This document shows positions 1-34,082 of a stretch of 34,082 bases of DNA, one piece after another. How positions within the stretch are numbered: the stretch's first letter is position 1; each line of letters opens with the position of its first letter. The stretch comes from Nocardioidaceae bacterium (lineage in GTDB: Bacteria; Actinomycetota; Actinomycetes; Propionibacteriales; Nocardioidaceae): the NCBI GenBank assembly GCA_013361955.1, contig JABFXA010000002.1, positions 1 through 34,082 of the forward strand. Direction: 5' to 3'. The notes beneath the pieces are model-generated. The model was not told the origin of the DNA. It worked only from the letters and a program-made list of their open reading frames with translations, and ran no database searches. The translations under genes were made by a program, and so were the position numbers.

Positions 1-499
1 AGGTACGTCGCAGCAGCGCGCCGGTACGCCGCCGCAGGCCGGCGCCGTCGGCCGCGAGCACGTCGGCGGGAGCGCCCTCCGTCGCGGCGCGCACCTCGGC
101 GGTGAGCCGCGACGCCTCCTCGTGCAGGTCGGCGGCCTCCGCCCTGCTCCTCACCTCGGCGAGCAGCCACAGCAGCTCGTGCAGCCCGCGCAGCACGCCG
201 AACACGTCGAACATCTCGCGCGGGTCGACGTCCTCGTCGCGCCAGCTGCGGCCGCCGTACACCTGCTGCACCGTGTGCTGCCCGGCGCCGAAGCAGTCGT
301 AGACCGTGCAGCCGGCGAACCCCAGCGGCCGCAGCCGGTCGTGCACGCCGCAACGGAAGTCGTCGAGCAGGTTCGGGCAGGGCACCCCGGCCGGCTTGTC
401 GATCGCGAAGTCGCTGGAGGCCGCGAACGCCGGTGCCACGCAGCACAGGGCCGCGCACCGGGAGCAGTCGGCGCGGAGGGCGAGTCGCTCGTCGGGCAC
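1..499 (-). CDS. N-terminal part of a Cys-rich, probably pentapeptide-repeat family protein (cut by window edge)
   Basis: The reading frame begins at GTG 499 and runs off the left edge, so only about 166 N-terminal residues are visible. The first 60 residues are cysteine rich: CSRC, then LCC, PCPNLL, a FRCGVH segment and CTVYDCFGAG, followed by a helical stretch (VFGVLRGLHELLWLLAE). This pattern resembles the N-terminal domain of actinobacterial proteins that carry pentapeptide repeats further on, but no repeats lie inside the window, so the family call is inference. The paired cysteines suggest metal or Fe-S binding, which is unproven. A TACGCT box lies 6 nt before the GTG (506-511 on this strand), suggesting a leaderless transcript. 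The gene is divergent from the OsmC gene. Confidence 0.7.
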   Translation of the reverse strand, partial: MPDERLALRADCSRCAALCCVAPAFAASSDFAIDKPAGVPCPNLLDDFRCGVHDRLRPLGFAGCTVYDCFGAGQHTVQQVYGGRSWRDEDVDPREMFDVFGVLRGLHELLWLLAEVRSRAEAADLHEEASRLTAEVRAATEGAPADVLAADGAGLRRRTGALLRRT

Positions 500-505
500 C
501 GGAGC

Positions 506-511
506 AGCGTA
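506..511 (-). promoter_or_regulatory. -10 box of leaderless promoter for the Cys-rich protein
   Basis: TACGCT (TANNNT) ends 6 nt before the GTG at 499, so transcription would start at or next to the start codon. No clear -35 element is seen. Confidence 0.4.
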
Positions 512-559
512 GGGCGCGTCAGCGGAGTCCTCGTCGGCGATCCCTTCACCGACACCCCC

Positions 560-565
560 TAGGCT
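560..565 (+). promoter_or_regulatory. -10 box of leaderless promoter for the OsmC gene
   Basis: TAGGCT lies 7 nt before the ATG at 573, and no Shine-Dalgarno precedes that ATG, which fits a leaderless mRNA. The -35 region is not recognisable. Confidence 0.45.
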
Positions 566-572
566 GCGGAGC

Positions 573-992
573 ATGGCCGACCAGACCCTGCGCCGGGTGG
601 ACCTGACCCGGCTGTCCCTCGGCCGCTACCGCGCCACCAGCGCGAGCGGCGCCACCCTGGACCTCGGCGAGGGCGACGACGTGTTCAGCCCGGTCGAGCT
701 GCTGCTCGCCGCGATCGCGGGCTGCAGCGCCGCCGACGTCGACTACATCACCGTGAAGCGGTCCGAGCCGGCGCGCTTCGAGGCGACCATGACCGGCGAC
801 AAGATCCGCGACGAGCACGGCAACCGGATGACCGGCCTGACGCTCACCTTCGACGTCGCGTTCCCCGACGACGAGGCGGGGCAGGCCGCCCGCGAGGTGC
901 TCCCGCGGGCGATGCAGCAGTCGCACGACCGGCTCTGCACGGTGAGCCGCACCGTCGAGACCGCCTCGCCGATCACCGTCACGGTGCGATGA
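573..992 (+). CDS. OsmC family peroxiredoxin-like protein
   Basis: This 139-residue protein has the OsmC/Ohr fold signature: a beta-rich N-terminus, then ELLLAAIAGCSAADV with the first conserved Cys (about residue 51), and DRLCTVSRTV near residue 115 with the second. In this family the two cysteines reduce organic hydroperoxides in the cytoplasm with thiol or lipoyl partners. Length is typical. The start at ATG 573 is supported by a -10 box 7 nt upstream and the absence of an internal alternative. Its stop overlaps the start of the acetyltransferase gene by 4 nt (ATGA), so the two are translationally coupled. It could be a YhfA/SACOL1771-like subgroup member rather than Ohr; the substrate is not predictable. 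Confidence 0.88.
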   Translation: MADQTLRRVDLTRLSLGRYRATSASGATLDLGEGDDVFSPVELLLAAIAGCSAADVDYITVKRSEPARFEATMTGDKIRDEHGNRMTGLTLTFDVAFPDDEAGQAAREVLPRAMQQSHDRLCTVSRTVETASPITVTVR

Positions 993-1546
993 GGTTCCAC
1001 TCGTACGCCGGGTCGACCGAGCGGATGCGGCTGCGGCCGTACGCACCCGACGACTTCGACGCGTTCCTCGACCTGCACGGCCGCGACGACGTCAGCCGGT
1101 ACCTGCCGTGGGAGACCCGCGACGAGGAGGCGGCCCGGGCCGCGCTCGAGCGGCACCAGCAGCTCGACCTCGAGGTCGACGACCAGGGCGTGACGCTGGC
1201 CGCCATCGACAAGGAGTCGGGGCGGCTGGTCGGCGAGTTCGTGCTGTTCCTGCGCAGCGTCGAGCACCGGCGCGGCGAGATCGGCTACGTGCTGCACCCG
1301 GACTTCTGGGGGCGCGGCCTGGCGGTCGAGGGCAGCCGGCACCTGCTCGGGATCGCCTTCGACCGGATGAAGCTGCACCGGGTGATCGCCCGCATCGACG
1401 CCCGCAACCTCGCGTCGGCCGGGGTGCTGCGCAGGCTGGGCATGCGGCACGAGGCGCACCTGGTGCAGAACGAGATGTTCAAGGGCGAGTGGACGGACGA
1501 GGACGACTTCGCGATGCTGCGTTCGGAGTGGGACGAGCTGCGATGA
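989..1546 (+). CDS. GNAT family N-acetyltransferase (RimJ/RimL-like)
   Basis: The 185 residues match the RimJ/RimL branch of GNAT enzymes. The N-terminus reads TERMRLRPYAPDDFDAFLDL, the core has GEFVLFLRSVEHRRGEIGYVL, and the acetyl-CoA loop region is HPDFWGRGLAVEGSRHLL (about residues 98-115). A typical C-terminal segment follows (RIDARNLASAGVLRRLGM). Members transfer an acetyl group from acetyl-CoA to protein N-termini, amino acids or small amines; the substrate cannot be read from sequence. It starts within the OsmC stop (ATGA overlap) and is followed 13 nt after its stop by the reductase-like gene, so these three form an operon. Confidence 0.88.
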   Translation: MRFHSYAGSTERMRLRPYAPDDFDAFLDLHGRDDVSRYLPWETRDEEAARAALERHQQLDLEVDDQGVTLAAIDKESGRLVGEFVLFLRSVEHRRGEIGYVLHPDFWGRGLAVEGSRHLLGIAFDRMKLHRVIARIDARNLASAGVLRRLGMRHEAHLVQNEMFKGEWTDEDDFAMLRSEWDELR

Positions 1547-1559
1547 GGTCGGTGAGGGC

Positions 1560-2174
1560 ATGAGCAGGGTCAGGGCACGCCAGGTCATCAGCATCGACGG
1601 CTACGCCGCCGGACCGCGGCAGAGCCTCGAGCACCCCTTCGGCGAGGGCGGCCTGCGGCTGCCGCAGTGGCAGCTGCAGACCGACCGGCCGGGCCGTGAG
1701 AACGACGCGCAGGTGCTCGCCGAGTCGGTCGAGAACGTCGGCGCCTACGTGATGGGCCGCAACATGTTCGGCCCGGTGCGCGGTCCGTGGTCGAGCTGGG
1801 ACGGCGAGTGGCGCGGCTGGTGGGGCGAGGAGCCGCCCTACCACGCGCCGGTGTTCGTGCTCACCCACCACGAGCGCGAGCCGCTGGAGATGGACGGCGG
1901 CACCACCTTCCACTTCGTCACCGACGGGCTGCTCGCCGCGCTGGCGCTGGCCCGGGACGCGGCGGCCACCGCCGACGTGTGCGTCGCGGGCGGCGTGAGC
2001 ACGATCCGGCAGGCGCTGTCGGCCGGCGTGCTCGACGAGCTCACCCTGCACGTCGTGCCGCTGGTGCTGGGGGAGGGGGAGCGGACCTTCGAGGGCCTCG
2101 CCGGCCTGGAGCTCGAGCCGGACCGGGTGCTGGCCTCGCCGACCGTGACCCACCTGCGCTACCGCTTCCCCTAG
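1560..2174 (+). CDS. Dihydrofolate reductase / RibD C-terminal family protein
   Basis: The 204 residues belong to the DHFR-like/RibD-C family. The N-terminal strand is RARQVISIDGYAAGP, a middle segment YVMGRNMFGPVRGPW corresponds to the nucleotide-binding helix region, VCVAGGVSTIRQALSAGVLDELTLHVVPLVLGEGERTF (written here in family-typical order, about residues 141-178) is the diagnostic C-terminal half. Family members are NAD(P)H reductases, and many stand-alone actinobacterial copies have no known substrate. It is last in the OsmC operon. Its TAG stop shares the self-complementary tetramer CTAG with the stop codon of the convergent gene, so there is no intergenic space between the two. Confidence 0.85.
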   Translation: MSRVRARQVISIDGYAAGPRQSLEHPFGEGGLRLPQWQLQTDRPGRENDAQVLAESVENVGAYVMGRNMFGPVRGPWSSWDGEWRGWWGEEPPYHAPVFVLTHHEREPLEMDGGTTFHFVTDGLLAALALARDAAATADVCVAGGVSTIRQALSAGVLDELTLHVVPLVLGEGERTFEGLAGLELEPDRVLASPTVTHLRYRFP

Positions 2175-2722
2175 CCTCGGCCCTCCTCCGCCTGCTGGCG
2201 GTCGATGCGCTTCTTCATCCGGGAGATGCCCGGGACCTGCGCGAGCATGTCGTTGAGCTCGCGGGAGACGTCGAGCAGGTCGTGCAGGTCCGGCGCCACG
2301 CTGTTCAGGCTGTCCAGGATCGGCAGGATGTCGGTCTCCATCTTGTCCGCGATCCGCGGCAGGTGGTCGATCAGCTGCACCATCGCGTCGACCTCGTGGG
2401 GGTCGGTGGTCTCGGCGAGCCGCTGGAGCGTCGGCTGCAGCTTCGTGAGCGACGGCTCGAGCGAGTCGAGCAGCGCCACCAGCCGGTCGTTGGCCGGAGT
2501 GACGGCGTCGACCAGCCCGTCCGTGCGGGTCACCACCGCGTCCGCGCGGGCGCGGGTCTGCTCGATGTCGTCGAGGAGGACGCCCACGCGGACCAGCATC
2601 CGCTCGGCGTCGTCGACGAGCGCGACCAGCCGCGGCACCACGGCGAGCAGCTGCTCCACCGACGCGGCGCCCCGCTCGAGCACGGACAGCAGGTCGCGGG
2701 GTCCGGGCACGGCGAGGCGCAT
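2171..2722 (-). CDS. Helical/coiled-coil protein of unknown function
   Basis: The 183-residue product begins MRLAVPGPRDLLSVLERGAA and is almost entirely amphipathic helix, with heptad-like spacing of Leu and Val: VPRLVALVDDAERMLVRVGVL, then DRLVALLDSLEPSLTKL, then HLPRIADKMETDILPILDSL, then LLDVSRELNDML. It ends in a basic tail (MKKRIDRQQAEEGRG). There is no signal peptide or transmembrane segment. The helix-repeat style recalls apolipoprotein-like or MCE-accessory helical proteins, but I do not recognise the family. ATG 2722 begins 5 nt after the stop of the HAD phosphatase gene, so it is last in a leftward operon. Confidence 0.75.
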   Translation of the reverse strand: MRLAVPGPRDLLSVLERGAASVEQLLAVVPRLVALVDDAERMLVRVGVLLDDIEQTRARADAVVTRTDGLVDAVTPANDRLVALLDSLEPSLTKLQPTLQRLAETTDPHEVDAMVQLIDHLPRIADKMETDILPILDSLNSVAPDLHDLLDVSRELNDMLAQVPGISRMKKRIDRQQAEEGRG

Positions 2723-2727
2723 GCCCG

Positions 2728-3375
2728 TCACCGTAGCCGGTCGACCAGCTCGGCCATCCGCCCGAACGTGCGGGCCCCGGCCGCTGCCAGCTCCGGCTCG
2801 GCTGTCAGCCCGCCGGCGTACCCGTGCACGGTCATCCCGGCCGCCACGCCGGCGCGCACGCCGTACACGCTGTCCTCGACGACGACGCAGTCGGCGGGGT
2901 CGACGCCCATCCGGGCCGCCGCGTGCAGGAACAGGTCGGGCGCGGGCTTGCCGTGCGTCACCTCGGTGGCGCTGAAGATCCGCCCGACGAACCGCTCGTA
3001 GAGGCCGGTGAGACCGAGCGTCAGCCGCATCCGGTCGTGGGTGCCGCTGGACGCGACGCACGTCGGTACGCCGGCGGCGTCGAGCTCGTCGAGCAGGTCG
3101 GGGACGCCGTCGACGGCGGTGAGCTCGCGGTCGAACGCGGCCCGCACCTCCTCGGAGACCAGCTCGTCGAAGCGCCGGGTGAGCTCCGGGCCGAGGTGCG
3201 CCTCGACGTCGGCGAGCTGGGCGGCGGACGTGCGGCCCATCCAGCGGGTGACCACCTCGGCGGCGGTCATCGGCCAGCCCAGCGAGGTCAGCACCCGGGC
3301 CTCGACGCCGACGGTGAGCCGCTCGGTGTCGACCAGCACGCCGTCGCAGTCGAACACCACCAGCGCCGGGCTCAC
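2728..3375 (-). CDS. HAD-superfamily hydrolase, beta-phosphoglucomutase-like phosphatase
   Basis: The 215 residues carry all HAD motifs. Motif I is VFDCDGVLVDTE (nucleophile Asp near residue 8), motif II is CVASSGTHDR, the Lys of motif III is in THGKPAPDLF, and motif IV is VVVEDSVYGVRAGVAAGM. An alpha-helical cap lies between motifs I and II, as in the PGMB/CbbY subfamily, whose members hydrolyse or isomerise sugar phosphates. The substrate is unknown. The GTG start at 3375 overlaps the upstream gene's TGA by 4 nt (GTGA), which fixes the start. It is followed 5 nt later by the helical protein gene. Confidence 0.88.
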   Translation of the reverse strand: MSPALVVFDCDGVLVDTERLTVGVEARVLTSLGWPMTAAEVVTRWMGRTSAAQLADVEAHLGPELTRRFDELVSEEVRAAFDRELTAVDGVPDLLDELDAAGVPTCVASSGTHDRMRLTLGLTGLYERFVGRIFSATEVTHGKPAPDLFLHAAARMGVDPADCVVVEDSVYGVRAGVAAGMTVHGYAGGLTAEPELAAAGARTFGRMAELVDRLR

Positions 3376-4430
3376 GTGTTGGCCCCGCGCGCCGCCACCC
3401 GCCAGGTGTCCACGACGGCGCCACCGCGGACGACGACGAGCTCGTCGACCAGGTTGACCGCGGTGCACACGTGGTTCGGCACCACCCGCATCGGCGTACC
3501 CCGCTCGGGCAGGTCGTCGTGCGGCCAGGCCACGACGGCGTGGTGCTCGGCCAGCAGCGTGATGCGGGCGTCGGGGTGGTCGAGCAGCCGCCCGTGCCCG
3601 GAGCTGTACGGCGCCCGGTCGGCGCCGAGCACCTTGCTGCCGGTGTCGAGCAGCACGTGGCCGCCGGCGTGGCTGACCACCGTGCCGACCGCGGTCAGCG
3701 CGACGGACTCCGGCGGCACCACGCCGAGCTCCCACTGCTGCGCGTCGTTGAAGACGTAGACGCCCGGCCGGATCTCGGTGAGCACCGACCCGTCGGTGTC
3801 GGCGGCGCTGGGGGTGGAGCCGCCGCTGACCACCGCCGGCTCGACGCCGTGGTCGGCCAGCGACGCGGCCGCCTCGCGGAGGGCGGTGGCCTCCTGCGCG
3901 GCGACCGACTGCTGCGCTCCCGGGGCGTAGCTGTGCCCGGGGAACGTGAACACGCCGAGCACGTCGAGCCCGCTGTGCGCCGCGGCCTCGGCCAGCGCAC
4001 CCGCCTCGCCGGCGGGCACGCCGGAGCGGTGCTGCCCGCTGTCCACCTCGACCAGCGCACGGGCCCCGGGCAGCTGTGCCGCCATGGCCCGCGCGGACTC
4101 CACGGAGTCCACGCCGAGGGTCAGCGCTGCCTGCTCCGCCAGCGCACGCAGCCGCGCGCCCTTCGCCGGGTCGACCCACAGCGGGTAGGCGACGAACAGG
4201 TCGTCGACCCCGGCGGCCGCGTAGACCTCGGCCTCGGCCACGGTCGCGACGGTGAGCCCGGTCGCGCCGGCGGCGAGCTGCAGCCGCGCGACCTCGAGCG
4301 TCTTGTGCGTCTTGGCGTGCGGGCGGACCGCGAGGCCGTGCGCCGCGGCGTGCTTGGCCATCGCGGCGACGTTGGCCTCCAGCACGTCGAGGTCGACCTG
4401 GAGGTACGGCGTCGCCCGCAGCTCAGCCAC
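3372..4430 (-). CDS. D-threonine aldolase / D-serine dehydratase family PLP enzyme
   Basis: This 352-residue protein has the alanine-racemase-type N-terminal barrel, with the PLP lysine expected at K40 in RPHAKTHK. The C-terminal beta domain carries the family's metal-binding pair H320 and C322 in PNHVCTAVNL. Substrate and PLP-phosphate segments such as VVSGGSTPSA (about 201-209) and IRPGVYVFND (about 220-229) are present. Family enzymes act on D-beta-hydroxy amino acids (retro-aldol cleavage or dehydration). Which of D-threonine, D-serine or D-hydroxyaspartate is used cannot be decided here. The start overlaps the end of the small membrane protein gene by 8 nt and the stop overlaps the HAD gene by 4 nt, which makes a tight operon. 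Confidence 0.85.
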   Translation of the reverse strand: MAELRATPYLQVDLDVLEANVAAMAKHAAAHGLAVRPHAKTHKTLEVARLQLAAGATGLTVATVAEAEVYAAAGVDDLFVAYPLWVDPAKGARLRALAEQAALTLGVDSVESARAMAAQLPGARALVEVDSGQHRSGVPAGEAGALAEAAAHSGLDVLGVFTFPGHSYAPGAQQSVAAQEATALREAAASLADHGVEPAVVSGGSTPSAADTDGSVLTEIRPGVYVFNDAQQWELGVVPPESVALTAVGTVVSHAGGHVLLDTGSKVLGADRAPYSSGHGRLLDHPDARITLLAEHHAVVAWPHDDLPERGTPMRVVPNHVCTAVNLVDELVVVRGGAVVDTWRVAARGANT

Positions 4431-4653
4431 GGCGGAACACCGCGCGCAGGACCACGCCGAGCACCAGCCCGACCACGATGCCGACGCCGGCGAAGCCGAC
4501 CGCGGAGGCGTCCGGGTTCAGCAGCCCGAGCCCGACGCCGAGGAGGGCGCCGACCACCATGCCGGCCGCTGGCAGCGCGCCGACGAGGTCCTCGCGGACC
4601 CGGCCGGGTGCGAACGGCGTGTTGCTGCCGCGGTTGCCGATGCCCCTGCCCAC
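4423..4653 (-). CDS. Small two-helix membrane protein
   Basis: The 76-residue product has two hydrophobic glycine-rich segments (GALPAAGMVVGALLGVGLGL and GFAGVGIVVGLVLGVVLRAV) separated by a short loop, and a basic C-terminus (FRRG). It therefore looks like a small inner-membrane protein. I chose GTG 4653 because a weak AGG lies at a usable distance upstream. The alternative is TTG 4662, which sits directly against that AGG. The end overlaps the aldolase-family gene by 8 nt, suggesting translational coupling. No function is recognisable. Confidence 0.6.
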   Translation of the reverse strand: MGRGIGNRGSNTPFAPGRVREDLVGALPAAGMVVGALLGVGLGLLNPDASAVGFAGVGIVVGLVLGVVLRAVFRRG

Positions 4654-4671
4654 GACGCCCAACCTAGACGG

Positions 4672-5568
4672 CTACGCGAAGGCCGCGCGCAGCCGGTCGG
4701 TGACCACGCGCAGCGTCGCGTGCGCGCGGGCCGGGTCGTTGCCGTCGAGGAAGTAGTGGTCCCGCCCACCGACCACGTGGTGCAGCACGTCGACGCCCGA
4801 CTCGCTGAGCCGCGCGGCGTACGCGTCGCCCTCGCGCCGGAGCACGTCGTACTCCGCGGTGAGCACGAGCGCGTCGGCGACGCCGGTGAGGTCGGGGGCG
4901 CGCAGGGGAGAGGCGTACGGCTCGACGCGGCGCGTCGCGTCGCGGAAGTACGTCGAGCGCACCAGCGTGAGCAGCTCCGGCGTCACCGTTGGGTTGAGCA
5001 GCGGCGACGTCTTGCGCGAGACGTCCTCGGCCACGTCGAGCGCCGGCACCCCGAGCACCTGCAGCACCGGCGCGAACGACCCCTCGTCGCGGGCCCGCAA
5101 CGCCGTCGCCGCGGCCAGGTTGCCGCCGGAGCTGAAGCCGCCGACCGCGACCCGCCGGCCGTCCACCCCGACCTCGGTGCCGGTGGTCGCGATCCACGCG
5201 GCGACGTCGTGGGTCTGCTCGTGCGCGACCGGGTAGCGCACCTGCGGGGCCGCCGCGAAGTCCGGCAGCACCACGGTCGCCTCGCAGCGGGTCGCCACGA
5301 ACCGGCCCAGGAAGTCGTCCATCACCGGGTGCCGCAGCATGAAGGCGCCGCCGTGCAGGTGCACATAGCAGGGGAGCGGGGTGGTCGGTCGCGCCGGCCG
5401 GTACACCAGGCAGCCCACCGACCCGTGCCGCGTGGGCACCCGGACCCGGCGCGGGGCCGGCAGCTCGGTGCCGTCGAGCTGCAGGGTGCGCCCGTAGCGC
5501 GCCGTCCACCGGGCGGTCTTCTGCAGCACGTACGCGGTCACGTCGGCGCGCAGGCTCACGGGCAGCAT
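4672..5568 (-). CDS. Alpha/beta-hydrolase fold esterase, hormone-sensitive-lipase type
   Basis: This 298-residue enzyme shows the HSL-family arrangement: an oxyanion-hole motif HLHGGAF (about residue 73), the nucleophile serine in GGFSSGGNLA (GxSxG), the acid in LTAEYDVLRREGD and the histidine in GGRDHYFLDG near the C-terminus. The complete triad predicts an active carboxylesterase or lipase on short acyl or aryl esters; the natural substrate is unknown. No signal peptide is present, so it is cytoplasmic. ATG 5568 lies 26 nt beyond the stop of the SRPBCC gene, suggesting a two-gene operon. Confidence 0.87.
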   Translation of the reverse strand: MLPVSLRADVTAYVLQKTARWTARYGRTLQLDGTELPAPRRVRVPTRHGSVGCLVYRPARPTTPLPCYVHLHGGAFMLRHPVMDDFLGRFVATRCEATVVLPDFAAAPQVRYPVAHEQTHDVAAWIATTGTEVGVDGRRVAVGGFSSGGNLAAATALRARDEGSFAPVLQVLGVPALDVAEDVSRKTSPLLNPTVTPELLTLVRSTYFRDATRRVEPYASPLRAPDLTGVADALVLTAEYDVLRREGDAYAARLSESGVDVLHHVVGGRDHYFLDGNDPARAHATLRVVTDRLRAAFA

Positions 5569-5594
5569 TCGACCACGGCCCGCGCACGGCGGGG

Positions 5595-6137
5595 CTACCG
5601 ACCCGCGGCGAGTCGCTCCGCCAGCCCGCGCCCGAGCAGCCCGACCGTGGCCGCGTCCATCGCCCCGCCGCCGTACGTCGCGAGCGGCCCGGCGGGCTTG
5701 CCGAGGTCGAGCCGGAGCCGCAGGTGCAGGTGCGTGGTGGCACCCGGGTCGCCCGGCGGGCCGTCGGGGCAGAGCACCAGCGCCCAGGTGAGCCGCATGG
5801 GCGGCCGGCGGCGGTCGCGACGCGGCCGCTCGGACCAGTAGACGAGGTGCGTGGGCGGCTCGATCTCGAGCACCTCGAAGGTCGGGTCGCCCGGTCCCCA
5901 GTCCGGGACCCGGTCGCCGACCCGCAGCCCGAGCAGCCGCTCGTCGACATGCCGGACCGCGCGCCGTGCCGGCGGGACGAACCGCTCCACGCTGCGGGGC
6001 AGGTACCAGCCGGCCCGGCCCTTGCCGAGCTGCTCGACCCACGGCCACACCCGCCCCGGAGGCGCGTCCAGATGCAGGTGCCGGTCCATCACCGGGTCGG
6101 CCCCGGGGATCACGTCGTCGCCGGGCAGCCGGGTCAT
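5595..6137 (-). CDS. SRPBCC (START/Bet v1-like) domain protein
   Basis: The 180 residues start MTRLPGDDVIPGADPVMDRHLHLDAP and contain APPGRVWPWVEQLGKGRAGWY, the opening of SRPBCC proteins that bind hydrophobic ligands. Later strands include PTFEVLEIEPPTHLVYW and TWALVLCPD. I chose ATG 6137 because TAGCGT lies 7 nt upstream (6145-6150 on this strand), giving a leaderless transcript; an in-frame GTG at 6146 would add three residues. It is first in an operon with the esterase. The ligand is unknown. Confidence 0.8.
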   Translation of the reverse strand: MTRLPGDDVIPGADPVMDRHLHLDAPPGRVWPWVEQLGKGRAGWYLPRSVERFVPPARRAVRHVDERLLGLRVGDRVPDWGPGDPTFEVLEIEPPTHLVYWSERPRRDRRRPPMRLTWALVLCPDGPPGDPGATTHLHLRLRLDLGKPAGPLATYGGGAMDAATVGLLGRGLAERLAAGR

Positions 6138-6144
6138 GGCCCTC

Positions 6145-6150
6145 ACGCTA
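6145..6150 (-). promoter_or_regulatory. -10 box of leaderless promoter for the SRPBCC gene
   Basis: TAGCGT ends 7 nt before ATG 6137. The same hexamer with the same 7-nt spacing precedes the DUF2087 gene at 20185. Confidence 0.45.
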
Positions 6151-6316
6151 CGTCCGGGCGGAAATAGCCCGGAGTGACCATTCAGGCTGACCGAGCGTGC
6201 ACACTGCTGCGCCGGACGCCGCGAAATCGGACATTTCGGGTCCCCCGCGGCCTAGTCTGAGCACACACCGGAGCAGTCGCCCGGTGCCGGATCGAGAGTG
6301 GCTGAGGGGTAGTTGG

Positions 6317-7678
6317 ATGCGGTGGTCGTCGCGCAGGAGCAACCGCACGGCCGGCTCGCACCCGGCGCGTGACGAGGTCACGGGGCTGGTGCCGTACGCC
6401 GCGTTCGTGCACCACGTGGCCGACGCGGTCAACGTGCGCACGCCCGGCTACGAGCCCGCGGTGCTCCTGGTCGACCTGGAGGGGGTCAGCGAGGCCGCCG
6501 ACGTCGACGGTCACCACGGTGTCGACGAGGTGATGCGGGTGATCGCGACGCGCGCGACCCGCGAGGTGAACAACCTCGGCATGGTCGCCCGGATGTCCGA
6601 CCACCAGATCGCCGTGCTCTTCCCGACGCTCTCCGCACCGGCCGTGGCGCTCGACCTGGCCTACCGGATGGTCACCGCGGTCACCACGCCGGTGGTGCTC
6701 GCCAACCAGCGCCGCGTGCAGCTGGCCACCAGCTGCGGCCTGGTCACCTGGGAGTCGATGGGCGCCCGGGCCACCGCCGACGACCTGCTCCGCGGCGCCG
6801 GCCTGGCCGTCCGCGAGGCGCGGCGGCAGGGCCGCAACAGCATCGAGGTGTGCACCGCCGACCTGATCGCGGTCGCCGACGAGACCCTGGCCATCGGCAA
6901 GGACCTGCGCCAGGCGCTCGACGAGAAGGGCCTGCGGGTCTGCTACCAGCCGATCGTCGACCTGGCGCACGGCAGCGTGACCGGCTTCGAGGCGCTGGTG
7001 CGCTGGAGCCACCCGGTGCACGGCGCGATCTCGCCGGCCCGGTTCGTGCCGGTCGCCGAGGAGTTCGGCCTGATCTCCGAGCTGGGCCGGATGGTGCTGT
7101 CCACCGCCGCCGCGCAGGTGGCGCAGTGGTCGGCGACGTTCCGGATCCCGCTCACCGCGCACGTCAACGTCTCCGGCGTCGACCTCGCGCACCACGACTT
7201 CGTCGCGATGGTCGAGGAGACCCTGCAGGCCAGCGGTCTGCCGGGGGAGCAGCTGGTCCTCGAGGTCACCGAGTCCGCCGTGGAGCCCGCGCTCGAGGTG
7301 GCCCGGACCCGGTTCGACGGGCTGCGCGACCTCGGCGTCCGGGTGGCGCTCGACGACTTCGGCACCGGCCGCTCGGCGCTGTCCTACCTGCAGACCCTGT
7401 CCGTCGACATCCTCAAGGTGGACCGGTCGTACCTCGACTCGATCGAGGGGGAGCGGAGCGACGACCTGCTGCGCGGCGTGATCGGCCTCGGCCAGGCGCT
7501 CGGCATGGAGGTGTACGGCGAGGGCATCGAGGACGAGGCGCAGCGGTACCGCCTGGAGCGCAACGGCTGCGCCGTCGGCCAGGGCTACCTGTTCGCGCGG
7601 CCGCTCCCGGCCGAGGACGCCGCCGCGTACCTGCGCACCCAGGCCAGCCCGGCGACCGTCACCACGCTGCCGGCCTGA
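6317..7678 (+). CDS. Cyclic-di-GMP phosphodiesterase with degenerate GGDEF and intact EAL domain
   Basis: The 453-residue protein has a GGDEF-fold domain (about 20-178) in which the GG(D/E)EF signature is replaced by MSDHQ (93-97), so cyclase activity is not expected. The EAL domain (about 190-445) keeps the usual metal and substrate ligands: E225 in FEAL, N284 in NVS, E316 in LEVTES, D346-D347 in DDFGTG, K367 in LKVDRSY, E402 in GEGIED and Q422 in GQGY. It should hydrolyse c-di-GMP, with the N-terminal domain perhaps binding GTP or acting as scaffold. ATG 6317 is chosen over an upstream in-frame ATG at 6197 because GAGGGG lies 7 nt before it. No membrane segment is present. Confidence 0.9.
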   Translation: MRWSSRRSNRTAGSHPARDEVTGLVPYAAFVHHVADAVNVRTPGYEPAVLLVDLEGVSEAADVDGHHGVDEVMRVIATRATREVNNLGMVARMSDHQIAVLFPTLSAPAVALDLAYRMVTAVTTPVVLANQRRVQLATSCGLVTWESMGARATADDLLRGAGLAVREARRQGRNSIEVCTADLIAVADETLAIGKDLRQALDEKGLRVCYQPIVDLAHGSVTGFEALVRWSHPVHGAISPARFVPVAEEFGLISELGRMVLSTAAAQVAQWSATFRIPLTAHVNVSGVDLAHHDFVAMVEETLQASGLPGEQLVLEVTESAVEPALEVARTRFDGLRDLGVRVALDDFGTGRSALSYLQTLSVDILKVDRSYLDSIEGERSDDLLRGVIGLGQALGMEVYGEGIEDEAQRYRLERNGCAVGQGYLFARPLPAEDAAAYLRTQASPATVTTLPA

Positions 7679-7744
7679 CCGAGGGCCCCACTTCACAAAG
7701 GGGCAAGGTCGGAGGACGCTGGTCCTGGGTGGGCGTGGAGGGAC

Positions 7745-7765
7745 GGCCGCCCAGGGGAGGCGGCC
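7745..7765 (+). promoter_or_regulatory. GC hairpin with ribosome-binding site in the loop, directly before a start codon
   Basis: The arms GGCCGCC (7745-7751) and GGCGGCC (7759-7765) are perfectly complementary. The 7-nt loop CAGGGGA contains the Shine-Dalgarno for ATG 7766, which follows the right arm immediately. If formed in the mRNA, the stem would block translation of the small protein and, through coupling, of frdA. Confidence 0.4.
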
Positions 7766-7993
7766 ATGACTGCGACCATCACCAGGTTCGAAGCGGCGAT
7801 CGCGCCCTGTGGGCGGGCCACGGACGGGACCCGGACCACCACCGAGGACCACCTCGGCCTGCTCACCGAGGAGGTCAGCTACGAGTGCGGCTGCCGGACC
7901 TCCCGGGAGGAGTTCCACGACGGCAGCGTGCACCGCACGGTGGTGAACCACCACGGAAGGGTCCTCGTCGACGAGGAGCTCCGAGGTGAGTGA
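7766..7993 (+). CDS. Small conserved-looking protein encoded upstream of and coupled to frdA
   Basis: The 75-residue product ([16 protein letters not shown] at the start) has three cysteines, two in YECGC, and a C-terminus rich in His, Val and Glu ([19 protein letters not shown]). It has no transmembrane segment and I do not recognise a family. An AGGGGAGG ribosome site precedes the ATG. Its last codons overlap the frdA GTG start by 8 nt, so it is the first gene of the frd operon and likely controls frdA translation or acts with the complex; that role is inference. Confidence 0.65.
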
Positions 7994-9737
7994 CGGCGGG
8001 TTCACCGCCACGCACGACGTACTCGTGATCGGGGGCGGGGGAGCGGGCCTGCGCGCCGCCATCGCCCTCGCCGACGCCGACCCGGTCCTCGACGTGGCCG
8101 TGATGTCGAAGGTGTACCCGATGCGCAGCCACACGGTCTCCGCCGAGGGCGGCGCGGCCGGCGTGATCGCCGAGGGCGACACGGTCGAGGAGCACATCTA
8201 CGACACCATCTCGGGCAGCGACTGGCTGGGGGACCAGGACGCCATCGAGATGTTCGTCGACGAGGCGCCGCGCGAGCTGCTGCGGCTCGAGCACTGGGGC
8301 TGCCCGTGGAGCCGGCAGCCCGACGGGCACGTCGCGGTCCGCGCGTTCGGCGGCATGAAGAAGATGCGCACCTGGTTCGCCGCCGACAAGACCGGGTTCC
8401 ACATGCTGCACGCGCTCTACCAGACGTCGCTGAAGCACGACGACGTGACGAGGTACGACGAGTGGTTCGTCACCCGGCTGCTCGTCGACGACGGCCGCGT
8501 GCACGGCGTGGTCGCGGTCGAGCTGATGACCGGCCGGATCCGGGCCGTCGCGGCCAAGGCCGTGGTGCTGGCCACCGGCGGCTGCGGCAAGGTGTTCCCG
8601 TTCACCACGAACGCCAACATCAACACCGGCGACGGGATGGCGCTGGCGTACCGGGCCGGGGCGCCGCTCAAGGACATGGAGTTCGTGCAGTACCACCCGA
8701 CCGGGCTGCCGTTCACCGGGATCCTGATCACCGAGGCCGCCCGCGCCGAGGGCGGGTGGCTGCTGAACAAGGACGGCTACCGCTACCTGCAGGACTACGA
8801 CCTCGGCACCCCGTCGCCGACGCCGGTGCTGCGCAGCATGGAGCTCGGCCCGCGCGACCGGCTGTCGCAGGCGTTCGTGCACGAGGTCGAGAAGGGCCGG
8901 ACCCTCGACTCGCCGTACGGCCCCATCGTGCACCTCGACCTGCGGCACCTCGGCGCGAAGGTGATCGACGCGAAGCTGCCGTTCGTGCGCGAGCTGTGCC
9001 AGAAGTACGAACGCATCGACCCGGTCACCGAGCTGGTCCCGGTGCGCCCGGTGGTGCACTACATGATGGGCGGGGTCCACACCGACCTCGACGGCGCGAC
9101 TCCGGTCGCCGGGCTGTACGCCGCGGGGGAGACCGCGTGCGTGAGCATCAACGGGGCGAACCGGCTCGGCTCCAACTCGCTGCCGGAGTGCCTGGTGTTC
9201 GGCGCGCGGGCCGGCCGGGCGGCCGCGGAGTACGCCGCGACCGCGGGTCCGGCACCCGCCGCGGTCGCCGCGCAGGCGGCCGACGAGGAACGACGACTCG
9301 AGCACGACCTGCTCGGCCGGGCGGGCACCGAACGCGTCTCGGCGATCCGCACCGAGATGCAGTCGACGATGGAGGAGAGCGCCGGGATCTACCGCACCGG
9401 ACCGTCCCTGGCCAAGGGCGCCGACACGCTCGCCGAGCTCCAGCAGCGGATGGCCCGCGTCGGGGTCGCGGACCGCAGCCGGTCGTTCAACACCGAGCTG
9501 GTGGCGGCGCTGGAGCTGGCGAACCTGCTCGACGTCGCCGAGTGCATCCTCAGGTCCGGGCTGCAGCGGCAGGAGTCCCGGGGCGCGCACCAGCGCACCG
9601 ACTTCCCGGCCCGCGACGACGAGACGTTCCTGACCCACCTGCTGGTCCACCGCGAGCCGGACGGGTCGTCGCGCGTCGAGCGGCTGCCGGTGACGATCAC
9701 GCGGTGGAAACCGGGCGAGCGGGTCTACGGGAGGTAG
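7986..9737 (+). CDS. frdA: Fumarate reductase/succinate dehydrogenase flavoprotein subunit
   Basis: This 583-residue protein aligns by eye with FrdA along its length. It has the FAD-binding GGGGAG (16-21) and SHTVSAEGG with H49 as the expected covalent FAD ligand. Other family blocks present are EFVQYHPTG, a GYRYLQDY block, [33 protein letters not shown] with the active-site Arg, and the C-terminal PGERVYGR. It catalyses succinate/fumarate interconversion at the cytoplasmic face of the membrane. GTG 7986 is fixed by similarity of [18 protein letters not shown] to family N-termini and by overlap with the upstream gene. FrdCD-type anchors downstream support the Frd rather than the Sdh designation; the direction in vivo is not known. 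Confidence 0.95.
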
Positions 9738-9739
9738 CG

Positions 9740-10492
9740 ATGCCGGACGAGGCAGGCACGATCGGGCTGCGGGTGGCGAGGTACCGGCCGGACACCGACT
9801 CCGAGCCCGGCTGGCAGGAGTACGACGTCCCGCTGCGGCGGGAGTGGACGGTCCTCGACGCGCTCAACCACGTGAAGAACGAGGTCGACCCGACGCTGTC
9901 GTTCCGCTGGTCGTGCCGGATGGGGATCTGTGGCAGCTGCGGGATGGACGTCGACGGCACGCCCCGCCTGACGTGCGGCACGTTCCTGGCCGACTTCGCG
10001 CCGGGCCCGATCCGGGTCGAGCCGCTGTCGAACTTCCCGGTGGTGCGCGACCTGGTCGTGGACATCGACGACTTCATCCAGAAGCTGCCCCGGGTGAAGC
10101 CGTGGATCATCCGCGACGAGGAGAAGTCGGTCGACGAGGGGGAGTACCTGCAGTCGCCGGAGGAGCTCGACGCCTACAAGCAGTTCAGCATGTGCATCAA
10201 CTGCATGCTCTGCTACGCGGCCTGCCCGGTCTACGGCCTCGACCCGGACTTCGTCGGTCCCGCGGCGATCGCGCTGGCCGAGCGCTACGACCTCGACTCC
10301 CGCGACCAGGGCGCCCGCGAGCGTCTCGACGTGCTGATCGAGCACGAGGGCGTGTGGGGCTGCACGTTCGTGGGCGAGTGCACCCGGGTCTGCCCCAAGC
10401 ACGTCGACCCGGCCGGTGCCATCCAGCGCTACAAGCTCAAGGCCGCCCGGGAGTCGGTGAAGGCGCTGCTGCTGCCGAGGGGCGCGCGGTGA
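9740..10492 (+). CDS. frdB: Fumarate reductase/succinate dehydrogenase iron-sulfur subunit
   Basis: The 250 residues contain all three cluster motifs. The [2Fe-2S] ligands are C59, C64, C67 and C79. The [4Fe-4S] ligands are C152, C155 and C158 with C218. The [3Fe-4S] ligands are C162, C208 and C214. Electrons pass between FrdA's FAD and the quinone site through these clusters. ATG 9740 is two nt past the frdA stop and has GGGAGG upstream. The stop overlaps the GTG of frdC (GTGA). Confidence 0.95.
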
Positions 10493-10878
10493 ACGGCGTA
10501 CGCACCTACCGGCGGCCGATCTCGACCTGGTGGTGGGTCGGGAAGCGGACCTACTTCGTGTTCGTGATGCGCGAGCTGAGCAGCATCTTCATCGCCTGGC
10601 TGGTGGTGTACCTGCTGCTGATGATCGCGGCGATCGGCCGCGGGGCGGACGCGTACGACGACTTCCTCCGCTTCGCCGCGAACCCGGTCGTCGTGGTGGT
10701 CGACCTGGTCGCGCTCGCGTTCGTCGTGCTGCACACGATCACCTGGTTCGGCCTCACCCCGAAGGCGATGGACGTCCGTGCCGCCGGACGCCCGGTGCCG
10801 GCCGCGGCGGTGATCGCCTCGCAGTACGTCGGTCTCGTCGTGGTCTCCGCGTTCGTGGTCTGGCTGGTGTCCCGATGA
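10489..10878 (+). CDS. frdC: Fumarate reductase membrane anchor subunit C
   Basis: This 129-residue integral membrane protein closely follows the E. coli FrdC layout: an N-terminal [12 protein letters not shown], a conserved acidic residue in [12 protein letters not shown] (E. coli FrdC has the equivalent Glu near residue 29), three transmembrane helices, and [16 protein letters not shown] matching the LHTKTWFELAPKA block of E. coli. It anchors FrdAB and helps form the quinone site. GTG 10489 overlaps the frdB stop by 4 nt, and its TGA overlaps the frdD ATG. Confidence 0.92.
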
Positions 10879-11234
10879 CCAAGCGACGCGTCGAGCCGTT
10901 CGTCTGGCTGATGTTCAGCGGCGGCGGGGTGGTCGCCGCGGTGTTCCTGCCGGTGCTCGCGTTCCTGTTCGCGCTGGCCTACCCGCTGGGCTGGCTCGAC
11001 CCGCCGGACCGCGACCACCTCAGCGCCGTCGTCGGCAACCCGCTGACGATCCTGGTGCTGCTCGGCCTGTTCGTGCTGATGCTCGTGCACAGCGCGCACC
11101 GGTTCCGGTACACGCTGTACGACGGGCTGCAGGTGAAGGCGAAGACCACCGTCGCGGTGCTCTGCTACGGCGCCGCCGCGGTCGGCTCGGTCGCGACCGT
11201 CGTGGTGCTGGTCGCGGCCGGGTTCACCTCGTAG
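10875..11234 (+). CDS. frdD: Fumarate reductase membrane anchor subunit D
   Basis: The 119-residue protein has three hydrophobic helices. Its N-terminus ([26 protein letters not shown]) corresponds to KRSDEPVFWGLFGAGG in E. coli FrdD, and the second helix ends LVHSAHRFRYTLYDGL, like the GLHRMHHAMHDL block. It pairs with FrdC as a membrane anchor of the heme-free E. coli-like type. The ATGA overlap with frdC indicates coupling. It is the last gene of the operon, and its stop lies 30 nt before the dif-like site. Confidence 0.9.
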   Translation: MTKRRVEPFVWLMFSGGGVVAAVFLPVLAFLFALAYPLGWLDPPDRDHLSAVVGNPLTILVLLGLFVLMLVHSAHRFRYTLYDGLQVKAKTTVAVLCYGAAAVGSVATVVVLVAAGFTS

Positions 11235-11264
11235 GGGACCGAGCGCACCCGCCCCGTCTCCGTC

Positions 11265-11292
11265 AGTTGACATAATGTCGGTTATCGGCGGT
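11265..11292 (-). other. dif: dif-like XerC/XerD recombination site (chromosome dimer resolution)
   Basis: Read on the minus strand, the 28 bp are an 11-bp arm ACCGCCGATAA, a 6-bp centre CCGACA, and an 11-bp arm TTATGTCAACT. The last arm matches 9 of 11 positions of the XerD arm of E. coli dif (TTATGTTAAAT) and 10 of 11 of B. subtilis dif (TTATGTAAACT). The other arm keeps the GATAA-type inner end. The site is intergenic between frdD and a convergent gene and is more AT-rich than its surroundings. Actinobacterial dif sites as I remember them look the same. It marks the replication terminus region. Confidence 0.85.
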
Positions 11293-11320
11293 ACGGCGGA
11301 GCGCGGGGAGCGGGGCCGGG

Positions 11321-11746
11321 TCAGTTCTGGACGTCGCTCTGGAAGTCCTGCTGGCACTGCTGGATCTTCGCCTGGTCGCTACCGGCGTCGGCGAGGCAGT
11401 CGCGCAGGTTCGAGAAGTCCTCGCCGCCGAACAGCGCGCCCAGGAACGTGATCACCGCGATCGACCCGAGCAGCCCCAGCACGCCGAGGATCGCCCCGAT
11501 GATCGCCATCCCGCGCCCGCGGGCCTGGCCCCGCTTGGCCCGCCCGGACGCGACGATCCCCAGGATCAGCGCCAGGAGGCCGAACAGGATGCCGCCGAGG
11601 ACGGTCCAGAAGAACACCACCGCGATGATCCCCAGGACCAGCGCCGCGACCGCCAGGCCGGACCCCTTGGTGGGCTGCTGCGGCGGCGGTGCCGCCTGCT
11701 CGTACCGCTGCGGCGGTGGTGCGTCGTTGCTCGGGTTGTCGGACAC
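11321..11746 (-). CDS. DUF4190-type small membrane protein
   Basis: The 141-residue protein has a Pro/Gln-rich cytoplasmic N-terminus (DAPPPQRYEQAAPPPQQPTK). Two transmembrane helices in the DUF4190 pattern follow (GLAVAALVLGIIAVVFFWTV, then a GGILFGLLALILGIVA hairpin, a basic loop with GRAKRGQARGRG, and MAIIGAILGVLGLLGSIAVI). A short outside tail has two Cys (LRDCLADAG, IQQCQQDF). Start GTG 11746 is set by GGGAG 7 nt upstream; an in-frame upstream start would have no ribosome site. The function of this common actinobacterial family is unknown. It ends 28 bp from the dif-like site. Confidence 0.82.
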   Translation of the reverse strand: MSDNPSNDAPPPQRYEQAAPPPQQPTKGSGLAVAALVLGIIAVVFFWTVLGGILFGLLALILGIVASGRAKRGQARGRGMAIIGAILGVLGLLGSIAVITFLGALFGGEDFSNLRDCLADAGSDQAKIQQCQQDFQSDVQN

Positions 11747-11839
11747 GGCGGTACTCCCGGTTGTCGGTATCAGTGGCGTCGTGCGCACCGAAGCATGCCG
11801 TCGCGGGCGAACCGGGTCAATCGGACCTTTCGTCAGGTT

Positions 11840-12601
11840 TCACAGCCGGCGGTCGCGCAGCCGGCCGTTGATGCCGCGCCCGCGCATCAGCATCGCGGCC
11901 TCGGTGCGGCCGCGCGCTCCGAGCGCCTCCAGGATCGCGCGGACCTCGCGCTCGACGGTGCGCCCGGACAGCCCCAGCCGCCGGGCGATGGTCTGGTCCT
12001 TCTCCCCCAGCGCCAGCAGGCACGCCACGCTCACCTGCCGCCGGGTCAGCGGCGGGTCCTCGCCGGGCCCGAGCAGCGGCCGCGACATCGCCAGCGTGCG
12101 CCGCCAGATCTCCAGCACGGGGACGACGAAGTCGCTGCGCGAGGTCAGCCAGGCGGTGGCGAACCCGTCGACGGTGTCCAGGCCCTCGACGACCACCAGC
12201 GCCTCGTCGACGATGATCGCCTGCAGGAACACCGGCCCGATCCGGGCGTTGGGGTAGATCGCGCCGAGCAGCGGGTTCACGCCGAGCGTGCTGGCCCGGG
12301 TCACCAGCTGGGTGTCGATGCCGCGCGAGATCGAGCTCTCGGTGAGGTCGTAGCCGGGGTCCTCGGGGTCGAAGCTGGCCCGCGGCAGCATGTTCCACAC
12401 GCTCTGCGTGGCACGCGGCTCGATGACCGAGAGCTCGTCGACCACCGAGCCCACCCCGACCAGCAGCCGCATCCCGTCGGCACCCGCGCGGGCCGCGTCG
12501 CCGAGCTCGTCGCGCACGCTGTCGGCCAGGGTCCGCAGCTCGCGGACCTCCTCGGACTCCTCCCAGGCAAGGGACCCCTGACCGACCGTCACGTGTCCCA
12601 T
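11840..12601 (-). CDS. LuxR-type helix-turn-helix transcriptional regulator
   Basis: The 253-residue protein ends in a clear LuxR/GerE DNA-binding domain (about 190-250: LTRRQVSVACLLALGEKDQTIARRLGLSGRTVEREVRAIL in family order). The preceding region (WNMLPRASFDPEDPG, then GVNPLLGAIYPNARIGPVFLQAIIVDEALVVVEG) resembles the effector-side domain of TrmB/PLD-like regulators found in many actinobacterial LuxR proteins. It has no receiver domain. The start is ATG 12601 or GTG 12592; the latter has AGGA about 8 nt upstream. It is divergent from the secreted amylase 100 bp away and is the obvious candidate for controlling it, by position only. Confidence 0.85.
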   Translation of the reverse strand: MGHVTVGQGSLAWEESEEVRELRTLADSVRDELGDAARAGADGMRLLVGVGSVVDELSVIEPRATQSVWNMLPRASFDPEDPGYDLTESSISRGIDTQLVTRASTLGVNPLLGAIYPNARIGPVFLQAIIVDEALVVVEGLDTVDGFATAWLTSRSDFVVPVLEIWRRTLAMSRPLLGPGEDPPLTRRQVSVACLLALGEKDQTIARRLGLSGRTVEREVRAILEALGARGRTEAAMLMRGRGINGRLRDRRL

Positions 12602-12629
12602 CCTGGCAGAGCGGGCGGCGTACGCGCTG

Positions 12630-12658
12630 TTGACGCGAGCCGGGTTCCTCACTTCGAT
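12630..12658 (+). promoter_or_regulatory. Probable housekeeping promoter of the alpha-amylase gene
   Basis: TTGACG (12630-12635) and TTCGAT (12653-12658) are separated by 17 bp. A 5-bp inverted repeat (AGCGC/GCGCT with a 6-nt loop, about 12660-12675) lies between this promoter and the ribosome site GGGAGGA and could be an operator. Confidence 0.5.
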
Positions 12659-12701
12659 GAGCGCAAGGGAGCGCTTCGTCATCCTGTCTCGGGAGGAAAC
12701 C

Positions 12702-14213
12702 ATGAGATCCCCACGCCCTCGCCTGCCCCGCGCCGGGCTCGGCGCCGCCGGCGTCCTGGTCGCCGCGCTGGTCGCGGTCGTCCCGTCCGTCTCCGCCGAC
12801 GCCGGCCCGCCGTCCGCGCGCCAGGGCCGCGGACCCACCACCCACGACGTGGTCGCGAACCTGTGGGAGTGGAACTGGCCGTCGGTCGCGCGCGAGTGCA
12901 CCGACGTGCTGGGGCCGTCCGGCTACGGCGCTGTCCAGGTCGCGCCGCCGCAGGACTCGCTCAAGCGCACCGACCCCGGCTCCGAGGGGATCCTGCACCC
13001 GTGGTGGGAGGTCTACCAGGCCGTCGACTACCAGCTCACCAGCCGGATGGGCGACGAGCGGCAGTTCCGCGACATGGTCTCCACCTGCCGCGCCGCCGGC
13101 ATGAAGGTGTACGTCGACGCGGTCATCAACCACACCACCGGCCAGGGCAGCACCTCCTACGGCGGGAAGTCCTACGAGCACTTCTCCTACCCCGCCGTGC
13201 CCTACGGCTACGACGACTTCCACCCCCGGGGCGCCGAGTGCGACTCGGCCAGCGGTGGCATCGAGGACTTCAACAACCAGCGGCAGGTGTTCCGCTGCGA
13301 GCTGCTCGGCCTCGCCGACCTCAAGACCGAGCAGGCCTCGACGCAGCGGACCATCGCGGCGTACCTCAACAAGCTGCTGGGCTACGGCGTCAGCGGCTTC
13401 CGGGTCGACGCCGCCAAGCACGTCGGCCAGGACGACCTGGACGCCATCTACGCCCGGCTGCACGACACCCGCGAGGGCAACCGGCCGTTCTGGGCGCTCG
13501 AGGTGTTCGGCGGCGGGCCCGGGACGCTGTCCCCGCAGGCGTTCGTGCGCAGCGGCACGGTGCTCGGCCTCGACGGCGTGAAGCAGCTGCGCGACGCGTT
13601 CAAGAGCTACCCCGCCGAGCACGTCGGCAGCATCGCCACGCTGGAGACCTTCGGCGAGGGCTCCGGGCTCACCCCGAGCCGGCGCACGCTGTCGTTCGTG
13701 CAGAACCACGACACCGAGCGCAACGGCGACGCGCTGAGCTACAAGGACGGCGCCACCAACCGGCTGGCCACCCAGTACCTGCTCGCCTCGGGCTACGGCC
13801 GCCCGCAGGTGTACGCCGCGTTCACCTTCGGCAGCGACACCAACCAGTCACCGCCGAGCACGCCCGACGGGATGATCACCGACACCGACTGCGGCTCCGA
13901 CCAGTGGTCCTGCACGGATCGCGACCCGGGCGTCAACGCCCTGGTGCGCTGGCACGACGCGGTCGGCCGGGCGCCCCAGGCGGACTGGTGGGACGACGGC
14001 GGCAACGTCATCTCGTTCCGGCGGGGCCCCGGCTGGGTCGCGTTCAACAACAACGCGGAGCCCCGGCGCGTCACCCTCGACACCGGGCTGCCGCGCGGGC
14101 ACTACTGCGACGAGGTCACCCGCGCGAACGGCTGCACCCCGGTCGACGTCGACTCGCACGGCCGCACCACGGTGACGGTGCCGGCGAAGGGCGCGGTCGC
14201 GGTGCTGCGGTAG
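12702..14213 (+). CDS. Secreted alpha-amylase, glycoside hydrolase family 13
   Basis: The 503-residue precursor has a Sec signal peptide (basic n-region RSPRPRLPR, hydrophobic GLGAAGVLVAALVAVV, likely cleavage after VSA at residue 32). GH13 regions are present: DAVINH (139-144), GFRVDAAKH with nucleophile D236, E267 in WALEVFG as the probable acid/base, and FVQNHD with H336 and D337. A beta-sandwich C-terminal domain follows. It cleaves alpha-1,4-glucan outside the cell. ATG 12702 has GGGAGGA upstream. Length matches bacterial amylases without a starch-binding domain. The divergent LuxR-type gene may regulate it. Confidence 0.93.
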   Translation: MRSPRPRLPRAGLGAAGVLVAALVAVVPSVSADAGPPSARQGRGPTTHDVVANLWEWNWPSVARECTDVLGPSGYGAVQVAPPQDSLKRTDPGSEGILHPWWEVYQAVDYQLTSRMGDERQFRDMVSTCRAAGMKVYVDAVINHTTGQGSTSYGGKSYEHFSYPAVPYGYDDFHPRGAECDSASGGIEDFNNQRQVFRCELLGLADLKTEQASTQRTIAAYLNKLLGYGVSGFRVDAAKHVGQDDLDAIYARLHDTREGNRPFWALEVFGGGPGTLSPQAFVRSGTVLGLDGVKQLRDAFKSYPAEHVGSIATLETFGEGSGLTPSRRTLSFVQNHDTERNGDALSYKDGATNRLATQYLLASGYGRPQVYAAFTFGSDTNQSPPSTPDGMITDTDCGSDQWSCTDRDPGVNALVRWHDAVGRAPQADWWDDGGNVISFRRGPGWVAFNNNAEPRRVTLDTGLPRGHYCDEVTRANGCTPVDVDSHGRTTVTVPAKGAVAVLR

Positions 14214-14240
14214 CGACGGGCGGTCGCCGATGCCCGGCGC

Positions 14241-14645
14241 TCAGTCGCCGGGCAGCGGCCCGATCGTCTCCCGGTACGCCTTCTGCGCCCGTTTCGGCGC
14301 GGTGCGCATCCACGCCTCCACCAGCAGCTCGCGGACCTCGGTCTCGTCGGCGAACCGCAGCCGCACCAGCACCGCCGGGTAGCCGTCGTAGTGCGACACC
14401 GTGAAGTACGCCCGGTCGCCGGAGCTCAGCACCGCGTCCTTGGCGCCGAGGTCGTCCACGCCGACCATCAGCACCTCGCCGTACGGCTCGCCGGTGAGGT
14501 CGTCGACGTCGTCGGCCATCTCGCCGCGCAGCCGCGCGAACATCTTCTTGTTCACCCGCAGCGCCGGCGCCCCGCCGTACGACGGGCCGCTGGTGGTCTC
14601 CGGGAAGGTGAGCACGTAGCGCTCCAGGTCGGCGAAGGTCAGCAC
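14241..14645 (-). CDS. MmcQ/YjbR family DNA-binding-fold protein
   Basis: The 134-residue product begins MLTFADLERYVLTFPETTSGPSYGG and continues with ALRVNKKMFARL, a VSHYDGYPAVLVRL strand region and ELLVEAWMRTAPKRAQKAY. This is the usual MmcQ/YjbR (CyaY-like fold) pattern; the cellular role of the family is not established. The GTG start at 14645 is one base after the stop of the lipoprotein gene, so the two are co-transcribed leftward. It is convergent with the amylase gene, with a 27-bp gap. Confidence 0.85.
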   Translation of the reverse strand: MLTFADLERYVLTFPETTSGPSYGGAPALRVNKKMFARLRGEMADDVDDLTGEPYGEVLMVGVDDLGAKDAVLSSGDRAYFTVSHYDGYPAVLVRLRFADETEVRELLVEAWMRTAPKRAQKAYRETIGPLPGD

Positions 14646-14646
14646 G

Positions 14647-15516
14647 TCAGGACACCCCGCAGGACCGGTCGAGCACGTCCTGGATCCGGGCCTGCTCGGC
14701 CGGCGCCGGCTTCAGGATCACTCGTTGGGTGGGCCGGCCGGCCAGCCGCACGTACGCGCTGAGCAGGAAGGTCTGCGAGCTCTGCCCCAGGGCGTGCGGG
14801 TCGCACCGGTTCGCCGAGCCGATCAGCACCGGGACCGCCCGGGTGCGGGTGGTGGTCAGCGGCAGCAGCCCGTCGCGCCGGGTGCGCAGGTCGAGCAGCA
14901 CGCTGCCGCCCAGGTCGACGACGGTGACCGGGGTGGCTCTCCGGTGCCGCACCAGCAGCGTGCCGGGCAGCTGCAGCGCGCCGTCGACCCGGACCGGCGT
15001 CCGGCCCCAGGCCAGCGACACGTCGGCGACCGACGACAGCCGCTGCTGTGCGCAGGCCTTCGCGTGCAGCCGGTCCAGCAGCTGCGGGTCCTCGACACGC
15101 AGCGGCAGCCGGACGCCCCTGCCGTCGACCACCGCGACCAGGGTCGGCTTCCCCACCGGCGGCCGGTCGCAGCGCGGTGCGCCGTAGGCGATCGTGAACG
15201 CGACCGTCTGCCCGGGCTCGGCGTCCGGGTCGGGTGGCGGCACCGTCGGGAACGCGAACCCGTCCCAAGAGATCGTCGCCGAGCTCACCCGGATCGACCG
15301 CTCGCCGTTGTTGGTGACCCCGGCCTTGAGGTTCCGGGTGCCCTCGTCGAACCGGAACTGCGCGACCGAGGCGTCCAGCCGCAGCGCGGGCGACGGCGTG
15401 GCGCGCGGCTCCGGCGACGCCGGCGACGTGCAGCCGGACACCAGCACGACCAGCGCCGCGGCGGCGCCGGCCAGCAGCCGACGGACGGCCGGTGTCTCGA
15501 CCTCGCTCCCGCGCAC
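14647..15516 (-). CDS. Predicted lipoprotein with Ig-like beta domains
   Basis: The 289-residue precursor has a lipoprotein signal: VRRLLAGAAAALVVLVSGC with the lipobox LVSG-C (Cys near residue 27). The mature part is a beta-rich protein: VAQFRFDEGTRNLKAGVTNNGERSIRV resembles an immunoglobulin-like or late-embryogenesis-type strand pattern. Cysteines in APRCDRP, KACAQQR, NRCDPH and DRSCGVS could form extracellular disulfides. GTG 15516 is chosen because GGGAGAG precedes it at suitable spacing and it gives a proper signal peptide. It is coupled to the downstream YjbR gene. Function unknown. Confidence 0.78.
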   Translation of the reverse strand: MRGSEVETPAVRRLLAGAAAALVVLVSGCTSPASPEPRATPSPALRLDASVAQFRFDEGTRNLKAGVTNNGERSIRVSSATISWDGFAFPTVPPPDPDAEPGQTVAFTIAYGAPRCDRPPVGKPTLVAVVDGRGVRLPLRVEDPQLLDRLHAKACAQQRLSSVADVSLAWGRTPVRVDGALQLPGTLLVRHRRATPVTVVDLGGSVLLDLRTRRDGLLPLTTTRTRAVPVLIGSANRCDPHALGQSSQTFLLSAYVRLAGRPTQRVILKPAPAEQARIQDVLDRSCGVS

Positions 15517-15683
15517 GTGCGTTCTCTCCCCCGGACTCGTTCCCGACCCGACCCTGGCACCGCCCTCCCCCGCTGTCCATCCCGCGACGGCGGGAGTCCG
15601 CCACGCCGAGCGGGCCGCCAAGGTTGCAGGCGGCGCCGGCCACCCGGTACCAAGGACGACACGCCGTCGGCATTCGCCGACGG

Positions 15684-15711
15684 TTGCTCTATCTCATATA
15701 TGAGATAGAGT
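15684..15711 (+). promoter_or_regulatory. Promoter of the HTH-MurA fusion gene, overlapping a palindromic operator
   Basis: TTGCTC (15684-15689) and TAGAGT (15706-15711) are 16 bp apart. The -10 box ends 7 nt before ATG 15719, and no Shine-Dalgarno is present, so the mRNA is probably leaderless. Confidence 0.55.
15687..15710. promoter_or_regulatory. 24-bp perfect palindrome, probable operator of the HTH-MurA protein
   Basis: The half-site CTCTATCTCATA is followed directly by its exact reverse complement, with no spacer. It fills the gap between the -35 and -10 elements and overlaps both, the classical place for a repressor. It is notably AT-rich for this genome. The adjacent gene encodes an XRE-type DNA-binding protein, so autoregulation is likely but unproven. 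Confidence 0.8.
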
Positions 15712-15718
15712 GCGGCTC

Positions 15719-17245
15719 ATGGCTGACGACTACCTCTCTCGGATCGGGAACCTCATCCGCGACGCGCGCAAGCACCGCGGCTGGACCCAGCAACAGCTGG
15801 CCGAGGTGCTCTCCACCAGCCAGAGCGCGGTGAACCGGATCGAGAAGGGCCACCAGAACCTCTCGCTGGAGATGCTCGCCCGCATCGGCGAGGCGCTCGA
15901 CTCCGAGATCGTCGCGCTCGGCGGCGGGCCCACCCACCTGCGGGTCACCGGCCCGACCACGCTCTCCGGCGCGATCGACGTGAAGTCCTCCAAGAACGCC
16001 GGCGTCGCGCTGCTCTGCGCCACGCTGCTGAACCGCGGCCGCACCACGCTGCGCAAGGTGGCCCGCATCGAGGAGGTCAACCGGCTGCTCGAGGTGCTGG
16101 CCAGCATGGGCGTGCAGACCCGCTGGCTCAACGCGGACAACGACCTCGAGATCATCCCGCCGCGCGACCTCGAGCTGGGCCGGATCGACGAGGAGGCCGC
16201 CCGGCGTACCCGCTCGGTGATCATGTTCCTGGGCCCGCTGATGCACCTCGAGGACACCTTCCAGCTGCCGTACGCCGGCGGCTGCGACCTCGGCACCCGC
16301 ACCGTCGAGCCGCACATGACCGCGCTGCGCCCGTTCGGCCTCGAGGTGAAGGCCACCGAGGGGAGCTACCACGCGACCGTGAACCGCGCGATCAGCCCGT
16401 CCCGGCCGATCGTGCTCACCGAGCGCGGCGACACCGTCACCGAGAACGCCCTGCTCGCCGCCGCCCGCCGCGACGGCGTCACCGTGATCCGCAACGCCAG
16501 CCCGAACTACATGGTCCAGGACCTGTGCTTCTTCCTGGAGAAGCTCGGCGTCCGCATCGACGGCGTCGGCACCACCACGCTGACCGTGCACGGCCAGCCG
16601 GAGATCGACGTCGACGTCGACTACGCGCCGTCCGAGGACCCGATCGAGGCGATGTCGCTGCTCGCGGCCGCGATCGTCACCCGCTCCGAGATCACCATCC
16701 GCCGGGTGCCGATCGAGTTCCTCGAGATCGAGCTCGCGCTGCTGGAGGAGATGGGCTTCCGCTACGACCGCAGCGAGGAGTACGTCGCCCGGAACGGCCA
16801 CACCCGCCTGGTCGACATCGACACCAAGGTGTCCGACCTGCACTCCCCCATCGACAAGATCCACCCGATGCCGTTCCCCGGCCTGAACATCGACAACCTG
16901 CCGTTCTTCGCGGTGATCGCGGCGGTGGCCGAGGGGCAGACGCTGCTGCACGACTGGGTCTACGAGAACCGGGCGATCTACCTCACCGACCTGAACAAGC
17001 TCGGCGCCACCGTGAAGCTCCTCGACCCGCACCGGGTGATGATCGAGGGCCCGACCCGCTGGCGCGGCGCCGAGCTGGTCTGCCCGCCGGCCCTGCGCCC
17101 CGCCGTGGTGATCCTGCTCGCCATGCTCGCGTCCCGTGGCACGTCGGTGCTCCGGTCGGTCTACGTGATCAACCGCGGCTACGAGGACCTCGCCACCCGC
17201 CTCAACGACCTCGGCGCCAGCATCGAGACCTTCCGCGACATCTGA
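15719..17245 (+). CDS. XRE helix-turn-helix domain fused to a MurA-like enolpyruvyl transferase
   Basis: The 508-residue protein has an XRE DNA-binding domain (about 8-62: RDARKHRGWTQQQLAEVLS, then TSQSAVNRIEKGHQNLSLE in family order). From residue 73 a full EPSP-synthase-type double barrel like UDP-GlcNAc 1-carboxyvinyltransferase follows. Residues essential in E. coli MurA have counterparts: K92-N93 (KN pair), R165 in TRSVIMFLGPL, C189 in YAGGCDLGTR (PEP-binding Cys), R194, an Asp in LNIDNLPF, and the Arg in ALRPAVVILL. It therefore looks catalytically able as well as DNA-binding. It could be an enzyme, a nucleotide-sugar-sensing repressor, or both. ATG 15719 fits the leaderless promoter; GTG 15710 lies within the palindrome. 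Confidence 0.9.
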   Translation: MADDYLSRIGNLIRDARKHRGWTQQQLAEVLSTSQSAVNRIEKGHQNLSLEMLARIGEALDSEIVALGGGPTHLRVTGPTTLSGAIDVKSSKNAGVALLCATLLNRGRTTLRKVARIEEVNRLLEVLASMGVQTRWLNADNDLEIIPPRDLELGRIDEEAARRTRSVIMFLGPLMHLEDTFQLPYAGGCDLGTRTVEPHMTALRPFGLEVKATEGSYHATVNRAISPSRPIVLTERGDTVTENALLAAARRDGVTVIRNASPNYMVQDLCFFLEKLGVRIDGVGTTTLTVHGQPEIDVDVDYAPSEDPIEAMSLLAAAIVTRSEITIRRVPIEFLEIELALLEEMGFRYDRSEEYVARNGHTRLVDIDTKVSDLHSPIDKIHPMPFPGLNIDNLPFFAVIAAVAEGQTLLHDWVYENRAIYLTDLNKLGATVKLLDPHRVMIEGPTRWRGAELVCPPALRPAVVILLAMLASRGTSVLRSVYVINRGYEDLATRLNDLGASIETFRDI

Positions 17246-17275
17246 CCCGGCTCGCTCCGCTTCGCCGGTCCGCCG

Positions 17276-17313
17276 CGCTGGTCGAGGTGCGAGCGAAGCG
17301 AGCCTCGAAACCG
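17276..17313 (+). repeat. REP-like imperfect palindromic repeat, copy 1
   Basis: The element begins CGCTGGTCGAGGTGCGAGC and ends GCGAGCCTCGAAACCG around a GAA centre. GGTCGAGG and CCTCGAAACC can pair with an AA bulge. It lies between the convergent ends of the HTH-MurA and Zn-ribbon genes. A short GCTCGCTCCGCTTCGC stretch (17250-17265) precedes it, as a near-identical one does beside copy 2. Confidence 0.75.
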
Positions 17314-17330
17314 GTCGGTGACGGGCGCGG

Positions 17331-17597
17331 CTACGCGAAGAGGCTCTCGATGTAGCTGCGGGCGGACCGGCGGGGGCTGGGCGGCGGCGCGGTCATGTCC
17401 GGGGAGATCCGGGGCAGCGGCTGGGTGAGCGGGCCGGAGTCGCGGTGCCAGTCGTTCTCCGCCTCGACGAGGTTGCCCAGGTCCGCGCGCTCGAGGAAGA
17501 CGCCTTCACAGGCAGAGCACTGGTGCACCGTCACGTCGCCGGCCGAGCGCGTCGACATGGTGCTCTGGCACTGCGGGCAGGTCCACTCGTCGCTCAT
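17331..17597 (-). CDS. Small zinc-ribbon protein (TFIIB-type zf domain)
   Basis: The 88-residue protein starts MSDEWTCPQCQSTMSTRSAGD and carries the two-CxxC zinc ribbon CPQC ... CSAC, followed by EGVFLERADLGNLVEAE, the typical zf-TFIIB (DUF, YbcI-like) signature. A Pro/Ser-rich tail ends SYIESLFA. The role in cells is unknown; zinc binding is expected. ATG 17597 follows TATCGT by 6 nt (17604-17609 on this strand), pointing to a leaderless transcript. Confidence 0.82.
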   Translation of the reverse strand: MSDEWTCPQCQSTMSTRSAGDVTVHQCSACEGVFLERADLGNLVEAENDWHRDSGPLTQPLPRISPDMTAPPPSPRRSARSYIESLFA

Positions 17598-17603
17598 AGG
17601 CCG

Positions 17604-17609
17604 ACGATA
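17604..17609 (-). promoter_or_regulatory. -10 box of leaderless promoter for the Zn-ribbon gene
   Basis: TATCGT lies 6 nt before ATG 17597, with no ribosome-binding site between them. Confidence 0.45.
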
Positions 17610-17700
17610 GCCCGCGCGCGACGTACGCCTGAGTAGCAACGCGGATGGCGGACGGGCGGTTCGAGGCGACGATGGAGAGGTGGCGCTGCATACTTCAACC

Positions 17701-18510
17701 GTGACGCGACCCCGCACGGGCTTCCGGTTCCTCGACGCGGGACGCGAGGAGGGCGCGGTCCTGGCGTTCGCGCACCGCGGCGGTGCGCGGCACCCCGACC
17801 TGGTCGGTCTGGAGAACACCCTGACCGCCTTCGAGCACGCGGTGCGGCTCGGCTACACCTACCTCGAGACCGACGTGCACGCGACCACCGACGGTGTGCT
17901 CCTCGCCTTCCACGACACCGTCCTGGACCGGGTCACCGACAGCACCGGCAGCATCGCCGGTCTCGCGTACGACGTGCTGGCCGACGCCCGGATCGGTGGG
18001 AGCGAGGCGATCCCGCGGATGGCCGACCTGCTCGAGCACTTCCCGCGGGCGCGGTTCAACATCGACCTCAAGGCCGACGCGGCGGTGCCGCTGCTCGCCG
18101 CCCTCGTCGACCGCACCCGCTCCCACGACCGGGTGTGCATCGGATCGTTCTCCGACCGGCGGCTGCGCGAGTTCCGCCGGCGGGTCAACCGGCCGGTGGC
18201 CACGTCGTACGGACCGGTCGGCGTCGGCCTGAGCCGGCTGGTGCCCGGCACCCTGGCCGAGCGGGTGCTGCAGGGGCGCGGCGCTGCCCTGCAGGTGCCG
18301 CACCGGCTCCGCGGCGTGACCGTGGTGAACCGCCGATTCGTCGAGCGCGCACACGCCGCCGGGCGCCCGGTGCACGTGTGGACCGTGGACGACCGCGCCG
18401 AGATGGAGGAGCTGCTCGACCTGGGGGTCGACGGCCTGATGACGGACCGCACCGACGTCCTGCGCGACGTGCTGGTCGGCCGCGGACAGTGGACGGGAGC
18501 CACCGCATGA
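17701..18510 (+). CDS. Glycerophosphodiester phosphodiesterase (GDPD family)
   Basis: The 269-residue protein has the complete GDPD set: the catalytic His and metal ligands in FAHRGG, ENTLTAFEHAV, YLETDVHATTDGVLLAFHD (E-x-D and second His), FNIDLKAD, and the C-terminal VHVWTVDDRAEMEELLDLGVDGLMTD block in family order. It would hydrolyse glycerophosphodiesters to glycerol-3-phosphate and an alcohol. No signal peptide is present. GTG 17701 is preferred because CATACT lies 6 nt upstream; GTG 17680 is in frame but its GGAGAG touches the start codon. The stop overlaps the transporter ATG (ATGA), so the two are coupled. Confidence 0.9.
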   Translation: MTRPRTGFRFLDAGREEGAVLAFAHRGGARHPDLVGLENTLTAFEHAVRLGYTYLETDVHATTDGVLLAFHDTVLDRVTDSTGSIAGLAYDVLADARIGGSEAIPRMADLLEHFPRARFNIDLKADAAVPLLAALVDRTRSHDRVCIGSFSDRRLREFRRRVNRPVATSYGPVGVGLSRLVPGTLAERVLQGRGAALQVPHRLRGVTVVNRRFVERAHAAGRPVHVWTVDDRAEMEELLDLGVDGLMTDRTDVLRDVLVGRGQWTGATA

Positions 18511-19880
18511 GCACGCCGACCATCGCCGACCTGGACGCCTTCGAACGGCTCCGCCAGCAGAAGGCCTGGAACTGGTACGACTGGGCGAACTCCGCCTACT
18601 ACACGACGGTGCTGAGCGTGATGTTCGCGCCGTACATGATCACCGTGGCCGGGCGCGCCGCCGGGTGCACCGACCCCGACGAGACCTGCAGCCGGACGGT
18701 CAGCCTGTTCGGGCTGCACCTCGCCGCCGGCTCGCTGCCGTTCTACCTGACCAGCTTCGCCACCATCGCCAGCGCGTTCCTGCTGCCGGTCGTCGGCGCC
18801 TTCGTGGACCGCTCCGCGCACAAGAAGCGGCACATGGCCGGGTTCGCCTGGGCGGGCTCGTTCTTCTGCGCGCTGCTGTTCTTCCTGCGCGACGACGACT
18901 GGCAGATCGGCGCGGTGGCGATCGTGATGAGCAGCCTGCTGGCCGGCTGCTCGCTCGTCAGCTACTACGCGATCCTGGTGGACATCTCCACCGAGGAGGA
19001 GCGCGACCGGGCCTCGTCGCGCGGCTGGGCGTGGGGGTACCTCGGCGGGGGCCTGCTGCTGCTGGTGAACCTGGTGATGTTCCTCGGCCACGACTCGCTC
19101 CGCCTCTCCGAGGAGCTCGCGGTGCGGCTGTCCCTGCTGTCCGCGGCGCTGTGGTGGGCCGGGTTCACGGTCATCCCGGCGGTCCGGCTCCACGACCACC
19201 AGCCCCTGCACGTCGTCGAGGAGCGCGGCGGGCTGATGCAGCGCAGCTTCGGGCAGCTCTGGAACACGCTCCGCGAGATGCGGCAGTACCCGATGACGCT
19301 GACCTTCCTGGTCGCGTTCCTGTTCTACAACGACGGCATCCAGACCGTGATCGGCGTCGCGTCGACGTACGGCTCCAAGCAGCTCGGGTTCGGCCAGTCG
19401 GTGCTGATCGCGACCATCCTGCTGATCCAGTTCGTGGCCTGGGGCGGTGCGCTGCTGTTCGGCCGGCTGGCCGGTCGGTTCGGCTCGTACCGCTGCATCC
19501 TGTGGGGCACCTACGCCTGGATGGTGATCGTGGTGCTGGCGATGTTCCTGCCCGCGAGGAACGTCGCGCTGTTCCTGGCGATCGGGATCGCCATCGCGAT
19601 CGTGCTGGGCGGCACCCAGGCCCTGTCGCGGTCGTTCTTCAGCCTGCTGATCCCGCGCGGTCGCGAGGGCGAGTACTTCGCGCTCTACAACGCCTGCGAG
19701 CGCGGTACGTCGTGGTTCGGCACGTTCCTGTTCGGGGTGGTCTTCCAGCTCAGCGGCTCCTACCGGCCGGCGATCGTGGCGCTGATCGTGTTCTTCGTCC
19801 TGGGCGCGGCCTTCCTGCTCCGGCTCGACCCGGAGCGCGGCATCGCCGAGGCCGGCAACGCCCGGCCGTCGGTGGTCTAG
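18507..19880 (+). CDS. UMF1-family (Atg22-like) MFS transporter
   Basis: This 457-residue integral membrane protein starts with QQKAWNWYDWANSAYYTTVLSVMFAPYM, the diagnostic UMF1 N-terminal block (YDWANSAY). About twelve hydrophobic helices follow. Other markers are LVDISTEEERDRASSRGWAWGYLGGG, FLFYNDGIQTVIGVASTYG and LGGTQALSRSFFSLLIP. UMF1 members export or import small solutes such as amino acids; the substrate is not known. Start ATG 18507 overlaps the GDPD stop, suggesting that a product of phosphodiester breakdown is a candidate substrate, by position only. Confidence 0.9.
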   Translation: MSTPTIADLDAFERLRQQKAWNWYDWANSAYYTTVLSVMFAPYMITVAGRAAGCTDPDETCSRTVSLFGLHLAAGSLPFYLTSFATIASAFLLPVVGAFVDRSAHKKRHMAGFAWAGSFFCALLFFLRDDDWQIGAVAIVMSSLLAGCSLVSYYAILVDISTEEERDRASSRGWAWGYLGGGLLLLVNLVMFLGHDSLRLSEELAVRLSLLSAALWWAGFTVIPAVRLHDHQPLHVVEERGGLMQRSFGQLWNTLREMRQYPMTLTFLVAFLFYNDGIQTVIGVASTYGSKQLGFGQSVLIATILLIQFVAWGGALLFGRLAGRFGSYRCILWGTYAWMVIVVLAMFLPARNVALFLAIGIAIAIVLGGTQALSRSFFSLLIPRGREGEYFALYNACERGTSWFGTFLFGVVFQLSGSYRPAIVALIVFFVLGAAFLLRLDPERGIAEAGNARPSVV

Positions 19881-19897
19881 GCCCCGCCGGACACCGG

Positions 19898-20185
19898 TCA
19901 GGTCCCGTAGACCCAGCCGCCGATCCGCCAGTACTCCCCCGACTCGCGACCCAGCAGCTGCGCGTCGACCAGGTAGCGGCGCAGTGACACGTGGTCGGTC
20001 TCGCCGCCCTCGCACACCCCGGTGAGGATCGCGTCGACCTGGCGCTCCGAGTAGCGGACACCGGGTTCGAACAGCTGTGCGACGTGCTCGAGGACCAGCC
20101 GGCGCTTCGAGGCCTTGCTCGGGACCCGCCGCAGCCGTCCGCCCGGCATGAACCGCTCCACCAGGCGCAGGTCGTGGTCGTCCAT
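19898..20185 (-). CDS. DUF2087 domain protein
   Basis: The 95-residue protein contains the DUF2087 pattern: SKRRLVLEHVAQLFEPGVRYSERQVDAIL, then DHVSLRRYLVDAQLLGRESGEYWRIGG in family order. It resembles a winged-helix fold, and such domains sometimes accompany ArsR-type regulators, but here it stands alone. ATG 20185 follows a TAGCGT box by 7 nt (leaderless). It is convergent with the UMF1 gene (17-bp gap) and divergent from rbpA. Confidence 0.85.
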   Translation of the reverse strand: MDDHDLRLVERFMPGGRLRRVPSKASKRRLVLEHVAQLFEPGVRYSERQVDAILTGVCEGGETDHVSLRRYLVDAQLLGRESGEYWRIGGWVYGT

Positions 20186-20192
20186 GCCGGCG

Positions 20193-20198
20193 ACGCTA
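20193..20198 (-). promoter_or_regulatory. -10 box of leaderless promoter for the DUF2087 gene
   Basis: TAGCGT ends 7 nt before ATG 20185, identical in sequence and spacing to the SRPBCC promoter at 6145-6150. Confidence 0.45.
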
Positions 20199-20275
20199 CC
20201 GCCGGGTTCGGCTCACCCCGGCGTGTCAGGGGTGGCACAGTGGGTACGTGTAGTCGGACACACCGACGCGCGCCC

Positions 20276-20302
20276 GGGAATCTACGCCCGGCCCGGTTCG
20301 TT
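20276..20302 (+). promoter_or_regulatory. SigR/SigH-type promoter of rbpA
   Basis: GGGAAT (20276-20281) and GTT (20300-20302) are separated by exactly 18 bp. This equals the GGGAAT-N18-GTT consensus of Streptomyces SigR (mycobacterial SigH), whose regulon includes rbpA in Streptomyces. The predicted start is about 75 nt upstream of the rbpA ATG. Confidence 0.8.
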
Positions 20303-20384
20303 GTGCAGGTCAGACGTGGACCCGGCGTGCGAACGCCCGCGGCACGTCGGACAAATCGGGGACCACAGACCAGGGAGGTAGCCC

Positions 20385-20768
20385 ATGGGAGAGCGCACAC
20401 TACGCGGCGCGCGCCTTGGCGGCCAGAGCTTCGAGGACGAGCGCGGCATCGAGTTCGCCGCGCGACAGAACATCGCCTACAAGTGCAAGCACGGGCACGA
20501 GTTCGAGATCCCGATGTCGGTCGAGGCCGAGGTGCCCGCGACGTGGGAGTGCCCGCGGTGCGGTGCCGAGGCGATCAGCCAGGACGGTCACGCGCCGGAG
20601 GAGAAGGTCGAGAAGCCGGTCCGCACGCACTGGGACATGCTGCTCGAGCGGCGCTCGATCAAGGAGCTCGAGGAGATCCTCACCGAGCGGCTGGAGCTGC
20701 TCCGCGGCGGCGAGATCGGCCCCGCGCACCTGCACCGGCCGACCAAGAAGAAGGCCCGGACCGCCTGA
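20385..20768 (+). CDS. rbpA: RNA polymerase-binding protein RbpA
   Basis: The 127-residue protein is typical RbpA. It has an N-terminal tail (MGERTLRGARLGGQSFEDERG), a zinc-binding core domain (AYKCKHGHEFEIPMS with C-x-H-x-H character, and WECPRCGAEA), then a basic linker and the sigma-interacting helix (HWDMLLERRSIKELEEILTERLELL in family order). It binds group 1/2 sigma factors and promoter DNA and stabilises the open complex. ATG 20385 has GGGAGGT upstream. A SigR-type promoter lies in the 5' region, implying induction by disulfide stress. Confidence 0.95.
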   Translation: MGERTLRGARLGGQSFEDERGIEFAARQNIAYKCKHGHEFEIPMSVEAEVPATWECPRCGAEAISQDGHAPEEKVEKPVRTHWDMLLERRSIKELEEILTERLELLRGGEIGPAHLHRPTKKKARTA

Positions 20769-20783
20769 CCGAGAGGCGGCCGC

Positions 20784-21260
20784 TCAGTCCACGACCTCGC
20801 CCCGGACCACCGAGTCGGTGCCGGGGCGTCGTCGTGTCCGGGCGTCCTGCCGCGCGGCGTACCCGGGAGCGCCCGGGCCGGCCAGGAACTTGCGGGTCAA
20901 CCACGCGGCGAGGGCCTTGCGCGCGACCGGCCGCGTGAACGGCAGCACGAAGAAGAAGCCGACGATGTCGGTGATGAAGCCAGGCGCCAGCAGCAGCGTG
21001 CCGCCGACCAGCACCAGCACCCCGTCGGCCAGCTCGCGGGCCGGCATCCGGCGGTCGTCGATCGCCTCGCGGAGCGCCCGCCAGGCGCGGCCGCCCTCGC
21101 TCTTCATCAGCCACGATCCGAGGAAGCCGTCGGCGATCAGCAGCGCCACGGTCCACCAGGCGCCGATCACCTGGCCGACCTGGATCAGCAGGTAGATCTC
21201 CAGGACCGGCACCACGATGAACAGCAGCGCCAGCACCCACCAGGGGATCCGTCGCCTCAT
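20784..21260 (-). CDS. FxsA family membrane protein
   Basis: The 158-residue protein has the FxsA layout: a first membrane segment with LFIVVPVLEIYLLIQVGQVIG, then a helix with TVALLIADGFLGSWLMKSEGGRAW, and a third region PARELADGVLVLVGGTLLLAPGFITDIVGFFFVLP in family order, followed by a cytoplasmic basic tail. FxsA in E. coli is linked to T7 phage exclusion by F factor; the general function is unknown. ATG 21260 is 15 nt after the stop of ppm's neighbour gene order (ppm ends at 21276), so it is probably co-transcribed with lnt and ppm. It is convergent with rbpA. Confidence 0.9.
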   Translation of the reverse strand: MRRRIPWWVLALLFIVVPVLEIYLLIQVGQVIGAWWTVALLIADGFLGSWLMKSEGGRAWRALREAIDDRRMPARELADGVLVLVGGTLLLAPGFITDIVGFFFVLPFTRPVARKALAAWLTRKFLAGPGAPGYAARQDARTRRRPGTDSVVRGEVVD

Positions 21261-21275
21261 GTCCGCTCCGTCCTG

Positions 21276-22037
21276 CTACGTGATCCGTCGTCTCGAGAAT
21301 ACGTCGCGCACCTGGCGGACCCGTTCGCGCAGCCCCCAGGTAGTGATCCGGAGCAGCGACTCGACCGCCACGTCGCGGGACATCTTCGAGTCCCCGCGCA
21401 CCCGCTCGACGAACTCGATCGGCACCTCGCGCACGGTGAGCCCGGCCCCGACGGTGCGGTAGGCCAGGTCGGTCTGGAACACGTAGCCGGCCGACTGCAC
21501 CGACTCCAGGTCGATGGTCTCCAGGGTGCTGCGGCGGAACAGCCGGTAGCCGGCGGTCACGTCGCGCAGCGGGATGCCGAGCAGCAGCCGGGCGTAGAGG
21601 TTGCCGCCCACGGAGAGCACCTTGCGCGACAGCGGCCAGTTCACCACCGAGCCGCCCGGCACCCAGCGGGACCCGATCACCAGGTCGGCCTCCTCCAGCG
21701 CGTCCAGCAGGGCCGGCAGCTGCTCGGGCTGGTGGGAGCCGTCGGCGTCCATCTCGCCGACCACGTCGTAGCCGCGCTCCAGTGCCACCCGGAAGCCGTG
21801 CAGGTACGCCGCGCCCAGGCCGGCCTTCTCGGTGCGGTGCACGACGCTCACCTGCGGGTCGCCGGCGGCCAGCTTGTCGGCCAGCTCGCCGGTGCCGTCC
21901 GGGGACCCGTCGTCGACGACCAGCACGTCGACGTCCGGCACGGCGCTCCGGACCCGGCCGACGATCCACTCGAGGTTGTCGCGCTCGTTGTAGGTCGGGA
22001 TCACGACCAGCACCCGGCCGAGCGGCTCACGGGGCAT
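21276..22037 (-). CDS. ppm: Polyprenol monophosphomannose synthase
   Basis: The 253-residue GT2 glycosyltransferase shows VVIPTYNERDNLEWIV, VLVVDDGSPDGTGELA, the metal-binding GEMDADGSHQPEQLP (DxD-type), GSRWVPGG and LRDVTAGYRLFRRSTLE in the dolichyl-phosphate-mannose synthase order. It transfers mannose from GDP-mannose to polyprenyl phosphate for protein mannosylation and lipoglycan synthesis. ATG 22037 lies 5 nt after the lnt stop, with GGAG upstream. In mycobacteria the Lnt and Ppm parts form one polypeptide (Ppm1); here they are separate coupled genes. Confidence 0.92.
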   Translation of the reverse strand: MPREPLGRVLVVIPTYNERDNLEWIVGRVRSAVPDVDVLVVDDGSPDGTGELADKLAAGDPQVSVVHRTEKAGLGAAYLHGFRVALERGYDVVGEMDADGSHQPEQLPALLDALEEADLVIGSRWVPGGSVVNWPLSRKVLSVGGNLYARLLLGIPLRDVTAGYRLFRRSTLETIDLESVQSAGYVFQTDLAYRTVGAGLTVREVPIEFVERVRGDSKMSRDVAVESLLRITTWGLRERVRQVRDVFSRRRIT

Positions 22038-22042
22038 GGACG

Positions 22043-23590
22043 TCACTCCTGGGTGCGGGTGCGGGGTCGCCGACGATAGCCGATCAGCAGGCCCACCAGG
22101 ACCGAGACGAGCGAAACCGTCGACACGGCCAGCTCCGGCCACGCGCCCATCGTCACCGCCGGCGTGGTGCGGGTGGTCAGCGGCAGCGTCCGCTCCAGCA
22201 CCGCCTGCACCCGCTCCGGCGCGCGGGCCACGACGCTGCCGTCGGGAGCGACGATGCCGGAGATCCCGTTGGTGGAGGCCACCACGACCCAGCGATCCGT
22301 CTCGATCGCCCGCAGCCGGGACATCGCGAACTGCTGCTCGACCTGGCCGGTGCCGGTGTAGGTCGCGTTGTTGGTCGGGACCACGATGAGGTCGGCGCCG
22401 CCCCGCACCACGTCGCGCACCAGCCCGTCGTACGCGACCTCGAAGCACATCAGCACGCCGGCCCTGGCCGGCCCGACCTCGAGCACCCCCGGCCGAGTGC
22501 CGCGGATCATGTCGGAGGGGATCTGCGCAAGGGCCGGGATGCGCGGCGCGAGCAGGCCCCGGAGCGGGATGTACTCGCCGAACGGGACCGGGTGGATCTT
22601 GTCGTACCACGCCTGCGGCTCGCCCTGCGTGGACCAGACGATCGCCCGGTTGTGCCAGCCTTCGTTGGCCCGGTCGCCGACCACCGCGCCCATCAGCAAG
22701 GGCGCGCCCACGGACTGCGCGGCGGCACCGATCGCGGCCCGCGCGCTGGGATCGGTGTACGGGTCGATGTCGGAGGAGTTCTCCGGCCACACCACCAGGT
22801 CGGGCCGCGGGGTCTGGCGAGCGGCGACCCGCCGGCCCAGCGCCAGGGTCGCCTCGACGTGGTTGTCCAGCACGGCCCGGCGCTCCGCGAACGCCTCGAG
22901 CCCGGTGCCGGGCACGTTGCCCTGCACGGCGGCGACCCGCGCGTGCGGCCGCTCCTGGCCCGGTGTCGCCTGCGGGAACGCGAGGAACGCCGGCGCGCAC
23001 ACCAGCCCGACGGCGACGGCCACGCCGACCACCGAGCGCACCGGCCGGTGCGCGACCCCGACGATGCCCCACGCCAGCGTCACGCCGAGCAGCGCGACCA
23101 GGAAGGTGGTGCCGGGCGCTCCGACGTACGCGAAGGCGTTGGCGACCGGGGTGTCCTCGGCGGCGAAGGCGAGCCGGCCCCACGGGAAGCCGCCGAACGG
23201 GAACAGCGAACGCCCCGCCTCGACGGCGACCCACGAGCACGCCGCCCACAGCGGCCAACCGGGCAGCCGGCGCACCACCGTGGTGGCCAGGCCGGCGAAC
23301 CCGTAGAAGAGGCCCTCCGCAACCGCCAGCGGCAGCCAGGCGTAGGCGCCGATCACCTGCACCCAGGGCAGCAGCACCAGCATGAATGCGGTGCCGTAGA
23401 CCGCACCCAGCCAGAAGCCGGAGCGCGCGGTCCGGTCGAGGCAGACCAGGGTCAGCGCGCACGCGGCGAGCGGGACCAGCACCCAGACGTGGGTGGGCTC
23501 GAAGCCGAGCGCCGTGGCGACCCCGGCCAGGGCGGCGACCACCGTGCGGGCCAGCCCGCCGGACGACGGCCGCCAGCTCCTCGTACGCAC
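22043..23590 (-). CDS. lnt: Apolipoprotein N-acyltransferase
   Basis: This 515-residue protein has about six N-terminal transmembrane helices, a nitrilase-fold extracytoplasmic domain (about 215-475) and a final helix. The catalytic triad reads E270 (VVWPENSS), K331 (WYDKIHPVPFGEYIP) and C382 (VLMCFEVAYD), at nearly the same positions as E267, K335 and C387 in E. coli Lnt. It N-acylates the Cys of mature lipoproteins such as the one at 14647-15516. GTG 23590 follows TAGATT by 6 nt, giving a leaderless mRNA. It heads an operon with ppm and probably fxsA. Confidence 0.93.
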   Translation of the reverse strand: MRTRSWRPSSGGLARTVVAALAGVATALGFEPTHVWVLVPLAACALTLVCLDRTARSGFWLGAVYGTAFMLVLLPWVQVIGAYAWLPLAVAEGLFYGFAGLATTVVRRLPGWPLWAACSWVAVEAGRSLFPFGGFPWGRLAFAAEDTPVANAFAYVGAPGTTFLVALLGVTLAWGIVGVAHRPVRSVVGVAVAVGLVCAPAFLAFPQATPGQERPHARVAAVQGNVPGTGLEAFAERRAVLDNHVEATLALGRRVAARQTPRPDLVVWPENSSDIDPYTDPSARAAIGAAAQSVGAPLLMGAVVGDRANEGWHNRAIVWSTQGEPQAWYDKIHPVPFGEYIPLRGLLAPRIPALAQIPSDMIRGTRPGVLEVGPARAGVLMCFEVAYDGLVRDVVRGGADLIVVPTNNATYTGTGQVEQQFAMSRLRAIETDRWVVVASTNGISGIVAPDGSVVARAPERVQAVLERTLPLTTRTTPAVTMGAWPELAVSTVSLVSVLVGLLIGYRRRPRTRTQE

Positions 23591-23957
23591 GCGCCAAATC
23601 TATCGACGCGGACCCCGGACAACGAAAAGAGCCCGGACCCTTCGGACCGACCCCGTCCCCGTTGGCTGCGAGGACCGGAGCCGTTGTCTACTGGGCACCG
23701 GACTCTTGTTCGTGAACCACCCCGACGCAGTCGCGCCGACCTCCGGGAACCGCGTCGCCCCTGGCTCGTGGTACCCGAACCCGGTTATCGCGGCCGCCTG
23801 GACGTCAGCACGATGTGCCGACCTGCTCGATGGACCGCTGGGAAGCCTCGTCGTGTGCGTCCGCCGTGTCAACCGGGTGCTGAGCAGGAGGTTCGCGCAA
23901 ACGTGCAGGTCACGCGCGTTACCCCGTCACCGCGATTTCACGCCGGATTTTTTCAGT
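23591..23957. other. Gap of about 400 bp without a recognisable gene
   Basis: No open frame here reads like a protein: the longest minus-strand frame (about 23600-23872) is low-complexity, rich in Arg, Ser and Thr. The stretch has the lnt promoter at one end and the hairpin after kal at the other. A lone TTGACA occurs on the minus strand at 23867-23872, without a matching -10. It could hold a noncoding RNA or regulatory sites; I cannot name one. Confidence 0.4.
23597..23602 (-). promoter_or_regulatory. -10 box of leaderless promoter for lnt
   Basis: TAGATT ends 6 nt before GTG 23590. No convincing -35 element is at 16-18 bp. Confidence 0.5.
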
Positions 23958-23988
23958 ACTCGGCGTGTCGCACCACGACACGCCGAGT
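23958..23988 (-). terminator. 13-bp perfect hairpin just after kal, probable terminator
   Basis: ACTCGGCGTGTCG (23958-23970) and its exact complement (23976-23988) flank a 5-nt loop, 5 bp beyond the kal stop. No U-run follows on the kal strand (an A-run does), so it would be a U-less terminator of the kind common in actinobacteria or an mRNA-stabilising stem. Confidence 0.65.
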
Positions 23989-23993
23989 GCCTC

Positions 23994-24401
23994 TCAGTCC
24001 GTGGACACCGCTCGAGCCGGCACCACGACCACGCCGGTGGCGGACGTCGCGAGCAGCGGTTCGTCGAGCATCCTGGCAGAGGAGTCCGACAGGTCGGGGC
24101 GGCCGCGACCGACCACCACCGCCCGGAACTCGAGGGTGCGCGACCGGCTCCCGACGCGGACCACCTCGGCGGTGATCTCCAGGACGTCGCCGGCGCGCAC
24201 CGGGCTGCGGAACTGCACGTCGGAGTACGACGCGAACAGGCCCTCGTCGCCGTCGGTGCGGATGCACACCTCGGTGGCCACGTCGCCGAACAGGCCCAGC
24301 GAGTAGGCGCCGTCCACGAGGTTGCCGGCGTAGTGCGCGTGCGAGTACGGCACGTAGCGACGGTGCGTCACCGTCAGGCCCTGCATCTGCTCGGGGGTCA
24401 C
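23994..24401 (-). CDS. kal: Hotdog-fold 3-aminobutyryl-CoA ammonia-lyase
   Basis: The 135-residue protein has a hotdog-fold pattern and the block HRRYVPYSHAHYAGNLVDGA, then LFGDVATEVCIRTDGDEGLFASYSDVQF in order, which I recognise from 3-aminobutyryl-CoA ammonia-lyase of lysine fermenters. The reaction removes ammonia from L-3-aminobutyryl-CoA to give crotonyl-CoA. The second half (SPVRAGDVLEITAEVVRVGSRSRTLEF) is typical of MaoC/thioesterase-like hotdogs, so a generic hotdog enzyme is the alternative. The neighbours kamE and kamD make the specific call much more likely. GTG 24401 overlaps the kamE stop by 4 nt. Confidence 0.82.
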   Translation of the reverse strand: MTPEQMQGLTVTHRRYVPYSHAHYAGNLVDGAYSLGLFGDVATEVCIRTDGDEGLFASYSDVQFRSPVRAGDVLEITAEVVRVGSRSRTLEFRAVVVGRGRPDLSDSSARMLDEPLLATSATGVVVVPARAVSTD

Positions 24402-25147
24402 CGGGCCACCGCCTCGTGCCTGCTCGTCACCAGTCGGTAGGTGAGGTACGACGCGACCTCGCCGGGCGTCGTACCCCGGGAGAAGACCCGGTCCACGCCG
24501 AGGTCCGCGGCCATCGTCTCGTCGAAGCGCGGACCGCCGACCACCATCAGCGGCCGCTTGTCGCTCGGGTAGGACTCCCGGAACGCCGCGGACATCTCCT
24601 TGGTGTTCAGGATGTGCGCGTCGCGCTGGGTCACCACCTGCGAGACCAGCACCGCGTCCGCCTTCTCCTCGCGGGCCTTGGCGACGAGCTGCGGCACCGA
24701 CACCTGCGCGCCGAGGTTCACCACCCGGATCTCCCGGTAGTACTCGAGGCCCTTCTCCCCCGCGAACCCCTTGATGTTCAGGATCGCGTCGATGCCGACG
24801 GTGTGCGCGTCGGTCCCGATGCAGCCGCCCACCACGGTGAGCCGGCGCCGCATCCCCTTGCGGATCGCCAGGTTGACCTCCTTCGGCGCGAGCAGCGGGT
24901 ACTCCCGCTCGACCACCGTGACCTGCGAGGTGTCCACGAGGTGCTGCACGCGCCCGTACACCACGAAGAAGGTGAAGTCGGGGCCCATCGGCTTGGCGTG
25001 CACGACGAGCGCGGGCTCCATGCCCATCTTGTTCGCCAGCTGCGCCGCGGCGCCCTCGGCGACCTTGCTGTGCGGCATCGGCAGCGTGAAGGAGATCTGC
25101 ACCATGCCGTCTCCGGTGGTGTCGCCGTACGGGCGCAGGATGCTCAT
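24398..25147 (-). CDS. kamE: Lysine 5,6-aminomutase beta subunit (cobalamin-binding)
   Basis: The 249-residue subunit begins with the OAM dimerisation region (MVQISFTLPMPHSKVAEGAA). It has the base-off B12 motif D113-A-H115-T-V-G118, with H115 the expected cobalt ligand. K126 in NIKGFAG lies 11 residues after it, the same spacing as H133 and K144 in the Clostridium sticklandii enzyme, where K144 forms the PLP Schiff base. LVSQVVTQRDAHILN and MVVGGPRFDE complete the Rossmann-like fold. With KamD it moves the terminal amino group of beta-lysine or D-lysine to C5. It starts 10 nt after the kamD stop. Confidence 0.95.
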   Translation of the reverse strand: MSILRPYGDTTGDGMVQISFTLPMPHSKVAEGAAAQLANKMGMEPALVVHAKPMGPDFTFFVVYGRVQHLVDTSQVTVVEREYPLLAPKEVNLAIRKGMRRRLTVVGGCIGTDAHTVGIDAILNIKGFAGEKGLEYYREIRVVNLGAQVSVPQLVAKAREEKADAVLVSQVVTQRDAHILNTKEMSAAFRESYPSDKRPLMVVGGPRFDETMAADLGVDRVFSRGTTPGEVASYLTYRLVTSRHEAVAR

Positions 25148-25157
25148 CGGGTCCCTC

Positions 25158-26750
25158 TCATCGCTCGCCGTCCAGGATCTCGGTGGCCGGGTTGAAGTAG
25201 CCGGCGGCCTTGCGGGCCACGCCGTCCAGACCCTTGCCGCCGTCGGCGGGGCGCTTCATCAGCCCGAAGGTGCCGTCGGCGATCGCGTCGAGGAGGCCGG
25301 TGCGGGACTCGTGGGCGAGGATCTGCTCGAGCAGGTCGATCGCCTCGGCGAGCACCTGGTTGGCGCGCTGCACGATGTAGCCGTCGGGGCGTGGCACGAA
25401 GTCCTCGTGCAGGTTGCCGGCGGCGTTCATCACGTAGCGGACGTTCTGCAGCGCCAGGTCGCGGTCGGACAGCCACGGCGTCACGACGGCCTCGGTCATC
25501 ATCCCGACCAGCAGGATGCCTTGTCCGGTGAGCGTGCCGACCAGGTTGAAGAACGCGTCGAGCATGTAGCCGCGGAACACGTCGCCGGTCATGTGCCGGG
25601 TCGGAGGCATCCACTTCAGCGGCGCCTTCGGGAAGAGCTCGCGGGCGAGCAGCGCGTGCGCCAGCTCCATCCGGAAGCTGTCGGGGATGTCCGGGTTGAT
25701 CTCGAAGGCGTGGCCGAGGCCGAGCTGCCAGTCCCCGAGCCCGGCCTCCTTGGCGAAGTACTCGTTGAGCAGCTGGCTGACGGTGACCGTGTGCGCCGCC
25801 TCGACGGCGTCGGCGGTGGTGAGGTAGTTGTCCTCGCCGGTGTTGATGACGATCCCGGCACGGGCGTGCACCTGGCGGCTGAAGCGCTGGTCGACGAACG
25901 TGCGGATCGGGTTGATGTCGCGGAACAGGATCCCGTACATCGAGTCGTTCAGCATCATGTCGAGCCGCTCGAGGCCGGCCAGCGCGGCGATCTCCGGCAT
26001 GCACAGGCCGGACGCGTAGTTGGTGAGCCGCACGTAGCGGCCGAGCTCCTTGCTGGACTCGTCGAGGGCGGCGCGCATGAGGCGGAAGTTCTCCTGCGTC
26101 GCGTAGGTGCCGGCGAACCCCTCGCGGGTGGCGCCCTCGGGGACGTAGTCGAGCAGCGACTGCCCGGTGGAGCGGATCACCGCGATGATGTCGGCGCCCT
26201 CGCGCGCGGCCTGCTGCGCCTGCGGCATGTCCTCGTAGATGTCGCCGGTCGCGACGATCAGGTAGATCCAGGGCTGGTGGTCGGGGTCGCCGTACCGCTT
26301 CACGAGCCGCTCGCGCTCGCGCCGCCGCGCGTCGACCCGCTTGATGCCGGCACCCACCTGCCGGCGCGCGGCCGCCCGCGCCCGGACCAGGTCGCGGCCC
26401 TCGGGGACCCGGAACCGCACCGAGCCGGCCGACGCCTTCTGGGCCAGCACCGACACGTCGTCGGCCTCGCCGCGCACCAGGGCGTCCCAGACCGGGAGCG
26501 CGATGCCGTGCTCGAGGCCCACGTCGCCGCGGACCGCGTCGAGGAGCCGGTTCACCCACGGGATGCCGTCGGCGTCGGCGCCCTGCAGCCCGGCCAACCG
26601 CAGCGTGGCCCGCTCCACGGACACCGTGGTGTGCCGCTGGGCGAGGTCGACGATCGGCTTGCCGGCCTTGCGCGCCAGGCTGCGCGCCCGGCGTACGGTC
26701 GCCGGGTCCAGGTCGAGCTTCTTGGTCGTACGGCGGCTGGTCGTGGTCAC
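25158..26750 (-). CDS. kamD: Lysine 5,6-aminomutase alpha subunit
   Basis: The 530-residue TIM-barrel subunit starts VVTTTSRRTTKKLDLDPATVRRARSLA-like (basic tail, then helices) and contains IYLIVATGDIYEDMPQAQQAAREGADIIAVIRSTGQSLLDYVPEG, NYASGLCMPEIAALAGLERLDMMLNDSMYG and GIVINTGEDNYLTTADAVEAAHTVT in family order. These contribute substrate, PLP and adenosylcobalamin contacts. It forms the AdoCbl- and PLP-dependent aminomutase with KamE, a cytoplasmic enzyme. Length matches the family. GTG 26750 overlaps the upstream amidohydrolase stop by 4 nt, fixing the start. No KamB/KamC reactivating-factor genes are in the window. Confidence 0.95.
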   Translation of the reverse strand: MTTTSRRTTKKLDLDPATVRRARSLARKAGKPIVDLAQRHTTVSVERATLRLAGLQGADADGIPWVNRLLDAVRGDVGLEHGIALPVWDALVRGEADDVSVLAQKASAGSVRFRVPEGRDLVRARAAARRQVGAGIKRVDARRRERERLVKRYGDPDHQPWIYLIVATGDIYEDMPQAQQAAREGADIIAVIRSTGQSLLDYVPEGATREGFAGTYATQENFRLMRAALDESSKELGRYVRLTNYASGLCMPEIAALAGLERLDMMLNDSMYGILFRDINPIRTFVDQRFSRQVHARAGIVINTGEDNYLTTADAVEAAHTVTVSQLLNEYFAKEAGLGDWQLGLGHAFEINPDIPDSFRMELAHALLARELFPKAPLKWMPPTRHMTGDVFRGYMLDAFFNLVGTLTGQGILLVGMMTEAVVTPWLSDRDLALQNVRYVMNAAGNLHEDFVPRPDGYIVQRANQVLAEAIDLLEQILAHESRTGLLDAIADGTFGLMKRPADGGKGLDGVARKAAGYFNPATEILDGER

Positions 26751-28348
26751 GACAGCGCTCCTTCTGTCTCGAAGGCGATGTCCCCGCGGACGACGGTCAT
26801 CACGCAGGACGGCAGGTCGGCATCGGGGTGCAGGTCGGGCAGGTGCGGGACGCCGGCCCGCGGGTCGGTCGACCACGCCGCGATCCGGGCGTCGGGGGTC
26901 TGCACGACCAGGTCGCCGGGCACGTCCCAGACCGCGACGCTCGCCGGGGCGCCGGGCGCGATCACCCCGCCCTCGTTGCGGCGGGCTGCCCGCCAGCCGC
27001 CGCGGGTGTGCGCGTTGAACGCGGCGCGCACGGTGACCCGCTCGGACTCGGTCTGGTGCCACGCGGCCGCGCGCACGGCCGCCCACGGGCCGAACGGGGT
27101 GACCGGGGTGTCGGAGCCGAACGCCAGCGCGGCGCCGGCTTTGTTCAGGGACGCGAAGGCGTTCATCGGCAGGGCCCGGTCCGCACCGAGGCGACGGGCG
27201 TAGAGGCCCTGGTCGCCGCCCCAGTAGGCGTCGAACATCGGCTGCACGCTGGCGGTCACCCCGAGCGACCCGAGCACCGCCATCTCCTCCTGGGATGCCA
27301 TCTCGACGTGCTCCAGGCGGTGCCGGGCCTGCACCAGCGCGGGCACGCCGACCTCGTCAGCCGCGGCCCGGAACCCGGCGACCACCTCGGTGACGGCGCG
27401 GTCGCCGATCACGTGGAAGCCGCCCTGGATGCCGGCCCGCGTGCAGGCCACCACGTGCCGGGCGACCTGCTCGCGGTCGAGGTAGAGGTGGCCGCTGGTC
27501 TCCGCGTCCGCGTACGGCGCGTGCAGCGCCGACGTCCGGGAGCCGATCGAGCCGTCGGCGCACAGGTCGCCCGCGGCGCCGGCGCAGCCCAGGGCGAGCG
27601 CGGTCTCGATGCCGTCGAGCTCGCCCCAGTAGCGGACCACCTCGGGCAGCGGCGCCCGCGCGGTCAGGGCGGCCGAGACAGCCAGGTCCTCCGGAGGGCA
27701 GATGTGCGGGGCGCCGAGCTCGTGCACCATGCCGATCCCCTGCCGCGCGGCCCGCTGCAGCGCCCGCAGGATCGCGTCCTCGCGGTCGGTGGCCGGCGTC
27801 AGCTTGAACAACCCCTCGCGCGCGGCGTGGTGGGCGTCGCGGGCGACGAACCCGGAGACGTCGTACCCCTCGGCGTGCACGACGTCGGGGCAGGCGTCGA
27901 GGAACGCCGAGGACACCACGGCCGAGTGCACGTCGACGCGGGACAGCATCACCGCACGGCCACCGCTGGCGCGGTCGACCTCCTCGCGGGTGAACGCCCG
28001 ACGCTCGGGCCAGCCGGTCTCGTCCCAGCCGAAGCCGAGCACTACCGCCGAGGGGTCGCTGTTCGCGTGCGCCGCGATCGCGTCGAGGGCCTCGCCCAGG
28101 GACGCCACCGCCCCGAGGTCGACCGAGGCCGCGGCGAAGCCGGTCTGCGCCAGGTGCGCGTGCGCGTCGACGAACGCGGGCGTCACCAGCCGGCCCTCGA
28201 GCTCGACGACCCGGTCGGCGCCCTCCTCGAAGTGCACGGAGGCGTCGTCGTCGCCGGTCCAGACGACCTCGTCGCCGTCGAGGCACAGCGCGGTTGCATG
28301 CGGGTCGGCGGGCGTGTGGACGTAGCCACCTCTCAACAGGATGCGCAC
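26747..28348 (-). CDS. YtcJ-like amidohydrolase inside the lysine operon
   Basis: The 533-residue enzyme is a metal-dependent amidohydrolase of the YtcJ type: VTPAFVDAHAHLAQ (HxH), LCADGSIGSRTSALHAPYAD, GGFHVIGDRAV (His), RHRLEHVEMAS (His) and ALAFGSDTPVTPFGPWAAV (Asp) are in family order. It has no signal peptide. Members hydrolyse amide or similar C-N bonds; the substrate is unknown. It is coupled to kamD by a GTGA overlap and starts 10 nt after the kdd stop, so it is a fixed part of this operon. It has no place in the known lysine fermentation pathway. GTG 28348 has GAGG upstream. Confidence 0.88.
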   Translation of the reverse strand: MRILLRGGYVHTPADPHATALCLDGDEVVWTGDDDASVHFEEGADRVVELEGRLVTPAFVDAHAHLAQTGFAAASVDLGAVASLGEALDAIAAHANSDPSAVVLGFGWDETGWPERRAFTREEVDRASGGRAVMLSRVDVHSAVVSSAFLDACPDVVHAEGYDVSGFVARDAHHAAREGLFKLTPATDREDAILRALQRAARQGIGMVHELGAPHICPPEDLAVSAALTARAPLPEVVRYWGELDGIETALALGCAGAAGDLCADGSIGSRTSALHAPYADAETSGHLYLDREQVARHVVACTRAGIQGGFHVIGDRAVTEVVAGFRAAADEVGVPALVQARHRLEHVEMASQEEMAVLGSLGVTASVQPMFDAYWGGDQGLYARRLGADRALPMNAFASLNKAGAALAFGSDTPVTPFGPWAAVRAAAWHQTESERVTVRAAFNAHTRGGWRAARRNEGGVIAPGAPASVAVWDVPGDLVVQTPDARIAAWSTDPRAGVPHLPDLHPDADLPSCVMTVVRGDIAFETEGALS

Positions 28349-28358
28349 GCGCTCATCC

Positions 28359-29393
28359 TCACAGCCGGCGCTCGAAGAGGGCGCGCACCCCCGCGTGCTC
28401 ACGCAGCAGCGAGATCGCGAAGTCCGCGTGGCCGGGCACGTAGCCGTTGCCGACCAGCATCGTCACGTCGGCGGCCAGGCCCTCGGCGCCCAGGGCCGCG
28501 GCGCTGAACGACGTCGCCATGGAGAAGAACACCACGGTCCCCCGGTCGGCGGTGGCCAGGATCGCGCCGCCCTCGCAGCCGGGGACGTCGACGCAGACGA
28601 CGGTCACGTCGGCGGGGCCGCCGGCGGCGGTCACCGCGTCGGACAGCGCGACCGGGTCGCGGGCATCGGCCACCGCCACCACGTCGGCGATCCCGGCGTC
28701 GGTGAGCAGGTCGGCCTCGCCCTGGTGGGGGACGACGCCGATCGTGCGCCGGGCCCCGGCGGCCTTGGCCGCGGCCAGCGACAGCGAGCCGGACTTGCCG
28801 GCGCCGCCGACCACCGCGACCACCGGTTCGTCGTAGCCGGCCACCACGCGGGCGGTCAGTGCCGGCGCGCCGCACACGTCCATCACCGACAGCGACAGCC
28901 CGGCGGGCAGGTCGTCGGGGATCACCGCGGCGATGGAGCGGCCGAACAGCACGGCGTACCCGTCGCAGGGCACCTGTTCGGACCGGCCGTCCCAGCGCTC
29001 CAGGCCGTCCTCGACCACCAGCGGCGTCAGCGTGAGGGAGACCAGCGTGGTCACCCGGTCGCCCACCGACAGCCCGAGCGGCGACTCCGGGCCGACCTCC
29101 TCGACGGTGCCGACGAGCATCCCGCCGGAGCCGGTCTCGGGGTTCTGCATCTTGCCGCGCGCGGCGACGATGTCGAGCACCGCGGCGCGGATCCGGTCGC
29201 CGTCGCCGTCGTGGGTGCGCTCCAGCTGCCGGAAGGACGCGGCGTCGAGGTTCAGCCGCTCCACGCGGATCCGCACCTCGTCGGGCCACAGGTCCTTGCC
29301 GGTGTCCAGCCGCCGCGCGGCCTGCGGCAGCACCCCGGCCGGCTCGAGCACCCGGTGCAGCCCTACCGGGCTGGACGGCTGACGCTGACCCAC
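28359..29393 (-). CDS. kdd: L-erythro-3,5-diaminohexanoate dehydrogenase
   Basis: The 344-residue protein matches Kdd: an N-terminal catalytic part with PQAARRLDTGKDLWPDEVRIRVERLNLDAASFRQL and NPETGSGGMLVGTVEEVG, then a dinucleotide-binding domain with VVAVVGGAGKSGSLSLAAAK (GGAGKSG at 196-202). It oxidatively deaminates 3,5-diaminohexanoate to 5-amino-3-oxohexanoate with NAD(P)+. The start is GTG 29393, which has a perfect GGAGG 7 nt upstream; longer in-frame extensions have none. First gene of the leftward operon, divergent from kamA. Confidence 0.92.
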   Translation of the reverse strand: MGQRQPSSPVGLHRVLEPAGVLPQAARRLDTGKDLWPDEVRIRVERLNLDAASFRQLERTHDGDGDRIRAAVLDIVAARGKMQNPETGSGGMLVGTVEEVGPESPLGLSVGDRVTTLVSLTLTPLVVEDGLERWDGRSEQVPCDGYAVLFGRSIAAVIPDDLPAGLSLSVMDVCGAPALTARVVAGYDEPVVAVVGGAGKSGSLSLAAAKAAGARRTIGVVPHQGEADLLTDAGIADVVAVADARDPVALSDAVTAAGGPADVTVVCVDVPGCEGGAILATADRGTVVFFSMATSFSAAALGAEGLAADVTMLVGNGYVPGHADFAISLLREHAGVRALFERRL

Positions 29394-29481
29394 GGGTCGT
29401 CCTCCATGACGTTTCTGGACTGAAAGGAAATCTTGCGGCGCTTCGTTCGACAGGCCGTAGATTCTTTGCGTATCGTGGCAC

Positions 29482-29499
29482 GTGTGGGGTGACCCACAC
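29482..29499. promoter_or_regulatory. Palindrome in the kdd-kamA divergent promoter region
   Basis: The arms GTGTGGG (29482-29488) and CCCACAC (29493-29499) flank GTGA. It lies in the 151-bp region that must hold both promoters, just downstream of a TATCGT box for kamA. It is a candidate operator for a dimeric regulator controlling both directions. Confidence 0.55.
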
Positions 29500-29544
29500 A
29501 AACGGACGCGCCCCCGAGCGACGACAGGAACGACGGAGCCGCTG

Positions 29545-31002
29545 ATGAGCATCGAGACCTCGATCGGCCTCGAGACCGGACAGCCCTACCCCTACCGCCG
29601 GGTGGAGCTGGTCGAGCCCGACTGGACCCGGTTCCCGGGCTGGAAGCACGTCACCGCCGAGGACTGGGCCTCCGTCCAGTGGCAGCGCGCGCACTGCATC
29701 AAGAACGTCCGCCAGCTGCGCAGCCTGTGGGGCGACCTGGTCGACGAGTCGTTCTACGAGGACCTCGAGCGCGACCAGCGCGAGCGGGCCACCATGTCGA
29801 TGCTGGTGCCGCCGCAGATGATGAACACGATGGCGCCGCGCGAGCTGCCGACCGGCCCCGGCTCGCTGACCGAGGCGATGTACGCCGACCCGGTGCGCCG
29901 GTACATGCTGCCGGTCTTCTCCGACCGCCGGCAGGACTGGCCGTCGCACCCGCACGCCACCCGCGACTCGCTGCACGAGCACGACATGTGGGTGGCCGAG
30001 GGCCTCACCCACCGCTACCCCACCAAGGTGCTCGCCGAGCTGCTGCCGACCTGCCCGCAGTACTGCGGCCACTGCACGCGGATGGACCTGGTCGGCAACT
30101 CGACACCGCAGATCGACAAGCTGAAGTTCCTCGGCAAGCCGGTGGACCGGCACGCCGAGATGCTGGCCTACCTGAGCCGCACCCCGTCGGTGCGCGACGT
30201 GGTGGTCTCCGGCGGCGACGTGGCGAACATGCCGTGGCCGCGGCTGGAGGAGTTCCTGACCCGGCTGCTGGAGATCGAGAACATCCGCGACATCCGACTG
30301 GCCACCAAGGCGCTGATGGGTCTCCCCCAGCACTGGCTGCAGGACGACGTCCGCGCGGGCGTCGAGCGGGTCGCCACCATCGCCCGCGAGCGCGGTGTCT
30401 CGCTGGCCATGCACACGCACGTGAACCACGCCGCGTCGGTCACCCCGATGGTGGCGAAGGCGACCCGGGCGATGCTCGACGCCGGTCTCCGCGACGTCCG
30501 CAACCAGGGCGTGCTGCTCGACGGTGTGAACGCCGACCCGCACGCGCTGCTCGACCTCTGCTTCGCGCTGCTCGATGGCGCGCAGATCATGCCGTACTAC
30601 TTCTACATGTGCGACATGATCCCCTTCTCGGAGCACTGGCGGGTCTCGGTCGCCGACGCGCAGCGGCTGCAGCACCACATCATGGGCTACCTGCCCGGCT
30701 TCGCGACCCCGCGGATCGTCTGCGACGTACCGTTCGTCGGCAAGCGCTGGGTGCACCAGCTCGCGGAGTACGACCGGGAGCTCGGCATCTCGTACTGGAC
30801 GAAGAACTACCGCACGTCCATCGAGGCGCAGGACCCGGAGGCCCTGAAGCGCACCTACGCCTACTACGACCCGATCCACACGCTGCCCGAGGCCGGGCAG
30901 GCGTGGTGGCGGCAGCACGCCGGCGACACCTCCCTCGAGGAGGCGGAGCGGGCCGCGAAGGCGTCGCGTGAGGCCGCGGAGGCGCAGAAGTCGCTGGTGT
31001 GA
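29545..31002 (+). CDS. kamA: Radical SAM lysine 2,3-aminomutase (KamA family), divergent
   Basis: The 485-residue protein has GLTHRYPTKVLAELLPTCPQYCGHCTR, with C170, C174 and C177 as the CxxxCxxC [4Fe-4S]/SAM ligands. VVVSGGD, MHTHVNHAASVT, NQGVLLDGVN and MPYYFYMCDM match KamA blocks. D357 and D394 correspond to substrate-binding Asp residues D293 and D330 of the clostridial enzyme. The PLP lysine is K400 in DVPFVGK, where clostridial KamA has DAPGGGGK: the glycine loop is lost and one residue is missing. The C-terminal Zn cysteines of the clostridial enzyme are absent. Context predicts L-lysine to L-beta-lysine, but a different substrate is possible. ATG 29545 has GGAG upstream. Confidence 0.85.
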   Translation: MSIETSIGLETGQPYPYRRVELVEPDWTRFPGWKHVTAEDWASVQWQRAHCIKNVRQLRSLWGDLVDESFYEDLERDQRERATMSMLVPPQMMNTMAPRELPTGPGSLTEAMYADPVRRYMLPVFSDRRQDWPSHPHATRDSLHEHDMWVAEGLTHRYPTKVLAELLPTCPQYCGHCTRMDLVGNSTPQIDKLKFLGKPVDRHAEMLAYLSRTPSVRDVVVSGGDVANMPWPRLEEFLTRLLEIENIRDIRLATKALMGLPQHWLQDDVRAGVERVATIARERGVSLAMHTHVNHAASVTPMVAKATRAMLDAGLRDVRNQGVLLDGVNADPHALLDLCFALLDGAQIMPYYFYMCDMIPFSEHWRVSVADAQRLQHHIMGYLPGFATPRIVCDVPFVGKRWVHQLAEYDRELGISYWTKNYRTSIEAQDPEALKRTYAYYDPIHTLPEAGQAWWRQHAGDTSLEEAERAAKASREAAEAQKSLV

Positions 31003-31042
31003 CGCGGTGTTGTTGGCGCTCGCTCCGCTCGCGCAGACAGCA

Positions 31043-31085
31043 CGGTTTCGAGGCTCGCCCTAGCGGGCTCGCACCTCAACCAGCG
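31043..31085 (-). repeat. REP-like imperfect palindromic repeat, copy 2
   Basis: On the minus strand it begins CGCTGGTTGAGGTGCGAGC and ends GCGAGCCTCGAAACCG, as in copy 1, but has a centre with its own GCCC/GGGC stem and GCTA loop. It covers the last codons and stop of the exonuclease gene and lies beside the convergent kamA end. GCTCGCTCCGCTCGC (31018-31032) lies next to it. Confidence 0.75.
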
Positions 31086-32029
31086 GACGTGGCGCGGAGG
31101 TTGGTGAGGGTCTCGACGAGGCGGGCGATGGGGCTCTCCAGGTTCCAGGTCTCCGAGAGCCGCACCAGCGCGTCGGGGTGCGCGGGGGTCAGCGGGAGGG
31201 TCAGGTCGGGCCTGCCGAGGTCGAGGTCGCGGGCCACCGCCACCACCGGCGGCGCCACCTCGAGGTAGTCGGCCGCCTCGCGGATCTTGCGGCGCGGGCT
31301 GGGGGCCATGTTGGAGTCCGGGTCGTCGGCGGCCTCGCGCAGGCCTTGCATGGTGCCGAACCGCTGCAGCAGCGTCGCCGCGGTCTTCTCCCCCACCCCG
31401 GCGACGCCGGGCAGCCCGTCGGACGGGTCACCACGCAGGGCCGCGAGGTCGGCGTACTGGTGGCCGTGGATGCCGTACTTGTCGAGCACCACCTGGTCGG
31501 TGATCCGCTCGTGCTTGCTGACGCCGCGCGCGATGTAGAGGATCCGGACGTCGTGCTCGTCGTCGACGAGCTGGAACAGGTCGCGGTCGCCGGTGACCAC
31601 GTCGACCGGCATCCCGGCGTCCTGGGAGAGCGTGCCGATCACGTCGTCGGCTTCGTAGCCGTCGGCGCCGACCACCGCGATGCCGAACGCGTCGAGCACG
31701 TCGAGGATGATCGGCACCTGTGCCTCGAGCGGGTCGGGCACCACCTCCACGTCGGGGCCGGCCTGCACGGCGTACTCCACCCGGTGCGCCTTGTACGACG
31801 GGATCAGGTCGACGCGCCACTGCGGCCGCCAGTCGTTGTCCCAGCAGCAGGCGAGGTGCGTCGGGTGGTACTCGGAGACCATCCGGGAGATGAAGTCGAG
31901 GAGCCCGCGCACCGCGTTGACCGGCCGGCCGTCGGGCGCCGTGAAGGAGTCCGGGACGCCGTAGAAGGCCCGGAAGTACATCGAGGCGGTGTCGAGGAGC
32001 ATCAGCCGGTCGCCGGGGGTGCGCGTCAC
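31076..32029 (-). CDS. 5'-3' exonuclease (PolA N-terminal/FEN-like)
   Basis: The 317-residue protein has LMLLDTASMYFRAFYGVP, WRVDLIPSYKAHR, GADGYEADDVIGTLS, DVVTGDRDLFQLVDD and the helix-hairpin-helix PGVAGVGEKTAATLLQRFG. This is the complete stand-alone 5'-3' exonuclease seen in actinobacteria. It degrades 5' ends and flaps in DNA or RNA-DNA with metal ions bound by the Asp residues. The GTG at 32029 has AAGACT 6 nt upstream, which suits a leaderless start; ATG 32002 is a shorter option. Its 3' end carries the REP-like repeat, so the last residues (SAG) come from repeat sequence. Confidence 0.9.
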   Translation of the reverse strand: MTRTPGDRLMLLDTASMYFRAFYGVPDSFTAPDGRPVNAVRGLLDFISRMVSEYHPTHLACCWDNDWRPQWRVDLIPSYKAHRVEYAVQAGPDVEVVPDPLEAQVPIILDVLDAFGIAVVGADGYEADDVIGTLSQDAGMPVDVVTGDRDLFQLVDDEHDVRILYIARGVSKHERITDQVVLDKYGIHGHQYADLAALRGDPSDGLPGVAGVGEKTAATLLQRFGTMQGLREAADDPDSNMAPSPRRKIREAADYLEVAPPVVAVARDLDLGRPDLTLPLTPAHPDALVRLSETWNLESPIARLVETLTNLRATSAG

Positions 32030-32076
32030 GCGGCGAGTCTTGCAGACGACTGCGACAGTTCCGGCTACCGCGCCAC

Positions 32077-32082
32077 TAGGGT
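32077..32082 (+). promoter_or_regulatory. -10 box of leaderless promoter for the Lrp/AsnC gene
   Basis: TAGGGT lies 7 nt before GTG 32090, without a ribosome-binding site. Confidence 0.4.
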
Positions 32083-32089
32083 GAGGCGC

Positions 32090-32527
32090 GTGGAAGAGCT
32101 CGACCGGCGCATCCTGACGCTCCTGGCCGCCGACGGCCGGATGTCCTTCACCGACCTCGGCAAGGCGACGGGACTGTCCACGTCGGCCGTGCACCAGCGG
32201 GTCAAGCGCCTCGAGCAACGCGGGCTGATCACCGGCTACGGCGCGCGCATCGACTGGGACCAGGTCGGGCTGCCACTGACCGCGTTCATCTCGATCCGGC
32301 CGATCGACCCGAGCCAGCCGGACGACTCGCCCGAGCGACTGCGCGACATCTCCGAGATCGAGAGCTGCTGGTCGGTGGCCGGCGACGAGTCCTACATCCT
32401 CAAGGTCCGGGTGGCCGCGCCGACCGACCTCGAGGACCTGCTGGCGCGGGTCCGGGCCGCGGCGAACGTCGCGACGCGCACCACGATCGTGCTGTCGACG
32501 CCGTACGAGAGCCGGCCGGTCAGCTAG
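32090..32527 (+). CDS. Lrp/AsnC family transcriptional regulator
   Basis: The 145-residue protein has an N-terminal AsnC helix-turn-helix (EELDRRILTLLAADGRMSFTDLGKATGLSTSAVHQRVKRLEQRGLI in family order, residues 2-47) and a RAM ligand-binding domain (ISIRPID, SVAGDESYILKVRVAAPTDLEDLL). Such regulators usually bind amino acids. It lies 1.1 kb beyond kamA, so it might respond to lysine, but the exonuclease gene intervenes and the link is only positional. GTG 32081 is an in-frame alternative start. The stop overlaps the convergent gene by 8 nt. Confidence 0.9.
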   Translation: MEELDRRILTLLAADGRMSFTDLGKATGLSTSAVHQRVKRLEQRGLITGYGARIDWDQVGLPLTAFISIRPIDPSQPDDSPERLRDISEIESCWSVAGDESYILKVRVAAPTDLEDLLARVRAAANVATRTTIVLSTPYESRPVS

Positions 32528-33164
32528 CGGTCGCCGACCCGAGCGGGTGCGCGGCCGGCATCGGGCCGCCGAGCGCGGTGTCGCTGCGCATCGTCGACGT
32601 GAGCCGGTTCGCCAGCGCAAGCGTGACGTCGAGCGAGCCGAGGCCCACCGCCAGCTCGTCGTACAGCACCGAGTCGGTGACCCGCGGCAGGTTCGCCAGC
32701 ACGGTCAGGTGCGCGGTGCTCGCGGCGCCTCGGAGCATCTCCACGGCCGCCATCAGCTCGAGCCGCGACCGGGTACGCCGGATCACCAGCAGCTCCTGGG
32801 CGACGCCGAGCAGCGTGTGGCAGGTGTCGATGAGGGTGGCGGTCGCGCGCACGGTGCCGGTGAACACGCTGGCCAGAATGCGGGCCCGCCGCGCGGTGTC
32901 GGTGCCGGGAGCCAGCGCGTCGTCGGCCCGTCGGGCGAGCACCGCGACGTCCTCGTCGAGGAGCCGGGCCAGGTCGGCGAGCACCAGCGCCTGGTAGCGC
33001 GCGGTGCGGACCTTGTCGAAGGTGATGCGAGTCAGACCGGCGCGGTCCTCGGCGACGTGCGCGAGCAGCTCGGCGGCCTGCGCGACCTGACGGAACGGCT
33101 GGAACACCTCGTCGCGCAGCATGAACTGGTCGATCCAGCTGCCACGATCGTCGGCGTGAGGCAA
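32520..33164 (-). CDS. Helical protein of unknown function, distantly cyclodeaminase-like
   Basis: The 214-residue product is mostly helical. Segments such as ARYQALVLADLARLLDEDVAVLARRADDAL, TGTVRATATLIDTCHTLLGVAQELL and AAVEMLRGAASTAHLTVLANLPRVTDS recall the pattern of formiminotransferase-cyclodeaminase helical bundles, but the glycine-rich N-terminal motif of that family is missing, so I leave function open. I chose TTG 33164, which has GGAGAG 8 nt upstream, over GTG 33200 with none. It ends 8 nt inside the Lrp/AsnC gene (convergent overlap). Confidence 0.65.
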   Translation of the reverse strand: MPHADDRGSWIDQFMLRDEVFQPFRQVAQAAELLAHVAEDRAGLTRITFDKVRTARYQALVLADLARLLDEDVAVLARRADDALAPGTDTARRARILASVFTGTVRATATLIDTCHTLLGVAQELLVIRRTRSRLELMAAVEMLRGAASTAHLTVLANLPRVTDSVLYDELAVGLGSLDVTLALANRLTSTMRSDTALGGPMPAAHPLGSATAS

Positions 33165-33315
33165 GACGGCTCTCTCCTGTGACAAGCGGGCGCAAAACAC
33201 CCCGAAAAGCCAGGCGGTGTCGTCAGGTTAGGGCATCAGCGGCCCCGCGGCGAGGGCGGGTTGCCGCCCGTGTGGTCCGGGGCGTCCCGGGAGGCGGGAA
33301 GTGGTCCGGTCCAGG

Positions 33316-34082
33316 TCAGTCGGCGACCGAGGAGTAGGCCACCACACCCCGCCGGAGCGCCCCCGCGGTCTCCCGCGCACGGGCCCGCAGGGCGTCGTCG
33401 CCGGCCGCGTCGGCGACCTGGTCGGTGAGGTCCAGCAGCTGCTTCATCCACCGCACGAAGTCGCCGGCGGCGAGGTCGGTCTCGGTCAGCACCTCGTCGA
33501 GCGTGGCGCCCTCGGCCCAGCGGTACGCCGCCCACGCGAAGCCCAGGTCGGGCTCGCGGAGGAAGTCGAGCTTGTGGTCCCTCTCGAGCCCGTCGAGGTC
33601 GCCCCAGAGCTCGACCATGTCGGCGAGCACCTGCCGGACCCGACCGCCGGGCAGCCGCGGGGAGACGGCGTCGTCGGCGCGGCGGGCCTCGAAGACCAGC
33701 GCGGACAGCGCCGCGGCCAGCTCGCTCGGAGAGAGCCGGTCCCACAGCCCTCGGACGATGCACTCCGCGGCCACCAGGTCCATGTCGGTGTAGATCCGCA
33801 TCAGCCGCCGGCCGGCGTCGGTGACCTGGTCGTCCTCGAGGTACCCGAGCGCGGTGAGCACCTCGCAGACCCGGTCGAACTGCCGGGCGATGGTGTTCGT
33901 GCGCTGCTCGATCCGGCGCCGCAGCGTGCGGGTGTCGCGGTCCAGCTTGTGGTAGCGCTCCGACCACCGGGCGTGGTCCTCGCGGTCCGGGCAGCGGTGG
34001 CACGGGTGCGCCCGGAGCTCGGCCCGGAGCCGGTCCACCTCGCCTTCGCTCTCGGAGCGGCGCCGGTCGTCGTCGCGGCCGC
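33316..34082 (-). CDS. HelY/Ski2-like DEAD-box helicase, C-terminal part (cut by window edge)
   Basis: The frame is open to the right edge, so only about 255 C-terminal residues are seen. They comprise a charged linker (GRDDDRRRSESEGEVDRL), HPCHRCPDREDHARWSERYHKLDRDTRTL in order, and a DSHCT-type domain (VLTALGYLEDDQVTDAGRRLMRIYTDMDLVAAECIVRGLWDRLSP, then WAEGATLDEVLTETDLAAGDFVRWMKQLLDLTDQV). This matches the HelY/Ski2/Mtr4 family of ATP-dependent RNA helicases. The helicase motifs themselves lie outside the window. GTG 34038 is an internal codon, not the start. Confidence 0.85.
   Translation of the reverse strand, partial: GRDDDRRRSESEGEVDRLRAELRAHPCHRCPDREDHARWSERYHKLDRDTRTLRRRIEQRTNTIARQFDRVCEVLTALGYLEDDQVTDAGRRLMRIYTDMDLVAAECIVRGLWDRLSPSELAAALSALVFEARRADDAVSPRLPGGRVRQVLADMVELWGDLDGLERDHKLDFLREPDLGFAWAAYRWAEGATLDEVLTETDLAAGDFVRWMKQLLDLTDQVADAAGDDALRARARETAGALRRGVVAYSSVAD

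Follow-up and report, generated by a model that had tools for sequence, protein, structure and literature searches.

In trigger enzymes, among them PutA, BirA and NadR, a single polypeptide holds both a metabolic enzyme and a DNA-binding domain and acts on transcription; PutA is counted among the single-target regulators (PMC8249747). The HTH-MurA fusion analyzed here has the same arrangement, and these proteins are its closest functional relatives; it differs from PutA, BirA and NadR in that its enzyme is MurA, which performs the first committed step of peptidoglycan synthesis, and in that no target other than its own gene is detectable. From its predicted enzymatic and DNA-binding activities, we infer that the fusion works like a trigger enzyme. 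In BzdR, an enzyme-like domain serves as a ligand sensor and the protein controls a catabolic operon. XRE-shikimate-kinase-like regulators of this type (NF006015, PRK08154) likewise join an XRE domain to an enzyme-derived domain; unlike BzdR, the fusion has an enzyme domain that looks active and its target is its own gene. Against the NF006015/PRK08154 model, the HTH part of the fusion gives a weak match that does not reach the cut-off.

Fosfomycin targets MurA, the enzyme at which cell-wall synthesis begins. The controls on MurA in other bacteria that were found in the literature act on the protein, namely CwlM in mycobacteria, and ReoM and PASTA kinases in Firmicutes. In Streptomyces coelicolor, SCO5998 (MurA2) is described as one of a pair of UDP-GlcNAc transferases (PMC12161575) and has been connected with DmdR1 and SigB regulation (PMC12161575, PMC8346170); the passages that make this connection mention neither an HTH domain nor self-repression of SCO5998. 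The Streptomyces genomes sampled here have a standard MurA in addition to the fusion. SCO5998 is probably the Streptomyces orthologue of the fusion, an assignment made independently of its own sequence. No description of an HTH-MurA fusion or of its operator was found in a search of open-access literature; domain databases very probably have an entry for the architecture. Compared with standard MurA (TIGR01072/NF006873), the fusion shares the fold, the PEP-binding Cys and nine catalytic residues, but it carries an extra N-terminal XRE domain, and the UDP-phosphate loop, Arg232 and Asp369 are replaced.

Architecture of the fusion gene and its promoter

The window, the whole stretch of DNA that was analyzed, comprises 34,082 nt from a Nocardioidaceae bacterium (JABFXA010000002.1, positions 1 to 34,082), and all locus coordinates are window positions (Table 1). 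The original prediction of an XRE domain joined to a MurA-like enzyme was borne out: the open reading frame and the fusion are located as described, with an HTH_3 domain (residues 13-64) followed by a full MurA domain. The start codon is the ATG at 15719, in agreement with the orthologue starts; the alternative GTG at 15710 sits at the edge of the palindrome. PF00275 (EPSP_synthase/MurA) spans residues 76-493 (E 4e-45), and the EPSP_synthase/MurA fold is present over the full domain in both the Pfam and structure comparisons. The protein passes the NCBIfam MurA subfamily model NF006873 (312.9 bits, cut-off 297) and scores below the TIGR01072 equivalog threshold (297.2 bits, cut-off 392.7).

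Table 1. Features of the HTH-MurA locus (window positions) and paired standard-type murA loci (genome:contig:positions)
Feature	Coordinates	Strand	Remarks
-35 box TTGCTC	15684..15689	+	sequence; TnG weakly conserved here across 158 genes
24-bp perfect palindrome	15687..15710	.	inner 18 bp alone conserved
Operator core TATCTCATATATGAGATA	15690..15707	.	158/164 distinct orthologues match at >=14/16 positions
-10 box TAGAGT	15706..15711	+	overlaps operator end; TAnnnT conserved 99-100% in 158 genes
HTH-MurA fusion gene	15719..17245	+	508 aa plus stop; probably leaderless
XRE/HTH_3 DNA-binding domain	15746..15913	+	~residues 10-65; Pfam HTH_3 E 2.7e-14
Inter-domain linker	15905..15928	+	residues 63-70; predicted flexible, pLDDT < 50
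MurA (UDP-GlcNAc enolpyruvyl transferase) domain	15929..17242	+	residues 71-508; NF006873, structure match, invariant residues
Paired standard-type murA loci	G030:C1:6055582-6058185; G032:C13:169834-172456; G035:C1:863062-865722; G027:C1:879396-882113		

The AlphaFold model of the fusion has a mean pLDDT of 80.5. It places the predicted HTH helices at residues 5-20, 24-30, 35-42 and 50-60, the third of which is the recognition helix (QSAVNRIE). The linker is predicted to be flexible or disordered, and the idea of a short linker coupling the two domains rigidly was dropped on this ground. The Cys loop (residues 188-192) also has low pLDDT, as expected for a mobile loop. Against MurA crystal structures, the MurA domain aligns over ∼410 residues with Z scores of 38-40 and an rmsd of 2.4-2.9.

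The -35 and -10 boxes overlap the palindrome, as had been proposed. They are separated by a 16-bp spacer (15690-15705), and the operator covers this whole spacer and 2 nt more, at the start of the -10 box. From the -10 box to the ATG there are 7 nt in the window gene. Because the 6-7 nt before the start codon are too short for a ribosome-binding site, the mRNA is probably leaderless. Elsewhere in the window, a gene for the RNA polymerase-binding protein RbpA lies ∼3 kb downstream of the fusion (20385-20768, + strand), and a small DUF2087 protein whose function is not known is encoded at 19898-20185 (- strand).

Conservation, specificity and co-variation of the operator

The conserved operator is 18 bp long, TATCTCAnATnTGAGATA. 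A site matching it at 14 or more of 16 positions is found upstream of the fusion in 80/80 named orthologue loci, which include Nocardioides, Aeromicrobium, Kribbella, Streptomyces and Brachybacterium. The original prediction was to be abandoned if the palindrome proved not to be conserved upstream of orthologues; with the operator present at this level in 158 of the 164 distinct fusion genes, this test did not refute it. The 24-bp palindrome was described correctly as perfect in the window, but its full length is not the conserved unit. Information content equals background directly outside the 18 bp, except at the final T of the -10 box (TAnnnT) and at the start codon, and the three flanking base pairs at either end of the 24-bp palindrome are therefore chance.

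Genome-wide searches place this sequence at a single address. The 4.7-Mb genome of the organism contains one operator site even at up to three mismatches, at the fusion gene's own promoter. Among 39 genomes of relatives, exactly one site at no more than one mismatch occurs in 25, and none has two. A wider search covered 296 genomes of the class, 108 of which contain the fusion. The exact 16-bp pattern occurs in 57 of these 296 genomes, once per genome, and every one of these 57 matches precedes the fusion gene by 11-33 bp; none occurs in the 188 genomes without a fusion. In several fusion genomes without an exact match, the corresponding position holds a close variant, such as TAACTCAnnnnTGAGATA. 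Shuffling the window 100 times with its dinucleotide composition retained never produced the operator pattern. A chance palindrome is ruled out by the single genomic site, the shuffles, the conservation among orthologues and the invariable placement of exact matches at the fusion gene. A regulon beyond murA is not supported: in searches for the whole palindrome, the operator occurs once per genome. In genomes with both genes, no second operator was found at the standard murA at up to one mismatch.

Changes in the recognition helix are accompanied by changes in the operator. Aeromicrobium sp. Root495 has the operator TATCGCATATATGCGATA, a symmetric double change, and its fusion is the only one of the 164 with the substitution A37V in the recognition helix, accompanied by S34T. 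In two fusions from one genus of another family of the same class (L251 and L258), the segment TSQSAVNRIE has become MTGTDIEQIE or MTEQDIEQIE. The upstream regions of both contain no operator, the best match (8/16) being no better than the top match reached by chance. The MurA domain of L251, a full-length copy, is intact despite its decayed HTH. The MurA frame of L258 ends early, leaving an open frame of 394 aa. Judged from sequence, both loci would be natural losses of operator control. Co-variation and co-loss, although few in independent events, are as expected for a repressor-operator pair and suggest such a relationship.

Catalytic residues and the distribution of MurA

Nine residues (K92, N93, R165, C189, R194, D392, R418, R460 and R486) are invariant in 164/164 fusions. 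From our alignment, we take them to be the counterparts of K22, N23, R91, C115, R120, D305, R331, R371 and R397 of the standard enzyme. C189 had been singled out as the PEP-binding Cys of MurA, and this identification holds. At the C189 column, the standard actinobacterial MurAs of the set have Cys in 24 cases and Asp in 10, whereas the fusions always have Cys, a difference that may matter for fosfomycin sensitivity.

Other parts of the active site have diverged. In essentially all fusions, the UDP-phosphate loop PSVGATEN is changed to ERGDTVTEN (residues 235-240 of the fusion protein), Arg232 is replaced by Pro (residue 308), and Asp369 is replaced by Pro or Ala with a one-residue insertion (residues 456-458). 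The loop, Arg232 and Asp369 are conserved in standard MurAs, but may not be strictly required across the family. These replacements mark the fusions as a distinct, divergent MurA clade, in which substrate handling may differ from that of the standard enzyme, and they weaken the claim of a standard MurA.

The distribution of MurA was surveyed in 148 genomes of the order, comprising the organism's own metagenome-assembled genome (90% complete) and others at least 98% complete. A standard MurA scores over the cut-off in 46 of them; in the other 102, among them 35 single-contig genomes, the fusion-type match is the only MurA detected. Among the named genomes, the fusion is the sole MurA found in 11 of 17, including Nocardioides halotolerans, N. 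jensenii, Mumia quercus and Aeromicrobium massiliense, while Kribbella, Streptomyces, Brachybacterium and one Marmoricola have both types. MurB was found in all 12 fusion-only genomes examined. In one family of the order, two standard-type murA genes adjoin each other on opposite strands and occur together with the fusion, giving three MurAs (Table 1).

The search for a second, canonical murA gave a divided answer for the organism itself: none was found in its own 90%-complete assembly, but five of six genomes of the same genus have one, so the absence may be an assembly gap. With the catalytic residues invariant and the fusion the sole MurA found in 102/148 genomes, the fusion is probably an active MurA enzyme. 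The earlier description of the enzyme as apparently active is thus upheld by the nine residues and by its frequent status as sole MurA, and is qualified by the replaced loop, Arg232 and Asp369.

A putative self-repressing MurA and its alternatives

The comparative evidence makes it very likely that the fusion is a bifunctional MurA whose repression is confined to its own gene. An HTH_3 domain and a palindromic site at the gene's own promoter are both present, as for a regulator of the XRE family, and self-repression through the palindrome is strongly supported by conservation, single-site specificity, promoter geometry, co-variation and co-loss. The N-terminal XRE domain would bind the genome's one 18-bp palindrome, presumably as a dimer. 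Since the operator occupies the whole spacer and extends into the -10 box, the bound protein would be expected to keep RNA polymerase off the promoter; activation in place of repression seems less likely. The C-terminal domain, to judge from its fold, its residues and its status as the sole detected MurA in many species, would make UDP-GlcNAc-enolpyruvate, the first committed peptidoglycan precursor. Self-repression would result in negative autoregulation, by which the amount of MurA is set, and substrate or product binding may tune the DNA binding, as in other trigger enzymes, a guess that falls slightly short of an even chance.

In its stronger form, which is compatible with self-repression, this last step makes the fusion a ligand-gated sensor: UDP-GlcNAc, PEP or UDP-MurNAc on the MurA domain would alter DNA binding, so that murA transcription would depend on the precursor level. 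The MurA enzyme closes around its substrates, and this closure could offer a conformational signal. The HTH is kept fused to the enzyme in nearly all sampled lineages, and trigger enzymes are described as transcription factors when their substrate is absent (PMC8249747). On the other side, the linker predicted to be disordered (residues 63-70) lends no support to allosteric coupling, and plain concentration-based autoregulation accounts for every observation without a ligand. We regard ligand gating as plausible, while leaning slightly against it.

The original prediction had left two options, an enzyme that represses itself or a repressor built from a cell-wall enzyme. A repressor whose MurA domain has lost catalysis and acts as a ligand sensor only would fit the replaced UDP-phosphate loop, Arg232 and Asp369, and the presence of a standard MurA in many genomes (Streptomyces, Kribbella and most of the organism's own genus). 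It is nevertheless very improbable, because the nine catalytic residues do not vary and no other MurA was found in most of the near-complete genomes surveyed, and it fits poorly with the MurB genes found in fusion-only genomes and with an enzyme domain left intact where the HTH has decayed. Self-repression by an active enzyme is accordingly favored over a dead-enzyme repressor.

Just as improbable is the binding of another regulator to the palindrome, with the fusion's own HTH acting elsewhere or vestigial. DmdR1 and SigB have been linked to the upstream region of SCO5998 in S. coelicolor, but the exact operator is confined to genomes with the fusion and always adjoins it, and it varies and disappears together with the recognition helix. 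The least probable reading, that the fusion yields another enolpyruvyl product, like NikO of the same fold group, and that peptidoglycan starts from an unrecognized enzyme, draws on the divergent UDP-phosphate loop but would need an unknown MurA replacement in 102 genomes and runs against a score above the MurA subfamily cut-off (NF006873).

Self-repression by an active MurA would mean that control of MurA amount is built into the enzyme itself, an arrangement that appears to have been kept from Nocardioides to Streptomyces, and the sharply defined operator makes this idea directly testable. The divergent clade is also the only MurA found in most of the Propionibacteriales-like genomes sampled, with an active site unlike those that have been studied. 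More tentatively, and with less confidence than we give to ligand gating as such, the sole MurA of the cell may read its own substrate levels through its active site and set its own transcription, a regulon of one gene that would be a main control point for the start of peptidoglycan synthesis in much of the Actinomycetes.

Follow-up and report, generated by a model that had tools for sequence, protein, structure and literature searches.

The amidohydrolase gene lying between kdd and kamD in a lysine-degradation operon of a Nocardioidaceae bacterium, here called amh, is by sequence an ortholog of the Streptomyces ε-lysine acylase (ELA, EC 3.5.1.17), and we propose that its product is probably an ε-lysine acylase itself, serving as an entry enzyme that would free L-lysine from Nε-acyl-L-lysine for the KamA route. 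The first-pass annotation of the window (the whole stretch of DNA analysed, 34,082 nucleotides) had described an amidohydrolase of unknown role; that description gives way to a biochemically characterised ortholog. The window protein shares 52% identity over 529 aa with the SgELA-type protein of locus L151. The reaction has been shown for the Streptomyces enzyme in PMC10699109, and acylase activity is predicted for the window protein on that basis; at this degree of identity the acyl group or the amine of its substrate may differ.

Operon layout and predicted fold of the amh product

The amh gene (26747..28348, minus strand) encodes a YtcJ-like amidohydrolase, the proposed Nε-acyl-L-lysine acylase, of 533 aa and 55.9 kDa with a GTG start and a TGA stop, matching Pfam Amidohydro_3 (PF07969) at an E-value of 3.7e-74 and showing no obvious signal peptide by eye. 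It is the second gene of a minus-strand operon in the order kdd, amh, kamD, kamE and kal. The kdd gene (3,5-diaminohexanoate dehydrogenase, 28359..29393, minus strand; NF052381, 256.9 bits against a cut-off of 200), for which we chose the GTG start at 29393 behind a GGAGG motif, stops at 28359, leaving a 10-nt spacer to the amh start at 28348. At the other end, the stop codon of amh (TGA) and the start codon of kamD (GTG) overlap by 4 nt in the sequence GTGA (26747..26750, minus strand), and good ribosome-binding sites precede the starts of both amh (GAGGA) and kamD (GAAGGAG). The coordinates and couplings given for amh in the first-pass annotation were thus correct, and the geometry on which its claim of co-translation was built fits co-transcription. 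Downstream on the same strand follow kamD (lysine 5,6-aminomutase alpha, 25158..26750; NF052384, 699 bits, cut-off 600), kamE (lysine 5,6-aminomutase beta, 24398..25147; NF052385, 341.7 bits, cut-off 280) and kal (3-aminobutyryl-CoA ammonia lyase, 23994..24401; NF052388, 187.7 bits, cut-off 160).

As compared to known kam operons (kamA, kamDE, kdd, kce and kal, for example in Intestinimonas), the window therefore shares KamD, KamE, Kdd and Kal, all of which pass curated models, and differs in carrying the putative acylase, in the arrangement of kamA and in the apparent lack of a clustered kce; the same genome carries three PF05853 genes, all on other contigs. The kamA-like radical SAM gene (29545..31002, plus strand) stands beside the kdd end of the operon, diverges from it and retains the CxxxCxxC motif. 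Because its product falls below every curated cut-off (154 bits versus 525), free L-lysine is itself a presumed entry point to the pathway. Beyond kal lie lnt (apolipoprotein N-acyltransferase, 22043..23590, minus strand), a neighbour of amh that is conserved even where kamDE are absent, a family 2 ppm-like glycosyltransferase gene (21276..22040, minus strand) and fxsA (20784..21260, minus strand), all three faced by rbpA (20385..20768, plus strand).

An AlphaFold2 model of the amh protein (pLDDT 94.0, 48 sequences) has as its nearest structures 3ICJ (Z 41.4) and 3IGH (Z 41.2), two uncharacterised Pyrococcus hydrolases of 23-26% identity that are also the two solved relatives recovered by sequence search. 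The metal ligands correspond to His63 and His65 of an HxH motif, His312, His347 and Asp413, and the position of the metal-bridging lysine of 3ICJ is occupied by Asp261. The motifs called complete in the first-pass annotation are hence present as regards the HxH pair, His312, His347 and Asp413, with the bridging lysine replaced. In this superfamily the lysine at this position is the carboxylated residue that bridges the metals, with which PMC10699109 and PMC13081902 agree. Among orthologs, the residue is aspartate in 77 of 78 proteins and glutamate in the remaining one; aspartate is kept in all 54 kam-linked proteins and in 22 of 23 others (glutamate in one), and its ELA equivalent is Asp279. 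Lysine is found instead in both 3ICJ and the paralog from the same genome, and amh therefore belongs to a distinct Asp-type subfamily. The metal-dependent bile salt hydrolases, as described in PMC13081902, have PF07969 and (predicted for amh) amide hydrolysis in common with the amh protein; unlike it, they possess a carboxylated Lys373, are secreted and carry an extra C-terminal domain.

Correspondence to the Streptomyces ε-lysine acylases

In PMC10699109, SgELA is reported to hydrolyse Nε-acetyl-lysine at 11.1 U/mg, with zero activity on Nα-acetyl-lysine or the Nα-acyl amino acids tested. According to PMC10699109 and PMC11511702, the Streptomyces ELAs (SgELA, SmELA, ScELA and SamELA) are YtcJ-like members of M38 with masses of about 55-57 kDa and no carboxylated lysine, the lack of which is reported in the former as a distinguishing trait of ELAs. 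To locate the corresponding gene, we used the published SgELA cloning primers P3 (forward) and P4 (reverse; PMC10699109) as probes in 392 genomes of the genus of genome G075, taken as Streptomyces. P4 was present in eight genomes, two of which lacked P3, and the two primers matched exactly at both ends of one gene in six. The flanked gene measures 1647 nt and encodes 548 aa (56.8-56.9 kDa, against 56.9 kDa listed for SgELA in a review table), with H, H, H, H, H and D at residues 76, 78, 177, 330, 365 and 431, all six as given in PMC10699109. Of the P4-only loci, L144 fits the published residues and L150, whose automatic start was wrong and which failed the residue check, was left out. At all eight P4 loci the amh ortholog adjoins ppm, and rbpA also lies within the fetched stretch in six. 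Among 80 named loci, both primers recur in one, that of Streptomyces sp. PTY087I2, and were not found in the one labelled S. griseus NRRL WC-3645.

The window protein is the single close copy in its genome, where the next match has 34% identity. His63, His65, His312, His347 and Asp413 are equivalent to SgELA His76, His78, His330, His365 and Asp431. Beyond the metal site, 105 alignment positions are at least 95% conserved among the 54 kam-linked proteins; 98 of these are identical in all seven ELA-type proteins, as opposed to 55 in the same-genome paralog and 53 in 3ICJ, and all 105 carry the majority residue of the 23 kam-less orthologs. Tyr240 and Gly242 are among the seven conserved positions that differ in ELA and, given these seven, small differences between the two enzymes are possible. 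SgELA His177, described as oxyanion-forming and, by the account in PMC10699109, partly conserved, aligns with Asp163 in a gapped, variable loop of the amh protein, and the invariant His141 may be the better oxyanion candidate. Overall, amh and the Streptomyces ELAs share their family, size, His/His/His/His/Asp ligands, missing carboxylated lysine and lnt-ppm-rbpA neighbourhood; they differ in that identity among the known ELAs is about 75% or higher, and in that the Streptomyces loci examined have no kam genes beside the acylase gene, which in the window stands between kdd and kamD.

Distribution and history of the amh-kam association

Across the order, represented by the 58 nearest relatives (E at most 1e-60 for amh and 1e-40 for kamD), amh is found in 41 genomes and kamD in 40, with both in 37, amh alone in four, kamD alone in three and neither in 14 (Fisher p 1.6e-7, kinship ignored). 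Conservation of position, suggested in the first-pass annotation as a check, is borne out at this level, amh being kept in 37 of 40 kamD-bearing genomes. In the class-wide set of 246 genomes (amh E at most 1e-50), amh occurs in 122, kamD in 55 and both in 30, or 32 of the 55 kamD genomes upon inclusion of two with a cut or diverged amh beside kamD (G078 and G135). Counted by genome, amh is present in 30 of 55 kamD-bearing versus 92 of 191 kamD-less members (Fisher p 0.45), and counted by genus in 23 of 35 versus 28 of 69 (p 0.02, a weak signal). The amh-kamD linkage is thus old, yet not obligatory. That the amidohydrolase is locked inside the lysine operon was too strong a statement, as amh often sits beside lnt-ppm without kamD (92 of the 122 amh-bearing class genomes lack the latter) and goes undetected in about two fifths of the kamD-bearing genomes of the class.

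Where the genes do co-occur, their spacing is tight: of 56 loci measured, with start codons chosen automatically, 52 have kdd and amh within 60 nt of each other and 45 have amh and kamD so spaced, an arrangement that is not due to chance. Nine of the 11 loci that depart from this amh-kamD spacing have gaps of 192-3800 nt, and the other two (L040 and L108) are artefacts of open frame or start choice. Inserted genes, among them an ABC transporter, a phosphoketolase-like gene and others that by eye look unrelated to lysine, separate kamD or kdd from amh in five loci (L066, L098, L099, L101 and L102). We fetched 20 of the 92 class loci with amh and without kamD, and lnt and/or ppm adjoin amh in 18 of them; of the others, L089 has neither gene and L095 ends at a contig edge. 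The same adjacency holds for all four such loci of the order. Conversely, among 20 fetched of the 25 class genomes with kamD only, 18 had no amh in view, and 16 of these 18 join kdd directly to kamD (G062 ends at kamD and G293 has no visible kdd). In the 80 named loci, kam genes including kamD flank amh in 14, with Rhodococcus rhodnii, Pedococcus, Actinokineospora, Micromonospora, Lentzea and Paractinoplanes among them, and kamA but not kamD accompanies amh in four (two Amycolatopsis, Saccharomonospora and Thermocrispum). In loci holding both genes amh varies more than kamD, with 43-79% identity to the window for the former versus 74-91% for the latter.

In a tree of 81 amh orthologs, ELA falls inside the amh family and the kam label changes at least eight times, four of them forced by supported branches; the outgroup was a paralog row picked by a short motif, and the count of label changes is independent of the root. 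An rpoB tree covered 51 of the 58 relatives; six were left out for want of a usable core match, and G039 because no frame passed the motif check. On this tree, amh is missing from three scattered kamD-bearing tips, and most of its absences fall in kamD-less lineages, each of which still includes a genome retaining it; amh is therefore useful without kamDE, yet appears to be lost more readily there. A paired co-loss test gave p of about 1, with too few independent pairs to have power. We also considered a history in which amh belonged to the lnt housekeeping neighbourhood only and the kam genes were inserted later. This is half right: kam-less loci with amh next to lnt are frequent, but the kdd-amh-kamD order recurs in many families, and the combined block is therefore old. 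We give roughly even chances to a scenario where the actinomycete kam operon constitutes a module for the catabolism of acylated lysine, with ELA an original member in a common class ancestor that persists on its own in Streptomyces and other lineages where the kam genes on both its sides have been lost.

A proposed entry of acylated lysine into the kam route

Acetyl-lysine is released when acetylated proteins turn over. We propose that the amh product, as a predicted cytosolic TIM-barrel metal hydrolase, would hydrolyse the side-chain amide bond of Nε-acyl-L-lysine (acetyl at least) derived, for example, from the turnover of acylated proteins, to yield free L-lysine and a carboxylate. KamA would then convert L-lysine to β-lysine; KamDE and Kdd would act next, and a BKACE-type cleavage enzyme, for which the genome has three candidate genes outside the cluster, and Kal would complete the conversion of lysine to CoA esters. 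The operon structure suggests that amh feeds the kam route in vivo, and a precedent for a side-chain-modified lysine exists in Intestinimonas, where fructoselysine yields free lysine for the kam route according to PMC4697335. The N-acylated lysine-type substrate guessed at in the first-pass annotation gains support from the SgELA reaction on Nε-acetyl-lysine, as far as orthology extends to function.

That annotation had suggested an intermediate of the route itself, N-acylated or cyclised, such as Nε-acetyl-β-lysine or β-lysine lactam, as the substrate, a reading to which we assign very little probability. ELA cleaves an ε-acyl amide (PMC10699109), and Nε-acetyl-β-lysine would present the same bond, which makes it a possible side substrate; its maker AblB, however, has no match in the same genome (90% complete), evidence for lactams or other cyclised intermediates was not found, and amh is kept in many genomes without KamDE and in Streptomyces loci without an adjacent KamA. 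Somewhat less improbable is a drift of the kam-linked branch towards another acyl-amine, with the fold and metal site alone in common with ELA: the two agree at only about half of their residues, and PF07969 substrates are diverse, as the bile salt hydrolases of PMC13081902 illustrate. Against such a drift stand the 98 of 105 conserved positions that are the same in ELA and the interleaving of kam-linked and other members in the amh tree.

The alternative we take most seriously, while still judging it unlikely, holds that amh is a general-salvage ELA of the old lnt-ppm-fxsA-rbpA neighbourhood, which happens to be flanked by kam genes that are co-transcribed with it but have no metabolic connection to it. 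The lnt and/or ppm adjacency of the kamD-less loci (18 of 20 in the class and four of four in the order), the direct kdd-kamD junction in 16 of 18 kamD loci without amh and the repeated label changes in the amh tree are all in its favour. Against it, accidental coupling of a lysine-releasing enzyme to a lysine-degrading operon is unlikely, amh loss in the order falls mostly in kamD-less lineages, and amh usually stays beside kdd where unrelated DNA has entered. We hence retain the reading of amh as a probable entry enzyme for acylated lysine.

While amh would add a member to a known kind of enzyme, a kam operon with a built-in lysine deacylase appears undescribed, no such description having been found in the literature searched. 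The protein gains a named, assayable reaction in place of that of an unknown amidohydrolase, and ELA, treated as a biocatalyst in PMC10699109 and PMC11511702, would gain a natural context in modified lysine entering lysine catabolism. Whether soil actinomycetes live on acetyl-lysine thereby becomes a testable question.

Active-site residues of the acylase orthologs

For SgELA, the characterised Streptomyces epsilon-lysine acylase, His177 was published as the oxyanion-hole residue (PMC10699109). At position 177 of the SgELA-type protein from locus L151, the histidine is not conserved among orthologs, its counterpart in the window amidohydrolase (Amh) being Asp163, and because it varies while His141 (window numbering) is invariant, the published assignment may reflect an alignment slip. 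The ortholog in L076 (G058; 7950-9617, plus strand) has lost three metal ligands, with E, S and A in place of D261, H312 and D413, and is probably decaying or refunctioned.

Atypical amh records

A single open frame spans amh and kamD in L040 (G023; ~7300-10600 of the locus), with no intervening stop and a linker of ~36 aa; the stretch contains Ns, and the two genes are either genuinely fused or joined by misassembly. L229, a record titled Bifidobacterium breve MAG, has the order helY-exo-amh-lnt-ppm, with amh at 45-48% identity, and is possibly misbinned or misnamed.

KamA-like proteins with and without KamDE

The radical SAM protein encoded at 29545-31002 (plus strand) of the window carries a CxxxCxxC motif, has no Pfam match and reaches 154 bits, far short of the curated lysine 2,3-aminomutase cut-off of 525; it probably represents a divergent KamA branch. 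In five loci (L063, L207, L211, L214 and L223) a kamA-like gene adjoins amh and lnt where kamDE is absent, and this retention hints at a use of kamA and the acylase that is independent of KamDE.
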